Position numbers and translations under genes: made by a program. Positions 1 through 57,097 of a stretch of 57,097 nt of DNA are shown here, in pieces. The notes under the pieces were generated by a model that saw only the letters and a list, made by a program, of their open reading frames with translations, did no database searches and was not told the origin of the DNA. Each line of letters begins with the position of its first letter. The first letter of the stretch is position 1. The stretch spans positions 1 to 57,097 of the forward strand of contig CANQRU010000019.1 in assembly GCA_947626395.1 (NCBI GenBank), in the 5' to 3' direction. The stretch is from an uncultured Lachnospiraceae bacterium (GTDB lineage Bacteria; Bacillota; Clostridia; Lachnospirales; Lachnospiraceae).

Positions 1-962
1 TGGCTCCAGGGCGCCGGGATCATGGCCATGACCGCCAGCGGCAGATCCATTCCGCTCATCATCATGAACTCCAGGGCGTTGTCCAGCATAGCCGAATCAG
101 ACCCCTCTTGGTTGATGATGGGCAGGACCTTGTGCATCTCGGATTTGAAATACTCGGTCTCCATGGTCTCTTCGCGGGCCAGCATCTTGTCCACGTTGCC
201 GCGGATCGTGTTGATCTCGCCGTTATGGACGATGATCCGGTTGGGATGGGCGCGCATCCAGCTGGGATTCGTGTTGGTGCTGAACCGGGAATGGACCATG
301 GCCATGGCCGCCTCGTAATCCTTATCCTGCAGATCCGGGAAGAAGCGGCGCAGCTCCTTCACCAGAAACATTCCCTTATAGACAATGGTCCGGCTGCTTA
401 GAGACACCACATAGGTATTGTCGTTGCTCTGCTCGAAGACGCGGCGGACCACATAGAGACGGCGGTCGAAGGGCAGGCCCTTTTCCAGTTCCGCCGGTTT
501 CTTCACAAAGCCCTGGACGATGCACGGCATCTTCTCCACGGCCCTGGCGCCGATCAGCTCCGGATGGATGGGCACCTCACGCCATCCCAGGAACTTGAGG
601 CCCTCCTTCTTCACGATGATCTCGAACATCTTCATGGCCTGATTGCGGGCCAGCATATCCTGGGGGAAGAAAAACATCCCGATGCCGTACTCCCTCTCCT
701 CGCCCAGCTCGAAGCCCAGAGGCTTTGTCACCTTCTTAAAAAACTTATGGGAGATCTGCAGCATGATCCCCACGCCGTCGCCGGTCTTGCCCTCGGCGTC
801 GCGGCCGGCCCTGTGCTCCAGATTCTCCACGATATGGAGCGCCTGCTCCACGGTCTGGCGGGATTTTACGCCCTTCACGTTCACCACGGCGCCGATGCCG
901 CAGTTATCGTGCTCGAATCGGGGATCGTAGAGTCCCGGCAGCTTCTCCTCTCGCACACTCAT
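1..962 (-). CDS. gltB: glutamate synthase large subunit, N-terminal part (3' end outside window)
   Basis: This is the first ~320 residues of the large subunit of glutamate synthase, which transfers the amide nitrogen of glutamine to 2-oxoglutarate. The start ATG is at 960-962, behind GGAGGA. The sequence seen is the class II glutamine amidotransferase domain: after a short propeptide, residues HDNCGIGA place the catalytic Cys at position 21, the usual spot for a processed N-terminal nucleophile. Further on come the family stretches RAGRDAEGKTGDG and HSRFSTNTNPSW. The FMN and Fe-S parts of the enzyme lie beyond position 1. No gltD is visible. The gene stands alone behind a ~310-base leader (see the promoter at 1280-1308). 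Cytoplasmic, ammonia assimilation. Family assignment is secure; whether the protein is full length cannot be judged. Confidence 0.95.
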   Translation of the reverse strand, partial: MSVREEKLPGLYDPRFEHDNCGIGAVVNVKGVKSRQTVEQALHIVENLEHRAGRDAEGKTGDGVGIMLQISHKFFKKVTKPLGFELGEEREYGIGMFFFPQDMLARNQAMKMFEIIVKKEGLKFLGWREVPIHPELIGARAVEKMPCIVQGFVKKPAELEKGLPFDRRLYVVRRVFEQSNDNTYVVSLSSRTIVYKGMFLVKELRRFFPDLQDKDYEAAMAMVHSRFSTNTNPSWMRAHPNRIIVHNGEINTIRGNVDKMLAREETMETEYFKSEMHKVLPIINQEGSDSAMLDNALEFMMMSGMDLPLAVMAMIPAPWS

Positions 963-1158
963 TTTCCATCTTCCTCCTTATATGATCTTATTGTCATATC
1001 TCTGCCTCATTCCGCCATACTGCGCAGGATGTTTTACCTCCCAAACATGATTTCTGAAGATAATAGATCCGCGCATAGCGGTCTGCATTCCGGGCAGCGC
1101 CACTCTATGCTGCAGGCACGCTGAACCATGCAAAACTTTGTTTCCCCGCAATGTGCAA

Positions 1159-1185
1159 TTCACTGTGAAATAAATTCCCTGTGAA
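1159..1185. repeat. paired operator-like direct repeat in gltB leader
   Basis: Two near-identical 11-base units, TTCACTGTGAA (1159-1169, a near-perfect palindrome) and TTCCCTGTGAA (1175-1185), each followed by ATAAA, with starts 16 bases apart. The symmetry and helical spacing resemble a dimeric regulator site. The regulator is unknown. They lie inside the predicted transcript, so a role in the RNA is equally possible. Confidence 0.4.
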
Positions 1186-1279
1186 ATAAAAAATGCTGCC
1201 CATGCTTTCCGGAGAGACTCCTCCCGCACAAACAGCCCTCTTTGGCCATGCCTTGATGCATTCAGTTAATCCGCTGATG

Positions 1280-1308
1280 ATGATACTACTTTTTTTCGTT
1301 TTTGTAAA
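1280..1308 (-). promoter_or_regulatory. predicted sigma-A promoter of gltB
   Basis: On the minus strand, TTTACA (1303-1308) and TATCAT (1280-1285) are separated by 17 bases; each hexamer matches the consensus at five of six positions. Transcription would begin near 1273 and leave a leader of about 310 bases before the gltB ATG. Confidence 0.6.
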
Positions 1309-1421
1309 GTCTTTTTTTAATGTAAATTTTCAGATTATTTCATTTCTTGGAATGTTCTGTTGATTTGTCTGCCTATTTGAGCGTATAATCCAAATTTACA
1401 TTCTATTTCCACTAAAATTAA

Positions 1422-3035
1422 TTACTGAATCCATACGCCGTCTGCATCGACATAATATCCGTCCGGCGTCACAGTATCGGTCAGCATATATCCATCATCT
1501 CCCATATAGTACCAGAGCTCGGATTCCGGAGACTGGTACCAGGCATTTTGCAGAAATGTACCGTCTTCCAGTATAACCTTCCATCTCCCACAGTCAAAAT
1601 ACCATTCGCCGGTGTCTGAGTTCTCCGAAGCATTCACGCTGAATGAATCAACGATTTCCTGCGTCATCTTACTGTAAACCACGACCTGCACTTCCCCGGT
1701 TTCGGCTGTATAATCTTCCCCATCAATGATCAGAGCATTCGAAAATGTCCCGTCATTCTGCTGTGTTTTCTTTAATAATACATCATGCGGGTCAAGAGCA
1801 ATATAACAGCCGCATCCATTATCCTCCGGCGCACGAAGAGTCCCGCTTCCGGCGTCAATGCACCAGAGACCGGATGTGACCGGCTGCGATACCTTTAACT
1901 CGTTCCAAAGGCCCGCAAGCATTTCTGCCGCCCTGCCTTCAGGACGTTCTGCCGAGATCAGAAGCACATAATCCGAATCGGCCAGCCGGAGAAGTTTCTC
2001 GTTCTGGTCAGACGGTGTTTCCTTCAGTTCCTGATTCGCTGTCTGCGCGGAAATATAGCGCGCATTTCTCTCCCATGTAGCATATTCCTCATCCCCGCGC
2101 CGGTCCGGTATTCCGTAATCCTTCGAGATAACGTCTCCAAGCGCGGAGGTAAACTTCGCGTTTCCTTTGTAATTCATATGCCCTGTATCTGCCATATCCG
2201 CTTTAAAATCAAGTCCAAGCTCATCGTATTTCAGATTGTAGTTTATAAAACCGGCTCCATATTCAGCAGCTATGTCTCCCACAGTATTGTAGCAGGCCTG
2301 CACTCTTTCCGAAATCTCCGCATAAGGGGCCACAATAAGCAATACGGGAATCTTCTGCTCGTTGGCAAGCTTCAAAAACATGCGAAGATACTGCTCCGTC
2401 TTTTCAGCCAGAGGGATTCGTTCCGTTACGGAAGAGACGTCCGGTTTCCCGCATTTCTGCGTTTGCATATTGTTTCCGAAGCCCTTCCAGTCTTTATAAT
2501 AAACATCGCCCAGATCCTGAAAAAAATCCTCCCGGGACAGCTCCCCATATCTGTTATGATACTGAATGTATGGCAGGAGAAACTCCGCCCATCTGTCAGG
2601 AGGCGCGCTGACCTTAATCGCGTCGATCCTGTCCCTCGACCATTTCATTCCAAAAGTATTCTTTATAATGCGGGAATCGTCAGTATATTCCTCAGTCATA
2701 AACAGCATATACGCTTCCAGAACGATCAGCTTCGGCTTCTGGGTCTTCAGCGCCTCCTTCAGATAATAATACGTATTCCACATGGGCTGCCTGGAACCGC
2801 CCAGAACATAGGACGCCATTCCATATTCATCCCACAGGATCCCTGTATTAATATTCTCAAAGGCATGGCTGCTTCCCAGCACCAGCACATCTACGGTATC
2901 CTCTTCAAGCTGATAAAATTTTGTCAGCGAATAGATCCCATCTCCATATTTTAAAGACAGAGTCCGGTTCGTATACCACAGCGCTCCCGTCAGAAGCAGG
3001 ATGAAACATAGTATTCTTAAACCCCACCGCTTCAT
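1422..3035 (-). CDS. DltD/SGNH-like extracellular protein with C-terminal choline-binding-type repeat
   Basis: A 537-residue protein with one N-terminal membrane anchor (residues 5-22), an exported SGNH-hydrolase-like domain and a repeat tail. The fold signature is LVLGSSHAFENI near residue 55 (block I, Ser nucleophile) with the acid/His pair in DMADTGHMN near residue 280. The last ~60 residues carry aromatic-glycine repeats (WYFDCGRWK, WYYMGDDGYM, TVTPDGYYVDADGVW) like choline- or glucan-binding modules. The same tail motif ends the carboxypeptidase at 31.6-33.1 kb. It follows an MBOAT acyltransferase by 12 bases, the usual partnership in which the MBOAT passes an acyl group across the membrane and the SGNH protein completes transfer to a wall or exopolysaccharide acceptor. 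The acceptor is unknown. DltA and DltC are absent, so calling it dltD would go too far. Confidence 0.7.
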   Translation of the reverse strand: MKRWGLRILCFILLLTGALWYTNRTLSLKYGDGIYSLTKFYQLEEDTVDVLVLGSSHAFENINTGILWDEYGMASYVLGGSRQPMWNTYYYLKEALKTQKPKLIVLEAYMLFMTEEYTDDSRIIKNTFGMKWSRDRIDAIKVSAPPDRWAEFLLPYIQYHNRYGELSREDFFQDLGDVYYKDWKGFGNNMQTQKCGKPDVSSVTERIPLAEKTEQYLRMFLKLANEQKIPVLLIVAPYAEISERVQACYNTVGDIAAEYGAGFINYNLKYDELGLDFKADMADTGHMNYKGNAKFTSALGDVISKDYGIPDRRGDEEYATWERNARYISAQTANQELKETPSDQNEKLLRLADSDYVLLISAERPEGRAAEMLAGLWNELKVSQPVTSGLWCIDAGSGTLRAPEDNGCGCYIALDPHDVLLKKTQQNDGTFSNALIIDGEDYTAETGEVQVVVYSKMTQEIVDSFSVNASENSDTGEWYFDCGRWKVILEDGTFLQNAWYQSPESELWYYMGDDGYMLTDTVTPDGYYVDADGVWIQ

Positions 3036-3047
3036 GATTCCCTCCGG

Positions 3048-4541
3048 TTAAAACTGAAAATAAATAAACTGCTGCGGATCAAACTGAGGTCCATACACGC
3101 CAAACACAAAAACCGCAACGATCAGCATGATCACCACCAGCCATTCAAACCACAGATTCTGGCTCATAAGAAATTGATCCAGCGTCTCTTTTTTCCTATA
3201 ACGGATCCGGTCTGCCAGGAACAGAACGACTGTCGCAATGATCAGAATATTCATCTTCGCCGCCCCCAGCCCCAGCTCAAGAAGTCCTCCGTTAACAAGC
3301 AGCCACGGCGTCGGCTTAAAGAGGATCCTTTTAAGGATCATCAAAGCATCCATCACCGAATCCGCGCGGAAAAAGATCCAGGCAATATCCACAAGAACAA
3401 ATGTAATAACGACTCTAAGCAGCTTCCAGCTGAAGCATTCGCGGTTGACCTTAAGCCTCTGCCACAGGCTTTCCCTCCAGGATCTCGTCAGATCCGAAAC
3501 TGCCTGGTACACGCCATGGATCCCGCCCCACACAACAAAATGCCAGCTGGCCCCATGCCACAGACCGCTGACCAGAAAAACAAGTATTTTATTAAGCTCG
3601 CCGCGCAGCCGGCCCTTACGGTTTCCGCCAAGCGGAATGTAAAGATAATCCCGGAACCATGAACTGAGAGATATATGCCAGCGCGACCAGAAATCACGGA
3701 TCGTTTCGGCAAAATAAGGCGTATTGAAATTCTCCATCAGCGATATTCCCATGATACTGGCAGACCCCATGGCGATCAGGGAGTAGCTGCCAAAGTCACA
3801 GTAAATCTGCAGCGCAAAAGCCGCGGCAGCCAGACAAAGCTCTGTGCTTCCGTACATCTGATATTGATCAAATACATGATTAACGAGGATCGCCGCCCGG
3901 TCCGCTATGACCATTTTCATGAAAAAGCCCCAAGCCATCAGAATAGCTCCAGAGGTTATGCGTTTCCCATTCCACAGATTCTCTTTTTCTATTTTTCGAA
4001 GTTCGCCAAGCAGATTCCGCGACCGTTCGATCGGCCCCGCCACCAGTTGGGGAAAGAAGGACACAAACAGTGCATAGCGGACAATGTTCTTCTCTGCCTT
4101 TACATCTCCCCGATATACATCAATGATATATCCCAGCGCCTGAAACGTATAAAATGAAATACCGACCGGCAAAAGCAGATCAAAATGACTCCTGGCTTCC
4201 GCCGCCCAGCCTCCTCCCGGAAGCCGGGCCATATTCTCCAGAACGAAACCACCGTATTTGAAAACCGCAAGGATCATCAGATTCGCGGTCAGGCAAAGCG
4301 CCAAAACCACGGAACAGACATTCGCGACGTGAACCCTGCGGTACTTCTCAATGAGAAGCCCGCTGGCATAGGTAAGTAAGGTGGAAAATCCGATCAATAC
4401 CGCGTACCGGGGATTCCAACTCATGTAAAAATAATAACTGGCCGCCAGAAGCCATATTTCCCGCAACTTTCCGGGAATTATGAAATAGACGGTCAGCATT
4501 ATCGGAAAAAAAATCATAAAATCCAGAGAATTAAACTGCAT
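3048..4541 (-). CDS. MBOAT family membrane-bound O-acyltransferase (DltB/AlgI type)
   Basis: A 497-residue, multi-spanning membrane protein. The MBOAT core is seen in RDFWSRWHISLSSWFRDY and in SGLWHGASWHF around residue 320, which holds the expected active-site His. N-terminal residues LDFMIFFPIMLTVYFIIP and a C-terminal hydrophobic stretch fit the AlgI/DltB layout, and the length is usual for the family. The start ATG (4539-4541) follows GGGCAGGG. It lies 24 bases downstream of the HPr gene and 12 bases upstream of the SGNH partner on the same strand, so it acts with that partner in O-acylation of an extracellular polymer. The substrate cannot be read from sequence. Confidence 0.88.
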   Translation of the reverse strand: MQFNSLDFMIFFPIMLTVYFIIPGKLREIWLLAASYYFYMSWNPRYAVLIGFSTLLTYASGLLIEKYRRVHVANVCSVVLALCLTANLMILAVFKYGGFVLENMARLPGGGWAAEARSHFDLLLPVGISFYTFQALGYIIDVYRGDVKAEKNIVRYALFVSFFPQLVAGPIERSRNLLGELRKIEKENLWNGKRITSGAILMAWGFFMKMVIADRAAILVNHVFDQYQMYGSTELCLAAAAFALQIYCDFGSYSLIAMGSASIMGISLMENFNTPYFAETIRDFWSRWHISLSSWFRDYLYIPLGGNRKGRLRGELNKILVFLVSGLWHGASWHFVVWGGIHGVYQAVSDLTRSWRESLWQRLKVNRECFSWKLLRVVITFVLVDIAWIFFRADSVMDALMILKRILFKPTPWLLVNGGLLELGLGAAKMNILIIATVVLFLADRIRYRKKETLDQFLMSQNLWFEWLVVIMLIVAVFVFGVYGPQFDPQQFIYFQF

Positions 4542-4565
4542 ATGTATACCCTGCCCAAGTTTTAA

Positions 4566-4832
4566 TTACATCTCGCCCAGTCCGCTCTCGATCGCCTTAG
4601 ATAAAGCCTCCAGCGCTTCTTCCTCATCGGGGCCGCTGCAGACCACGTTGATCTTCGCTCCGCATTTGATGCCGGCGGCCATCACGTTCAGGACGCTCTT
4701 GGCAATGATGCGCTTATCGCCGCTCTCCAGGATAATTTCTGATTTGAATCTCATAGCCGTCTGGGACAGCACTCCGGCCGGACGAAGGTGAAGTCCGGAA
4801 GGATTTACTACGGTTAATGTCCTGCTGATCAT
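4566..4832 (-). CDS. HPr family phosphocarrier protein
   Basis: An 88-residue HPr. The phosphorylated His is residue 15 in GLHLRPAG, where most HPr proteins have GLHARPA. The regulatory Ser is residue 46 in AKSVLNVMAAG, the site used by HPr kinase in Firmicutes. The C-terminal segment DEEEALEALSKAIESGLGE is typical. It would carry phosphate from enzyme I to sugar permeases and, as Ser-P HPr, join CcpA control. Enzyme I and HPr kinase are not in the window, so a specialised HPr-like role remains open. RBS AAGGAG lies 10 bases before the ATG. The gene sits 39 bases after queH and precedes the MBOAT gene. Confidence 0.9.
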   Translation of the reverse strand: MISRTLTVVNPSGLHLRPAGVLSQTAMRFKSEIILESGDKRIIAKSVLNVMAAGIKCGAKINVVCSGPDEEEALEALSKAIESGLGEM

Positions 4833-4871
4833 AGTTTCTGTCTCCTTAATAATTCATATTCATATCATCTG

Positions 4872-5495
4872 TCAGCCGCGTACCGAGAATACGCAGCCGC
4901 AATAATTCTGCCTGTAAAGCCCATACTCCTCCGAAAGCCGAATCGAACGCTTATAGCCGTCTCTTTTCTTAAAATCAGAATTCAGATAGGCGACGCCGTA
5001 TTCGCGGCCAGCCGCTTCCCCGATCTCATTCAGGACATCCGCGTTCTTTAACGGACTGATCGTAAGCGATGTGGTAAAATAATCGTACCCGCCCGCCTTC
5101 GCCTGGCGGGCCGCCTCCGCAAGCCGCAGTTCAAAGCACCGCCTGCATCGGGCGCCTCCCTCGGGCTCGTTCTCAAGCCCCTTTACCGCCTCAAAAAAGC
5201 GCTCCGGATCATACGTCCCTTCCTGGAAGTGAACGGGATTGCGGGAAGGCATCTCACCGATCAGCCGCCGTTCCTCCGCGACGCGCTTTTCATACTCCTG
5301 CGGCGGATAGATATTCGGATTATAGAAGAAGACCGTTATCTCAAAATACGCGGACAGATACTCCAGCACATAACTGCTGCATGGAGCGCAGCAGGCGTGA
5401 AGGAGAAGCTTAGGCGGCGCGCCGCCGGACGCCAGACTGCCGCTGATCGTATCCAGAACGCGGTCGAGCTCCTTCTGGTAGTTGCGTTTGTTCAT
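4872..5495 (-). CDS. queH: epoxyqueuosine reductase QueH
   Basis: A 207-residue member of the QueH (formerly DUF208) family, which reduces epoxyqueuosine in tRNA to queuosine and replaces QueG in many Firmicutes. The Cys-rich metal sites are visible: [14 protein letters not shown] near residue 30, [12 protein letters not shown] near residue 115, and NYCGCVFS at the C-terminus. [14 protein letters not shown] is also characteristic. The start ATG overlaps the rpoD stop codon by four bases (ATGA), so translation is probably coupled to rpoD. Other queuosine genes are not in the window. Confidence 0.92.
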
Positions 5496-6622
5496 AGAAA
5501 GTCCCTGATTCTCTTGCTTCTCACCGGATTACGCAGCTTCCTCAGCGCCTTCGCCTCGATCTGGCGGATACGCTCACGGGTAACGTTAAACTCCTTGCCG
5601 ACTTCCTCCAGCGTCCGCGGATGCCCGTCTTCCAGGCCGAAGCGCAGCACGATCACCTGCCGCTCCCTCTCCTTCAGATCGCCCAGGAGCGCGTCGATAT
5701 GCTCCCGCAGCATCACGGACTCCACGTTGCCTTCCGGCGTCAGGACGTTGGTATCCGCCACGAAATCGCCCAGATTGGAGTCATCCTCCTCCCCGATGGG
5801 CGTCTCCAGAGAAGCCGGCTCCCTGGCGATCTGCATGATCTCCATGACCTTATCCTCCGACATCTCAAGCGCCTCGGAAAGCTCGGAGACCGACGGCTCA
5901 TAGCCCAGTTCCAGCGTCAGCTTCCGCTGCATCTTGGACATCTTGTTGATGGTCTCAACCATGTGGACGGGCACACGGATCGTCCTGGCCTGATCAGCCA
6001 GGGCTCTGGTCACCGACTGACGGATCCACCATGTCGCGTATGTACTTAGCTTATATCCCTTGGTATAATCGAATTTCTCGACACCCTTAATCAGGCCCAG
6101 GTTTCCTTCCTGAACCAGATCGAGAAAACTCATTCCTCTGCCTGTATAGCGTTTGGCAATGCTGACTACAAGACGCAGATTTGCCTCGATCAGACGTTCC
6201 TTGGCAGACTCGTCGCCTTCCGCCTTGCGCATGGCCAGTTCCATCTCTTCGTCCGCGGTCAGAAGCGGCACCGTGCCGATCTCCTTTAAGTACATGCGGA
6301 CCGGATCTTCCGTTCCGATCCCCTCCAGAAGATCGATGGCATCCAGGTCGATATCTTCCTCTTCGTCATCCTTGAGGAACCGGTCGTCATCGTCGTCCGC
6401 CGCCAGAAGCATCTCCACCTCGGCGATCATATTCTCATCCGCTTCCTGGAGGACGTCGATCTCATTGGCCTCCATGTAAGCATAGATCTGTTCCATCTGT
6501 TCCGTGGTCAGATCGTCTCCCATGAAAGCGTTGTTGATCTCGGTCATACCGATGGAATTGCTCTTTGCTTTTCCCTGCTCTACCAGTTTGCCAAGTTTCT
6601 CCAGAAAAATAGTTTTGTCCAC
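5492..6622 (-). CDS. rpoD: RNA polymerase primary sigma factor RpoD/SigA
   Basis: A 376-residue group 1 sigma factor. An acidic region 1.1 and spacer ([21 protein letters not shown]) is followed by region 1.2/2 ([55 protein letters not shown] for -10 recognition) and region 3/4 ending in [19 protein letters not shown], the -35-binding helix-turn-helix. The start codon is GTG (6620-6622), with AAAGGA eight bases upstream; this fits the usual N-terminus. In most Firmicutes dnaG lies just before this gene. Here a lipid kinase does, and no primase gene is seen. It has its own promoter at 6658-6686 and overlaps queH. Confidence 0.97.
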
Positions 6623-6657
6623 AAATTACATCCTTTCGCTTACGTCATCAACTTATC

Positions 6658-6686
6658 ATTATATAATATCAAAATTCATTTTTCAA
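6658..6686 (-). promoter_or_regulatory. predicted sigma-A promoter of rpoD-queH
   Basis: TTGAAA (6681-6686) and TATAAT (6658-6663) are 17 bases apart on the minus strand. The -35 element overlaps the stop codon of the upstream lipid kinase gene, so rpoD has its own start inside a dense gene run. Confidence 0.75.
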
Positions 6687-7585
6687 CTTTTTTTTACATT
6701 TCCTGCCAGAATTTCGATCCTTTTCGTCAGATTCTCGATCTCCACCTCCCGCTCGGCGCCGCCGAATTCTCCATCCAGTACCCAGTCCACAGGCTCGCTG
6801 CAGGTAATGCGAAGCTTCGACGCGAGGAAACGGTGGACATACTCATTGTATTCCTCCTTGGTGATCATTGATGACAAAATGTTGGTCAGCTCCAGGGCCG
6901 TCGTAGGAGTCCGGATCAGAAGCACCTCAAACAGCCCGTCGTCCAGCGCCACATTCCTGGCTACAAGCCCCTTAAAGCCGCCGACGCTGGTCGTATTCGT
7001 GACCATTCCGAAGATAAAATCCTCCTCCATGGAGAATTCATCCGACTCCACCTTCATATGGTAGGACTTGATATTCGCCAGGCTCTTCATTCCCTCGATC
7101 ATATAGGCCTGGTGCCCCAGCAGATTCTTCTTCTCCTGCGGCGTCATGTAGGACACTTCCGTAAACGCGCCGAAGCCCGCCACATACACAAAATTCCGCC
7201 TTCCGCAGAACTGACCGATATCGACGGGAACCGGCGTTCCCTCGACCACGTTCCGCGCCGCGTCCAGCACCCTCTTGGGAATACCGAGACTGGACGCGAA
7301 ATCATTGGTGGAACCGGCCGGGATATACCCAAGCCTGGGCGGATGCTTAAGCCTCATCATCCCGGAGATCGTCTCGCTTAACGTGCCGTCGCCGCCGCTG
7401 CAGACAAGAAGATCCACATCGCCGCCTCGGGCCGCCGCGGTCTCCATGGCGTCAAGCCTGGACTGGGTCACATGGACTTCCACCTGCCAGCCGCCCTTGT
7501 TCAGCGTATCTACGATTCCGAGAAGGTTATCTTTCGCCCTGGCCTTGCCGGCAGTCGGATTAACGATCAGCAGCAGTTTTCCCAT
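6683..7585 (-). CDS. YegS/BmrU-type diacylglycerol (lipid) kinase
   Basis: A 300-residue cytoplasmic or membrane-associated lipid kinase of the DagK/YegS family. Nucleotide and catalytic motifs are NPTAGKARAKDNL (residues 9-21), LLVCSGGDGTLSETI near residue 60 (GGDGT motif), and PAGSTNDFA near residue 90. The C-terminal beta-sandwich ends normally. It probably phosphorylates diacylglycerol, returning it to phospholipid or lipoteichoic-acid synthesis, though the substrate within the family is not always diacylglycerol. It lies 17 bases after mutY on the same strand. Its stop codon forms part of the rpoD -35 box. Confidence 0.85.
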   Translation of the reverse strand: MGKLLLIVNPTAGKARAKDNLLGIVDTLNKGGWQVEVHVTQSRLDAMETAAARGGDVDLLVCSGGDGTLSETISGMMRLKHPPRLGYIPAGSTNDFASSLGIPKRVLDAARNVVEGTPVPVDIGQFCGRRNFVYVAGFGAFTEVSYMTPQEKKNLLGHQAYMIEGMKSLANIKSYHMKVESDEFSMEEDFIFGMVTNTTSVGGFKGLVARNVALDDGLFEVLLIRTPTTALELTNILSSMITKEEYNEYVHRFLASKLRITCSEPVDWVLDGEFGGAEREVEIENLTKRIEILAGNVKKS

Positions 7586-7602
7586 AATATGGCTCCTCCA
7601 CT

Positions 7603-8862
7603 TTAAGATTTTCCATTTATCAGCTTTATATACCTGTCAAATGCGCTGGGAAGCGCGTATTTTTCAGAAATCTCGCGGCGGGATACCGCAAGGAACCGGG
7701 CCGGGATGTGATCCGCTTCCAGACGGTAGCCCGTCATATGCCATTCCACATGACTGAAAATATGTACCGCGTCCGGAGCGGGGGTGACAGAACGTATCGC
7801 CGATGTGGCTCCGGTATCCGGGATAGACGCGATAGACCCTGCCGCTGATGATCCGGCATCCGAACCGCAGGCAGCGGATCGTACCACCGGCGATGAGCCG
7901 ATGGCTGTACCAGATCGGCCGTCAGCCACATCTGCGTTCTCGCCTTCCGTACGGAACATTCCTTCCGCGGCCGCCCAAACCTCCTCCCGCGAATACTTTC
8001 CTTCCAATCCAGGGAATTCGTACATCGATGCCAGAAGGCCCTTCTCCGGCCGTTTCTGAATCGCCACCAGATCCCCGGATTCGATCAGCAGGATCGTCCG
8101 TTCCTCGATCCTCCGCGGTTTCTTCGGCGCTTTATACGGAATCTCTCCGGTCAGCCCGTTTCTCGCGGCCAGACAGACGGAACGCAGCGGGCACTCCCCG
8201 CAGCGTGGCTCTCCGTTCGGCACGCAGACCAGCGCGCCGATCTCGATCAGGCCCTGATTAAAAGCGCTGCAGTCTTCCGCCGGCATAACGCGGACCAGAT
8301 CTTCCTCAAACTGCCGTTTCACCGGCTGACTGGCGATATCCTCCCGGCTTGCGAGAACTCTCGAGATCACCCGCAGAACGTTGCCGTCTACGGCCGCTTC
8401 CCGTTTCCCGTAAGCGATGGACGCAACAGCGCCTGCCGTATAGCTTCCGATCCCCGGCAGCTTAAGGAGTTCCTCCTTCGTATCCGGCAGGCGTCCGCCG
8501 TATTCATTTACAATGATCTGAGCCGCTTTCTTCAGGTTCCTGGCCCGGTTATAGTATCCCAGGCCTTCCCACAGCTTCATAAGCCTGTCGTCCGGAACCG
8601 CCGCCAGCGCTTTCACATCCGGCAGCGCTTCTATGAACCTCGCAAAATACGGCTTCACCGCTTCGACCCTGGTCTGCTGCAGCATGATCTCCGAGACCCA
8701 GACCCGGTAGGGCTCCGGCTCCTCCCGCCAGGGCAGGATCCTTGCATGCTCACGGTACCACGCCAGGAGAGGACCTGTCATCGCTTCCAGACGGCTGATC
8801 CGGTCCAGCGGGCGCTCTTCCGATTCCAGGACCTGCAGTTTCCGATACAGACCGTCAGACAT
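7603..8862 (-). CDS. mutY: A/G-specific adenine DNA glycosylase MutY
   Basis: A 419-residue base-excision repair enzyme that removes A opposite 8-oxo-G. Seen in order: WVSEIMLQQTRVE (catalytic Glu), helix-hairpin-helix LPGIGSYTAGAVASIAYG followed by AAVDGNVLRV (catalytic Asp), a four-Cys Fe-S cluster (ALVCVPNGEPRCGECPL..VC), and a C-terminal NUDIX-like domain. That last domain is split by a Ser/Ala/Gly-rich insert of about 70 residues (plus-strand 7775-7960) that other MutY proteins lack. The start chosen is ATG 8860-8862, which overlaps the birA stop by eight bases. A longer in-frame start would run far into birA, and a shorter one at 8781 is possible. Confidence 0.93.
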   Translation of the reverse strand: MSDGLYRKLQVLESEERPLDRISRLEAMTGPLLAWYREHARILPWREEPEPYRVWVSEIMLQQTRVEAVKPYFARFIEALPDVKALAAVPDDRLMKLWEGLGYYNRARNLKKAAQIIVNEYGGRLPDTKEELLKLPGIGSYTAGAVASIAYGKREAAVDGNVLRVISRVLASREDIASQPVKRQFEEDLVRVMPAEDCSAFNQGLIEIGALVCVPNGEPRCGECPLRSVCLAARNGLTGEIPYKAPKKPRRIEERTILLIESGDLVAIQKRPEKGLLASMYEFPGLEGKYSREEVWAAAEGMFRTEGENADVADGRSGTAIGSSPVVRSAACGSDAGSSAAGSIASIPDTGATSAIRSVTPAPDAVHIFSHVEWHMTGYRLEADHIPARFLAVSRREISEKYALPSAFDRYIKLINGKS

Positions 8863-9835
8863 AGCCGTAGATCCCGCGCACGGATACTTCGCCGGATATG
8901 ACTCTCTCAACGTTCCCGTTCTCCCCCCGGACAAGCAGACAGCCGTTTCGGTCGATCCCCTCGCAGACGCCGCGGCGTTCCTTTCCCGGCTCCAGGATCA
9001 TCACCTCGCGGTTCAGGTTCACAAGCCTTTTCATATATTCCTCATGAAGTCCTTCCAGATTGCAGGTGGACATATAAGACTTATAATATGGTTCCATCCG
9101 TTTCATTACGGCTGCCACAATACTTAAGCGGTTAAAGAAATTCCCGCTTTCCAGATACAGAGACGTGGCAGTCCCGCGGATCTCCTCCGGAAATTCGGTC
9201 ATATTCACATTAATGCCGATGCCGACGACTACATAATGGGTCTCCTGCGCCTCCGCGGAAAGCTCCGTCAGGATCCCGACGACCTTTTTCCCCGAGATCA
9301 CGATGTCGTTCGGCCATTTGATGCGGGCAGGCAGCCCGGTGACATCCTCAATCCCGGCAGCCACAGCCATGGCGGCCACCAGGGTCAGAAGCGGCGTCAC
9401 GGACGGACGGATATTCGGACGGAGGACAAGGCTGAACCACAGGCCTTCTCCCGGCGGCGAGACCCAGCTGCGGCCGCGCCTCCCCTTGCCGGCCGTCTGG
9501 CTCTCCGCCAGGACCAGAGTTCCTTCCGGCGCCCCTTTCTCAGCCAGGATCTTCGCCCGGATATTGGTGGAATCCGTTTCTCCGAAGCAATATACCGGAT
9601 TGCCGAGCCAGCGGTCCGCCAGATAATCGCGGCATTCTGTCTCTGTCAGCACGTCCGCCGTCTCCAGGAGGCGATAGCCTCTGTTGCGCACCGCCTCGAT
9701 CCGATAGCCTTCGTCTCTGAGCCTTCCGATCGTCTTCCAGACAGCGGTTCTGGACACGCCCAGGGTCTCGCACAGATGCTGCCCCGATACATAGCCGTCC
9801 GTTTCCTTCAGTTTTCTGATAATCTCCGACTTCAC
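8855..9835 (-). CDS. birA: bifunctional biotin-protein ligase / biotin operon repressor BirA
   Basis: A 326-residue protein with an N-terminal winged helix (residues 1-60: YVSGQHLCETLGVSRTAVW, then LRDEGYRIEAVRNRGYRL) and a biotin ligase domain: GETDSTNIRAK, AGKGRRGRSWVSPPGEGLWF (biotinyl-AMP loop), RIKWPNDIVISGKKVVGIL, and GIGINVNM. The C-terminal SH3-like part ends in VISGEVSVRGIYGYV. The likely start is GTG 9833-9835, five bases after GGAGG; an ATG four codons upstream overlaps the Shine-Dalgarno itself. It should biotinylate carboxylase subunits and repress biotin genes. No biotin genes are in the window. It overlaps mutY by eight bases. Confidence 0.94.
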   Translation of the reverse strand: MKSEIIRKLKETDGYVSGQHLCETLGVSRTAVWKTIGRLRDEGYRIEAVRNRGYRLLETADVLTETECRDYLADRWLGNPVYCFGETDSTNIRAKILAEKGAPEGTLVLAESQTAGKGRRGRSWVSPPGEGLWFSLVLRPNIRPSVTPLLTLVAAMAVAAGIEDVTGLPARIKWPNDIVISGKKVVGILTELSAEAQETHYVVVGIGINVNMTEFPEEIRGTATSLYLESGNFFNRLSIVAAVMKRMEPYYKSYMSTCNLEGLHEEYMKRLVNLNREVMILEPGKERRGVCEGIDRNGCLLVRGENGNVERVISGEVSVRGIYGYV

Positions 9836-9837
9836 CG

Positions 9838-10143
9838 CTACCTCCATATACTGATCGCGCTGACCACAGCCACGGCGATCAGAACTACTGCCAGCAGAAG
9901 CTGGGCCGCGGCGGCTGCCTTCTTGCCGGCAGACCTGCCGCTTATCCGGAATTTGTAGATTCCGTTAAATACATTCAGAGCCGCCGCCAGGGCAAAGATC
10001 ACCGGCAGCAGGATCTGGTTTCCTTCCGGATTCAGGAAGGTGATCACCGCCAGAAGCACGATCAGCGCGCCGATCACAATATGAACCGCATCCATGACCA
10101 GGGACGCGTTGCGCCGTCCCTTCTTCCTTTCCTGACCGTACAT
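9838..10143 (-). CDS. small membrane protein, three predicted spans
   Basis: A 101-residue protein with a basic N-terminus (YGQERKKGRRN) and three hydrophobic segments: IVIGALIVLLAVITFL, ILLPVIFALAAALNVF and AAAAQLLLAVVLIAVAVVSA. It matches my recollection of a small DUF6637-type clostridial family; the function is unknown. It sits three bases after argF and two bases before birA, so it is transcribed with them. Nothing in the sequence ties it to biotin or arginine metabolism. Confidence 0.65.
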   Translation of the reverse strand: MYGQERKKGRRNASLVMDAVHIVIGALIVLLAVITFLNPEGNQILLPVIFALAAALNVFNGIYKFRISGRSAGKKAAAAAQLLLAVVLIAVAVVSAISIWR

Positions 10144-10146
10144 AGA

Positions 10147-11136
10147 TCATACTCCCAATGTGGCGGCCATGACCGCCTTGATCGTATGCATCCGGTTCTC
10201 CGCCTCGTCAAATACCTTCGAATAAGGCGCTTCAAACACTTCGTCGGTGACTTCCATCTCGGAAATACCGAATCTCTCGCCCATCTCTTTGCCGATCTTC
10301 GTCTTCAGATCATGGAAGGAAGGCAGGCAGTGGAGGAAGATCGCTTTTTCACCGGCATTCTTCATGACCGCCGATGTCACTCTGTAGGGAGTCAGATCGT
10401 GGATCCGCTCCTCCCAGACCTCATCCGGCTCTCCCATGGAAACCCACACATCCGTATAGACCACATCGGCCCCCTTCGTTCCGGCCATCACATCGTCGGT
10501 CAGCGTGATCGTCGCCCCGGACGCGGCCGCGTACTCCCGGCACTGCTTCACCAGCTCTTCGGCGGGGAAATATTTCTCAGGCGCGCAGGCCACGAAATCA
10601 AGCCCCATCTTGGAGCAGGCGATCATCAGGGAATTGCCCATATTGTAGCGGGCGTCGCCCATATAGACCAGGCGGATCCCCTTAAGGTGTCCGAAATGCT
10701 CACGGATCGTCAAAAGGTCCGCCAGCATCTGGGTCGGATGGTATTCATTCGTCAGGCCGTTCCAGACCGGCACGCCGGCATGGCGGGCCAGTTCTTCCAC
10801 GATCTCCTGACCATATCCGCGGTACTCGATCCCCTCATAGATCCGGCCGAGAACACGGGCCGTGTCAGCGATGCTCTCCTTCTTGCCGATCTGGGAACTG
10901 ACCGGATCCAGATACGTAGTCCCCATCCCCAGATCATGGGCCGCCACCTCGAAGGAACACCGGGTCCGGGTACTGGTCTTCTCGAAGATCAGCGCCACAT
11001 TCTTGCCTCTGTGGATGTCGACCGGTACGCCCTTTTTCTTCTTGTTCTTAAGCTCCGCCGCCAGATCCAGAAGATAGGCGATCTCTTCCGGTGTGTAATC
11101 CTTAAGCGTCAGAAAATTTCTTCCCTTTAAATCCAT
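10147..11136 (-). CDS. argF: ornithine carbamoyltransferase
   Basis: A 329-residue transferase that forms citrulline from ornithine and carbamoyl phosphate. The carbamoyl-phosphate loop is [18 protein letters not shown] near residue 55, with [13 protein letters not shown] near 135 and the ornithine-side HCLPSF near 268. The start ATG at 11134-11136 has GGAGGAGAG upstream. An in-frame codon 39 bases earlier is rejected because it precedes the ribosome-binding site. No other arginine or deiminase-pathway gene is here, so whether it is biosynthetic or catabolic cannot be settled. The hairpin at 11176-11197 separates it from the SPFH gene. Confidence 0.95.
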
Positions 11137-11175
11137 GTAATTCTCTCCTCCTGAATCATGCCTCTGTAACAACAT

Positions 11176-11197
11176 CGGCTCCCCGAAAGGGGAGCCG
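11176..11197 (-). terminator. strong GNRA-capped hairpin between SPFH gene and argF
   Basis: A perfect 9-bp stem, CGGCTCCCC/GGGGAGCCG, closes on a GAAA tetraloop. On the minus strand it is followed only by ATGTTGTTAC, a poor U-tract, so it may be a weak terminator, an RNA processing or stabilising hairpin, or part of the argF leader. Confidence 0.5.
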
Positions 11198-11227
11198 GAT
11201 ACCCACAGTTTATGCGTCTCCGTTCCT

Positions 11228-11251
11228 CCGGCCAGCTGAGTGACTGGCCGG
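11228..11251 (-). terminator. second hairpin downstream of SPFH gene
   Basis: An 8-bp perfect stem, CCGGCCAG/CTGGCCGG, with an eight-base loop, 20 bases after the SPFH stop codon. There is no U-tract. With the hairpin at 11176-11197 it gives the SPFH message a double 3' structure. Confidence 0.4.
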
Positions 11252-11270
11252 GAACCAAAAGAAGCGTCTT

Positions 11271-12197
11271 CTACTCTTCCTTCGCTACCTCTGCCACCGA
11301 TCTCACCAGGCCCGCAAGCCCCTGTATCTCGGACGGAATGATGATCTTCGTCGCCTTCCCGTCCGCCGCCTTGGCAAATGCTTCCAGGCTCTTAAGCTGA
11401 AGCACGGCGTCGTCCGCGCCCGCTTCCTTGATGAAACGGATGCCGTCCGCAGTCGCCTGCTGGATCTTGATGATCGCCTCCGCCTGGCCTTCCGCCTCGC
11501 GGATTCTCTTCTCCTTCTCCGCCTCTGCGCGAAGGATCGCAGACTCCTTGTCCGCCTCCGCATCCAGGATCGCGGACTGCTTCTTGCCTTCCGCCACAAG
11601 GATCGTGGACCGCTTCTCACCTTCCGCACGGAGGATGGATTCACGGCGCTCACGCTCCGCCTTCATCTGCTTCTCCATGGCGTCCTGGATCGCCGCAGGC
11701 GGAATGATATTCTTAAGCTCCACGCGGTTCACCTTGATGCCCCAGGGATCCGTAGCCACATCCAGCGCCGAGCGCATCTTCGTATTGATGGTCTCTCTGG
11801 ACGTCAGGGTCTGATCCAGCTCCAGATCTCCGATGATATTCCGAAGCGTCGTCGCCGTCAGGTTCTCGATCGCCATGATCGGATTCTCCACGCCGTAAGT
11901 ATAAAGCTTCGGATCCGTGATCTGGAAGAAGACGACCGTATCGATCTTCATCGTAACATTATCCTTCGTGATCACCGGCTGCGGCGGGAAATCCACAACC
12001 TGCTCCTTAAGGATCACTCTCTTGGCAATGCGGTCGATAAACGGCATCTTCACATGAAGGCCCACCGACCAGGTCGCCAGATACGCGCCCAGGCGCTCAA
12101 CGATCACCGCATTGGCCTGCGGCACGATCTTAACGCAGGACGAAAGCACCAGAAGAATGATAACTAATAAAATAAGTACGCCTATCAACGGTCCCAT
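11271..12197 (-). CDS. SPFH/band-7 membrane scaffold protein (stomatin/QmcA-like)
   Basis: A 308-residue stomatin-like protein: an N-terminal membrane anchor ([19 protein letters not shown]), the SPFH domain ([39 protein letters not shown]), then a long Ala/Glu/Lys-rich coiled coil (residues 175-250, repeated AEGEK/AEAEKE units) and a C-terminal hydrophobic patch. Such proteins oligomerise on membranes and organise microdomains, often with NfeD partners. The NfeD gene lies one base upstream, and this gene's AGGAGG lies inside it. The pair is a standard module. The client protein is unknown. Confidence 0.9.
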
Positions 12198-12198
12198 A

Positions 12199-12639
12199 CT
12201 ACATTACCTCCTGTTCTTGTTTGACGATCAGTTTCACTCCCCTGACCCCCTGAATCACTACCATCGTTCCTTCCGGATATACATCCTTATCCTCACTGGC
12301 GCGGGCCGTCCATTCCTGTCCGCCTACTATAGCCCTGCCGGTGCCCAGTTCATTATTGATCTCCTGGATCACCCTGGCCGTACGCCCGATCAGGCCCTCC
12401 ACATTGGTCCGCGACGTCCGTTTGTTCAGATACTTCGCTGCCCATGGTCTTGTAAAGAACAGAAGCAGAAACGACACGATCACGAATACCGTCAGCTGGA
12501 TCTCCACGCCTGCGCCGAAAAGGGACAGGATGAACGCCACCAGCGCGCCGCCCGCGAACCAGATGGTCGTCAGCGCCAGCGTCGCCAGTTCGATCCCGAT
12601 CAGAACGACAAAGAAAATAAGCCAATAAATGGATGCCAA
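12199..12639 (-). CDS. NfeD-like membrane protein, partner of SPFH protein
   Basis: A 146-residue protein with three or four N-terminal membrane segments (IYWLIFFVVLIGIELATLAL, TIWFAGGALVAFILSLFG, QLTVFVIVSFLLLFF) and a C-terminal OB-fold domain (LIGRTARVIQEINNELGTGRA ending LKLIVKQEQ-like). This is the short NfeD form without the protease domain. The start codon appears to be TTG (12637-12639), eight bases after GGGGGA. It is first in a two-gene operon with the SPFH gene behind the promoter at 12686-12714. Confidence 0.82.
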   Translation of the reverse strand: MASIYWLIFFVVLIGIELATLALTTIWFAGGALVAFILSLFGAGVEIQLTVFVIVSFLLLFFTRPWAAKYLNKRTSRTNVEGLIGRTARVIQEINNELGTGRAIVGGQEWTARASEDKDVYPEGTMVVIQGVRGVKLIVKQEQEVM

Positions 12640-12685
12640 TTCCGATTCCCCCTGTCATTTAATATGGACAATATACTCCTTTTAT

Positions 12686-12714
12686 ATTATAAAAGAAATT
12701 CTGCCTGAATTCAA
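12686..12714 (-). promoter_or_regulatory. predicted sigma-A promoter of NfeD-SPFH operon
   Basis: On the minus strand TTGAAT (12709-12714) and TATAAT (12686-12691) are 17 bases apart, about 45 bases before the nfeD start. Confidence 0.75.
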
Positions 12715-12783
12715 CATTTTTCTTAAAATTCCATCGAAATCCCGGCTATGACAGTAAAACAGGCTCTGCGCCTGCAAAACGCG

Positions 12784-13581
12784 TCAGCGCCCCGCCATAT
12801 GCCGCCTCTGGCGCGCGGTCTCATACATCAGTATCGACGACGCCACCGCCGCGTTCAGGGACTCTACCTGCCCCAGCATCGGAATGCGGACGCGCACATC
12901 CGCCATATCCGCCGCCTGACGGCTTAAACCGGCCGCTTCATTGCCGATCAGGAAGCCGACCGGGCCGGTATAATCCTCCGTATCATACTCCACGCTTCCC
13001 TGCAGATGGGCCGCAGCCAGGCGGATCCCCGCTCGTTTCATCTCTTCCATAACCGCCGCAAGATCATCCGCCCGGTAAAACGGCACCCGGAAAATGGATC
13101 CCATCGTGGACCGGATCACCTTCGGGCTGTAGATATCCGCAGTATGGCTGTCCATAATGACCCCCGTGACGCCGGCTCCTTCTCCGGCGCGCAGGATCGT
13201 CCCCAGATTGCCCGGATCCTGGATCGTCTCCAGAACCATCAAAAGCGCCGGTTCCGGCCGCGACAGAATGTCTGAAAGCGTATACCGGTACTGCTTTACG
13301 ACCGCCAGGACTCCCTGCGGAGTCTGGGTATCGGACATGGTCCTAAGGACCTCGTCCGTGACCGTGTCCACCAGGCCGTTCCCGGCCGCGAGGCCTGCGG
13401 AACCATTTTCACGCAGGAACTTCTCCGTGGCGTAAACATGCACAAGCCTGTCCTTCGGAACCTCCGAAAACATCCGCGGTCCTTCCACCACGAAGACGCC
13501 TTCTTCATTCCGGTACCGGGCTTTCTTCGTCAGGGCCGCTACTTCTTTCACCCGCCTGTTGGCGGTGCTTGCGATCATCAT
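12784..13581 (-). CDS. TrmH/SpoU family RNA 2'-O-methyltransferase
   Basis: A 265-residue SPOUT methyltransferase. The N-terminal substrate-binding part is STANRRVKEVAALTKKARYR..EGVFVVEGPRM. The knotted domain shows ETIQDPGNLGTILRAGEGAG (motif 1), FLIGNEAAGLS (motif 2) and IPMLGQVESLNAAVASSILM (motif 3). The target is probably 23S rRNA, as in RlmB-like enzymes, but it cannot be read. The start ATG 13579-13581 overlaps the nadE stop (ATGA), which implies coupled translation. A longer frame into nadE is rejected as it carries no family sequence. Confidence 0.9.
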   Translation of the reverse strand: MMIASTANRRVKEVAALTKKARYRNEEGVFVVEGPRMFSEVPKDRLVHVYATEKFLRENGSAGLAAGNGLVDTVTDEVLRTMSDTQTPQGVLAVVKQYRYTLSDILSRPEPALLMVLETIQDPGNLGTILRAGEGAGVTGVIMDSHTADIYSPKVIRSTMGSIFRVPFYRADDLAAVMEEMKRAGIRLAAAHLQGSVEYDTEDYTGPVGFLIGNEAAGLSRQAADMADVRVRIPMLGQVESLNAAVASSILMYETARQRRHMAGR

Positions 13582-15617
13582 AGCGAATCCATCTCCTCCA
13601 TCCAGATACGGCTGACCGCGTCGCTCGGCATCCGCAGGTCGCCTCTCGGCGACAGCGCCACGCTTCCCACCTTCGGGCCGTCCGGCAGACAGGACCGCTT
13701 GAACTGCTGGGAGAAGAACCTTCGGTAAAAGGTCCGGAGCCATTTTTTGATCACCTCAGGCTCGTATGCGCCGGCGAAAGCCGCCAGCGCCATCCGATAG
13801 ATCCTGGCAGGTCCGTAACCGAAGCGAAGCATATGATACAGGAAGAAATCGTGCAGTTCGTAAGGCCCTACCAGATCCTCCGTCTTCTGGGAGATCTTCC
13901 CGCCTTCCTCCGGAGGCAGAAGCTCCGGGCTTACCGGTGTGTCCAGCACATCCATAAGAACCCCGCTTAACTCCTTCTCCCCGCAGGTATCCGCGTAATA
14001 CCGCACCAGATGGCGCACCAGCGTCTTCGGCACCGATGCGTTGACGCCATACATGGACATATGGTCGCCGTTGTAGGTGGCCCAGCCCAGCGCCAGCTCC
14101 GACATATCGCCGGTTCCGATGACCATGCCGTTCTCCTGGTTGGCGATATCCATAAGGATCTGGGTCCGTTCGCGGGCCTGGCTGTTCTCGTAGGTCACAT
14201 CGTGACTGTCCGGATCGTGTCCGATATCTTTAAAATGCTGCGTCACTGCCGCGCGGATATCGATCTCGCGAAGCGACGCTCCCAGCTTCTTCGTCATAAC
14301 GCTGGCGTTATGGTAGGTCCGGTCCGTGGTGCCGAAGCACGGCATCGTAACGGCAATGATCTTCTTCCTGTCAATCCCCAGCAGATCAAAGGCCCTGGCC
14401 GTTACCAGAAGGGCCAGCGTCGAATCCAGACCGCCGGAGATCCCAAGGACCGCGCATTTCGTGCCGGTGTGCTCCAGACGCTTTTTAAGGCCCAGGGACT
14501 GGATATTCAGGATCTCCTCGCAGCGCTTGTTCCTCTCCCCCGCGTCGTGGGGCACAAAAGGCGCCGGATCAATGAAGCGACAAAGCGAAAGCCGTTCCGG
14601 GTTCAAATGGAAGGGCACTGTCAGATAACGCGGAGAACATTCCACCGATCCCCATCCCGTCATGCCGGCGCAGCTGTCCGCGCCGCTCCTGGCCGTCTGC
14701 TGCGTCCGCCCGTCGCATCCATAACCGCGCTCAGCGCCCGCGTTCCGGGCGGGCAGGCCGGGCAGGCTTCCCGGATACGTATTCATCCTTCTCCGTTCGC
14801 TCTTAAGCCTCCACAGATCCATATCCGCGTACGTGATCCCGGTGGAAAACCGTTTCGCCTCGGCAAGTACGGTTCCGTTCTCGGCAATCATATTATGGCC
14901 GCCGAATACCAGGTCCTGAGACGACTCCCCTTCTCCGGCGCTGGCGTAAATATAGCCGCACACGAGACGTCCGGACTGACCGCTTACCAGCGATCTGCGG
15001 TAATCGTCCTTGCCGACCGTCTCCACGCTGGCCGAACTGTTGACGACCACCGTCGCGCCCGCCAGGGCATGGCCGATACTGGGCGGACTGACGACCCAGA
15101 GATCCTCGCAGACCTCCGCGGACACCTTCAGCTCCGGGATCTCCCCGCACGCAAACAGCAGGCGCGAGCCCATGGGGATCCGCTCCCCCAGAAAATCCAC
15201 CCAGGCCGGAATCTCATTTCCGCGGGCAAAATATCTGCCCTCATAATACTCCGAATAGTTGGGGATATGCAGCTTGGGCACAAGTCCCAGCACTTTTCCG
15301 CCGCTTATGGCCGCCGCTGCATTATAAAGGCGTCCACCCATCTCCCAGGGAAGCCCTACGAAGGCCAGCAGATCCATCTGCTTCGTGGCCGCCGCCAGCA
15401 TTGCCAGCGTCTTCTTCGCCTCGCTTAAAAGCCTGTCCTGCAGAAACAGGTCATTGCAGGTGTAGGCCGTGATGCAAAGCTCCGGAAATACGATCAGCTT
15501 CGCTTTGTTTTCCGCGCCCTCGCGCATCAGCTCCAGAATCCGCTCTCCATTATAGACCGGATCCGCCACGCGGATCTTCGGCGTCGCGGCCGCGACGCGG
15601 ATGTATCCCTGATCCAT
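13578..15617 (-). CDS. nadE: glutamine-dependent NAD+ synthetase
   Basis: A 679-residue two-domain enzyme. The N-terminal nitrilase-type glutaminase has Glu in VFPELCITAYTCND, Lys in VPKLHIPNY and Cys in SAEVCEDLWVV. The C-terminal synthetase has the PP-loop LGISGGLDSTLALLV and TYENSQARERTQILMDIAN. It makes NAD+ from deamido-NAD, glutamine and ATP. Between the domains, about residues 275-330 (plus-strand 14620-14800), lies a Gly/Arg/Ala-rich insert not usual in the family. RBS AAAGGA precedes the ATG at 15615-15617. It is cotranscribed with the SpoU methyltransferase and divergent from the Rrf2 gene. Confidence 0.95.
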   Translation of the reverse strand: MDQGYIRVAAATPKIRVADPVYNGERILELMREGAENKAKLIVFPELCITAYTCNDLFLQDRLLSEAKKTLAMLAAATKQMDLLAFVGLPWEMGGRLYNAAAAISGGKVLGLVPKLHIPNYSEYYEGRYFARGNEIPAWVDFLGERIPMGSRLLFACGEIPELKVSAEVCEDLWVVSPPSIGHALAGATVVVNSSASVETVGKDDYRRSLVSGQSGRLVCGYIYASAGEGESSQDLVFGGHNMIAENGTVLAEAKRFSTGITYADMDLWRLKSERRRMNTYPGSLPGLPARNAGAERGYGCDGRTQQTARSGADSCAGMTGWGSVECSPRYLTVPFHLNPERLSLCRFIDPAPFVPHDAGERNKRCEEILNIQSLGLKKRLEHTGTKCAVLGISGGLDSTLALLVTARAFDLLGIDRKKIIAVTMPCFGTTDRTYHNASVMTKKLGASLREIDIRAAVTQHFKDIGHDPDSHDVTYENSQARERTQILMDIANQENGMVIGTGDMSELALGWATYNGDHMSMYGVNASVPKTLVRHLVRYYADTCGEKELSGVLMDVLDTPVSPELLPPEEGGKISQKTEDLVGPYELHDFFLYHMLRFGYGPARIYRMALAAFAGAYEPEVIKKWLRTFYRRFFSQQFKRSCLPDGPKVGSVALSPRGDLRMPSDAVSRIWMEEMDSL

Positions 15618-15800
15618 GATATCGTTCCTTTCTGTCTTTCCGTATGTTCACAGAATCTGCGAAACGTGTTTCCCCGCCAGTCCCATGACACGACTTTTCA
15701 TCAGAATCCGTTCGTTTTTGCCTGCAGAATGCAGTTTTCCGCAGAATCCCACGATTCTTTCCTGGGGATAGTATACAACGTTTCCCTGGAAAATGGAAGT

Positions 15801-15829
15801 TTGACTTTTCGTTTCATTTCGTGTAGAAT
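15801..15829 (+). promoter_or_regulatory. predicted sigma-A promoter of Rrf2 regulator gene
   Basis: TTGACT (15801-15806) and TAGAAT (15824-15829) with a 17-base spacer. Transcription would start at about 15836, the first base of the dispersed repeat at 15836-15869, so that repeat forms the 5' end of the message. Confidence 0.7.
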
Positions 15830-15835
15830 ACAAAC

Positions 15836-15869
15836 AGGGCGTCATTGGCGCTCTTCTTGTATGGAAATA
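15836..15869 (+). repeat. dispersed 34-base repeat, copy 1
   Basis: A 34-base unit beginning AGGGCGTCATTGG and ending CTTGTATGGAAATA. It matches the copies at 46808-46841 (30/34) and 46847-46880, and a more diverged tandem pair at 24762-24823. It lies in the leader of the Rrf2 gene. Confidence 0.75.
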
Positions 15870-15890
15870 TTAGAATCGAGGCACAACAGC

Positions 15891-16328
15891 ATGATGAAGA
15901 TCTCGACCAAGGGCCAGTACGCCCTTCGTATGATGGTAGAATTCGCACTGCATCCCAATGAATGCACCACGCTCAGCCAGGTGGCCGCCAGACACGATCT
16001 CTCGGACAAATATCTGGAGCAGATCGTGGCCGTACTGGTGCGGGCCGGCTATGTCGCCAGCGTCCGCGGCGCCAAAGGCGGCTATATGCTGACGAAGGAC
16101 CCGTCTGAATACACCGCCGGCATGATCCTGCGGCTAATGGAAGGCGATCTTGCGCCGGTGGCCTGCTTAAGCGGCGACGCGGAACCGCAGTGCAAGCACT
16201 GGGACACCTGCTCCACTCTGTCGCTCTGGAAACGGATCGACGACGCGATCAGCCAGGTAGTGGATCATGTGACGCTGGCCGACCTTGTAAACGACCAGCT
16301 TCAAAAGCCGGGATATACACCTCAGTAA
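15891..16328 (+). CDS. Rrf2 family transcriptional regulator with three-Cys cluster motif
   Basis: A 145-residue regulator. The N-terminal winged helix reads MKISTKGQYALRMMVEFA, SQVAARHDLSDKYLEQIVAVL, and YVASVRGAKGGYML. The C-terminal part has three Cys, in CLSGDAEPQC followed by KHWDTC (spacing C-x8-C-x5-C), then LWKRIDDAI. Fe-S-binding Rrf2 proteins such as IscR have a comparable trio; CymR-type members lack it. An Fe-S or redox sensor is therefore inferred. In Firmicutes such genes usually precede a cysteine desulfurase, but here it stands alone, divergent from nadE. ATG 15891 is preferred (GAGG ~10 bases upstream); ATG 15894 is the alternative. Confidence 0.85.
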   Translation: MMKISTKGQYALRMMVEFALHPNECTTLSQVAARHDLSDKYLEQIVAVLVRAGYVASVRGAKGGYMLTKDPSEYTAGMILRLMEGDLAPVACLSGDAEPQCKHWDTCSTLSLWKRIDDAISQVVDHVTLADLVNDQLQKPGYTPQ

Positions 16329-16352
16329 GGAAGTGTATTCCCGGCTTTTATT
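16303..16352 (+). terminator. terminator overlapping the end of the Rrf2 gene
   Basis: AAAAGCCGGGA (16303-16313) pairs with TCCCGGCTTTT (16339-16349), an 11-bp stem that can extend through TATACAC/GTGTA, followed by ATTT. The left arm is inside the last codons of the regulator gene. Confidence 0.75.
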
Positions 16353-16396
16353 TCCATGTGTGCTTCTCCCCTGCTCGCTCTCCGGCTCCCGAAGGC

Positions 16397-16804
16397 TTAT
16401 TCTTCCTCTTCCGGATCCTCCGGCAATGCTGTCAGGTCGAACACAGCCAGATTCGGGTTGTCCGCCTCCGCGTCGGCAAACGCTTTCCGTACCTTTCGAA
16501 AATACTTCTTAGCGTCGAAATGCTCCTGCCCCTGCCGCAAAACGCGCCGCGGCCCATCGTCTTCTCCGCCGGCCGGAGCCGCCATCTGCCGCGCTGTCTC
16601 CTGCAGATCCTCCGGAATCACCGGGATCTCGATCCCCACCGCCGTCGGTTCGGCAATATCGGTCAGACAGTCATAAAGGGCGTCCAGATTATGCCCGTAA
16701 TATTCCGGAAAAGCCATCTTCTCCGCAATATATTCATGGATCTCTCTTCTCGTAAACGCGGCCGCGGATGCGGGGCCGCCGAAGTCAAGCGTGATCTTTC
16801 TCAT
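16397..16804 (-). CDS. barstar family ribonuclease inhibitor (immunity protein)
   Basis: A 135-residue cytoplasmic inhibitor. The first ~75 residues match barstar: MRKITLDFGG, EIHEYIAEKMAFPEYYGHNLDALYDCL (barnase-binding helix and loop) and AVGIEIPV. The barstar core is about 90 residues; this protein adds an Ala/Gly/Asp-rich stretch and an acidic C-terminus (ALPEDPEEEE). Its start overlaps the end of the barnase-like gene by four bases, which ensures inhibitor is made with the nuclease. It should neutralise any of the RNase left in the cytoplasm. Confidence 0.92.
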   Translation of the reverse strand: MRKITLDFGGPASAAAFTRREIHEYIAEKMAFPEYYGHNLDALYDCLTDIAEPTAVGIEIPVIPEDLQETARQMAAPAGGEDDGPRRVLRQGQEHFDAKKYFRKVRKAFADAEADNPNLAVFDLTALPEDPEEEE

Positions 16805-17586
16805 TCCACCGGACCCTCCTCGTCATACAAAAGTTCGAAATTCTCATAATGATCCTCCGAATAATACACCAGGCCGTCGTCGCTGAATACGATCCGCTCA
16901 CCTCCGCGGTATCCGCCGTCGTAATTAATGTCGCACTCATAATAACTGCGACCCTTCTTCTTAGGAAGGAGTCCCTCTCGGTTTCCGAACTGATCGCCGC
17001 CAATGCTCATTCCCGGGGCAATTTCCCACAGGTTTCCTTTGCCGGAATCCCATCCCTGATCACGGGCTTCATTCTTCGTAATATAATTGGGCGGAAGCTC
17101 ATTATAGAGATGAATATAAAGCGCCACATGGTCCCGGTCGCTGTATTCTTCTCCGAACTCGACGGACAGTTCTTCATTCGCAGCGGTTTCTTCAGCCCCT
17201 GCGTTTCCGCTCTCCGCCAGGTTTTCGGCAGGCTGATCTTCTTTCGCGGCATCCGTAGTCTTGATCTCTGCCTCCGAAACATCCGCGATCCCGCTCTTGG
17301 TCTCCGCATCGGACACGGTCTCGGTCTCTGCACTTCCAGTCTCCGTCTCCGCAGTCCCCAGGATATCTTCCGCAAATCCATCGACGATCTCACCGCCGAT
17401 CTCTTCCTCCACCGATTCCAGCGCATCCTCGCCCATATCGGCAGCTATGGAATCCAGTATCTCCTCGCCGATGGACTGGACCGCACCATCACCGGAGCCG
17501 CATCCGCCCAGCACCAGGCTGACCGATAAAAGCAGCGCCCACAAAAGCGCCGCACGCCGCTTCCAAACCATTTTCCAACCGTTCAT
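16801..17586 (-). CDS. lipoprotein-anchored barnase-family ribonuclease
   Basis: A 261-residue secreted RNase. Residues 1-28 are a lipoprotein signal (KRRAALLWALLLSVSLVLGG) with lipid-accepting Cys29 in LGGCGSG. A Glu/Asp/Ala-rich linker (residues 30-150, many ETE and EE units) leads to a barnase domain (about 155-261) with LPPNYITKNEARDQGWD, GKGNLWEIAPGMSIGG, and QFGNREGLLP. The catalytic set is kept: Glu in YYECDINY, two Arg in YRGGERIV and His in SEDHYENF. The start ATG 17584-17586 has AGGAG upstream; an earlier in-frame codon has none. Membrane tethering on a long acidic linker suggests surface display of the nuclease, for RNA scavenging or antagonism of neighbours. Barstar is encoded directly downstream. 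Confidence 0.92.
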   Translation of the reverse strand: MNGWKMVWKRRAALLWALLLSVSLVLGGCGSGDGAVQSIGEEILDSIAADMGEDALESVEEEIGGEIVDGFAEDILGTAETETGSAETETVSDAETKSGIADVSEAEIKTTDAAKEDQPAENLAESGNAGAEETAANEELSVEFGEEYSDRDHVALYIHLYNELPPNYITKNEARDQGWDSGKGNLWEIAPGMSIGGDQFGNREGLLPKKKGRSYYECDINYDGGYRGGERIVFSDDGLVYYSEDHYENFELLYDEEGPVE

Positions 17587-17706
17587 CCCCGCATCTCCTG
17601 TCTGTTTTCTATTCGCGATATGCCGCCTGTCCCGCCGCGTCACACCGCCGCACAGACCACAGATTTACTATAAAATTTCACCCGCGCGATGTCAAGAATT
17701 TTTCTA

Positions 17707-17735
17707 TTGATTAAACTGATAAGGCGTATTATAAT
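17707..17735 (+). promoter_or_regulatory. predicted sigma-A promoter of NhaC gene
   Basis: TTGATT (17707-17712) and TATAAT (17730-17735) with a 17-base spacer. The ~50-base leader contains a small hairpin, CCTAC/GTAGG. Confidence 0.75.
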
Positions 17736-17793
17736 AGCAAAAAAGAAAGCCTACCGCAACAGTAGGATTCGGTAAGAAATGGGGGAATTCTCT

Positions 17794-19458
17794 ATGAACA
17801 TTCCAAAGAAAGCAAAGGTCGGGATCTGGCTGGCCGTACTTGCCGCCGCCCTCATCCTGATCTGGATCACCTCCCGGACGCCTGCCACGACCGCCGAGGG
17901 CTATCTGCCCCGGGTCTATCAGACCATCTGGTCGCTGCTGCCGCCGGTCGTCGCCATCAGCCTGGCGCTTCTCACGAAGGAGGTCTATTTCTCCCTGTTC
18001 ATGGGCATCGTCACCGGCGGCCTGCTCTACGCCAACGGAAATCTCGGACTGACCCTGCAGACGATCCTCTACAATGACGAAGGCGGTCTGGTGAATAAGA
18101 TCGCCAATCAGCAGAACGCCAGCATCCTGGTCTTCGTGGTTCTTCTGGCCACCCTGGTAGCCCTGATGAACAAAGCGGGCGGTTCCGCCGCCTTCGGCCG
18201 CTGGGCGTCGAAGCATATCCACAGCAAGGTCGGGGCCCAGCTGGCCGCTATCGCCCTGGGCGTACTGATCTTCGTAGACGACGGCTTCAACTGTATGACC
18301 GTCGGCTCCGTGATCCGGCCGGTCACGGACCGCCATCAGGTATCCCGCGCCAAGCTGGCCTACCTGATCGACTCCACAGCCGCGCCCATCTGCATCATCG
18401 CGCCTATTTCCAGCTGGGCGGCCGCAGTCACATACTCCGTCCCTGAAGATCTCGGGATCAACGGATTCCAGATGTTTCTGCGGACCATCCCCTACAACTT
18501 CTACGCGCTGGGAACGCTTCTGATGATGATCCTGATCGTGACGCTCAAGCTGGACTACGGCCCCATGAAGCTTCACGAGGACAACGCCGCGAAAGGCGAC
18601 CTGTTCACCACGCCGGACCGTCCCTACCAGGACGCGGACAATGAGATTCCTTCCTCCAAAGGCAGCGTCATTGATCTGGTCCTGCCGGTGGCTGTCCTGA
18701 TCGTTTCCTGCATCATCGGCATCGTCTATACCGGCGGCTTCTTCGACGGCGTGGGCTTCATCGACGCCTTCGCCAACTCCAGTTCCGCGGTGGGACTGGT
18801 CTACGGCAGCCTGATCACGCTCATTTTCACATTCTTCCTCTACATGCTCCGCGGCGTGGTCACCTTCCAGGACTTCATGGACTGTCTGCCCGCGGGCTTC
18901 CGCTCGATGTGCGCGCCAATGCTGATCCTGATCATGGCGTGGAACCTGTCCGGTATGACCGGCCTTCTGGGCGCCAATCTCTACATCCGCGATATGGTGG
19001 CCGCTTCGGCGGGTGCGCTTCGGATCTTCCTGCCCTGCATCATCTTCATTGTGGCGGTATTCCTGGCATTTTCGACGGGAACCAGCTGGGGAACCTTCTC
19101 CATCCTGATCCCCATCGTCTGCAATGTATTTACGGATTCCTATGAAATGCTTGTCATCTCCATCGCGGCCTGCCTGGCGGGGGCGGTCTGCGGCGACCAC
19201 TGCTCTCCGATCTCGGACACGACGATCATGTCGTCGGCAGGGGCCCATTCTAACCATGTGAACCATGTGACCACGCAGATCCCGTACGCGTTTACGGTAG
19301 CCGGGGTGTGCGCGGCCGGGTACCTGATCGCGGGAATGATCGGGTATTTTACGGACAGCCCCGCGGCAATGATCGCGCTGCCGGTGACTCTGGTCCTGCT
19401 TACCGGCGTCATCGTGGCCGCAAACCGCTTTGTAAAAGTTTCAGCTGACCGTCATTAA
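17794..19458 (+). CDS. NhaC-family Na+/H+ antiporter
   Basis: A 554-residue integral membrane transporter of the NhaC/Na_H_antiporter family with about a dozen hydrophobic segments, from VGIWLAVLAAALILIWI to AMIALPVTLVLLTGVIVAA. Characteristic stretches are LGVLIFVDDGFNCMTVGSV, IDSTAAPICIIAPISSWAA and the C-terminal AVCGDHCSPISDTTIMSSAG, which also occurs in malate/lactate antiporters of the group. It would exchange Na+ (or an organic acid with Na+) for protons. ATG 17794 is chosen since GGGGGA lies eight bases before it; the upstream in-frame ATG overlaps that site. It is a single gene whose 3' end overlaps the convergent small membrane gene by 18 bases. Confidence 0.88.
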   Translation: MNIPKKAKVGIWLAVLAAALILIWITSRTPATTAEGYLPRVYQTIWSLLPPVVAISLALLTKEVYFSLFMGIVTGGLLYANGNLGLTLQTILYNDEGGLVNKIANQQNASILVFVVLLATLVALMNKAGGSAAFGRWASKHIHSKVGAQLAAIALGVLIFVDDGFNCMTVGSVIRPVTDRHQVSRAKLAYLIDSTAAPICIIAPISSWAAAVTYSVPEDLGINGFQMFLRTIPYNFYALGTLLMMILIVTLKLDYGPMKLHEDNAAKGDLFTTPDRPYQDADNEIPSSKGSVIDLVLPVAVLIVSCIIGIVYTGGFFDGVGFIDAFANSSSAVGLVYGSLITLIFTFFLYMLRGVVTFQDFMDCLPAGFRSMCAPMLILIMAWNLSGMTGLLGANLYIRDMVAASAGALRIFLPCIIFIVAVFLAFSTGTSWGTFSILIPIVCNVFTDSYEMLVISIAACLAGAVCGDHCSPISDTTIMSSAGAHSNHVNHVTTQIPYAFTVAGVCAAGYLIAGMIGYFTDSPAAMIALPVTLVLLTGVIVAANRFVKVSADRH

Positions 19459-19719
19459 TACGAAACACAGAATGCCGAAGGCGGCGTATGCGCCATTGAC
19501 CACAAGACAGATCTTCATCAGCAGATTCCGGGCAATGCCCTTCGTATAGGCCAGCACGGAGAAGATCCCGCTGAATATCATAAACGCCGCGTAGCACGAG
19601 ATCATGATCTCGGCAGCCGGAGACTCAAGCGCCTTCGGAATATACGCGCGGATCGGCAGTATCGTCCACGGCACGGCCATCATGACCGTGCCGGCTGCCG
19701 TCAGCAGTCTTTCTTTCAT
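19441..19719 (-). CDS. small membrane protein of unknown function
   Basis: A 92-residue protein with three hydrophobic stretches: LLTAAGTVMMAVPWTILPI, IMISCYAAFMIFSGIFSVLA and MKICLVVNGAYAAFGILCFV. A strong GGAGGAGG lies ~10 bases before the ATG (19717-19719), which supports it as a real gene. I do not recognise the family. Its 3' end overlaps the NhaC gene tail to tail; the next gene on the same strand, a permease, is 94 bases upstream of it, so readthrough is possible. Confidence 0.6.
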   Translation of the reverse strand: MKERLLTAAGTVMMAVPWTILPIRAYIPKALESPAAEIMISCYAAFMIFSGIFSVLAYTKGIARNLLMKICLVVNGAYAAFGILCFVLMTVS

Positions 19720-19813
19720 GGTTGTAATTCCTCCTCCTTTTTACCTTACTTTTCATTTCAAATGCAAAGCAGACTTTCACAAGTGCTTGAACAGAACGCA
19801 GTTCAGCCTTTCT

Positions 19814-20590
19814 CTACCGTCTCTCCTCCCGCCCGAACAATCCGCAGGCGGCTGCCAGCGCCGTGCATGTGATCGCCGCAGCCGGCGGAAGCCATTGCCC
19901 CATCCGGATCGGGCTGACAGAAAAATGTTCGGCCAGCTTCGTGTATTCATTCGCCACCACATAGAACGGATAAGCCGCCGGATAGAATACACATATCCTG
20001 GTGTTGATCAGCAGCACCGACGGTATGATGGAGATCAGGCCGATGCCGACGGCGAAGACCGGCGTGCGCACGGCCGCGGCAAGCAGCCAGAAACAGGCGG
20101 CCATCGGGATCCCGGCCAGCCATATCCTGCAGACGAGGCAGAACGTATCGCTAAGCGGCCGCATAAAATCATAGCCGTATATACGGCCTGCGGCCGCCGC
20201 CCCAGCCGCCCAGGCCGCGAAGGACATAAGCGTCAGCACGGCGGTCAGAGCCAGCAGAACCAGGAATTTGGCCGCACAGAGCCTGACCGGCGATACCGGA
20301 AGCGACAGCATGCGCCGAAGCCCTCCGTTTCCCCGCTCCAGCTGCGTCAGAAGGACCGTGCTCACAACAAGGCAGGCCGGGAACAAAAACCACGCATACC
20401 CCATATATCCCTGGATCAGGAAATTATCCTCCGGCAGGATCCCGACATCCTGCATCGTGAAGTTCAGATCCGCGTTCAGTACGGAAGGGATCCACAGGAT
20501 CAGGGTCGCCAGAAAATAGACGGCAGTGATTCCGGATCTGCGCAGTTTCCTCCATTCGATTCGAAACAATCCCCATACATTTATGCTCAT
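19814..20590 (-). CDS. ABC transporter permease, lantibiotic-immunity (LanG/CprC) type
   Basis: A 258-residue ABC-2-like permease with six predicted membrane spans, opening with VWGLFRIEWRKLRRSGI, the short amphipathic start typical of MutG/SpaG/CprC proteins, then YAWFLFPACLVVSTVLLTQLERGNGGLRR. The start overlaps the end of the companion permease gene by four bases. With that permease and the ATPase it would expel or displace membrane-acting antimicrobial peptides such as lantibiotics or cationic host peptides. No peptide precursor is nearby, so this is resistance rather than self-immunity. The exact order of LanE/LanG roles is inferred. Confidence 0.82.
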   Translation of the reverse strand: MSINVWGLFRIEWRKLRRSGITAVYFLATLILWIPSVLNADLNFTMQDVGILPEDNFLIQGYMGYAWFLFPACLVVSTVLLTQLERGNGGLRRMLSLPVSPVRLCAAKFLVLLALTAVLTLMSFAAWAAGAAAAGRIYGYDFMRPLSDTFCLVCRIWLAGIPMAACFWLLAAAVRTPVFAVGIGLISIIPSVLLINTRICVFYPAAYPFYVVANEYTKLAEHFSVSPIRMGQWLPPAAAITCTALAAACGLFGREERR

Positions 20591-21378
20591 GCCATCCTCC
20601 TCCTGATCTTCCCAGCCAGAATCCCCGCCGCAAGAAACACCGCCGTCTCTGCCGTCGCCGCCGCGGCCGTCGTCATTTCAGCCGCCATCCCTGCTGCCTC
20701 TCCTTGCGGAATCCGAAACGCCAGCGTATACGGAAACAGCGCCGGCACGCCGCTGTCCGCGGGCGCCATGGACGCGAACGCGAAACACACCACGCCGATC
20801 CCCAGAGAGATCCACATATTTCTGCAGACCGAGGAGATCAGAAGGGAAACCGTCACGGCAGGAAGCATCATAAGCCATCCATACATCATGCTCCGGACCA
20901 GATCCATATGCGGAAAAGCCCCCGCGCCAAAGACAGCTTCCATATATTCCGCGCCATCCGCAGCCGCCCGGCCTGTGAACCAGTACCCGCGGCAGAATTC
21001 CAGCGCCGCTCCTTCCATTGCGGTCATCAGAAATGATACCGCCGCCAAAAGGAGCCATTTCCCCAGAAAGCTCTTCCATTCCCGCTCCGGCAGCGTGCAA
21101 AGCTTCCTGAACGCGTTATCGGCGAACTCCGTGTGATAGAGAATACAGGCCCCCGATACCACCAGAAGCAGATTCACCATGACCATCATCTGCCAGTTGG
21201 CGTCCACCAGGATCTTTAAGGGAGACTCTGCCCCGGCCGCAGTCAGCCGGTCCGTATAGATCCGGGAACGGAACGCCATATTGGCCACGGGAATGGCCGC
21301 GCCCGCCGCTCCTCCCAGAACAAAAGCCGGAAAGAAACCGGTCCGCCGCTGCTTTCTGATCTCGAGGAACAATGTCAT
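20587..21378 (-). CDS. ABC transporter permease, lantibiotic-immunity (LanE/CprB) type
   Basis: A 263-residue permease with six hydrophobic segments. The N-terminus MTLFLEIRKQRRTGF and the segment FADNAFRKLCTLPEREWKSFLGKW resemble the LanE/MutE family, with the usual periplasmic-side loop before IYTDRLTAAG. It overlaps the ATPase gene upstream and the second permease downstream by four bases each, so the three proteins are made together in fixed ratio. It should form the membrane channel with the neighbouring permease. Confidence 0.82.
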   Translation of the reverse strand: MTLFLEIRKQRRTGFFPAFVLGGAAGAAIPVANMAFRSRIYTDRLTAAGAESPLKILVDANWQMMVMVNLLLVVSGACILYHTEFADNAFRKLCTLPEREWKSFLGKWLLLAAVSFLMTAMEGAALEFCRGYWFTGRAAADGAEYMEAVFGAGAFPHMDLVRSMMYGWLMMLPAVTVSLLISSVCRNMWISLGIGVVCFAFASMAPADSGVPALFPYTLAFRIPQGEAAGMAAEMTTAAAATAETAVFLAAGILAGKIRRRMA

Positions 21379-22265
21379 GACCTGTCACCCGGCCTTTCCT
21401 TGGCAGCTACGGACGCCTCCCCAGAACCGCTGCCTCTCCTTCCGCTTCCGGCCGCGCCTGTCCGGGAAGCGTCGTCATTTTCGATCATCGCCAGAAATGT
21501 ATCCTCCAGATTATCCACCGGCAGCCCCCTCATCATGGCTGCGCGCCGCAGCTCGTCCATGGTTCCCTCGAACAGCAGCCGTCCGTGGTTCAGTATCCCC
21601 ACCATATCTGCCATCAGTTCGATCTCTGAGAGCAGATGGGACGACACCAGCACCGTGCAGTCATACCGGGCCGGCAGGGAACGGATCAGACCGCGGATCT
21701 CATGGATCCCCACCGGATCCAGACCGTTGGTCGGCTCATCCAGTATTAAGACCGGCGGCCGGGCGATCAGCGCGCCGGCCAGACCCAGACGCTGCTTCAT
21801 GCCCAGAGAGTATTTGCGGGCCAGACGGTTCCTGTACGGGCCGAGACCCACCGCCTCCAGCGCCTCTTCGGCCGCCTGGCGCGGCAGCCCCAGGATCCGC
21901 CGGATGATATCCAGGTTCTCCGCTCCTGTCAGATTGCCGTAGAAGGAAGGCGCCTCAATGAAGGAACCCACCCTGCGCAGGATCCGCATCCGGTCCCGCG
22001 GATACCGCATCCCGTCAACCGTAAATTCCCCTCCGCTTGGAGCCGTCAGGCCCAGCAGCATTTTCATCGTCGTGGATTTTCCGGCTCCGTTAGGCCCCAG
22101 AAATCCGTAGACAACGCCCTTCGGCACGTGCAGATCGAGCCCGGCCACCGCCTGAAAGCTCCCGTAGGATCTGGAAAGCCCCCTGGTCTCGATCATATAC
22201 GCGGGCGCCCTTTCCGGCACACTTTCCGGCCTGCCGGCAGTACCCGCCATGTTCGCAGCATACAT
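21375..22265 (-). CDS. ABC transporter ATP-binding protein, lantibiotic-immunity (LanF/CprA) type
   Basis: A 296-residue ATPase: Walker A GFLGPNGAGKSTTMK, Q-loop region VGSFIEAPSFYGNLTG, signature YSLGMKQRLGLAGAL, Walker B PVLILDEPTNGLDP and switch His VSSHLLSEIE. The SFIE/FYGNLTG stretch in the Q-loop is characteristic of LanF-type ATPases. The C-terminus has an extra Ser/Gly/Arg-rich tail of ~30 residues. The start ATG 22263-22265 lies nine bases after AGGAGG; two earlier in-frame starts lie closer to or before the site. It faces the response regulator gene and is probably induced through it. Confidence 0.9.
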   Translation of the reverse strand: MYAANMAGTAGRPESVPERAPAYMIETRGLSRSYGSFQAVAGLDLHVPKGVVYGFLGPNGAGKSTTMKMLLGLTAPSGGEFTVDGMRYPRDRMRILRRVGSFIEAPSFYGNLTGAENLDIIRRILGLPRQAAEEALEAVGLGPYRNRLARKYSLGMKQRLGLAGALIARPPVLILDEPTNGLDPVGIHEIRGLIRSLPARYDCTVLVSSHLLSEIELMADMVGILNHGRLLFEGTMDELRRAAMMRGLPVDNLEDTFLAMIENDDASRTGAAGSGRRGSGSGEASVAAKERPGDRS

Positions 22266-22465
22266 ATTCATTAACCTCCTTGCTTCTGATGCCTCTATTC
22301 TACCCGCCCGACCTTGCGCCAACCTTCCCGCTGCCTTACATTTCCCTTACTTTTGTCCGGAAAATGAGACGAACCGCGGTTTTTGTGGTAAGCTTTCTAC
22401 AGAAGGCGGTCATGGGAAATGGAAACGCCCCGGCTGCCGGGTAATCAGAAAGAAAGAGGAAGAAA

Positions 22466-23185
22466 ATGGGCGCCGATTATCTGAAACAGAAACATATCCT
22501 CCTGGTCGACGACGAACCCGCCCTTCTGGCGCTCGTCACATCGGTTCTGGAGCAGGAAGGCTATCCCTTCATCAGGACTGCCGCAACTGCCGCAGAAGCC
22601 CTGTCCGCCGCCAGAGCGTCCGCCCCGGATCTGGCCATCCTGGACGTCATGCTTCCCGACGGGAACGGCTTCGATCTGCTTGTGAAGCTGCGCGTCTTCA
22701 CCGACTGTCCGGTTCTCTTTCTCACCGCACGCGGCGAGGAGGAAGACCGCTTCCGGGGATTCGGACTGGGCGCGGACGACTATATGGTGAAGCCGTTTTC
22801 CCCGCGGGAGCTTCTGTACCGCGTCGCGGCGATCCTGCGCCGCACCTACCGGGATGAAGATCCCTTTGTGGAACTGTCGGGCTGCCGGATCGATCTTACG
22901 CGGGCGGAGGTCATACGGTCCGGCGAACGCATTCCCCTGACCGCCAAAGAATATGAACTTCTCTCCGTCTTAAGCCGCAATTCCGGGCGCATCGTGACCA
23001 TCGACGCGCTCTGCGAGGCGGTCTGGGGCGACAATCCCTACGGATACGAAAACTCCCTGATGGCCCATATCCGGCGCATCCGCGAAAAGATCGAGCAGGA
23101 TCCGTCCCATCCGGTGTCGCTGGTGACGGTAAAAGGACTGGGATATAAGCTGATACCCGCAAAATCAGGGCAGAACGCATCCTGA
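22466..23185 (+). CDS. OmpR-family response regulator (CprR-like)
   Basis: A 239-residue regulator. The receiver domain has the acidic pair in ILLVDDEPALL, phospho-acceptor Asp in LAILDVMLPDG, Thr/Ser in LFLTARG and Lys in DDYMVKPFSPRELL. The OmpR winged helix (residues 135-235) ends in NSLMAHIRRIREKIEQ and TVKGLGYKLI. AGAGGAAG precedes the ATG. It is followed 61 bases later by the sensor kinase and is divergent from the ABC transporter, the layout of peptide-sensing resistance modules such as C. difficile Cpr. It would activate the transporter on the other strand. No operator was recognised in the 200-base divergent gap. Confidence 0.92.
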   Translation: MGADYLKQKHILLVDDEPALLALVTSVLEQEGYPFIRTAATAAEALSAARASAPDLAILDVMLPDGNGFDLLVKLRVFTDCPVLFLTARGEEEDRFRGFGLGADDYMVKPFSPRELLYRVAAILRRTYRDEDPFVELSGCRIDLTRAEVIRSGERIPLTAKEYELLSVLSRNSGRIVTIDALCEAVWGDNPYGYENSLMAHIRRIREKIEQDPSHPVSLVTVKGLGYKLIPAKSGQNAS

Positions 23186-23246
23186 ACCGCGCCAAACGGC
23201 CGGCACATCCGCTGCCGCGGCATATCCTTAACAGAATGGAGACGCT

Positions 23247-24734
23247 ATGAAAGATATTCTCAGACTGACCCGCCGGTTCGCCGGCATCATGACCTTAAGC
23301 TTCTGCCTGCTGTTCGCAGTCAATATTCTTCTGCTGTCCGTGATCGTTTCCCGTCAGAATTCCAACGGCGGGCCGTGGACGATCGCGGAGGAAACCGCTG
23401 CGGCGATCCTGCCGCTCCCGGACGGAGGCGGTTTTGCCCTGACGCCGGAGGCCGAAGCGGCGCTGCAGAACTGCGGCGCCTGGGCCGTCCTGATCGACGA
23501 GACCACCCTTCGGACTGTCTGGCAGACCGAAGACCTGCCGCCGTCCGTCCCTGCCGTATACTCCGCCTCCTCCATCGCAGGTCTTACCCGCGGCTATATC
23601 GACGGCTATCCTACCTTTACCGCTTCCTGCGGCTTCGGACTGATGGTACTCGGTTTCCCCCGGGAAAGCTACTGGAAACATATGTGGCCCAGCTGGGACT
23701 ACCAGTTCATTGCCCATGTACCGCAGATTTTTCTTCTGTTTGCAATAAGCAACGCGGTCGTTATCTTTCTGATCTACCTGACCGCCAATTACCGTCTGCT
23801 GCGTTCCATACGCCCCATCGCCGCCGGAATCCAGACACTGCCCGCCGGGCGGCCGGTCCATATCGCGGAGCGGGGACTTCTGTCCGGCCTGGCCGCCAGC
23901 CTGAACCGGACATCCGAACTGCTAAAGAACCAGCAGTACGAACTTCGCAGGAAAGAGACTGCCCGCGCCAACTGGATCGCGGGCGTCTCCCACGATATCC
24001 GTACTCCCCTGTCCATGGTCATGGGACACGCGGAACAGCTGAAGGAGGATTCCATCCTTCCTCCCGCCCAACAGAAAAAGGCCGCCGTTATCCTCCGCGA
24101 AAGCGAACGGATACGCGACCTTGTCAGCAACCTGAATCTCGCGTCAAAGCTGGAATACAACATGCAGCCAGCCTGTCTTAAGCCTGAAAATGTGACCGCC
24201 ATCGTCCGTCAGGCCGCGGCAGACTTCATCAACGCGGATATCGAAGAAAAATACCCTGTGGAATGGATCGGCGCACAGCCTGCATTCGCGTACACCGTTA
24301 TGGCAGACCGGGAGCTCCTGTCAAGGGCCGTCATGAATCTGTTCCACAACTGCAAAAACCATAATGAAGACGGCTGCACGATCTATGTTTCCGTAGAAGC
24401 GGCCGGCGGAGCGACAGACACGAATAGCTTCTGTCGAATCCATGGCACAGGCTCAGACAGTCTCTGCCGGATTCGTATCGAAGATGACGGCGCCGGCTTA
24501 AGCGACGAAGAACTGGAGCGTCTCCGTACCGCCTCCCGTCCCATAGCCAGTGATTCCGATGAAAGCGGTCAGCCCCATGGCCTCGGACTTCTTCTCGTCC
24601 GACAGATCGCAGAAGTATCCGGAGGCACCGTCGAAATGGACCACAGCAATCACGGCGGATTTTCCGTCAGCATCATGCTTCCTCTTCTCAGAGTCCCGTT
24701 TTCTCCCGACGCTGACAACACGCCGCAGGAATAG
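23247..24734 (+). CDS. sensor histidine kinase (CprK-like)
   Basis: A 495-residue membrane kinase: first span GIMTLSFCLLFAVNILLLSVIV, an extracytoplasmic domain of ~135 residues (35-170), second span QIFLLFAISNAVVIFLIYL, then a HAMP-like linker. The phospho-His is in SHDIRTPLSMVMGH, the N-box is MNLFHNCKNHNEDG (an unusual form), the G1 box is IEDDGAGLSDEE and the G2 box is HGLGLLLVRQIAE. The extracytoplasmic domain size fits kinases that sense peptides directly. It pairs with the response regulator just upstream. A Ser/Gly-rich insert near residue 395 (TDTNSFCRIHGTGSDSLC) lies in the ATPase domain. Confidence 0.9.
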   Translation: MKDILRLTRRFAGIMTLSFCLLFAVNILLLSVIVSRQNSNGGPWTIAEETAAAILPLPDGGGFALTPEAEAALQNCGAWAVLIDETTLRTVWQTEDLPPSVPAVYSASSIAGLTRGYIDGYPTFTASCGFGLMVLGFPRESYWKHMWPSWDYQFIAHVPQIFLLFAISNAVVIFLIYLTANYRLLRSIRPIAAGIQTLPAGRPVHIAERGLLSGLAASLNRTSELLKNQQYELRRKETARANWIAGVSHDIRTPLSMVMGHAEQLKEDSILPPAQQKKAAVILRESERIRDLVSNLNLASKLEYNMQPACLKPENVTAIVRQAAADFINADIEEKYPVEWIGAQPAFAYTVMADRELLSRAVMNLFHNCKNHNEDGCTIYVSVEAAGGATDTNSFCRIHGTGSDSLCRIRIEDDGAGLSDEELERLRTASRPIASDSDESGQPHGLGLLLVRQIAEVSGGTVEMDHSNHGGFSVSIMLPLLRVPFSPDADNTPQE

Positions 24735-24761
24735 GGAATAACATCGGACCATCTGGATAAA

Positions 24762-24823
24762 AAGCCCCTTTCTGCATGGAAATATAGCCAGAACATCTCT
24801 GTCGCTCTGTTCGCATTGAAACA
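24762..24823. repeat. dispersed repeat, diverged tandem pair
   Basis: GCATGGAAATA at 24774-24784 and GCATTGAAACA at 24813-24823 lie exactly 39 bases apart, the same period as the pair at 46808-46880. The second unit matches the 34-base consensus at 24 of 34 positions; the first matches only in its 3' half. It lies between the kinase stop and the glgD terminator. Confidence 0.55.
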
Positions 24824-24827
24824 AAAA

Positions 24828-24864
24828 GCGGAGAAGGATACGCAACCCGTAATTCCTTCTCCGC
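24828..24864 (-). terminator. Rho-independent terminator of glgCD
   Basis: A perfect 11-bp stem, GCGGAGAAGGA/TCCTTCTCCGC, with a 15-base loop, followed on the minus strand by TTTTTGTTT. It may also slow plus-strand transcription from the kinase gene (ATTCATTCTTC follows). Confidence 0.85.
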
Positions 24865-24947
24865 ATTCATTCTTCAATCACAAAAATCTGTCGCCAGCAG
24901 TCTCTTCATCCGCCGGTACAATCACACACACTGTCCTGCGCGGCGTC

Positions 24948-26093
24948 TTACACCACTTTGTGCTTCGCGATATACACCGGGAAGCTGTCCGTCCCCCGCA
25001 GTTCTTTCCCCGCGGTGATCGTCACTTTCTTATCCGTGATCACATACTCCACATTGGCTCCCGCCTCGATGATCGTATCCTGCATAAGCACGCAGTTCTT
25101 CACCTTCGCGCCCTTTCCGACCTGCACGCCGCGGAACAGGATGCAGTTCTCGATGTCGCCTTCAATGATGCAGCCGTCTGCCACCAGCACGTTCTCCGCC
25201 CTGGACCCTTCGATATACCTGGTCGGGTTATCGTCACGGATCTTCGTGTAGATCGGGCTCGGATCAAACAGCGCGTCCAGGTTCTTATCGTCGAGGAGCT
25301 TCATATTCTCGTCGAAATAGCTCTTCAGGTCGCTGATGCGCGCCACATAGCCGTCATACTTATAGCCGTAGACCTTGATCTTGTCCAGATGCGGCGCCAG
25401 CATGTCCCTCTCGAAGAACTGATAGCCGCGGACGCTGGCCACGGTGATCAGCTCGATCAGCAGCTCCCTCTTGATCACATAGTAATTCAGGCAGAAATTC
25501 GTCACGCCTTCCTGGGTGGAATTCATATACATATAATTCACACGTTTGTCGTCGTTCATGTCGATCGTGTAGTACAGATCCACGCCCTGTCCATGGACCG
25601 CCTTCGCGGAAGCCGGGATCTCTTCCTCCGTATACGCCACGGTGATATCGGCGCCCGACTGGACATGCTGATCGATCAGCGCGTTAAAATCAAAGTTCGC
25701 CACGATGTTCGTGTCGGCCAGCACTACATAAGTTTCCTTCTGCCCCCGCAGGAAATCCAGAATACTCGCCAGAGCTTCGACGCGGCCGTTGTACAGCTTC
25801 ACTGTCTTCTCCGCAAAGGGCGGGATGATATTCAAGCCGCCGTTCTTACGGGCCAGATCCCACTCGCGGCCGGAGCCTAAGTGATCCATCAGGGAAAGGT
25901 AGTTCCTGCGGACGATCAGGGAAATATTGTCGATGCCGCAGTTCACCATGCTGGAAAGCACAAAATCCACGATACGGTAACGGCCGCCAAAGGGGATCGA
26001 GGCCATCAGGCGCTCATTCACCAGTTCCGGTACCAGAGAATCATAACTGTTGGGGAACAGAACACCCAATACATCTGCGTTCGTATTTACCAC
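24948..26093 (-). CDS. glgD: glycogen biosynthesis protein GlgD (ADP-glucose pyrophosphorylase-like subunit)
   Basis: A 381-residue GlgD, the partner of GlgC in Firmicutes. It has the nucleotidyltransferase fold ([35 protein letters not shown]) and left-handed beta-helix repeats at the C-terminus ([19 protein letters not shown]). The catalytic N-terminal glycine-rich loop is degenerate ([17 protein letters not shown] in place of the GGxGxRL type), as expected for GlgD, which modulates GlgC rather than acting alone. The start is GTG 26091-26093 behind GAGGAA; it overlaps glgC by seven bases. Confidence 0.93.
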
Positions 26094-27295
26094 TGTTCCT
26101 CACCGCCTTTCACATTATTCCTGACCATGGCGTTCGGGCCGATCTTGGCGCCGTCGCCAATAAATACGTTATTACCGATCGTAGCCACGCCCTTCTCATC
26201 TCCCTCGGGCATGGCGCCTACGACGGCGTTCTCGCCGATCTCTACATTCTCGGCCACGATACAGTGCTTCACCACCGCGCCGGAACGGATGACAGTGCCG
26301 CCCATGACGACCGCGTCCTCGACCTCGGCGCCTTCCTCCACGCGGACGCCCGCGAACAGGATGGAATGCTTCACCCTGCCGTTGATGCGGCAGCCGTCGG
26401 TGATCATCGAATTCTCCACGACGCCGCCCTTGCCGATCTTATGGCCGGTCATGCCGCTGTTGCGGCTGTAGATCTTCCAGTCGTCGTCAAACAGATTGAT
26501 GCCGCTGTGCTCCGGATCCAGAACCTCCATATTGGCTTCCCAGAGGGAGGAAATGGTCCCGACATCCTTCCAGTATCCGCTGAAATGATACGCGTACATC
26601 CTGCGGTTGTCGCGGAACAGATTCGGGATGATGTTCTTGCCGAAATCGTTCTCGGAATTGGGATCCGCCTCATCCTCTTCCAGATACTGTTTCAGAATAT
26701 CCCAGTTGAAGATGTAGATACCCATGGATGCCAGGTTGGACTTGGGATTCTTGGGCTTCTCCTGGAATTCGGTGATCCGGTCATTCTCGTCCGCCACCAT
26801 GATGCCGAACCGGGAAGCCTCCTCCCACGGCACTTCCATGACGGCCACGGAGAACTCCGCCCCCTTCTCCTTGTGGTAGCGCAGGAAATCGCTGTAGTCC
26901 TGCTTGCAGATCTGGTCGCCGGACAGAATGATCACATACTGCGGGTCATATCTCTGGATGAATGAAATATTCTGGTAAATGGCGTTCGCCGTGCCTTTAT
27001 ACCAGTCAGAGCCGGAAGCCTGCTGATAAGGCGGGAGCACATGGACGCCGCCATGGAGACGGTCGAGGTCCCAGGGCTGTCCGTTGCCAATGTACTCATT
27101 CAGAACCAGAGGCTGATACTGGGTCAGAATACCCACCGTATCGATCCCGGAATTGACGCAGTTCGACAGCGGAAAATCAATGATCCTGTACTTGCCGCCG
27201 AAGGGAACCGCGGGTTTTGCCAGATTCTGGGTCAGCGTATACAGACGGGAACCCTGTCCACCGGCAAGAAGCATTGCTATCATTTCTTTTGCCAT
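26087..27295 (-). CDS. glgC: glucose-1-phosphate adenylyltransferase GlgC
   Basis: A 402-residue ADP-glucose pyrophosphorylase, the committed enzyme of glycogen synthesis. Motifs: [20 protein letters not shown] (catalytic loop), [34 protein letters not shown] (metal Asp), [18 protein letters not shown], and hexapeptide repeats at the C-terminus ([19 protein letters not shown]). GGGGGAGA precedes the ATG at 27293-27295. glgD follows with overlap. Glycogen synthase and branching enzyme are not in the window. Confidence 0.96.
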
Positions 27296-27447
27296 GATAA
27301 TCTCCCCCTCATATATTTTGAGTTAATTCGATTCTACCACAAAATAGTAAATTGTGATACCCTTTTTGGAAATTTTTTCGTTAATTATGGCAAAGTATAC
27401 AAAAAACAAAATGCTTGCGTTTGTATTTTGCCCACAATATGTATATT

Positions 27448-28452
27448 TTATGAAACGCTGTCTGTCTCAGCATCCGGTTCTGCCGCGTCCGGCTCCGCCC
27501 CGGCCGCTTGCTGCTCCATTTCCTTCAGATCCACCTGCAGTTCTTCCTCCACCTCGCTTCGGATCTCCTCGGCCCGGACAGGATCCATATCCGGAAGATT
27601 CTCCGTAGAACCAATGCCGAAGCGGCGCAGGAACTCCTCTGTCGTGGCGAAAAGCGACGGACGGCCCGGCGCGTCCAGCCTTCCGATCTCCTCCACCAGC
27701 CCATATTCTACCAGACGGCTGACCGCATGGTCGGAATTAACGCCGCGGATCTTCTCGATCTCCGCCCTGGTCACCGGCTGCTTATAGGCGATGATGGACA
27801 GTGTCTCCAGCGCCACGTCCGTCAGCACCTGCCGCCTGGGCGCCGAAGCCACCCGGATCAGATTCTCGTAGAAACGGCCGCGGGTACACAGCTGGTAGCT
27901 GTCCTCCAGGCGGATCACCTGCATGCCACGGTTTTCATGATCGTAACGCCAGGCAAGATTCTCCACCACCTTCCGTGTCATATCCGTATTCTGGCCGATC
28001 GCCACGGCCAGCTGTCCCAGTTCCACCGGGCTTCCCATCGTAAACAGGACCGCCTCGACGACTGCCTCCCAGTCGGTCTCCGGATCATGGACACATGCTT
28101 CCGGCTGCTTTGCGTCAGCCTTTTCTGTCTTCGCGGTGTCCGGTGCCTGCGGCGTCTCGTGATACGCCGGTTCTTCTGCCGGTGTATCCTGACGAGCCGG
28201 CTCTGTCTCCTGCACTTCCTGACACGCCGGTTCTTCTGCCGGCTTCTCCTGTTCAGGCAGCTCTGTCTCCTGCTCCGGCAGTTCCGTCTCATGTATCTCC
28301 CGGCGGGCCAGTTCCTCCTCTATAGCATCCCGGCGGACCTGCTCCTCTTCCAGTGCATCCTGCCGGGCCAGTTCTTCCTCCAGAGCATCCTGGCGGGCCT
28401 GGATCGCATCCAAGTCAAACTCCTCGTCGTCCCAATCTTCCTTGTTATTCAT
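27448..28452 (-). CDS. scpB: segregation and condensation protein B with long acidic N-terminal extension
   Basis: A 334-residue ScpB. The core (about residues 125-310) has the two winged helices: VVEAVLFTMGSPVELGQLA, ALETLSIIAYKQPVTRAEIE, KIRGVNSDHAVSRLVEYGL and GRPSLFATTEEFLRRFG. It dimerises and binds ScpA in the SMC condensin. Other ScpB proteins are about 180-200 residues; here ~120 extra residues form two repeat blocks, one of RQDALEEELA units and one of PEQE/PAEEPA units. The start ATG 28450-28452 follows GAGG and lies ten bases after the scpA stop. The extension is in frame and well expressed by context, so it is part of the protein rather than a wrong start. Confidence 0.9.
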   Translation of the reverse strand: MNNKEDWDDEEFDLDAIQARQDALEEELARQDALEEEQVRRDAIEEELARREIHETELPEQETELPEQEKPAEEPACQEVQETEPARQDTPAEEPAYHETPQAPDTAKTEKADAKQPEACVHDPETDWEAVVEAVLFTMGSPVELGQLAVAIGQNTDMTRKVVENLAWRYDHENRGMQVIRLEDSYQLCTRGRFYENLIRVASAPRRQVLTDVALETLSIIAYKQPVTRAEIEKIRGVNSDHAVSRLVEYGLVEEIGRLDAPGRPSLFATTEEFLRRFGIGSTENLPDMDPVRAEEIRSEVEEELQVDLKEMEQQAAGAEPDAAEPDAETDSVS

Positions 28453-28462
28453 TCCGCGCCTC

Positions 28463-29260
28463 TTATTTCTCAAAATCTTCCAGACCGTCCAGATCAAGTC
28501 CCTCCAGACCGCCTTCCGTATCCACCGCTTCGATATCCATATCGTCAAACAGCGCCGCCTGCGTCAGCCGGATCCGGCCCATCCGCATCAGTTCCAGAAT
28601 CGCCAGGAAGGTGACTACCACTTCCACCTTATCTGCCTGATCCGTCAGCATCTGCCGGAAACGGAACCGCCGTTTCTGTCTGGCGTAATCCAGAACCGAA
28701 CCGATCTTTTTCTCCAGGCTTACGCTCTCCTTCTTAATTTCCCCGAAACGGCTGCGGATCGGATCCACCCGGTCGTCCTGCCGCTTCATGACCGATGCGA
28801 AAATGTTCTGGAGCTTCGCAAGAGTCAGTCCGTCAAGAAGCGCGTCCAGATCCACCGGCGGTTCATATCCGGCCACCTCCTTCGGTATGGCCGGCGCCTT
28901 ATAGAAATGCTTCTCCGCGTCCTGCTCCATCTCCTGAAGCTGAACGGCCATCTGCTTGTACATCTTGTATTCCAGAAGCCGAGCCACCAGTTCCGCCCTG
29001 GGATCTTCCTCCCCGCCTTCCTCATCCTCCTGGACAGGCAGAAGCATTCTGGACTTGATATCGATCAATGTGGCCGCCATAACCAGAAATTCGCTGACCA
29101 CATCCAGATTCTCCGCCTCCATATGGCTCACATAATCCAGATACTGCTCCGTGATCATCACGATGGGAATATCGTAAATACTGACTTTATTTTTCTCGAT
29201 CAGATGGAGAAGAAGGTCCAGAGGCCCTTCAAAATTCTCCAGCTTATAGGATATGCTCAT
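28463..29260 (-). CDS. scpA: segregation and condensation protein A
   Basis: A 265-residue kleisin of the SMC complex. Family landmarks: YKLENFEGPLDLLLHLIEKN at the N-terminus, YDIPIVMITEQYLDYV, LVMAATLIDIKSRMLLP and the C-terminal winged helix (VVVTFLAILELMRMGRIRL). It bridges the SMC heads and recruits ScpB, which is encoded just downstream. Its own ribosome-binding site is weak (AAGGG 13 bases upstream). It follows the phosphoesterase gene by 74 bases on the same strand. Confidence 0.95.
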   Translation of the reverse strand: MSISYKLENFEGPLDLLLHLIEKNKVSIYDIPIVMITEQYLDYVSHMEAENLDVVSEFLVMAATLIDIKSRMLLPVQEDEEGGEEDPRAELVARLLEYKMYKQMAVQLQEMEQDAEKHFYKAPAIPKEVAGYEPPVDLDALLDGLTLAKLQNIFASVMKRQDDRVDPIRSRFGEIKKESVSLEKKIGSVLDYARQKRRFRFRQMLTDQADKVEVVVTFLAILELMRMGRIRLTQAALFDDMDIEAVDTEGGLEGLDLDGLEDFEK

Positions 29261-29334
29261 CTGTCGTTTATACCCTTCTGTCGGATTTCCGGTTCACGTA
29301 TACCGGAAATGTTATGATCTGCAAACGCGCCGCC

Positions 29335-30192
29335 TCAGGCGCAGCCGCGCGGCCTTACCTTTACCACCACGAGCTGGGCCATATCGTTCAGGCGCAGATT
29401 GACCGAATGGGTGCCGAGGCCCCTTCCCACGATCATCACGCCATTATCTTTACGGTGAATCCCCTGGCACTCTTTCCGGAAAAACTCAAACTGCGGCGTC
29501 ATCACGCCGCCAAGGAACGGAAGCCAGATAGTCCCCCCGTGGTAATGTCCCGCCAGCGTCAGGTCGGCTCCCCATTTCTCATAAGCATCAAAAAATTTAG
29601 GCGAATGAGCCAGAAGGATCTGATACCTCCTCCGGTCCGCCGCGCCAAGACGTCTCTCGATATAACCGGGCGCCAGTTCGTCCGGGCATCTGTGCCTGTA
29701 GTATTTCCTGTCCAGATCCAGCCCGCTGATACACACTTCATCATTATACAGCGCGGTCTCATCCGACAGCCATATGACGCCGCTCTCCGCAAGCTCTCTC
29801 CGGTACCGGCCGTAGACATCGCCGTAACGGCCCCTGTCCCGGTCCAGGCGGTTCTCGTGGTTGCCGTTCCCGTAATATACCCGGAAACGGGAAGCAAGCT
29901 TCTTCACAAAATCCAGGGCCGGCCCGATCTCCACCCGTTCCCCGGCGATCATCATGTCCCCGCCGATCAGGACAGCGTCCGGCTTCGCCCGGCCGATGGC
30001 AGACAATAGCCGCCTCTGTCCCTTCCCGAAACAGTTATCATGCAGATCCGTCAGAAATACGAACGTATACTCCTCTGTAACCTTCTCCGACTGCAGTTCA
30101 TATACATCTGTCGCAAAAACCTTCCGCTCATAAACGGACCGCAGACAAAGCCACACTGCGGCCGCCGCCGCAGTGATCAACATCCATACCAT
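29335..30192 (-). CDS. membrane-anchored metallophosphoesterase (YkuE/YaeI-like)
   Basis: A 285-residue calcineurin-like phosphoesterase with one N-terminal span (MLITAAAAAVWLCLR). Metal-binding motifs in order are FLTDLHDNCFG (D-x-H), AVLIGGDMMIAG (GD), YGNGNHENRLDR (GNHE), LLAHSPKFFD and LAGHYHGG (GH-x-H). The YkuE group acts at the membrane on lipid or cell-wall phosphoesters, but the substrate here is not known. It lies in a run DUF6062 - phosphoesterase - scpA - scpB that probably starts at the promoter at 31142-31170. Confidence 0.85.
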   Translation of the reverse strand: MVWMLITAAAAAVWLCLRSVYERKVFATDVYELQSEKVTEEYTFVFLTDLHDNCFGKGQRRLLSAIGRAKPDAVLIGGDMMIAGERVEIGPALDFVKKLASRFRVYYGNGNHENRLDRDRGRYGDVYGRYRRELAESGVIWLSDETALYNDEVCISGLDLDRKYYRHRCPDELAPGYIERRLGAADRRRYQILLAHSPKFFDAYEKWGADLTLAGHYHGGTIWLPFLGGVMTPQFEFFRKECQGIHRKDNGVMIVGRGLGTHSVNLRLNDMAQLVVVKVRPRGCA

Positions 30193-30245
30193 CGTCAGTC
30201 TCCTGCTGTTTCATTTCCCGCTTCACGGCATCGTCCCGCCGGCAA

Positions 30246-31016
30246 TCACTTCTGGTTCTTGAAGACCGGATCCGCCGGATGTCCGCCTACCAGCTTCTGC
30301 ATGGTGCGCTGCACCGCGTCCCTGGAATTCTTCCAGTCTTTGTCCTTATTCAGATAATCGTACTTCTCAATGAGCCAGTCGATATCCTCCTGAATCCGGT
30401 CCAGCTCCCGGTTCATCTGTTCAAACAACACCGGAAAGACTGCCTCCTGTTCCTTCCTTCCAAGCCCCTGGCTGCAGGCGTCTACCAGATCTGCAAAATG
30501 GTGGACGCAGAAACCCTTCGACTCCTTCAGCAGATTCAGGAAATCCTTCTCGTTCTTCACCTGATAGAGAAATGTGTCGATCACGCGCCGGTAGGTCTCA
30601 TCGACACGGCCGCAGACATAGCAGTGGCTCTCCTCGCTCCGGATCCAGTTCCCGACCGAAGTTCCGCTCTGAGCCGATCCCTCCTTCTTCCGGATCAGCC
30701 CGAACATCGAAGACGAGGCAGGTTCCGCCTTAAAAGACGCCATCTCTTTCTTCAAGCCCTCCCGCACATGTTTCATGCGGGTCTTTAAGATCCACGCGTT
30801 GCCCAGGCTGTTGCCGTAATCATACATCATCTTCGTATGATGGCGGCAGAAACCCTGACGGTCCGTCTGGTCCCTGGTATCGCTTTCCATGTAGGAAGAA
30901 CCCAGCACAAATTCGATCGCTTTCTGCTCCAGATCTCTCTCCAGATAGCAGAACGGACACTCGTCCCCGCTTACAAGCGCGTCATGAAGTTCGATCGTAT
31001 ATAATTTCTCTTTCAC
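30246..31016 (-). CDS. DUF6062-type cytoplasmic protein with Cys/His motifs
   Basis: A 256-residue protein of a clostridial family I place, from memory, as DUF6062; the function is unknown. It has four metal-site-like motifs: DECPFCYLERDLEQ near residue 20, QGFCRHHTKMMYD near 55, SHCYVCGRVDETY near 130 and KGFCVHHFADLV near 170. The pattern CxxC..CRHH repeated twice looks like an internal duplication. No signal or membrane segment is seen. The start is taken as GTG 31014-31016 (reads MKEKLYTIELHD), behind GGGGGTGG; a GTG three codons earlier lies too close to it. Confidence 0.75.
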   Translation of the reverse strand: MKEKLYTIELHDALVSGDECPFCYLERDLEQKAIEFVLGSSYMESDTRDQTDRQGFCRHHTKMMYDYGNSLGNAWILKTRMKHVREGLKKEMASFKAEPASSSMFGLIRKKEGSAQSGTSVGNWIRSEESHCYVCGRVDETYRRVIDTFLYQVKNEKDFLNLLKESKGFCVHHFADLVDACSQGLGRKEQEAVFPVLFEQMNRELDRIQEDIDWLIEKYDYLNKDKDWKNSRDAVQRTMQKLVGGHPADPVFKNQK

Positions 31017-31141
31017 AGTATCCACCCCCGAAGTTTCTTTTATTACGTCATCATTATTCTATCATACACGGTCAGATGCCCTTCCGTCAAGCAGAGAATC
31101 TTTTGTGTGACATCAGGGTATTTTGTCGCCCTTTTACAGTC

Positions 31142-31170
31142 ATTTTACAATATTATCCAATTATGGTCAA
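31142..31170 (-). promoter_or_regulatory. predicted promoter of DUF6062-phosphoesterase-scpAB run
   Basis: TTGACC (31165-31170) and TAAAAT (31142-31147) with a 17-base spacer on the minus strand. A second TTGACC lies nine bases further upstream, giving a tandem GGTCAAT repeat on the plus strand that could be a regulator site. Confidence 0.6.
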
Positions 31171-31218
31171 TGGTCAAATGAATATTTCTGCCGTTAAATA
31201 AAATTGTGAGGTGGAAAA

Positions 31219-31470
31219 ATGATCATTTACGAGCCCCTGTGGCGTACGATGAAGGAACGCAAAATTACACAGTACCGGCTGATCCACTACTACGGCATCA
31301 GCCCCGGTCAGATCAACCGGCTGCGAAAGAACGAATACGTTTCTACGCATACCATAGGAATGCTCTGTACGATCCTGGACTGCAGCGTATCGGATATCAT
31401 GGAATTCCGCATGGACGACAGCGAATATGTATTCCGAAATAATTATCCGGACTATACGATACCAAAATAA
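31219..31470 (+). CDS. small Xre/Cro-type helix-turn-helix protein
   Basis: An 83-residue DNA-binding protein: LWRTMKERKITQYRLIHYYGISPGQINRLRKNEYVSTHTI.., followed by LCTILDCSVSDIMEF, the usual end of a Cro/CI-type domain. GTGAGGTGG lies before the ATG. It has only the DNA-binding domain plus a short acidic-aromatic tail. It is a single plus-strand gene, divergent from the DUF6062 run. The tandem GGTCAAT at 31165-31178 in the shared gap could be its operator; this is inference. Confidence 0.8.
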   Translation: MIIYEPLWRTMKERKITQYRLIHYYGISPGQINRLRKNEYVSTHTIGMLCTILDCSVSDIMEFRMDDSEYVFRNNYPDYTIPK

Positions 31471-31508
31471 CAACCGGCTTTCCCGCAAAGATAAGGGAAC
31501 GCCGGTTG
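31471..31508. terminator. bidirectional terminator
   Basis: CAACCGGC/GCCGGTTG (8 bp), one mismatch, then TTCCC/GGGAA close a hairpin between the convergent HTH gene and the carboxypeptidase gene. The flanks are only moderately T-rich on either strand. Confidence 0.7.
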
Positions 31509-31570
31509 TCTGCTATTACGTATTCTTTCTGATTTCCGTTTTCTGTTATTCAGTTTCTGTCCATGCGCCG

Positions 31571-33091
31571 TCAGTTTCCCGTCCATGCGCCGTCCGCGCC
31601 AAGCGTATAACCATCCGGCGTCACAGTACCCTTAAGCATCGTACCGTTTCCGCCCAGATAGAACCATTTGCCGTTATCCTGCACCCAGTAGTTCTTCGCC
31701 ATAGCCCCGCTGCTTCTGAAATAATACCAGTCGCCGTTGACGAACAGCCGCCAGCCTGTCGCCATGTAACCGTTCGCATCGATCCAGTATTCGGTTCCGT
31801 CAAGGTTCAGCCATTCTCCGGCCGCGTAACGGCCGTCAGACTTGACATAATACCAGCCTGTGGCATTCTGGCCCCAGCCCGTCTTCGCTGCCGCAGCCGC
31901 TGTCTCCGGCTGCTGGGAAGAGGGAGCCTCCTGGGTCGCGGGAGATGTCGGGGCCTGGGTCTCAGAGGCTGCAGGAGCCTGCGTCTCGGGGGATGCAGGA
32001 GCCTGCGTCTCAGGACTTGCAGGAGCCTGCGTCTCAGGGGCTGCAGGAGCCTGCGTCTCAGGGCTTGCAGGAGCCTGCGTCTCAGGGGCTGCAGGGGCCT
32101 GCGTCTCAGAACCTGCCTGAGTCTGTGTCTCCGGAGCCGTGGTCTGAGGCCCTGCCTGCGCGGGAGCGCTTCCCTGCGGTCCGGATGCACCGGCCGCCAT
32201 CTTCGCGAAGCCGTAATCCAGAAGCGCCTTCGTATCCGTATAATGGGTTCCGTTCGCCTTCATGACGACGGCCACCAGACGCACGCCGTTCCGTTCCGCG
32301 CCTGTCACCAGCGTGTTCCCGGCCAGGGATGTAAACCCGGTCTTACCGCCGATAATCCCCTCGTAATACCTGGAATCGTCAGGATACAGCATCTTATGGC
32401 CCATGGTGATCGTCCTGGCCCCACTCGTCTTCGTGGCCGGAAGCTTGTAGGACAGGGTCGTGTCGATCTCCCGCAGGACCGAATTGGCAAAGGCCGCCCG
32501 GCCGATCAGCGCCATATCGTACGGCGTCGTATAATGGTTCGGATCATTCAGTCCGTGCGGATTCACAAAATGGGTATTCGTACACCCCAGCGCCGCCGCC
32601 TTCTTATTCATCAGATCGGCAAACGCGGATATGCTTCCCGATACATGCTCCGCCAGGGCATTCCCCACCTCATTGGCCGATTTCAGAAGCAGCGCGTAAA
32701 GACACTGCCGCACAGTCAGCTGATCGCCTTCCACCATGCCAAGGGAGACCGCTCCTGCCTCCAGGTTCGTAGTGGCTGTTTTTGAAAATGTTACCGTGCC
32801 GTCCAGATCGCAGTTCTCGATCACCAGAAGCGCCGTCATCAGCTTGGTGATACTGGCCGGGTAATACTTCGTATTGGCATTCTTCCCATAGAGGATCTGT
32901 CCGGTGGCAGCGTCAATGACTACCGCTCCCTGAGCCTGGATCTGCGGCTCCGAAACCGAAGCCGCGCCGCCCGCATTCTGCGTCGCGTAAGCCGCGGACT
33001 GCGGCAGCAAAACCAGACACACCGCCAGCAGGATCGCCGTCAGTCTTCCGCAGCGCATCCTGTATGCATGAAACATCCCTCGTTCTTTCAT
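31571..33091 (-). CDS. D-alanyl-D-alanine carboxypeptidase (S11/PBP5 type) with Pro-rich repeats and cell-wall-binding tail
   Basis: A 506-residue exported peptidase: signal peptide (LTAILLAVCLVLLPQSAAYA), catalytic SxxK in PASITKLMTALLVIE near residue 82, SxN in LLKSANEVGNALAE near 138 and KTG in GGKTGFTSLAGNTLV near 245. It trims the terminal D-Ala of peptidoglycan stem peptides. The usual C-terminal beta domain is replaced by a linker of ETQAPA(A/S)P octapeptides (residues ~325-385) and then four or more choline-binding-type repeats (GWYYVKSDGRY, EYWIDANGYM, DWYYFRSSGAM, KWFYLGGNGTM). The final TVTPDGYTLGADGAW matches the tail of the SGNH protein at 1.4 kb. The start is uncertain by a few codons. 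Confidence 0.92.
   Translation of the reverse strand: MKERGMFHAYRMRCGRLTAILLAVCLVLLPQSAAYATQNAGGAASVSEPQIQAQGAVVIDAATGQILYGKNANTKYYPASITKLMTALLVIENCDLDGTVTFSKTATTNLEAGAVSLGMVEGDQLTVRQCLYALLLKSANEVGNALAEHVSGSISAFADLMNKKAAALGCTNTHFVNPHGLNDPNHYTTPYDMALIGRAAFANSVLREIDTTLSYKLPATKTSGARTITMGHKMLYPDDSRYYEGIIGGKTGFTSLAGNTLVTGAERNGVRLVAVVMKANGTHYTDTKALLDYGFAKMAAGASGPQGSAPAQAGPQTTAPETQTQAGSETQAPAAPETQAPASPETQAPAAPETQAPASPETQAPASPETQAPAASETQAPTSPATQEAPSSQQPETAAAAAKTGWGQNATGWYYVKSDGRYAAGEWLNLDGTEYWIDANGYMATGWRLFVNGDWYYFRSSGAMAKNYWVQDNGKWFYLGGNGTMLKGTVTPDGYTLGADGAWTGN
31950..32118. repeat. 24-base coding minisatellite in carboxypeptidase linker
   Basis: About seven tandem 24-base units, plus-strand form GCAGGAGCCTGCGTCTCAGG + GGCT with small changes, each coding an octapeptide of the ETQAPAAP kind. 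Near-identity of units suggests recent expansion, so copy number may vary between strains. Confidence 0.9.
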
Positions 33092-33185
33092 CTCCGTCGT
33101 TCTTTCCCTTCTCTTCTATCTGCCGTCTGTCCCGGCATCCGTCCGCTCTATTGCCGCATCAGGACGGACTTCTGTAATCACCGGA

Positions 33186-34283
33186 TCACTCTGCGCCAAA
33201 TCTCTGCGCCTGCGCCGCGATCAGTTCCTGATCGTCAAAATAGTTGATCTTCATGGCGGCTTTCATCTCCGCCAGCGTCACCGCCGCCTTCTTCTCGGCC
33301 TTTATGCTGCCTTCCTGCAGGATCCGGTAAACCTCCGGAATATTCTTCTCGTAGGCCCTGCGTCTCTCACGGATCGGCTCCAGTTCCGCCTGCATGACTT
33401 CATTCAGGAACTTCTTCACCTTTACGTCGCCCAGGCCGCCTCTCATATAATGGGCCTTCAGTTCATCCAGATTCCGGTACTCCGGCCAGAACTTCGCGAA
33501 ATGCTCATCCCGGCAGAAGGCGTCCAGATAGGTGAACACCGGATTGCCTTCCACACATCCCGGATCCTGGACCCGGATATGATTCGGATCGGTGAACATG
33601 CTCATGATCTTCTTCCTGACGTCTTCCGGTGAATCCGACAGATAAATGCAGTTCCCGAGAGACTTGCTCATCTTCGCGTTGCCGTCGATCCCCGGCAGAC
33701 GCCTGCAGGATTCATTCTGCGGGATCAGCGCCTCCGGTTCTACCAGCACCTCATCATAGATATGGTTAAAACTGCGAACGATCTCCCTTGTCTGCTCGAT
33801 CATCGGCAGCTGATCGTCGCCCACCGGCACCGTCGTCGCCTTAAACGCCGTGATATCCGCCGCCTGGCTGATCGGATAAGTAAAGAATCCTACGGGGATG
33901 CTTGTCTCAAAATTGCGCAGCTTGATCTCGTTCTTCACCGTCGGATTCCGCTGAAGGCGGGACACAGTCACAAGATTCATATAATAAAACGACATCTCCG
34001 TCAGCTCCGGTACCTGCGACTGAATGAACAGCGTCGACTTCGCCGGATCCAGACCGCAGGACAGATAGTCGAGCGCTACCTCTATGATATTCTGGCGCAC
34101 CTTCTCCGGATTGTCCGCGTTGTCCGTCAGCGCCTGCGCGTCGGCGATCATGATATAGATCTCGTCGAACGCGCCGGAATTCTGCAGTTCCACCCGCTGG
34201 CGCAGCGATCCGACATAATGCCCCACGTGGAGCTTCCCGGTCGGCCGGTCTCCCGTCAGTATGATTTTCTTTGATTCAGCCAT
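33186..34283 (-). CDS. trpS: tryptophanyl-tRNA synthetase
   Basis: A 365-residue class I aminoacyl-tRNA synthetase. The HIGH-type motif is [15 protein letters not shown], the KMSKS-type motif is [16 protein letters not shown], and [18 protein letters not shown] is typical of TrpRS. The protein is slightly longer than the ~330-residue B. subtilis enzyme and is close to the second clostridial TrpRS type. GGAGGGG lies before the ATG. There is no T-box leader in the 90 bases between promoter and start, which is unusual among Firmicute trpS genes. Confidence 0.95.
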
Positions 34284-34349
34284 ATTCCCCTCCTGATATG
34301 ATCATGGTACCGGCGCGCCGGTCTCCCCAGTAATCCATTGCTCCTAATG

Positions 34350-34378
34350 AGTATACCACTCATTTCCGCGATTGCCTA
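34350..34378 (-). promoter_or_regulatory. possible trpS promoter
   Basis: TATACT (34350-34355) with a weak -35, TAGGCA (34373-34378), 17 bases apart on the minus strand. The palindrome at 34309-34322 lies in the predicted leader. Confidence 0.45.
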
Positions 34379-34547
34379 CTGTATTTTTCTAAAAAAACTC
34401 TTACGGAACTATTTCTATTTCGGTCACATGCATCCAAGGCGGCATTCCATAATAAAGAAATTTGCCAGTTACGCAGGAATTCCGGCACATCACATAAACA
34501 CATGACGCCTCTGAGGTATTTACTGAACTGTATTTGGAAATAAATAA

Positions 34548-34575
34548 CGGGAATGACGATCATAAGCCATTCCCG
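34548..34575 (-). terminator. terminator downstream of tRNA-Val
   Basis: CGGGAATG/CATTCCCG, an 8-bp stem, followed on the minus strand by TTATTTATTT, 25 bases after the tRNA. Confidence 0.7.
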
Positions 34576-34599
34576 CTATCCTCACGCTTCCGCGTTCTC

Positions 34600-34672
34600 T
34601 GGAGACAACAGGGCTCGAACCTGCGACCCCATGCGTGTGATGCATGTGCTCTCCCAGCTGAGCTATGCCTCC
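34600..34672 (-). tRNA. tRNA-Val (anticodon CAC)
   Basis: Read on the minus strand. Acceptor stem GGAGGCA/TGTCTCC (one G-U), D arm GCTC AGCTGGGA GAGC, anticodon stem CATGC/GCATG around loop ATCACAC with anticodon CAC (34637-34639), T arm GCAGG TTCGAGC CCTGT, discriminator A at 34600. CCA is not encoded. It reads GUG Val codons. It has its own promoter and terminator. Confidence 0.95.
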
Positions 34673-34679
34673 GTCACAT

Positions 34680-34707
34680 ATTGTATCATAAGACGGAAAA
34701 ATTGCAA
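34680..34707 (-). promoter_or_regulatory. promoter of tRNA-Val
   Basis: TTGCAA (34702-34707) and TACAAT (34680-34685), 16 bases apart on the minus strand, eight bases from the tRNA 5' end. Confidence 0.65.
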
Positions 34708-34742
34708 GCACTTTTTTTACATTTTGAAAATAGAAATGAAAA

Positions 34743-34772
34743 GCGGGAACCTTCCATTCCGAAGATTCCCGC
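34743..34772 (-). terminator. terminator downstream of nrdD
   Basis: GCGGGAA/TTCCCGC stem, partly extendable through CTT/AAG, followed on the minus strand by TTTTCATTT, 29 bases after the nrdD stop. Confidence 0.75.
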
Positions 34773-34800
34773 CGATCCTTCTGTCTATGGGGCTTTCCGC

Positions 34801-37278
34801 CTATTTCCGGCTGTCCGCGAACCGCTTGATATTGCTGGCGTTCACGAACTTCTCGATCTTGCCGTCCTTCACGAGCACCAGCGTCGGCGCCTGCATGATC
34901 CCGAACTCATCCGAAAGCTCCGGATTCTCCTCCGCATCGATCACCTGATAATCCACGCCCTTTAAGAATTCCTTGGCGATCCTGCAGTTGGGGCAGGTCT
35001 TGGTCGTGAAAAGATAGGTTCCGGAGGTATGGATCTGCGGCGCGGCGTTATTCCCGGATGCAGCGGAGGAATTCGTCTCGTCCGGCGCGGCGCTGCCCGC
35101 AGCGGAAGCATTGGCCTCGGTCGCGCTGCGAAGGATCGCCTGGGCCGTCTTCTCCGCCACCGTATCCGCTACATGGACCGCGGCGTCCCCGCCTCTCTTC
35201 AGGACGGAATGTGCCACATCGTAGGTCGTGCGGTTCTTGTACTCCTGAGTCTTGCCCGCGTTCCAGTTCTTCACCGGACGGTAGTAACCGGTGATACGGC
35301 TGTAGACCTCGGCCTCATTGCCGCAGATCGGGCAGGTGAAATGCTCGCCGATCAGGTAGCCGTGATCCTTGCATATCGAATAGGTCGGCGACATCGTGTA
35401 ATACGGCAGCTTGTAGTTCTCGGCGATGGTGCGCACCAGCTTGGCCGCCGACTTCCAGGAAGGCAGCTTCTCACCCAGGAACGCGTGGAACACGGTTCCG
35501 GATGTGTAGAGGGTCTGCAGCTCGTCCTGGATATCCAGCGCGTCGAAGATGTCCGCCGTGTAATCCACCGGCAAATGGGAGCTGTTGGTGTAATAAGGCG
35601 TATCGCCGTCATTCCCGGCGGTAATGATATCCGGATAGCGGCTCTTGTCGTGCTTGGCCAGACGGTAGGAGGTGGACTCCGCCGGCGTGGCCTCCAGGTT
35701 GTACAGATCGCCGTACAGCTCCTGATAGTCGGACAGACGCTCGCGCATGTGATTCAGCACGTCCTTCGTAAACTGCTGGGTCTCCGGATGGGTCAGATCC
35801 CTGCGGAGCCATTTGGCATTCAGGCCAACCTCGTTCATGCCCACCAGTCCGATGGTGGAGAAATGGTTCTCGAAGGTTCCCAGATACCGCTTCGTGTACG
35901 GATACAGGCCATTGTCAAGAAGCTTCGTGATGACCTCGCGCTTGGTCTTTAAGGACCTGGCGGAGATATCCATCATCCGGTCGAGCCTCTTGTAGAAATC
36001 GGCCTCATCCTTGGCCAGATAAGCGATCCTGGGCATATTGATCGTAACGACGCCGATGGAACCGGTGCTCTCTCCCGCTCCGAAGAAGCCGCCGGTCTTG
36101 CGGCGCAGCTCGCGCAGATCCAGACGCAGGCGGCAGCACATGCTGCGCACGTCGCTGGGCTGCATATCGCTGTTGATATAGTTGGAGAAATACGGCGTAC
36201 CGTACTTGGCTGTCATCTCAAAAAGGAGCTTATTGTTCTCCGTCTCGGACCAGTCGAAGTCCTTCGTGATGGAGTAGGTCGGGATCGGATACTGGAAGCC
36301 GCGGCCGTTGGCGTCGCCCTCGATCATCGTCTCGATGAAGGCGCGGTTGACCATATCCATCTCCTTCTTGCAGTCTTTGTACTTGAACGGCATCTCCTTG
36401 CCGCCCACGATGGCCGGCATCTCCGCCATATCGTCCGGCACGGTCCAGTCCAGCGTGATGTTGGAGAACGGCGCCTGGGTACCCCAGCGGCTGGGCGTGT
36501 TCACGCCGTAGACGAAGGACTCGATGCACTTCTTCACGCCGTCGTAATCCAGATTGTCCGCCTTCACGAACGGCGCCAGATAGGTGTCGAAGGAGGAAAA
36601 TGCCTGCGCGCCTGCCCACTCGTTCTGCATGATGCCGAGGAAATTGACCATCTGGTTGCACAGAACGGACAGATGCTTGGCCGGGGAGGACGTGATCTTG
36701 CCGGGGATCCCGCCGAGACCTTCCACGATCAGCTGCTTTAAGGACCATCCGGCGCAGTAGCCGGTCAGCATGGACAGGTCGTGCAGATGGATGTCGGCGT
36801 TACGGTGGGCGTCGGCGATCTCCTTGTCATAGATCTCGGACAGCCAGTAGTTGGCGGTCACGGCGCCGGAGTTGCTTAAGATCAGGCCGCCGACGGAATA
36901 GGTGACGGTGGAGTTCTCCTTCACGCGCCAGTCCTCGACCTTCACGTAGCTGTTGACCACGTCGCGGTAGTCCAGGATCGTGTTCTTCATGTTGCGGATC
37001 TTCTCGCGCTGCTTCCGGTAAAGGATGTACGCCTTGGCCACATCCGTGTAGCCCGCCTGCTCCAGCACATGCTCCACGCTGTCCTGAATCTGCTCCACGG
37101 TGATCTTCCCGTCCTTCATCTTGCTCTGGAAATCCGCCGTCACGCGGAGAGCCAGAAGCTCTAATATCTCGTTATTGAATTCCTTTTCCGTGGCCTTGAA
37201 CGCCTTCTTGATGGCTTCCGTAATCTTGCTCAGATTAAACTCCGCAACCTCGCCGTCCCGCTTTACTACGCTGATCAT
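34801..37278 (-). CDS. nrdD: anaerobic (class III) ribonucleoside-triphosphate reductase with fused C-terminal redoxin domain
   Basis: An 825-residue glycyl-radical enzyme that makes dNTPs without oxygen. An ATP-cone (residues 1-95, VVKRDGEVAEFNLSKITEAI) is followed by the barrel with DLSMLTGYCAGWS, the active-site Cys region VRSMCCRLRLDLREL, one zinc-site CPICGN and the glycyl-radical loop SRITGYYRPVKNWNAGKT. After an Ala/Ser/Asn-rich linker, the last ~80 residues form a glutaredoxin/NrdH-like domain with TKTCPNCRIAKEF (CPNC active site) and the cis-Pro segment MQAPTLVLV. A built-in redoxin suggests thiol rather than formate as reductant; this is inference. ATG 37276-37278 follows AAGGGGA. 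No nrdG activase is in the window. Confidence 0.95.
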   Translation of the reverse strand: MISVVKRDGEVAEFNLSKITEAIKKAFKATEKEFNNEILELLALRVTADFQSKMKDGKITVEQIQDSVEHVLEQAGYTDVAKAYILYRKQREKIRNMKNTILDYRDVVNSYVKVEDWRVKENSTVTYSVGGLILSNSGAVTANYWLSEIYDKEIADAHRNADIHLHDLSMLTGYCAGWSLKQLIVEGLGGIPGKITSSPAKHLSVLCNQMVNFLGIMQNEWAGAQAFSSFDTYLAPFVKADNLDYDGVKKCIESFVYGVNTPSRWGTQAPFSNITLDWTVPDDMAEMPAIVGGKEMPFKYKDCKKEMDMVNRAFIETMIEGDANGRGFQYPIPTYSITKDFDWSETENNKLLFEMTAKYGTPYFSNYINSDMQPSDVRSMCCRLRLDLRELRRKTGGFFGAGESTGSIGVVTINMPRIAYLAKDEADFYKRLDRMMDISARSLKTKREVITKLLDNGLYPYTKRYLGTFENHFSTIGLVGMNEVGLNAKWLRRDLTHPETQQFTKDVLNHMRERLSDYQELYGDLYNLEATPAESTSYRLAKHDKSRYPDIITAGNDGDTPYYTNSSHLPVDYTADIFDALDIQDELQTLYTSGTVFHAFLGEKLPSWKSAAKLVRTIAENYKLPYYTMSPTYSICKDHGYLIGEHFTCPICGNEAEVYSRITGYYRPVKNWNAGKTQEYKNRTTYDVAHSVLKRGGDAAVHVADTVAEKTAQAILRSATEANASAAGSAAPDETNSSAASGNNAAPQIHTSGTYLFTTKTCPNCRIAKEFLKGVDYQVIDAEENPELSDEFGIMQAPTLVLVKDGKIEKFVNASNIKRFADSRK

Positions 37279-37377
37279 GATAAATCCCCTTTCTTCCCGC
37301 CTTCGGGTCCTCTCATCTGTCCGCTTCCTGATCTCAATTCTGTCTGCCCCCACTGCCGCGGAAGCGCCGCTCTTATC

Positions 37378-37406
37378 ATTATAGCAGAGGATAAATAAAA
37401 ACACAA
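37378..37406 (-). promoter_or_regulatory. predicted nrdD promoter
   Basis: TATAAT (37378-37383) with a weak -35, TTGTGT (37401-37406), 17 bases apart on the minus strand. The -35 lies inside the promoter-proximal NrdR box, so NrdR binding would block polymerase. Confidence 0.65.
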
Positions 37407-37446
37407 TATCTAGTTTGAGAAATTTTTCAGTGCTAGATATTGTGTT
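37400..37446. promoter_or_regulatory. paired NrdR boxes forming a 14-bp inverted repeat; also likely hflX terminator
   Basis: AACACAATATCTAG (37400-37413) and its exact inverse CTAGATATTGTGTT (37433-37446) flank a 19-base loop. Each arm matches the NrdR box pattern (ACACWATATMTAG type), and the box spacing of about three helical turns is usual for NrdR, the repressor of ribonucleotide reductase genes. Read as RNA from hflX, the same sequence is a hairpin followed by TTTTTATTT, so it may also end the hflX transcript. Confidence 0.75.
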
Positions 37447-37455
37447 AAAAATATG

Positions 37456-38700
37456 TCATACTAACCTGCCGAATAGCTCTGCGGGAACGTATGCGCGCAC
37501 CCGGATCCCGGTTTCCGTATACTCCTCTTCCAGAAGTTCCCCGAATTTGCGGATCTCCTGGATCCGGCCGGCTTCGCTGTAGCTGTATACTTTCTCCAGA
37601 TAGACCTTCCGTTCGCGCAGGATCCGCTCCAGCGCCTCAAGAAGATCCTGGATCCCGTCACCGGTCTTCGCGGAGATCTTCACCTGATGATCCGCCTGCA
37701 GATCCTTGAGGATCACTTCATGATCCAGCCTGTCCGTCTTGTTGAATACGGTCACGATCACCTTGTCCGTGACGCCAAGCTGCCTGAGCGTCTCATAGAC
37801 GATGTGCATCTGCATCTCCATCTGGGGATTCGTGCAGTCCACCACATGCAGGATGATATCATTGTACTTCGCTTCCTCCAGGGTGCTCTTAAACGCCTCG
37901 ATCAGATGGTGCGGCAGCTTGCGGATAAATCCGACCGTGTCGGTCAGAAGGATCTGCTGTCCGTCCGGCAGGCGCAGGCTTCTGGTCGTCGGATCCAGCG
38001 TCGCGAACAGCTTGTCCTCCGCCAGGATCCCGGCGTCTGTAAGATAATTGAGAAGCGTGGATTTGCCGGCATTGGTATAGCCGACGATAGCGGCTCCCGT
38101 CGTATGTCCCCGGTCCCGCTGCTGCCGCTGGACCTGACGGTGGCGCTCCACATCCTTCAGTTCTTCCCTGAGCACCGATATCCTCTCATGGATCCGCCGC
38201 CGGTCGATCTCCAGCTTCGATTCGCCCGGGCCTCTGGTTCCGATCCCGCCGCCAAGCCTTGAGAGGGAGCTGCGGAGCCCCACCAGCCGGGCCGCCCGGT
38301 ACCGCAGCTGGGCCAGTTCCACCTGAAGCTTGCCCTCGCGGGTAGCCGCCCTGGCTGCAAAAATATCCAGGATCACCATGGTTCGGTCCATCACCTTGCA
38401 GTCTAAGGCTTCCTCCAGGTTCTTAAGCTGCGCCGGCGACAGTTCGTCGTCGCAGACCACGCCGTCAGCCTCCGTCTCCCACAGAAGCTCCTTCACTTCA
38501 TCGATCTTGCCTTTGCCGAAATACGTCCCCGGATGGATCTGTTCCCGGTTCTGGATCACCCGGCCCAGGACCGCGCCGCCGGCCGTCTTCACAAGCTCCT
38601 CCAGTTCGTCCAGACACTGCCCCGCGTCCTCTCCGCCGGTATCGACGGCCAGCAGGATCACCCGGTCCTCGACGTCTTTGATTTCATATAATTCCGCCAA
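37456..38700 (-). CDS. hflX: GTPase HflX
   Basis: A 414-residue ribosome-associated GTPase. The N-terminal HflX domain has QIHPGTYFGKGKIDEVKELL and VVCDDELSPAQLKNLEEAL. A Gly-rich linker (LSRLGGGIGTRGPGESKLE) and a coiled coil precede the G domain: G1 GYTNAGKSTLLN, G3 LTDTVGFIRKLP and G4 VFNKTDRL. It splits stalled or stressed 70S ribosomes. The start codon is TTG (38698-38700), with GGAGGA well placed. The gene follows the TPR lipoprotein gene by 87 bases. Confidence 0.95.
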   Translation of the reverse strand: MAELYEIKDVEDRVILLAVDTGGEDAGQCLDELEELVKTAGGAVLGRVIQNREQIHPGTYFGKGKIDEVKELLWETEADGVVCDDELSPAQLKNLEEALDCKVMDRTMVILDIFAARAATREGKLQVELAQLRYRAARLVGLRSSLSRLGGGIGTRGPGESKLEIDRRRIHERISVLREELKDVERHRQVQRQQRDRGHTTGAAIVGYTNAGKSTLLNYLTDAGILAEDKLFATLDPTTRSLRLPDGQQILLTDTVGFIRKLPHHLIEAFKSTLEEAKYNDIILHVVDCTNPQMEMQMHIVYETLRQLGVTDKVIVTVFNKTDRLDHEVILKDLQADHQVKISAKTGDGIQDLLEALERILRERKVYLEKVYSYSEAGRIQEIRKFGELLEEEYTETGIRVRAYVPAELFGRLV

Positions 38701-38787
38701 ATCTTCCTCCTGTCAATGCTTTGCTTCCCATATAGTGCCTGCTGCGGGAGCAGATCCGTGTTCCGGAATTGCGCTGTTTCCCCGCTT

Positions 38788-39552
38788 TCAGTCTGACCGT
38801 GTCTTCAAAAACGCGATCTCCTTCTCCACTTCCTCTGAAGAGCCGAATTCCGCGGCATACGCCTGCAGCGTCCGCAGGGCGCCGGCAAAATCCAGCTTCT
38901 TTTCATATACGACGGCCTGATTAAACAGCAGCTTCTCCCTGGCGCCGTCTCCCACTGCCAGGCCCTTCTCGATAAATGCCATCGCCTGGTCGTACTCTTC
39001 GAATTCCAGTTCATTTAACGCCAGCTGATTATAAAGTTCCCCGTTCTGCACGCCGTCATCCACAGCCTGCTGGAACAGTTCCGCCGCATCGGAAGCGCGG
39101 TCTGCTTCCCTGAGAGCAGACCCCAGCGCCAGAAGCAGATCCACCGTGTCTTCATCCGGCTGCCCGGCACTGTAAAGGGTCTGATACTGCTCCTTCGCTT
39201 CGTCCAGCTGACCGGCCAGCACCAGCATCGCGCAGCAGCGGGACAGATATTCCGTCTTCTCTTTATCTCCGTCTGCCTGCCATAACGTATCGTAGGTTTC
39301 GGCGGCAGCGCTGTAATCGCCCATACGGTATTCCGCTTCGGCGCGGTATTTCAGCACGTCGATCTCGAAATCACCCACCTTGCCGTCCGATTTCTCCAGC
39401 GCCTCGTCAAACAGCTGCACGGCCGCCGGGTAATTGCCGGCGTTCATCCGCAGGATGCCGTTCTCCCGAAGGTCGTATTTCTCCTTCGATCCGCAGCCGG
39501 ATAATACGAGGATCGCAGCTATACACAGGATCAGATACTTATACTTTCTCAT
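38788..39552 (-). CDS. TPR-repeat lipoprotein
   Basis: A 254-residue exported protein. Lipoprotein signal MRKYKYLILCIAAILVLSGC, with lipidated Cys at residue 20, then at least five tetratricopeptide-like repeats (GILRMNAGNYPAAVQLFDEAL, AEYRMGDYSAAAETYDTLW, LALNELEFEEYDQAMAFIEKGL and others) to the C-terminus. TPR lipoproteins act as scaffolds at the outer face of the membrane; the partner is unknown. ATG 39550-39552 is chosen for the well-spaced GGAG; an ATG four codons earlier is possible. It lies between dut and hflX in the same run. Confidence 0.82.
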   Translation of the reverse strand: MRKYKYLILCIAAILVLSGCGSKEKYDLRENGILRMNAGNYPAAVQLFDEALEKSDGKVGDFEIDVLKYRAEAEYRMGDYSAAAETYDTLWQADGDKEKTEYLSRCCAMLVLAGQLDEAKEQYQTLYSAGQPDEDTVDLLLALGSALREADRASDAAELFQQAVDDGVQNGELYNQLALNELEFEEYDQAMAFIEKGLAVGDGAREKLLFNQAVVYEKKLDFAGALRTLQAYAAEFGSSEEVEKEIAFLKTRSD

Positions 39553-39593
39553 TCCGCTCTCCATTCTGCCGCCTGTATTCAGCGAACTGTTTC

Positions 39594-40028
39594 CTACCGG
39601 ATCCCGGTGCTTCCGAAACCGCCCCGGTTCTCCCCGTCCAGACGCTCCGTTTCCTCAAAGCGGATCCGGGGCTGATGCTCCATGATCCGGAACTGGCAGA
39701 TCCGGTCATTGACATGGATCTGCGTGTCCCGCACGGCCAGCGCCGGGAAATACCACTGATCGCCGTCGCCGCAGTAAGTCTCGTCGATGATCCCGAAATG
39801 ATTCGTCTGAAGGATCCCGAAATTCTTATAGGTGGAGCTGCGGGGCACCACATGGGCCTCGTAGCCCTCCGGAAGCTTCATGGCGACGCCCAGCGGGATC
39901 AGCTTAAACTCGCCCGCCTTAAGCGAAACATCCTCCGCGGCCCGCAGATCGATCCAGTCGGATTTGCCGTCAATATAAGTCAGGCGGTCGATCTTATCCG
40001 TGAAATATTTAATTCTGATCGTCTCCAT
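39594..40028 (-). CDS. dut: dUTP diphosphatase (dUTPase)
   Basis: A 144-residue trimeric dUTPase that hydrolyses dUTP to dUMP and keeps uracil out of DNA. Conserved motifs: [15 protein letters not shown] (1), [12 protein letters not shown] (2), [16 protein letters not shown] (3), RICQFRIM (4) and [10 protein letters not shown] (5, the flexible C-terminal arm). GGGAGG lies before ATG 40026-40028. The start lies 20 bases inside the end of the upstream zinc-ribbon gene; a longer frame further into that gene is rejected. Motif order and length are those of an active enzyme. Confidence 0.93.
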
Positions 40029-42186
40029 GAAACGCCTCCCTGTCCGCCGCATTGATCTGAATCTGCGCGCTCCCGTTCCTGGGCACGAAGCCGGTCGCCC
40101 GCTCCGCCAGCACACGCGCGTCCTGCCCGTCAAAATACAGCAGGCTTCCTTCTCCTTTCAACGGATCAAACTCCGTCAGCATCAGAGCCGTTCCGTCGGA
40201 TGCGCAGTCCGCGCACATGACGGATCTCCCGGCCACGGTCTTCTCCCCGTCTTTATAAAGCGCGACGGAGAAATCCACGCCGCCCCCGCTGTTCTCGTCA
40301 TAATCGTAACTATACGCCAGCCAGCCGTCCGTCATCCACATGCCGAAGACGTCATACGCGATCTCCTGCCCGTTAAAGTACAGATCGCCGCCATAGGCTC
40401 CCGGATCTTTGATATAATAAATCCCTTCGTCCGCCGCCTTTAAACTCAGGAGGCTGCGGATCTCATCGTCTACGACCGTCAGGTCGCCGGCGCTTCCCCC
40501 GGTCAGCGGAATCCTGTAAAGGGCTCCTTCCCCATCCAGAAGCATATACAGATAAAGGTTCCGGCCTTCCTCATCGCAGCAGGCGTCTTTCTGCCCGTCT
40601 GGAAGCAGCGCGTTCTCATATTCATTAACGGTACGTCCCCCGGCGGCGAGCCGCAGGCCGGAAAACTGCCCGTTTTCATAAAGATAGTTCAGAAGACGCG
40701 CTCCGAAATCGCCGCCGTCCAGACGGTCCCTGAATTCAGACCAGTCCGCCTTCAGATCCTCGATCCTGGGGCCTTCCGTGAAAAGACAGTATACGCCTGA
40801 CTCCGACACACAGGGATTCCCGCTTTCGCCATCCGCAAAGCACCGGTCAGAGACCTCCGCGTCTCCCTCCGGCCAGTGATACCGAAGCTTCCGGTACGGC
40901 ACCTCGAACTGCCCCAGATCGCTTACATAGAGCCAGTCTTCCTCCGTCATCGCGCCTTCGTCATCCCGGATCACATCCGTGTAGGCAAGACGCACCGGAT
41001 TCTCCGTCGTATAATAGATCCTGTCTTCCTCCAGATCGTAACTCTCTACAGACACCACGTTCTGGGCGATCCGTTCCTTCCCGCCGAGGGCGTCCAGCAG
41101 ATAAAGCACGCCGCCCTTCAGGCTCATGAAGCGGGTCAGGCTGTCCGACGCATAGAATGCGGTCACATTCTTATCCAGTTCCAGCTTTTCCGATCCGGCC
41201 TTTCTGTCCTGCAGATAGCAGACATTGCCGCTTTCTCCGTTCTTCTCCATCCAGCAGACAAGGCCTCCGTCCGGATCCGTCTGCCAGAAGAGAACGTTCC
41301 TGCCAAGACGGACCGGCTCCCCGCCGCCGTCACAGAAGTAAAGGGCGCCGCCTCTCTCAAACAGCACGCCGCCATCCGCCAGCACCTCATAGGCGGAAAC
41401 ATTCGCCGCAAGCTTCTCTTTCACGAAATCGCCGGCGAGGGCCATCCGGTACAGATCGAAGGTCTCACCGTCAAATTCCTCCCGCCAGAACAGCCAGTTT
41501 CCGTCCCCGCTTACCCTGTCCTCGCTTACCAGCCCCTCATAAGGCGGCACTCCGGGATCCAGGCAGGAATCTGTAATTTCCACTGGAGAATCCTTTGTCA
41601 AAAGATCCGCCAGATACAATTCTTCGTCGTGATAATATATCACCTTTGCCTGCCGCGCTTCTTCCGGACCGGCGCCGGTAAAGAGCCGCAGGAAAGCCGT
41701 CAGCACCAGAAGGAAGACCAGGCCGGCCGCCACCGGCGCAAGATACCGAAAACGCGTCAGACGCGCCGCGGCCTTTTCCAGAACCGAGGACGGCTCCGAA
41801 TCCTCAGAGGTTTCCGCTTCCGCAGACAGTTCCGCTTCTTCCAATGATTCTGATTCCTCAGAAAGCTCCTGTTTCTCCGATGATTCGGACTCCGCAGATA
41901 ATCCCGCTACCTTTTCTGCCGTCTCCGGACCAACGGTTTCTTCCTCGTCTGCCTTCTCCGGCTCAATCACCGGTTCCTCATCCGTTTTCTCTTCTTCCAG
42001 CCTTCCGCCGCAGAAACTGCAGTACATATCGTCTTCCTGCACATTCCTGCCGCAGTGAGGGCAGACTGCCGGCTTCTTCCCGCCGGACCATGCATCCCAG
42101 ATCAGATCCGGCTCCACCCTTGCGCCGCACTTCTCACAATAAAGGCTTCCTTCCGCAATTTCCGCCCCGCATTTCACGCATGTCAT
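40009..42186 (-). CDS. membrane protein with double zinc ribbon and C-terminal beta-propeller-like domain
   Basis: A 725-residue protein. Residues 1-60 hold two zinc ribbons ([19 protein letters not shown] and [19 protein letters not shown]). An acidic Glu/Ser-rich region (65-140) leads to a single span ([19 protein letters not shown]), then ~550 outer residues with repeated short segments such as [42 protein letters not shown] and [10 protein letters not shown]. These look like the blades of a DUF5050/WD40-like propeller seen in many clostridial membrane proteins. The function is unknown; the layout suits a sensor or scaffold with zinc ribbons inside and a propeller outside. It follows a second zinc-ribbon gene and overlaps dut. 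Confidence 0.65.
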
Positions 42187-42228
42187 ATGTATCCTCCCGG
42201 CACATCCGGCACGGTCCTGCCGATGCTC

Positions 42229-42858
42229 TCATCTCAGCTTCATACCGCATCTCCGGCAGTAATTCGCGTCTGCCGGACATTCTGTCCCGCATCCGGGGCA
42301 GTATAGATGTCCCCCGTTATCCGGCTGTCCGGATTCCGTACCCTCCGGCAGCGGGACGCCGTCGTCCTCTTCCTCGATCACCACGCCGTCCGGCGAAACG
42401 CTGGGCTGCGCGTCCTGCAAATTACCGGGCTGCACATCCGGCGAAGCACTGAACTGCGCGTCCGAAACCGGCTCTGCCGGCTTTTCCTCCGCCGGGACAG
42501 TTTCTCCATTTATCTTCCCGCCGTAATCCGGCAGAAGCGGCCTGACTGGCTTATCCCCCGCATTCTCTTCCGCCTCTTCTTCGGCTCCCTTCGCCCTGGC
42601 CAGAAGGATCATTTTCTTCTTCTCCTCGATCTCCTCCAGCTTCCGGTCGATCGTCTCAAAATGCTTCACCAGCCGGCCGGGATCCACATCATGACGCTTC
42701 CACATGGAATACACCGTCATCCCGATAACCGCATACAAACTCTTTATCTCATTCTCAAGAGAACTTATCCCGCTGCGCAGTCTGGCCTCCGCCAGCATCG
42801 CCGACGTCTTCCTGCCGAACCGTTCGAAATGCCTGGACATATCTTCCTTAAACCCCAT
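42229..42858 (-). CDS. coiled-coil protein with C-terminal zinc ribbon
   Basis: A 209-residue soluble protein. The N-terminal ~105 residues are helical and probably coiled coil (ARLRSGISSLENEIKSLYAV, FETIDRKLEEIEEKKKMILL). A Pro/Asp/Gln-rich low-complexity stretch with three repeats of the type SASPDVQPGNLQDAQPSVSP follows, and the end is a zinc ribbon, YCPGCGTECPADANYCRRCG. It lies 42 bases before the membrane zinc-ribbon gene, and both share the ribbon type, so they may work together. I do not recognise a functional family. GGAGAG precedes the ATG. Confidence 0.65.
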   Translation of the reverse strand: MGFKEDMSRHFERFGRKTSAMLAEARLRSGISSLENEIKSLYAVIGMTVYSMWKRHDVDPGRLVKHFETIDRKLEEIEEKKKMILLARAKGAEEEAEENAGDKPVRPLLPDYGGKINGETVPAEEKPAEPVSDAQFSASPDVQPGNLQDAQPSVSPDGVVIEEEDDGVPLPEGTESGQPDNGGHLYCPGCGTECPADANYCRRCGMKLR

Positions 42859-42945
42859 AACCGCACTCTCCTCATTCGTGCATATCTATCCTTCATTATA
42901 CGGTTCTCCTCTTCCACTGTCAATCGTAAAAGACTGACGTAAAAA

Positions 42946-42978
42946 AACCGGAACAGCTGAATTCCCGCCGTTCCGGTT
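42946..42978 (-). terminator. Rho-independent terminator of the copper operon
   Basis: A perfect 9-bp stem, AACCGGAAC/GTTCCGGTT, with a 15-base loop, followed on the minus strand by a run of T, 39 bases after the copA stop. Confidence 0.88.
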
Positions 42979-43016
42979 CCTTTCAGATCTTTTTCTGCAA
43001 ATAAGCGCTCCCGCGA

Positions 43017-43226
43017 TTACTGGATCGCCGTCACCGTGTAGTCCTGCGCCTCGACGGCCGCCTTAAGCGCCGCGTCGTCCAGCGGAGCGGACAGGGTCAC
43101 TACCGCGGTTCCCTTCTCATGGCTGACCTCGGCCGCGCTCACCTGCTCAAGAGCCTCCAGGGCCTTCTTGACGCGGGCCTCGCAGTGTCCGCACATCATT
43201 CCTTCGATCTTCATGGTCTTTGTCAT
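43017..43226 (-). CDS. copZ: CopZ copper chaperone from internal in-frame start within copA
   Basis: A 69-residue HMA protein identical to the C-terminus of the CopA reading frame. An internal ATG (43224-43226) has a full Shine-Dalgarno, AAGGAGGAA (43233-43241), at the ideal distance. Free Cu+ chaperone could thus be made from the copA message in addition to the fusion. The motif [11 protein letters not shown] is the standard Cu+-binding CxxC. Whether free CopZ is really produced is inferred from the strength of the site; the linker before it is Lys/His-rich and unstructured. Confidence 0.7.
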
Positions 43227-45731
43227 AGTTTGTTCCTCCTTATGATTCTTTTTATGTTTTATTTTTTTATCCCGCGCCGTGCTGTTCATATCGAACAGAT
43301 TCAGGCGAAGGGCATTGGTAACGACACAGAAGCTGGACAGGCTCATGGCCGCCGCTCCGAACATCGGATTCAGCTTCAGTCCGAAGAAAGGATACCACAG
43401 ACCGGCCGCCAGCGGGATCCCGATCACATTATAAAAGAACGCCCAGAACAGATTCTCATGGATATTCGTCAAAGTCGCGCGGCTTAAGCGGATGGCCGCC
43501 GGCACGTCGCTTAACCGGCTCTTCATCAGGACCACGTCCGCCGCGTCGATGGCGATATCCGTACCCGCGCCGATGGCGATACCGATATCCGCCCTGGTCA
43601 GGGCCGGAGCGTCGTTGATGCCGTCGCCCACCATGGCCACCTTCCCCTGCTTCTTCAAATCCCGGATCACATTCTCCTTGCCGTCCGGCAGAACGCCCGC
43701 GATCACCTGATCCACGCCGGCCTGGCTTCCGATGGCCCGGGCCGTCCGCTCGTTGTCGCCGGTCAGCATGACCACGCGGATACCCATATTCTGAAGCTGG
43801 CGGACCGCCTCGGGGCTGTCCTCGCGGATCACGTCCGCCACGGCGATAATTCCCGCGAGACAGTTCCCGCGGCTGAAATACAGCGGAGTTTTGCCTTCTT
43901 CTGCCAACGCTTCCGCGCGGGCGCGGATCTGATCCGATACCATGCCGCCGGATACAGCCGCCGGAGGCTCAGCCCCGCGGCCTTCCACACGCTCGCCACT
44001 TCCGGCGGACGCCTTAAGTCCTTCGCCCTCGGCAGCTTCTGCAGTTCCTGCAGTCTTCACAAGCCCTTCGGCGGACGCCTGCATCTGCCCGCTTATAAAC
44101 GCCAGATTACCGCCGCACACCGTTTCTCCGTTCAGTCTTCCCGTCAATCCGTTGCCGGGAAGCGCCGCGAAATCTTCCACATCCCCGCCGGTGATCCCCA
44201 TCTCTTCCGCCCGCTTAAGGACGGCCTTTGCCAGAGGATGCTCGCTCTTCTTCTCAAGCGCGCAGGCAAGCTGCAGAAGTTCCTCTTCGGATACGCCCTC
44301 CGCCGGGATCACATCCGTCACCTTCGGCTCGCCGCTTGTGATCGTTCCGGTCTTATCAAGCGCCACGATCTCCATTTTCCCGGCCGCCTCCAGGGACGCG
44401 GCCGTCTTGAACATCACGCCGTGACGCGCGCCCATGCCGTTGCCCACCATGATAGCTACCGGCGTCGCCAGACCCAGGGCGCAGGGACAGCTGATGACCA
44501 GCACCGAGATGCCCATGGACAGCGAAAAGCCCAGGCTGTGGCCTGTCACAAGCCACAGAAACGTCGTGATCACCGCGATCGTGATCACCGCCGGCACGAA
44601 GACGCCGCTGACCTTATCCGCCACTTTGGCGATCGGGGCCTTGGTGGCCGCCGCGTCGCTGACCATCTGGATGATCTGGGACAAGGTGGTATCCTCGCCG
44701 ACTCTCGTGGCCCGGCAGCGGATGAATCCGGACTGGTTCACCGTGGCCGCCGATACCGTATCTCCGGCCGACTTATCCACCGGGATGCTCTCGCCGGTCA
44801 GCGCCGCCTCATTGACCGCGCTTGTGCCCTCCAGCACCACGCCGTCCACCGGAATATTTTCCCCGGGACGCACGACGAAAATATCGCCTTTCTGCACCTG
44901 ATCGATAGACACCTCCGTCTCCACGCCGTCATAGACTACCACAGCCGTCTTCGGCGCCAGCTTCATCAGGCTCTTAAGCGCGTCTGTGGTCTTGCCCTTC
45001 GAACGGGCCTCCAGCATCTTCCCGACCGTGATGAGCGTCAGGATCATGGCCGCCGATTCAAAATAGAACTCGTGCATATAGCCCATGACGCCTTCCATAT
45101 CCATCCGCATCTGAGCGTCCGTCATCGCGAACAGCGCGTAGGTGCTGTAACCGAACGCCGCCGTGGACCCCAGGGCCACCAGGGTGTCCATGTTCGGCGC
45201 ACGGTGCCACAGGGACTTGTAGCCGCTGATAAAGAATTTCTGGTTGATGACCATGATGACGACCGTCAGAAGCATCTGCAGGAGCCCCTGGGCCACATGG
45301 TTTTCCGCCAGGAACGCCGGAAGCGGCCATCCCCACATCATATGTCCCATGGAAATGTACATGAGCACGGCCAGAAATCCCAGCGACGTAAATAACCTCC
45401 GCTTCAGGACCGGCGTCTCCCGGTCGCGGAGCATTTCTTCCGCCTCGGACATCGAACTGCCGCCGGAAACCGCCGCGCCGCCGCCTGCCGCATTCCCGGC
45501 CGCCGCGGAAGTCCGTCCTGCCGCGCCGCCCCTCTGCTTTAACGACGCGCCGTACCCGGCCTCTTCCACCGCCCGGATCACGGCTTCCGGCGAAGCCGTG
45601 CCTTCCACGCCCATGGAATTGGTCAGAAGGCTCACCGAGCAGGACGTGACGCCCTCCACCTTCGATACCGCTTTCTCCACCCGGGAACTGCACGCCGCGC
45701 AGCTCATGCCGGTTACAAGATATTGCTGCAT
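43017..45731 (-). CDS. copA: copper-exporting P1B-type ATPase CopA with C-terminal fused CopZ domain
   Basis: A 904-residue Cu+ export ATPase: N-terminal HMA domain ([20 protein letters not shown]), eight membrane spans, the Cu site [13 protein letters not shown], phosphorylation site [27 protein letters not shown] and [20 protein letters not shown]. After the last span and a Lys-rich linker ([15 protein letters not shown]), the final 69 residues are a second HMA domain, [19 protein letters not shown], of CopZ type. Two low-complexity inserts are odd: Gly/Ala-rich after the first HMA domain, and Ala/Glu/Gly-rich in the nucleotide-binding domain (plus-strand ~43935-44095). It is the third gene of the CsoR-regulated operon. 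Confidence 0.96.
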
Positions 45732-45804
45732 TGTCTGTCATCTCCTTATATCGAATCACATCTAAAATTCCAACCGGTCTTATCTGCCGCTGCGGCGCCC
45801 GCCG

Positions 45805-46158
45805 TCAGGCAGTCTCGATCTTCACCACTTTAAAATCCGCCCGTTCCACCGCACGGATCAGTTCCTCATCCTCCACCATGCGGCTCATGGAGACCCGGGC
45901 AATATTTTTCTTCAGATCCACCTTCGCCACGGCTCCGTCGATCCGGTTGATCTGCCTTTCCACGCTGTTCTTGCAGTTCTCGCAGTGCATGCCCTCGATG
46001 GTGACGATCTTCTCGCCCACTTTCTCGCCTTCCAGTTCCTTCTGCGGCGCCTTCGGCACGGAACCGCCGCAGCAGCCGTTCCTGCTGCGCTTCAATGCTT
46101 CCCTGACGCCGAAAAACAAACCAACCGCAACGATCAGAACAATAATAATATCTCCCAT
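45805..46158 (-). CDS. membrane-anchored heavy-metal-associated domain protein
   Basis: A 117-residue protein: one N-terminal span (IIIVLIVAVGLFFGVREAL), a Cys pair in SRNGCCGGSVPK, then an HMA domain with EGMHCENCKNSVERQINRI (CxxC) and ADFKVVKIETA at the end. It probably hands Cu+ to CopA at the membrane. The ATG at 46156-46158 is preferred, with GGAG 13 bases upstream; an ATG five codons earlier is possible. It lies between csoR and copA in the same operon. Confidence 0.88.
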   Translation of the reverse strand: MGDIIIVLIVAVGLFFGVREALKRSRNGCCGGSVPKAPQKELEGEKVGEKIVTIEGMHCENCKNSVERQINRIDGAVAKVDLKKNIARVSMSRMVEDEELIRAVERADFKVVKIETA

Positions 46159-46181
46159 GATCTTCTTCTCCATTCTGCCTG

Positions 46182-46484
46182 CTATTTCATTAATTTATGC
46201 AGCGTTCCCACCAGCTCATCCAGCGTTTCTTCCTTGCCTTCCTTAATATCACGGACCACGCAGCTCCGGATATGATTCTCCAGAAGCACCTTGTTAAAAC
46301 TGTTCAGCGCCGCGTTCACCGCCGCCACCTGCACCAGGATATCCGTACAGTACGCGTCCTGCTCCACCATTCCTTTGATTCCCCGCACCTGTCCCTCGAT
46401 ACGGTTTAAGCGGTGGATCAGATCCTTATACTCCTTCTCCGAACGCTCCTTTGTCTTATGACAACAGCATTGATTCTCTTCCAC
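46182..46484 (-). CDS. csoR: copper-sensing transcriptional repressor CsoR
   Basis: A 100-residue CsoR/DUF156 repressor. The Cu+ ligands are kept: Cys in QDAYCTDILVQ, then His and Cys in LLENHIRSCVV. RLNRIEGQVRGIKGMVE is the family's helical start. The N-terminus carries an extra CCCHK cluster. When Cu+ binds, CsoR leaves the operator and the operon is expressed. The start is taken as GTG 46482-46484, eight bases after AGGAG; a TTG two codons earlier lies too near the site. First gene of the copper operon. Confidence 0.93.
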   Translation of the reverse strand: MEENQCCCHKTKERSEKEYKDLIHRLNRIEGQVRGIKGMVEQDAYCTDILVQVAAVNAALNSFNKVLLENHIRSCVVRDIKEGKEETLDELVGTLHKLMK

Positions 46485-46547
46485 GGGCAACTCTCCTTTC
46501 CGGACTCAGCCGTCCCCAGCAGCTGATCCATCCTTCATCCTTATATC

Positions 46548-46612
46548 CATCTGCAACAGCAGAAACGGTCTTCCATAATCCATCTGCCATACAGAAACGG
46601 TCTTCCGTATCC
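46548..46612. repeat. tandem direct repeat in csoR leader
   Basis: Two adjacent ~33-base units that begin CATCTGC and contain CAGAAACGGTCTTCC (46548-46580, 46581-46612), between the csoR promoter and coding start. Meaning unknown. Confidence 0.6.
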
Positions 46613-46619
46613 AGTGTTT

Positions 46620-46648
46620 ATTATATACCCCCATGGGGTATATTTCAA
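46620..46648 (-). promoter_or_regulatory. promoter and CsoR operator of the copper operon
   Basis: TTGAAA (46643-46648) and TATAAT (46620-46625) are 17 bases apart on the minus strand. The spacer is almost wholly taken up by the palindrome ATATACCCC-CAT-GGGGTATAT (46623-46643), which matches known CsoR sites (TACCCC...GGGGTA). Apo-CsoR bound there would cover both promoter elements. Confidence 0.9.
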
Positions 46649-46763
46649 GCCCCTTTTTTATAATTTTAACTTTCAAATGCCGCCGATGCCGGCCGTCCTC
46701 CGCTCTCGCAATTCCATTTCCATAACGACGCGGATGCGCCCGGCCATCCCCGCGTACAATGAC

Positions 46764-46793
46764 ATCAAAAAAAGGCCCGCCGTAAGACGGGCC
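46764..46793 (-). terminator. terminator downstream of MazG-like gene
   Basis: GGCCCG/CGGGCC stem (46774-46779, 46788-46793), followed on the minus strand by seven T. The dispersed repeat pair at 46808-46880 lies between it and the gene. Confidence 0.8.
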
Positions 46794-46807
46794 AAACTAA
46801 CACACGA

Positions 46808-46880
46808 AGGGCGTCACTGGCACCCTTCTTGCATGGAAATAGGAGCAGAGCGTCACCGGCGCCCTTCTTGCATTGAAATA
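46808..46880. repeat. dispersed 34-base repeat, tandem copies 2 and 3
   Basis: Two 34-base units (46808-46841 and 46847-46880) separated by five bases, i.e. a 39-base period; they match each other at 30 of 34 positions and copy 1 (15836-15869) about as well. Each has a weak hairpin (AGGG...CCCT) followed by invariant CTTCTTG and TGAAATA/GGAAATA. They are in the 3' untranslated part of the MazG-like transcript. Confidence 0.8.
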
Positions 46881-46924
46881 TCAAACGTTTCCCGATGCTG
46901 CCGATCCGACCGCTCCGGTGCGGA

Positions 46925-47254
46925 TCACTCCTCAGCCCGGTGCAGCGACCTCTCCGTGTCAAATCCTTCCGGATACCGTTTCTTCAGCTTCTCGATATTG
47001 CGCGTCAGCACTTCCTCCAGCGACACATCCAGAACCGTGGCCGTCTCCGCCAGATACCAGGCGATGTCGCCCAGTTCCTTAATCAGCTTCTCCCGATCCA
47101 GCTCGTGTCCCTGCGCCAGATGCTTCTTCACGATATCAATGGCCTCGCCGGACTCCCCGCACAGCCCCATGACGCCGTTGATCAGGACGTCCTTTTTGTC
47201 CAGCTTCGGGTTCAGCGTGGTCATCGCAAGTTTCTGATATTCATTGATCGTCAT
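46925..47254 (-). CDS. MazG-like nucleotide pyrophosphohydrolase
   Basis: A 109-residue all-alpha NTP-PPase of the MazG-like superfamily. The metal-binding pattern is GLCGESGEAIDIVKKH (ExxE) and LIKELGDIAWYLAETA (ExxD), with NIEKLKKRYPEGFDTERS at the C-terminus, the signature of small MazG-like proteins. It hydrolyses non-canonical or excess (d)NTPs to monophosphates. It is a single gene, with an ATG at 47252-47254, ending in a hairpin terminator. The exact substrate is not predictable. Confidence 0.9.
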   Translation of the reverse strand: MTINEYQKLAMTTLNPKLDKKDVLINGVMGLCGESGEAIDIVKKHLAQGHELDREKLIKELGDIAWYLAETATVLDVSLEEVLTRNIEKLKKRYPEGFDTERSLHRAEE

Positions 47255-47387
47255 AGGTATCTTTCTCCTTCATTCCTCTGGTTCCGTAAACCACTGCCCC
47301 CATCGTATGCGTTATCCGGAATCTGTGCATTTTTACTTCCGGTATCCTATCTAAATGCTTCTTCACACCACAAGCAGAATTTTTATT

Positions 47388-47882
47388 TTACAGCACTTTC
47401 TCAAGCGCCGATACAAACGTCTCAAGACCTTCCTTCTCTTCCGCCCCGAACCTTCCGTACAGCGGACTGTCGATATCCAGAACGCCGTACAGTGCGCCGT
47501 TTCTGTGAATCGGGATCACGATCTCCGAATTGGAAGCGCCGTCGCAGGCGATATGTCCCGGAAACTGGTGGACATCCTCCACTACCACGGTCTCATCCCG
47601 CTGCGCCGCCGTCCCGCAGACGCCTTTTCCAATGGCGATACGCGTACAGGCCGTCTTCCCCTGAAACGGTCCCAGGCGCAGTTCTCCGCCCTGGTACAGA
47701 TAAAACCCGGCCCAGTTCAGATCCGCAAGCGTATGATACAGAAGCGCCGAAGCGTTTGCCAGATTGCTGATCTCACTCTCCACGTCCTCCGCCAGCGCCT
47801 GCATCTGCGCCGCCAGAAGTTCATAATCCACGGCGTCTGCCGCAAATGCCGCACCGCCTGCCTGTTTTTCATGGTCACTCAT
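47388..47882 (-). CDS. msrC: free methionine-(R)-sulfoxide reductase (GAF domain)
   Basis: A 164-residue GAF-domain enzyme that reduces free methionine-R-sulfoxide. The catalytic Cys pattern is intact: GKGVCGTAAQRDETVVVEDV, then FPGHIACDGASNSEIVIPIH, and YGVLDIDSPLYGRF at the end. NWAGFYLY is typical. The ATG 47880-47882 with GGAG upstream is preferred; a frame extending 23 codons upstream overlaps the promoter at 47919-47947 and lacks family sequence. Single gene, divergent from tauE. Confidence 0.9.
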   Translation of the reverse strand: MSDHEKQAGGAAFAADAVDYELLAAQMQALAEDVESEISNLANASALLYHTLADLNWAGFYLYQGGELRLGPFQGKTACTRIAIGKGVCGTAAQRDETVVVEDVHQFPGHIACDGASNSEIVIPIHRNGALYGVLDIDSPLYGRFGAEEKEGLETFVSALEKVL

Positions 47883-47918
47883 GACTGACTCTGCTCCATT
47901 TCCAACAATGATATCGAT

Positions 47919-47947
47919 ATTATAACCCCACCGCTCCGATTTGTCAC
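47919..47947 (-). promoter_or_regulatory. predicted promoter of msrC
   Basis: GTGACA (47942-47947) and TATAAT (47919-47924) with a 17-base spacer on the minus strand. Confidence 0.7.
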
Positions 47948-47996
47948 GCAAAAGACAAAAAGACGGTCACGCCAGCTGCGCCGGCCGCCGCGGATA

Positions 47997-48025
47997 TTGA
48001 CAGCCGCCTGTCCGCGCGTTATAAT
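47997..48025 (+). promoter_or_regulatory. consensus sigma-A promoter of tauE-like gene
   Basis: Perfect TTGACA (47997-48002) and perfect TATAAT (48020-48025) with a 17-base spacer, the strongest promoter by inspection on the plus strand of this window. Confidence 0.88.
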
Positions 48026-48098
48026 CCATTCCGCCGGATCGATGATCTTCATCAGCCGGAAGGAAGCAGAAGAAAAATAAACAAGGAGAACTTTCAGG

Positions 48099-48869
48099 AT
48101 GATCGCAAAGATATTGGTATGCTTTTTCGCCGGCCTCGGCGCGGGCCTGGGAACCGGCTTTGCCGGAATGAGCGCGGCGGCAGTGATAAGCCCGATGCTC
48201 ATCACATTTCTTGATATGCCGGTTTACCAGGCGGTCGGGATCGCGCTGGCAAGCGACGTCCTGGCCAGCGCCGTCAGCGCCTACACCTACGGAAAGAATA
48301 AGAATCTTGATATCCGCAACGGTCTCGTCATGATGGCTGCGGTCCTTCTCTTCACAATGGTCGGCAGCTGGACCGCCAGCCTGGTACCCAACACGACCAT
48401 GGGCAGCTTCTCCGTCTTCATGACAATGCTTCTCGGAATCAAATTTATCGTACGGCCGGTCATGACGACCAAAGAAGCTATGGCTTCTGTCAGCGCCAGG
48501 AAGCGCATCATCCAGTCCATCGTCTGCGGATCGGGCGTCGGGTTCATCTGCGGCTTTGTCGGGGCAGGCGGCGGCATGATGATGCTTCTGCTGCTGACCA
48601 GCGTCCTTGGCTATGAATTAAAAACCGCAGTCGGCACCAGCGTCTTCATCATGACTTTCACGGCGCTGACCGGCGCCGCCAGCCATTTCGCCATCGGCGG
48701 CGCGCCGGATCCATGGTGTCTGGTCCTCTGTGTCGCGTTTACGCTTCTGTGGGCCAGGGTCGCCGCCCTGTTCGCCAATAAGGCAAGTGCAAAAACGCTG
48801 AATCGGGCCACCGGCGTCGTTCTGACAGTGCTGGGCATAGTGATATTGTCGGTTCGATTCTTCAGTTAA
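48099..48869 (+). CDS. TauE/SafE-family sulfite/organosulfur exporter
   Basis: A 256-residue transporter with eight hydrophobic segments in two homologous halves, each starting with a Gly-rich segment: FAGLGAGLGTGFAGMSAAAV and GVGFICGFVGAGGGMMMLL. The family moves sulfite, sulfonates or other small anions across the membrane. A perfect-consensus promoter suggests high constitutive expression. AAGGAG lies 12 bases before the ATG (48099). The end overlaps the convergent spore-protein gene by eight bases. Confidence 0.88.
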   Translation: MIAKILVCFFAGLGAGLGTGFAGMSAAAVISPMLITFLDMPVYQAVGIALASDVLASAVSAYTYGKNKNLDIRNGLVMMAAVLLFTMVGSWTASLVPNTTMGSFSVFMTMLLGIKFIVRPVMTTKEAMASVSARKRIIQSIVCGSGVGFICGFVGAGGGMMMLLLLTSVLGYELKTAVGTSVFIMTFTALTGAASHFAIGGAPDPWCLVLCVAFTLLWARVAALFANKASAKTLNRATGVVLTVLGIVILSVRFFS

Positions 48870-49092
48870 CCTGCCCCTGAGATCGCTCTTTAGGCGCCTC
48901 TTGCTGCATCTCTCTCCTGCGCTTGGTCATCAGGCCGCCGATGCGGCCGCTTTCCTTGGCCGTCAAACTGCGCCAGCCGTTTGCGATCACCTTGTCGCTG
49001 AGTCCCAGTTCCTCGGCGATCTCAAATTTCAGAAGCTCCTCCGGCTTTAAATTCTTCGGATCAAACGGTTCATCCTTCTTCTTTTTCGGCAT
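48862..49092 (-). CDS. small acid-soluble spore protein, alpha/beta type
   Basis: A 76-residue DNA-binding spore protein. The SASP signature is KFEIAEELGLSDKVIANGW and LTAKESGRIGGLMTKRRR, with the Glu-Ile/Glu-Leu pair that the germination protease cleaves in EIAEELG. It coats and protects spore DNA. It is direct evidence that this lineage makes endospores. The N-terminus MPKKKKDEPFDP is more basic than in classical members, like SspF-type proteins. ATG 49090-49092 is taken; an ATG four codons upstream sits almost on the Shine-Dalgarno AAAGGAG. Expression would be sigma-G dependent, but I did not identify that promoter. Confidence 0.9.
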   Translation of the reverse strand: MPKKKKDEPFDPKNLKPEELLKFEIAEELGLSDKVIANGWRSLTAKESGRIGGLMTKRRREMQQEAPKERSQGQVN

Positions 49093-49149
49093 AATAACAG
49101 GCATACTCCTTTCTCAGATCTGCTTAGAGTATGCCCGTTTTGTCAAGGC

Positions 49150-49350
49150 CTATACGTACGGATTCTGCGGAATAATGATCGCCGCGACAATATAGGCGAT
49201 CACTCCCGGCGCGATACCGAACAGCGTCACGATCGCCCACACAAGACGCACGATCGTCGGATCCACCGCGAAATACTCCGCAATCCCTCCGCACACGCCG
49301 CATACCATCCGGTCACGGTTCGACCGGTACAAACGTTTTCCATTCTCCAT
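49150..49350 (-). CDS. PspC-domain membrane protein
   Basis: A 66-residue PspC-domain protein: MENGKRLYRSNRDRMVCGVCGGIAEYFAV.. followed by TIVRLVWAIVTLFGIAPGVIAYIVAAIIIP, one long membrane segment. Such proteins belong to envelope-stress responses of the phage-shock type. AGGAGGAG precedes the ATG (49348-49350). It lies on the same strand as, and 58 bases before, the spore protein gene, but the two are probably separate. The PadR-DUF1700-DUF4097 operon upstream is another envelope-stress-type module. Confidence 0.9.
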   Translation of the reverse strand: MENGKRLYRSNRDRMVCGVCGGIAEYFAVDPTIVRLVWAIVTLFGIAPGVIAYIVAAIIIPQNPYV

Positions 49351-49588
49351 AAAGCTCCTCCTCTCCGGCCGCCTGGCCGTTCCTGTCCCGGAAATCTTCT
49401 GCATCCGCGGGAAGCCATTTCCAGGACTCTGCTCAAATTCATTCTAGCGCAGATCATCATAAATTGCAAGGGCGCAGCACCACGGCATATCCCATGCTTT
49501 TCAGCATCTTCTTGCAGCGATAGTAACCCTGTCGTCATTCGTCGGCGCTGAATTCAACCTAAACTGCAAACGCGGCTGTCATATTCCT

Positions 49589-50557
49589 CTACCGGAAATT
49601 CATCTCCACGCTGCCCATACTGCAGTCCAGCTTCGCCGTTTTTTTCGCGCCGTCATGCTTTACCGTCTGTTTCCCTTTCAGGCCGCCTCTGGCATCCGTG
49701 AGTCCCTCTACCGTAACGCCTCCCATAGACGAATCGATCTGATAATTAAAATCCTTCATCGCGCCGTCCAGCGTAAGCCGGACGGTTCCCATTTCGCTGT
49801 CCGCTTCTACGGATTCTTCCACCGCACCGGTATAGTCCACACTGCCCATAGCGCTTTCGATCTCCAGCGTCTTCACGGCGCCTTCCGTGATTTCGATACT
49901 TCCGGCGTTGGCCTCCAGCTTCATCTCATCTGCCGACACGCTGCCGATCTCCACCGACGCGGCGCCCGCGGAAATGTCCAGATTATCCGCCAGGATCCGG
50001 TCCGCGTCAATGCTGGAGGCGTCCGCTTCCAGTTCCACCCTGCGGAAATGCTGATCCTTCGGGATCGTGATCACAGCCTTCGCGTAATCAGGGAGATTTA
50101 CGATTCCCTTCTCCTTCTCGAAAGTCAGCTTCAGGCTGTCGTCAGAAACCTTATCCTTTAAAATGATCTTCTCCGAATTCCGCTCCACCCGGATACAGTC
50201 ATCCGTCTCCCCTTCCACGATCTCGATCCGCGAAGGGGCCGCGACGATCTCAAGATCACGGATGTCCGTAAGCAAATACACGCTGACCAGCGGTTCGTTT
50301 TCATAATCATCCGCGCTGCCTGTTCTTTCCGTACCGTCCCAACTTCCATGAAAACCATTCCATGTGCCGGGAATCAACCGAAACTGATTGCCCCGTATGA
50401 CACGCCCGATCAGTCCGCCGAGACCATCAGACAGAATCTGGTTTCCGTTGATCCGCAGGATCGACCCGCCCATGGACGCGGCACAGCCGCTCATCAGAAG
50501 CCCGGCCGCCAGACAGACTGCCGCTGCGATCAGTACCCATTTGATAAACCTGTTCAC
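49589..50557 (-). CDS. DUF4097-family lipoprotein
   Basis: A 322-residue protein with a lipoprotein signal (FIKWVLIAAAVCLAAGLLMSGC, Cys at ~25) and a beta-helix-like DUF4097 domain: repeated segments such as LEVDADASSIDADRILADNLDI, SAGAASVEIGSV, LEANAGSIEITEGAV and LDCSMGSVEMNF. The role of the family is unknown; it usually goes with PadR and DUF1700 genes, as here. The start codon is GTG (50555-50557), overlapping the DUF1700 stop by four bases, with GGAG upstream. Most DUF4097 proteins have a plain signal or anchor; the lipobox here points to the outer face of the membrane. Confidence 0.85.
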   Translation of the reverse strand: MNRFIKWVLIAAAVCLAAGLLMSGCAASMGGSILRINGNQILSDGLGGLIGRVIRGNQFRLIPGTWNGFHGSWDGTERTGSADDYENEPLVSVYLLTDIRDLEIVAAPSRIEIVEGETDDCIRVERNSEKIILKDKVSDDSLKLTFEKEKGIVNLPDYAKAVITIPKDQHFRRVELEADASSIDADRILADNLDISAGAASVEIGSVSADEMKLEANAGSIEITEGAVKTLEIESAMGSVDYTGAVEESVEADSEMGTVRLTLDGAMKDFNYQIDSSMGGVTVEGLTDARGGLKGKQTVKHDGAKKTAKLDCSMGSVEMNFR

Positions 50558-51459
50558 GCTGTCCGCTCCTTTCTGTGAAGCATTCCGTTAAGCCCGTCGA
50601 TCGCGCCCCTAAACAGCCACGGCAGAAGTTTTCCATAGATCAGCACCGACAGTACCACGCCGACCAGCCCGATCGCCAGCATCACCAGCCCGACGCCGAT
50701 ACATACGACACCGTCGAGCGGATCCGCAAATACTGCCGCGATTCCCGCCGCGACCACCGCGACGCCCGCCACCAGAAATACAAACGTCAATATCGCCGTC
50801 AGAAATACAAGTACAAGCAGCAGCACCACGATCGCCACCAGAATTCCGAAAGCGCCGCCAGCGAATCCAAGAAGCGCCGGCAGAACCGTGACTGCTCCTA
50901 TTATCGCTAAGATAATCCAAAGCACCTTCGCCGCCTGACCGCCGGAACCGGGCCGGCCGGGGGCTCCTGGTTGACCAGCGGCTCCTGGTTGACCCGGATT
51001 ACCGGCATGACCCGCGGCGCCAGGTTGGCCCGGATTACCGGTACGGCCCGCGGCGCCAGGCTGGCCCGGATTACCGGTACGGCCCGCGGCGCCCGATTGA
51101 TCTGCATTTCCGGAATACCCGCCGGTTCTGCTGTCAGCCTGACCTGCGCCAGTTCCGGTATTTCCGTAATGATATTCTTCCTGCTCCCGGCTTGCCAGCT
51201 GATAATTTGGTTCCCGGAACCGTTCATCCGTATAGCCGGTATCCGTAAATTCTCCGCCGTCCGCAAGATTCCCCTGAAGATCTGACCGGATGATCGAAGC
51301 GATCCGCTCCGGACTTCCGAACTCCCGCATGGCTTCCTCCGCCGAATCGCCGGCTTCCTCCAGATAATCGCGGTAATAATCCAGCGCGTCCCTCGTCTCT
51401 TCCTCCGGAAGGTCCGAGAGCAGATATTCCACCTTCTTCATGAATTCCTCTCTGTTCAT
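50554..51459 (-). CDS. DUF1700-family membrane protein with collagen-like linker
   Basis: A 301-residue protein. The N-terminal HAAS/DUF1700 domain (MNREEFMKKVEYLLSDL, EETRDALDYYRDYLEEAGD, EFGSPERIASIIRSDLQG) is followed by a Gly-Xaa-Yaa collagen-like stretch (residues ~115-185, units of GAAGRTGNPGQP) and four or so membrane spans (VLWIILAIIGAVTVLPALLGF onward). DUF1700 proteins act with PadR regulators; collagen-like inserts are not part of the family. ATG 51457-51459 has GAGGAGG upstream and overlaps the padR stop (ATGA). Confidence 0.88.
   Translation of the reverse strand: MNREEFMKKVEYLLSDLPEEETRDALDYYRDYLEEAGDSAEEAMREFGSPERIASIIRSDLQGNLADGGEFTDTGYTDERFREPNYQLASREQEEYHYGNTGTGAGQADSRTGGYSGNADQSGAAGRTGNPGQPGAAGRTGNPGQPGAAGHAGNPGQPGAAGQPGAPGRPGSGGQAAKVLWIILAIIGAVTVLPALLGFAGGAFGILVAIVVLLLVLVFLTAILTFVFLVAGVAVVAAGIAAVFADPLDGVVCIGVGLVMLAIGLVGVVLSVLIYGKLLPWLFRGAIDGLNGMLHRKERTA
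50959..51102. repeat. 36-base collagen-like coding repeat
   Basis: Three clear tandem 36-base copies (50995-51030, 51031-51066, 51067-51102) with more diverged flanking Gly-Xaa-Yaa codons. Each codes for 12 residues of four collagen triplets. The last two copies agree almost completely, suggesting recent slippage. Confidence 0.88.
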
Positions 51460-51776
51460 ATACGCGCCTCCTCGAATATTCTGGTGATCTTTCCTGAATA
51501 GCTGGCCCATTCGCTCTTATACAGATTCAGCTGGACCCGCCCCTTCTCCGTGATCCGGTAATACCTGCGGTTACGGCCGTCAATCGCCATGTCATACGTC
51601 TCCAGGCACTCATCTTTCTGCAAGCGCCGGAGTACCGGATATAAAGTGGATTCCGACACATCGATAACTCCCCGTACGTCCTGTGTGATCTTATATCCGT
51701 AAGTCCCCATCATATCCTTCGAGACCACCGCCAAAACGATCGCGTCCAAAAGCGCCGTCCCCGTATTAAATACCAT
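51456..51776 (-). CDS. PadR-family transcriptional regulator
   Basis: A 106-residue PadR-type winged-helix repressor: ALLDAIVLAVVSKDMMGTYGYKITQDV, STLYPVLRRLQKDECLETYD, and GRNRRYYRITEKGR are the family landmarks. It is the first gene of PadR-DUF1700-DUF4097, overlapping the next gene by four bases. It probably represses its own operon through the AT-rich repeats in the promoter at 51852-51886. The ATG 51774-51776 with AAGGAG upstream is chosen over an upstream in-frame start. The effector is unknown. Confidence 0.92.
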   Translation of the reverse strand: MVFNTGTALLDAIVLAVVSKDMMGTYGYKITQDVRGVIDVSESTLYPVLRRLQKDECLETYDMAIDGRNRRYYRITEKGRVQLNLYKSEWASYSGKITRIFEEARI

Positions 51777-51851
51777 ACAGCTCAACTCCTTACTACCTTC
51801 CCCGTTTGCACGGATCCTATTCTGTATGTGGAACACAGAAGTATCGTTCCG

Positions 51852-51886
51852 TATAATATTATATGCTATATAATATTATATGTCAA
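51852..51886 (-). promoter_or_regulatory. consensus promoter with duplicated palindromic operator (PadR operon)
   Basis: Perfect TTGACA (51881-51886) and TATAAT (51858-51863), 17 bases apart on the minus strand. The palindromic unit TATAATATTATAT occurs twice (51852-51864, 51869-51881), once over each promoter half, 17 bases apart. This fits cooperative binding of two PadR dimers. Confidence 0.78.
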
Positions 51887-51973
51887 TATAGTACTTACTG
51901 ATTTCTGACGAAATATTTTTTGCAAATGTTGTCTGGTGGGATAAATGTCGGCGCACATAGTCGCGGAAGGTAC

Positions 51974-52227
51974 GCGTGACAGGCGGGGGCGGGACACATC
52001 ACGTACGCTCATGACTCCGAAGGGAAGTCTTTCTAAATTCAAAAACGTCAGTTTGAGGGCAACGGCAAATTCGCGTGAACTCCTGATGAGTTCACGCTCA
52101 GGTTGCCGCTCCGCCCATGACTTGTGGTCATGGGCTCCGGCCCTCAAACTGACGTTTTTTCATTAAGAAAGACTAACCCTTCTCCGTAAATCGCGTTCGT
52201 GATGTGTCCCGCCCCCGCCTGTCACGC
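51974..52227 (+). ncRNA. structured element, copy A (candidate RNA or hairpin mobile element)
   Basis: A 254-base element that folds into one long rod. The outer 30-bp stem is perfect (51974-52003 with 52198-52227). Next is an internal loop with conserved sides (52007-52027 starting GCTCATG; 52173-52195 ending AAATCGCG), then a perfect 19-bp stem (52041-52059 with 52141-52159). The tip is a branched loop with hairpin 1 (GCGTGAACT/AGTTCACGC, loop CCTGATG), a 6-bp stem CGGCAA/TTGCCG, and hairpin 2 (GCCCATGAC/GTCATGGGC, loop TTGTG) flanked by CTCC and TCCGGC. Copy B at 52597-52835 has the same plan in the other orientation. No protein is coded. I do not recognise the family. Confidence 0.75.
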
Positions 52228-52231
52228 TGTG

Positions 52232-52540
52232 TTTTCGCTGGAAGAATGTTGGGAAAAAACTGACTCACACTTTTTGCTGGCAGAATATTAAAGGAGAACC
52301 TACCTCACACTTTCGCTGACAGAACATTGAAGGAGAACCTAATCCCCCATTTTCACTGTCAGAACATTGAATGAGAACCTAACCCCCACTTTCACTGACA
52401 GAACACTGAATGAGAACCTAACACCCCATTTTCACTGACAGAACATTGATGGAGAACCTAACACCCACTTTCACTGACAGAACATTGATGGAGAACCTAA
52501 CACCCACTTTCACTGACAGAACACTAAATGGGATCCCATA
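52232..52540. repeat. eight-copy tandem array, 39-40 base unit
   Basis: Units start at about 52232, 52271, 52311, 52351, 52390, 52430, 52469 and 52508. The consensus begins TTTCACTGACAGAACATTGA and ends GGAGAACCTAACACCCAC. The middle copies are nearly identical (52430 and 52469 fully so) and the outer ones decay, as in arrays that grow by unequal exchange. There is no spacer, so it is not CRISPR, and the 39/40 alternation breaks any reading frame. It lies between structured elements A and B. Confidence 0.9.
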
Positions 52541-52596
52541 TCCTGCTTCTCTTTGGCAAAACGCTGAAAAACAAGCCTCGCTCCCGCGAAAAAACA

Positions 52597-52835
52597 GCGA
52601 GTGAACGCCCCGCCGTCTGCGCGATTTGTGGAGGATGGTTAGAGGTTCTTAGGCGAAAAACGGCCGCATCCGGGGCCGGAGCCCCTGACCTCAAGTCAGG
52701 GGCGGAGCGCAAGCTGAGTGAGAAATCCTTTCAGGATTTCTCACGAATTTGACGGTGCCCCGGATGCGGCCGTTTTTCGTCTTAGAACCTCTTCCATCCG
52801 GAACCATGAGCGCAGGCGGCGGGGCATCCACTCGC
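52597..52835 (-). ncRNA. structured element, copy B (inverted homologue of copy A)
   Basis: A 239-base element, read on the minus strand. Outer stem near 52597-52621 with 52810-52835 (a few mismatches), then the internal loop with the same conserved sides as copy A (52791-52811 and 52620-52642), 9-bp AGAGGTTCT/AGAACCTCT (52641-52649, 52784-52792) and a perfect 22-bp stem (52654-52675 with 52758-52779). The tip again has two hairpins: 11-bp (52718-52728/52734-52744) and GCCCCTGAC/GTCAGGGGC with a five-base loop. Stem sequences differ from copy A but stay paired; loops and joints are kept. Confidence 0.75.
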
Positions 52836-52909
52836 GTACCTACCGCGACCCCATTTACCACCCCCAACCAATCGTCGCCAACCTTCTATATTGCCACACA
52901 TACAAAAAA

Positions 52910-52943
52910 TCAGGCACCCAACCGTCCCCGATCAGATGCCTGA
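52910..52943 (-). terminator. terminator of ispH-rpsA
   Basis: TCAGGCA/TGCCTGA stem followed on the minus strand by TTTTTT, 39 bases after the stop codon. Confidence 0.82.
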
Positions 52944-52981
52944 CAACATACTCCAATTCTCTCAGAGGAGACCTACATCTC

Positions 52982-54955
52982 CTACTGCTCTTCCTCCGCC
53001 AGCTGCGCCCCCAGCGCCTCAACATCCACATCCGCCACATCCGGCTCTTCAACCGGTGCTTTCTTCTCCGGCGGGGCCTGCAGCGCCTTGATGCTTAAGC
53101 TGATCTTCCGATCCGCCTCGTTGAAGTCCACGATCTTCGCCTCGATCTCCTGGCCGATCGTCAGAACATCCGCCGGCTTATCCACATGCTCGCGGGAGAT
53201 CTGGGATACATGCAGCAGAGCGTCCACGCCCGGCTCCAGCTCCACGAAAGCGCCGAAGTCCGTCATCCTGGCCACACGGCCGGTAACGATATTGCCCACC
53301 GCGTACTTCTCCGCGGCGTCCGTCCACGGATTCTGATCCGGGAACTTAAGACTTAAAGCGATCTTGTCGCCGTGGATATCCTTGATCAGCGTGGTCAGCG
53401 TCTGACCGGCCTTAAAGACCTTCTTCGGGTTCTCCACGCGTCCCCAGGACATCTCGGAGATATGAAGCAGTCCGTCCGCTCCGCCCAGATCGATGAACGC
53501 GCCGAAATCGGTCACATTCTTGATAACGCCCTCTACCACATCGCCTACCTGGATGCGGGCAAACAGGGCTTCCTGCATCGCCTTCTTACGGGCTACCATC
53601 AGCTGCTTGCGGTCGCCGATGATCCTTCTGCGGCGGGGATTAAACTCGGTGATCACGAATTCGATCTCCTGACCCGCGAACTTGGACAGGTCTCTCTCAT
53701 AAACATCCGACACAAGGCTGGCCGGAATAAATACTCTTGCTTCCTCCACGACTACGCTCAGTCCGCCATCCAGAACCTGAGCTACCTTCGCGGTCAGAAC
53801 CTCCTGATTATTAAACGCGTCCTCCAGGCGCTTGTTGCCGCGGTCAGCCGCCAGCCGCTTGTAGGACAGGGCCACCTGGCCCTCGCCGTCGTTGACCTTC
53901 ACGACCTTGGCTTCCAGCTCGTCGCCTACATGAACCACGGTCCGAAGATCCAGATTCGAATCGTTGCTGTATTCATTCCTCGGAATGATACCGTCGGACT
54001 TGTACCCGATATTCAGGACAATCTCATCTTCTTTCACATCGATGACCTTACCGGTGACAACCTCTCCTGTACGTATAGTCTTCAACGATTCCTCCAACAT
54101 TTGTTCAAAAGTCTGCTCTGCCATTACTTTTTGAACCTCCTCAATAATTTTCTTTGGGGTCGATGCCCCTGCTGTAATACCTACGCTGCGCACAGAATCT
54201 ACACTTTCAGGTGATAAGTCGTCAAGTGTCTGAATGAAATGGGTGTTCTTACATTTCCTTTGGCAAATTTCAAAAAGCTTGCGTGTATTCGAACTATACC
54301 TACCGCCAATGACCACCATGGCGTCTACCTGCGAGGCAATCTGCTCAGCTTCCCTCTGCCGTTCCTCTGTTGCACTACAAATCGTATTGAAAACAACTAT
54401 ATCATAACCCTTTTTTGAAATTTTTTCAACTAATTCTTCAAAATTCTTGTAATTAAATGTCGTCTGAGACACAATACATAGCTTTTTGGATAAATCATGC
54501 GGCAAACCAGCTAAATCTTCCTCGGTTTTTACGCTCAAAACCGGCGATCTGCACCATCCGCGGATCCCTTCCACCTCCGGATGAGAGCTGTCGCCGATGA
54601 TGACGATCGTTCGTCCGGCTTCGCTCTGTTCCCGTACAATGTTATGAATCTTCTTCACAAACGGACAGGTGGCGTCTACCACGTTCAGTCCTCTGGACGC
54701 GAGAAAGTCATAGACCTGCGGCCCGACTCCGTGGGACCGGATAATGACTGTGCCTTCGTCAATTCCGGAAAGTTCTTCTTCCGACACCGCCCTGACTCCC
54801 TGCTGCTCCAGCTCCCGGACCACCTCTTCATTATGGATAATGGAACCCAGCGTATAAATGGGGCCCGCATCCTCCCGGATCCGGCTGTATACCAGATCCA
54901 TGGCCCGCTTCACGCCGAAACAGAAGCCGGCGGTCTTCGCAACGATCACTTTCAT
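52982..54955 (-). CDS. ispH-rpsA: bifunctional HMB-PP reductase IspH / ribosomal S1-like protein
   Basis: A 657-residue fusion known from Clostridia. Residues 1-283 are IspH, the last MEP-pathway enzyme, with three Fe-S Cys (TAGFCFGVKRA, DATCPFVKKIH, NTICSATEERQ) and the His residues in IIHNEEVV, IRSHGVGPQ and DSSHPEVEG. Residues ~290-635 carry four S1 RNA-binding domains (VTGKVIDVKEDEIVLNIGYK; LTAKVAQVLDGGLSVVVEE; VEGVIKNVTDFGAFIDLGG; VTGRVARMTDFGAFVELEP), then an acidic tail. ATG 54953-54955 follows AGGTGAG and lies seven bases after cmk. The stretch 54070-54545, across the end of IspH and the linker, is much poorer in GC than its surroundings. Confidence 0.95.
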   Translation of the reverse strand: MKVIVAKTAGFCFGVKRAMDLVYSRIREDAGPIYTLGSIIHNEEVVRELEQQGVRAVSEEELSGIDEGTVIIRSHGVGPQVYDFLASRGLNVVDATCPFVKKIHNIVREQSEAGRTIVIIGDSSHPEVEGIRGWCRSPVLSVKTEEDLAGLPHDLSKKLCIVSQTTFNYKNFEELVEKISKKGYDIVVFNTICSATEERQREAEQIASQVDAMVVIGGRYSSNTRKLFEICQRKCKNTHFIQTLDDLSPESVDSVRSVGITAGASTPKKIIEEVQKVMAEQTFEQMLEESLKTIRTGEVVTGKVIDVKEDEIVLNIGYKSDGIIPRNEYSNDSNLDLRTVVHVGDELEAKVVKVNDGEGQVALSYKRLAADRGNKRLEDAFNNQEVLTAKVAQVLDGGLSVVVEEARVFIPASLVSDVYERDLSKFAGQEIEFVITEFNPRRRRIIGDRKQLMVARKKAMQEALFARIQVGDVVEGVIKNVTDFGAFIDLGGADGLLHISEMSWGRVENPKKVFKAGQTLTTLIKDIHGDKIALSLKFPDQNPWTDAAEKYAVGNIVTGRVARMTDFGAFVELEPGVDALLHVSQISREHVDKPADVLTIGQEIEAKIVDFNEADRKISLSIKALQAPPEKKAPVEEPDVADVDVEALGAQLAEEEQ

Positions 54956-54962
54956 CTGCTTC

Positions 54963-55658
54963 TCACCTGCCTGCCCGTTCCGCCGGAAGTCCCCGGCTGA
55001 CCGCCGCGCCGATGATCGCATCGATCACCTGAACGATCGTCATATCCGAACTGTCCAGATACACGGCGTCCTCCGCCTGCTTAAGGGGCGCGATCTCCCG
55101 GTTCATATCCCGGTAGTCCCTGGCGCGGATCTCCTCTTCGATCTCCGCCAGGCTGCTCTCCTTCCCTTTCTCCAGCAGCTCTTTATAACGCCGCCTTGCC
55201 CGAACTTCCACCGAAGCGGTCAGATAGATCTTGGTCTGGGCGTCCGGCAGCACGCAGGTGCCGATGTCCCGCCCGTCCATGATCACGTCGGTGCTGGCCG
55301 CCAGATCCCGCTGCAGGCTCAGAAGCTTCTGCCGCACCGCCGCGTAGACCGAACAGGCGGAAGCCAGATGCCCCACCTCTTCCGTGCGGATCAAATCCGA
55401 CACGTCCTCGCCGTTTAAGATCACTCTCTGGGTCCCATCCTGATAGCGAATGGAAATGCTGATATCACCGCATGCCCGGCTGATCCCTTCCTCATCGTCC
55501 ATGCCGATGCCCTGCCTGTCGAAATACAGCCCCATAGCCCGGTACATGGCGCCGGTGTCCACATAGACGAAGCCCAGCTTCTTCGCGAGCGCCTTGGCGA
55601 TCGTGCTTTTGCCCGCTCCCGCGGGACCGTCGATGGCAATGTTATACGCTGCTGTCAT
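54963..55658 (-). CDS. cmk: cytidylate kinase
   Basis: A 231-residue NMP kinase that phosphorylates CMP and dCMP. P-loop AIDGPAGAGKSTIAKALAKK, then VYVDTGAMYRAMGLYF, VIMDGRDIGTCVLPDAQTKI and SVEVRARRRYKEL (lid) in family order. ATG 55656-55658 is chosen because family homology begins there and AAGGAGAG lies upstream; a frame extending 42 codons further has no homology. cmk followed by ispH-rpsA is a conserved clostridial arrangement. Confidence 0.95.
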   Translation of the reverse strand: MTAAYNIAIDGPAGAGKSTIAKALAKKLGFVYVDTGAMYRAMGLYFDRQGIGMDDEEGISRACGDISISIRYQDGTQRVILNGEDVSDLIRTEEVGHLASACSVYAAVRQKLLSLQRDLAASTDVIMDGRDIGTCVLPDAQTKIYLTASVEVRARRRYKELLEKGKESSLAEIEEEIRARDYRDMNREIAPLKQAEDAVYLDSSDMTIVQVIDAIIGAAVSRGLPAERAGR

Positions 55659-55774
55659 ACTTTGAAACTCTCCTTGATTCCTATATTTGCCACACGGATC
55701 CTGTGCGTCCGTATCAGAGGCGACGCCCTGTCCTACCGGGCCGTGGGACTTCTCTTTGCTGTATGGCCGGATCG

Positions 55775-57097
55775 TCACTCCCACGGAATACTGCTCCCCG
55801 CCGCCCAGCCAGTGGACCAGGCGATCTGCAGGTTGAACCCTCCCGTCACCGCGTCCAGATCCAGCACCTCGCCCGCGAAATACAGGCCCCGCACCTTCTT
55901 CGATTCCATCGTGGCCGGCGAGATCTCCTTTACCGAGATACCTCCCTGGGTAACGATCGCTTCATGAAAGCCCCGAAGGCCCGTGAGCGTCACGCTGAAA
56001 CGCTTTGTCACGTCCAGAAGCCTCATCCGCTCCTGCCTGGTGATATCCCTGACCGGCTTGGAAGGCGGAATGCCGCTTCTGGCGACCATTACCGGGATCA
56101 GCTTCGCCGGATAAAGCTTTCCCAGCGCGTTGCCGAACTGCCGGTTGGAAAATTCCGCGAAATCCCTAAGGATCCGCGCGTCCAGCTGCTCCTCCGTAAG
56201 CGCGGGCTTCAGATCGACCCGCATCGCAAGCGGCCTTTCCCGAAGTATCTTTCCCACAAAGCTGCTGGCGCTTAAGACCACCGGTCCGCTGACGCCGAAA
56301 TGCGTGAACAGCATCTCCCCGAACTCCCGGTAAAGCTCTTTCCCGCCGTCAAAGAAGGATACCTCCACGTTCCTAAGCGAAAGTCCCTGCAGGCTCTTCA
56401 CATCCTCTTCCTTCGCGTTCATCGGCACCAGGGACGGCCTCAGCTGCGTCACCGTATGGCCGCAGTCCCGCGCGAAGCGGTAACCGTCTCCGGTCGACCC
56501 GGTAGATTCATAGGAAATGCCCCCGGTCGCCACGATCACGGCGTCGCCGGGGATGAATCCGACCGATCCCTTACGCACTTCATTTTCCCAGGCAACGTCG
56601 GCTCCGGCTGGTTTCTCCGACCCTGATATTCCCTGCGGTGGCTCCCGCCATGAAACTGCATCGCTTTCTGCCACTACCGACCATTCTGCTGCGGCACTGC
56701 GTTTATGCCCTGAATCAGCGCTGCGTCCGCCGCCGGAACGCATCTGCCTAACCGTGACACCAATACATTTCCCAGCCTCGACACAAACGCCGGTCACTTC
56801 CGTATTCAGATGCACCCGTACGCCCAGCTCCTTCATCTGCCGGACCAAGGCCGCGATCACGTCCGAGGACTTGTCCGATACCGGAAATACCCTATCGCCC
56901 CGCTCCACCTTCAGCGGACAGCCGGCGCGCTCCAGAAGATCCATCATGTCCCGGTTGGAGAACGCCGCAAAACTGCTGTACAAAAACCGGGGATTCGTCA
57001 CCACGTTCTGCCTCAGTGATTCCATGCTGCACGCATTCGTCACATTGCAGCGGCCTTTGCCGGTGATGAACAGCTTCTTCCCCGGTTTTTCGTTCTT
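55775..57097 (-). CDS. BaiN/HI0933-family NAD(P)/FAD-dependent oxidoreductase (5' end outside window)
   Basis: At least 440 residues; the start lies beyond 57097. The visible N-terminal part reads GKKLFITGKGRCNVTNAC, the family hallmark after the FAD-binding fold. Further on come DAVIVATGGISYESTGSTGDGY and, near the C-terminus, VTQGGISVKEISPATMES and GLYFAGEVLDLDAVTGGFNLQ, the second dinucleotide-binding motif. The family reduces diverse substrates (BaiN acts on bile-acid intermediates in some clostridia), but the substrate here is unknown. A Ser/Gly/Arg-rich insert of ~50 residues (plus-strand 56595-56745) interrupts the FAD domain. It is 116 bases upstream of cmk. Confidence 0.9.
   Translation of the reverse strand, partial: KNEKPGKKLFITGKGRCNVTNACSMESLRQNVVTNPRFLYSSFAAFSNRDMMDLLERAGCPLKVERGDRVFPVSDKSSDVIAALVRQMKELGVRVHLNTEVTGVCVEAGKCIGVTVRQMRSGGGRSADSGHKRSAAAEWSVVAESDAVSWREPPQGISGSEKPAGADVAWENEVRKGSVGFIPGDAVIVATGGISYESTGSTGDGYRFARDCGHTVTQLRPSLVPMNAKEEDVKSLQGLSLRNVEVSFFDGGKELYREFGEMLFTHFGVSGPVVLSASSFVGKILRERPLAMRVDLKPALTEEQLDARILRDFAEFSNRQFGNALGKLYPAKLIPVMVARSGIPPSKPVRDITRQERMRLLDVTKRFSVTLTGLRGFHEAIVTQGGISVKEISPATMESKKVRGLYFAGEVLDLDAVTGGFNLQIAWSTGWAAGSSIPWE

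Follow-up and report, generated by a model that had tools for sequence, protein, structure and literature searches.

The paired hairpins in the analysed window (57,097 nucleotides of contig CANQRU010000019.1, from an uncultured Lachnospiraceae bacterium) most probably form a non-autonomous mobile DNA element, in which two giant DNA-hairpin ends enclose a variable spacer and are read by a putative enzyme; we put the probability of this reading at about 60%. It builds on a family of hairpins that converge upon each other, obey a class rule, covary in the manner of DNA, differ in presence between species and, in one case, occur twice as a near-identical unit. The two hairpins of the window, A and B, are two classes of this one family, whose members are dispersed repeats undescribed in the literature searched.

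Hairpin A, of the left-end class, matches its profile at 51,954–52,238 on the plus strand, and hairpin B, of the right-end class, at 52,586–52,854 on the minus strand, inverted with its 3′ end towards A. The two are convergent and lie between a gene for a PadR-family regulator (51,456–51,836, minus strand; Pfam PF03551, E 2.1e-16) and a LytB/IspH–S1 fusion gene (52,982–55,021, minus strand; PF02401 and PF00575). An earlier note on this DNA had described two inverted, structured copies here, and an inverted-repeat search recovered the arms of both (A, 51,974–52,024/52,177–52,227 and 52,026–52,060/52,140–52,174; B, 52,597–52,638/52,794–52,835 and 52,641–52,676/52,757–52,792). Both fold strongly, with predicted energies of −187.7 kcal/mol for A (z −20.0) and −178.7 kcal/mol for B (z −13.0), equalled by 0 of 200 shuffles in each case. 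Its extent of ~240–254 bases was too short: the conserved unit starts at 51,950 with GGCGCACATAGTCGCGGAAGGTACGCG and A closes at 52,238 with CGCTGTGTTTTCGC. It also missed that the pair resembles the two ends of a single unit, and that the 347-nt spacer between them (52,239–52,585) holds a tandem array of a 39-bp unit (52,277–52,523, 6.3 copies). The left outer end (51,950–51,976, plus strand) carries the end motif TGCRCAYATRGTCGCGGRAGRTACGCG with one mismatch in a pattern search that returned 0 matches for the reversed pattern, and the right outer end (52,833–52,859, minus strand) carries a degenerate form, GGTAAATGGGGTCGCGGTAGGTACGCG.

Each hairpin of the family is an imperfect palindrome of 240–290 bp, predicted to fold into a long rod either as a single strand or as a cruciform. 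From the outside inwards it consists of the outer motif (conserved among units as TGCRCAYATRGTCGCGG.AGGTACGCG), a long outer stem, an asymmetric internal loop (GCTCATG.CTCC / CTCC..AAATCGCG), an inner stem and two tip hairpins, which give the rod tip of classes A and B its two small arms; the inner foot is CGCTGTGTT.TCGC. In A, the 5′ side of the internal loop (GCTCATGACTCC, 52,007–52,018, plus strand) and its 3′ side (CTAACCCTTCTCCGTAAATCGCG, 52,173–52,195, plus strand; the source of our loop search pattern) were read directly and are kept in an alignment of 65 copies. Alignment and fold place the tip hairpins on the plus strand at 52,073–52,097, with a stem that varies among copies, and at 52,113–52,135.

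Both described copies are present, but they are far from alone. The window's own genome contains 20 full hairpins (9 A, 7 B and 4 C) at 11 sites, a lower bound from sorting by profile, and two reduced copies besides (L158 and L169); BLAST of A against it gave 26 alignments, including self and antisense matches and some that are self-complementary. A found matches in nine of 26 genomes of the genus, where the earlier note would have been undone by a lack of further homologues, and the family was undetected in the other 17. The end motif (≤3 mismatches) occurs in eight of the 26, all among the nine matched by A, and the reversed motif in none. Beyond the genus, the motif (≤2 mismatches) was found in 2 of 397 genomes sampled from the family Lachnospiraceae, both of the same genus, and was missing from all 395 genomes sampled in other genera; BLAST of B, with few candidates scored per genome, matched 2 of 299 genomes, again both of that genus. 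The loop pattern retrieved 27 stretches from 84,980 species genomes, 26 of them from eight Lachnospiraceae metagenome-assembled genomes labelled Lapin, which suggests rabbit gut. The remaining one, an actinobacterial match (L057, 13.8 bits), and the only match on a viral contig (L077, 13.2 bits) were rejected as family members, their similarity being restricted to the surroundings of the motif. A 301-base query had no match among plasmids and phages, Rfam at gathering scores matched nothing in the whole window save one tRNA, and no description of this hairpin repeat or matching MITE emerged from the literature searched, a search whose reach excluded preprints and most subscription papers.

Comparison of the class consensuses (36 A and 14 B rows, hybrids excluded) showed agreement at 14 of 42 outer-stem positions versus 49 of 67 unpaired positions; conservation of the unpaired parts and not of the stems, noticed earlier between the two copies, thus holds for the classes. 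Class C has a different core, with the same outer motif and ends and a related foot, and the alignment can be read as containing hybrids, A outside and B inside or the reverse. All 41 neighbouring pairs of different class are convergent (AB 22, AC 15, BC 4), counting pairs distinct by sequence and ≤3 kb apart; the count includes the same site in several species, so that pairs are not independent, as well as one truncated C (L026), one core-deleted B (L099) and one A that runs into a contig end (L034). Same-class neighbours were tallied separately and number three: at L099 and at L040 the neighbours are pieces of one broken hairpin, and L098 comprises two B copies in the same direction ~1.3 kb apart. 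No same-class convergent pair exists among the sites of this count. At L206, a C converges with a diverged C′ of which only 30 bp (90%) and 68 bp (76%) can be aligned; C–C pairs are under-sampled, since matches to A, B or the end motif determined which sites were retrieved. The median longest exact match is 13 nt between A and B versus 55 nt for A–A and 53 nt for B–B. Spacers measure −2 to 495 nt, with one of 2338 nt (L012). About 15 further sites have a single hairpin in the stretch examined, some with remnants of a partner, and pairing is therefore not universal. In the genome G016, 17 of 18 aligned rows, A and B together, share an additional G ahead of AAATCGCG on the 3′ side of the internal loop (the exception is L070), which looks like a concerted change.

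A mobile unit of this kind could work as follows. Two hairpins of different class, facing each other with the conserved outer motif outside, would extrude from the DNA; with hairpin DNA as its presumed substrate, a putative trans-acting enzyme would recognise the extruded structures by their outer motif and conserved internal loops and would move or copy the whole unit. Stem letters could vary freely provided that pairing persists. Equal arms would create an unstable palindrome of >500 bp, which may be why the two arms of a unit are kept distinct in sequence. A bolder proposal, which we advance only tentatively, is that the units represent a new kind of transposable element with ends recognised mainly as shapes: largely non-homologous giant hairpins, read through their internal loops by a putative hairpin-specific enzyme and obliged to differ in class so as not to anneal.

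Mobility is suggested by two contigs of G016 (L092 and L093) that have 682 bp in common at 99.27% identity between flanks without match. The shared segment starts and stops ≤20 nt from the profile-defined ends, so that at least one hairpin pair looks like a whole unit copied to a second location. This near-identical unit, found in a draft assembly of a metagenome, is the one case that speaks for recent movement. Spacer similarity, which mostly stays within one site, also links different sites: L064 with L014/L051/L061 (76–82% over 111–143 nt) and L022 with L029/L037 (80.5% over 154 nt), in both cases with flanks that do not match, and L029 with L037. Three sites were compared at orthologous positions, with the loci profile-scanned. 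At L095, G016 and G013 carry A and B, the window's genome (G000) carries A alone, and the hairpin is absent from G015, G023, G018 and G017; at L054, A and B are present in G012, and G013, G000, G014, G021 and G010 have none; at L093, they are present in G016, with none in G013, G010 and G023. Inspection by eye of the often decayed ends of 41 sites showed no target duplication. The carrier at L054 has ~80–130 nt of extra flank unaccounted for by the unit. Hairpin remnants at L075, L060, L112 and L225 indicate that some presence/absence differences are losses, so that direction is not given by presence or absence.

Most sites are common to several species with the same flanks and therefore look old, which favours another explanation: that the hairpins are host DNA sites, intergenic cruciform-forming elements serving chromosome structure, transcription end or replication, their stems preserved either by selection or by template-switch repair and their dispersal ancient and largely over. 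It would also fit that A frequently lies near the 3′ end of an ORF, judged by a longest-ORF heuristic, and that the order from A to B agrees with positive GC skew at 16 of 21 sites, a weak count made up of 13 G000 sites (11 positive) and eight G016 sites (5 positive) with solitary B taken as a right end. The window itself, however, is an exception to the skew trend, near relatives have no hairpins at the same sites, the family is undetected in 17 of 26 genus genomes, and one unit occurs twice at 99.3%. As to how the stems are kept, template switching can maintain pairing without selection, according to PMC8794818; by itself it would presumably not maintain asymmetric loops. We regard the host-site explanation as unlikely.

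The nature of the preserved molecule was addressed with the 65-copy alignment (copies ≤240 nt removed beforehand, 70 kept and 65 aligned; L032, L058 and L059 were left out for long inserts, L097 for a cut end, as was the B hairpin of L037). Paired cells amount to 97.5%, 47 of 84 pairs are altered on both sides, and the covariation score is 0.399 versus 0.135 in shuffles (0 of 500 as high); covariation, which might have been lost on adding copies, instead grows. Because RNA can accommodate G.U on the strand that folds, whereas in a DNA palindrome nothing favours G.U over A.C, the kind of mismatch separates the two readings. Mismatches were counted in columns with Watson–Crick pairs in ≥60% of rows, a threshold that excludes one loop-closing U.G column, and the mismatch cells are not independent. 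The sense structure contains 43 G.U cells in 22 columns and 62 A.C cells in 24 columns, whereas RNase P from 16 genomes of the genus contains 49 G.U cells in 24 columns and no A.C in any. Disjoint close pairs (divergence ≤12%) gave 30 G.U and 29 A.C (23/19 in A, 7/10 in B) versus 23 and 0 for RNase P, and 12 class C rows gave 9 and 8. These changes suggest that folded DNA, and not RNA, is what has been preserved.

A structured non-coding RNA, or a pair of RNAs, dispersed in the genome with its fold under selection would account for the very strong fold and for covariation around conserved loops, and an antisense RNA could be envisaged: only 5 of 65 copies have a more stable fold on the sense than on the antisense strand, and the antisense fold has 81 G.U versus 24 A.C cells, which together allow a possible tilt to the antisense strand. 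By columns, however, the antisense counts are nearly even (23 versus 18), and since predicted folds favour G.U on whichever strand is folded, part of the antisense surplus, though perhaps not all, has that origin. The missing G.U surplus on the sense strand, the variable presence among species and the want of an Rfam match in the window speak against this explanation, which we consider quite improbable. Of the two branches offered by the earlier note, the non-coding RNA is not supported, for lack of a G.U surplus on the sense structure, and hairpin DNA read by a transposase or recombinase fits, with no such enzyme tied to the hairpins.

The search for that enzyme covered a single hairpin-transposase family, Y1_Tnp (PF01797), and tied none to the hairpins. 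Matches occur in 10 of 26 genus genomes (three of nine carriers and seven of 17 non-carriers), the genomes being drafts in which a RAYT gene could be missed. A Y1/RAYT partner was rejected on reading three carrier loci, all IS200-like, a set that leaves out one further G012 match; the fetched flanks of PF01797 carrier loci contained no hairpin element. Nor was an autonomous parent with the same ends noticed among the fetched sites. At L012 (2437–4769), an A–B unit between gidB and parA-type genes has at least three ORFs in the 2.3 kb that separate its hairpins, possibly captured cargo. A cargo transposase was discarded there, since Pfam showed nothing transposase-like in the three proteins tested: one is of EamA type, one has a tRNA-binding domain and the third, of 159 aa, has no match.

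The closest known parallel is with REPINs and BIMEs. In PMC3116915, REPINs are non-autonomous and intergenic, the inverted doublet is the unit (93% of 430 doublets), singlets are remnants, and the conserved paired bases of the two arms build one hairpin. The hairpin units resemble them in being non-autonomous, intergenic, inverted doublets with singlets as likely decay products, and two palindromic modules are here inverted as a unit (41 of 41 different-class pairs convergent; ~15 sites single). They differ in having arms of 240–290 bp that each fold on themselves, belong to different classes and share little sequence. Moreover, no RAYT was found for the family, which was detected in one genus only. 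Being true REPINs or BIMEs mobilised by a RAYT (TnpA-REP, a Y1 HUH enzyme) would explain the doublets, the singlets and a bulged palindrome preceded by a conserved motif (cf. PMC3116915 and PMC8266576), but like modules that would anneal to each other are lacking (A–B median exact match 13 nt; one C/C′ pair), REPIN arms as described in PMC3116915 pairing instead into one hairpin, and Y1_Tnp is present in only three of nine carriers, IS200-type where read and with no element in the fetched flanks; this makes the explanation very improbable. With two tested REPIN features absent, the unit is not classed as a REPIN even though it works like one. Compared with the TnpA-REP substrates of PMC8266576, the hairpin ends have no linked Y1 gene that we found.

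The family also shares traits with bacterial MITEs, BOX and bcr elements, which are likewise strongly folding, non-coding repeats scattered between genes, and its conserved outer motif in both orientations amounts to the terminal inverted repeats of a MITE; it differs by its paired giant hairpins of different class, without known transposase ends or a visible target duplication. Known TnpA-REP and IS200/IS605 ends are far shorter than these hairpin ends. In integron attC sites the fold similarly outweighs stem sequence and unpaired bases matter, but attC cassettes run in the same sense and the hairpins form inverted pairs. Ends of a hairpin-primed selfish replicon, as in the rolling-hairpin terminal repeats of parvoviruses, would match the rod with two tip arms and the one copy with body and motif on opposite strands, but with a single flipped copy recognised, chromosomal units and no replication gene noticed between the ends, this is the least probable explanation of all. 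That copy (L169 in the window's genome, C26:46867, ~1500–1640) measures ~150 nt and has lost its core; it sits between a gene for a sigma factor and one of spoVAA type, with an outer motif on the plus strand and a body that matches A on the minus.

Tandem repeats recur in the family. Of 42 stretches scanned with Tandem Repeats Finder, 21 contain tandem repeats, many of which lie in spacers or at hairpin feet and some of which are short or in plain flank. Repeats of 11–13 bp, similar to the end motif, lie at the outer foot of hairpins at L106, L093 (L037), L091 and L094 (G016), and other spacers and feet hold arrays of 11–13, 20, 28, 32 and 41 bp units. The tandem units of spacers recall boxB of BOX elements. 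Such arrays would be compatible with replication trouble at folded DNA.

If the mobile-element reading is true, these hairpins are a class of repeat in which selection acts on DNA shape over ~500 bp, and the balance of A.C and G.U mismatches, set against an RNA control from the same genus, offers a simple test of DNA-fold versus RNA-fold covariation. They would also carry a warning that elements other than RNA genes can yield strong RNA covariation scores. For the gut Lachnospiraceae, the finding would imply an enzyme that reads hairpins.
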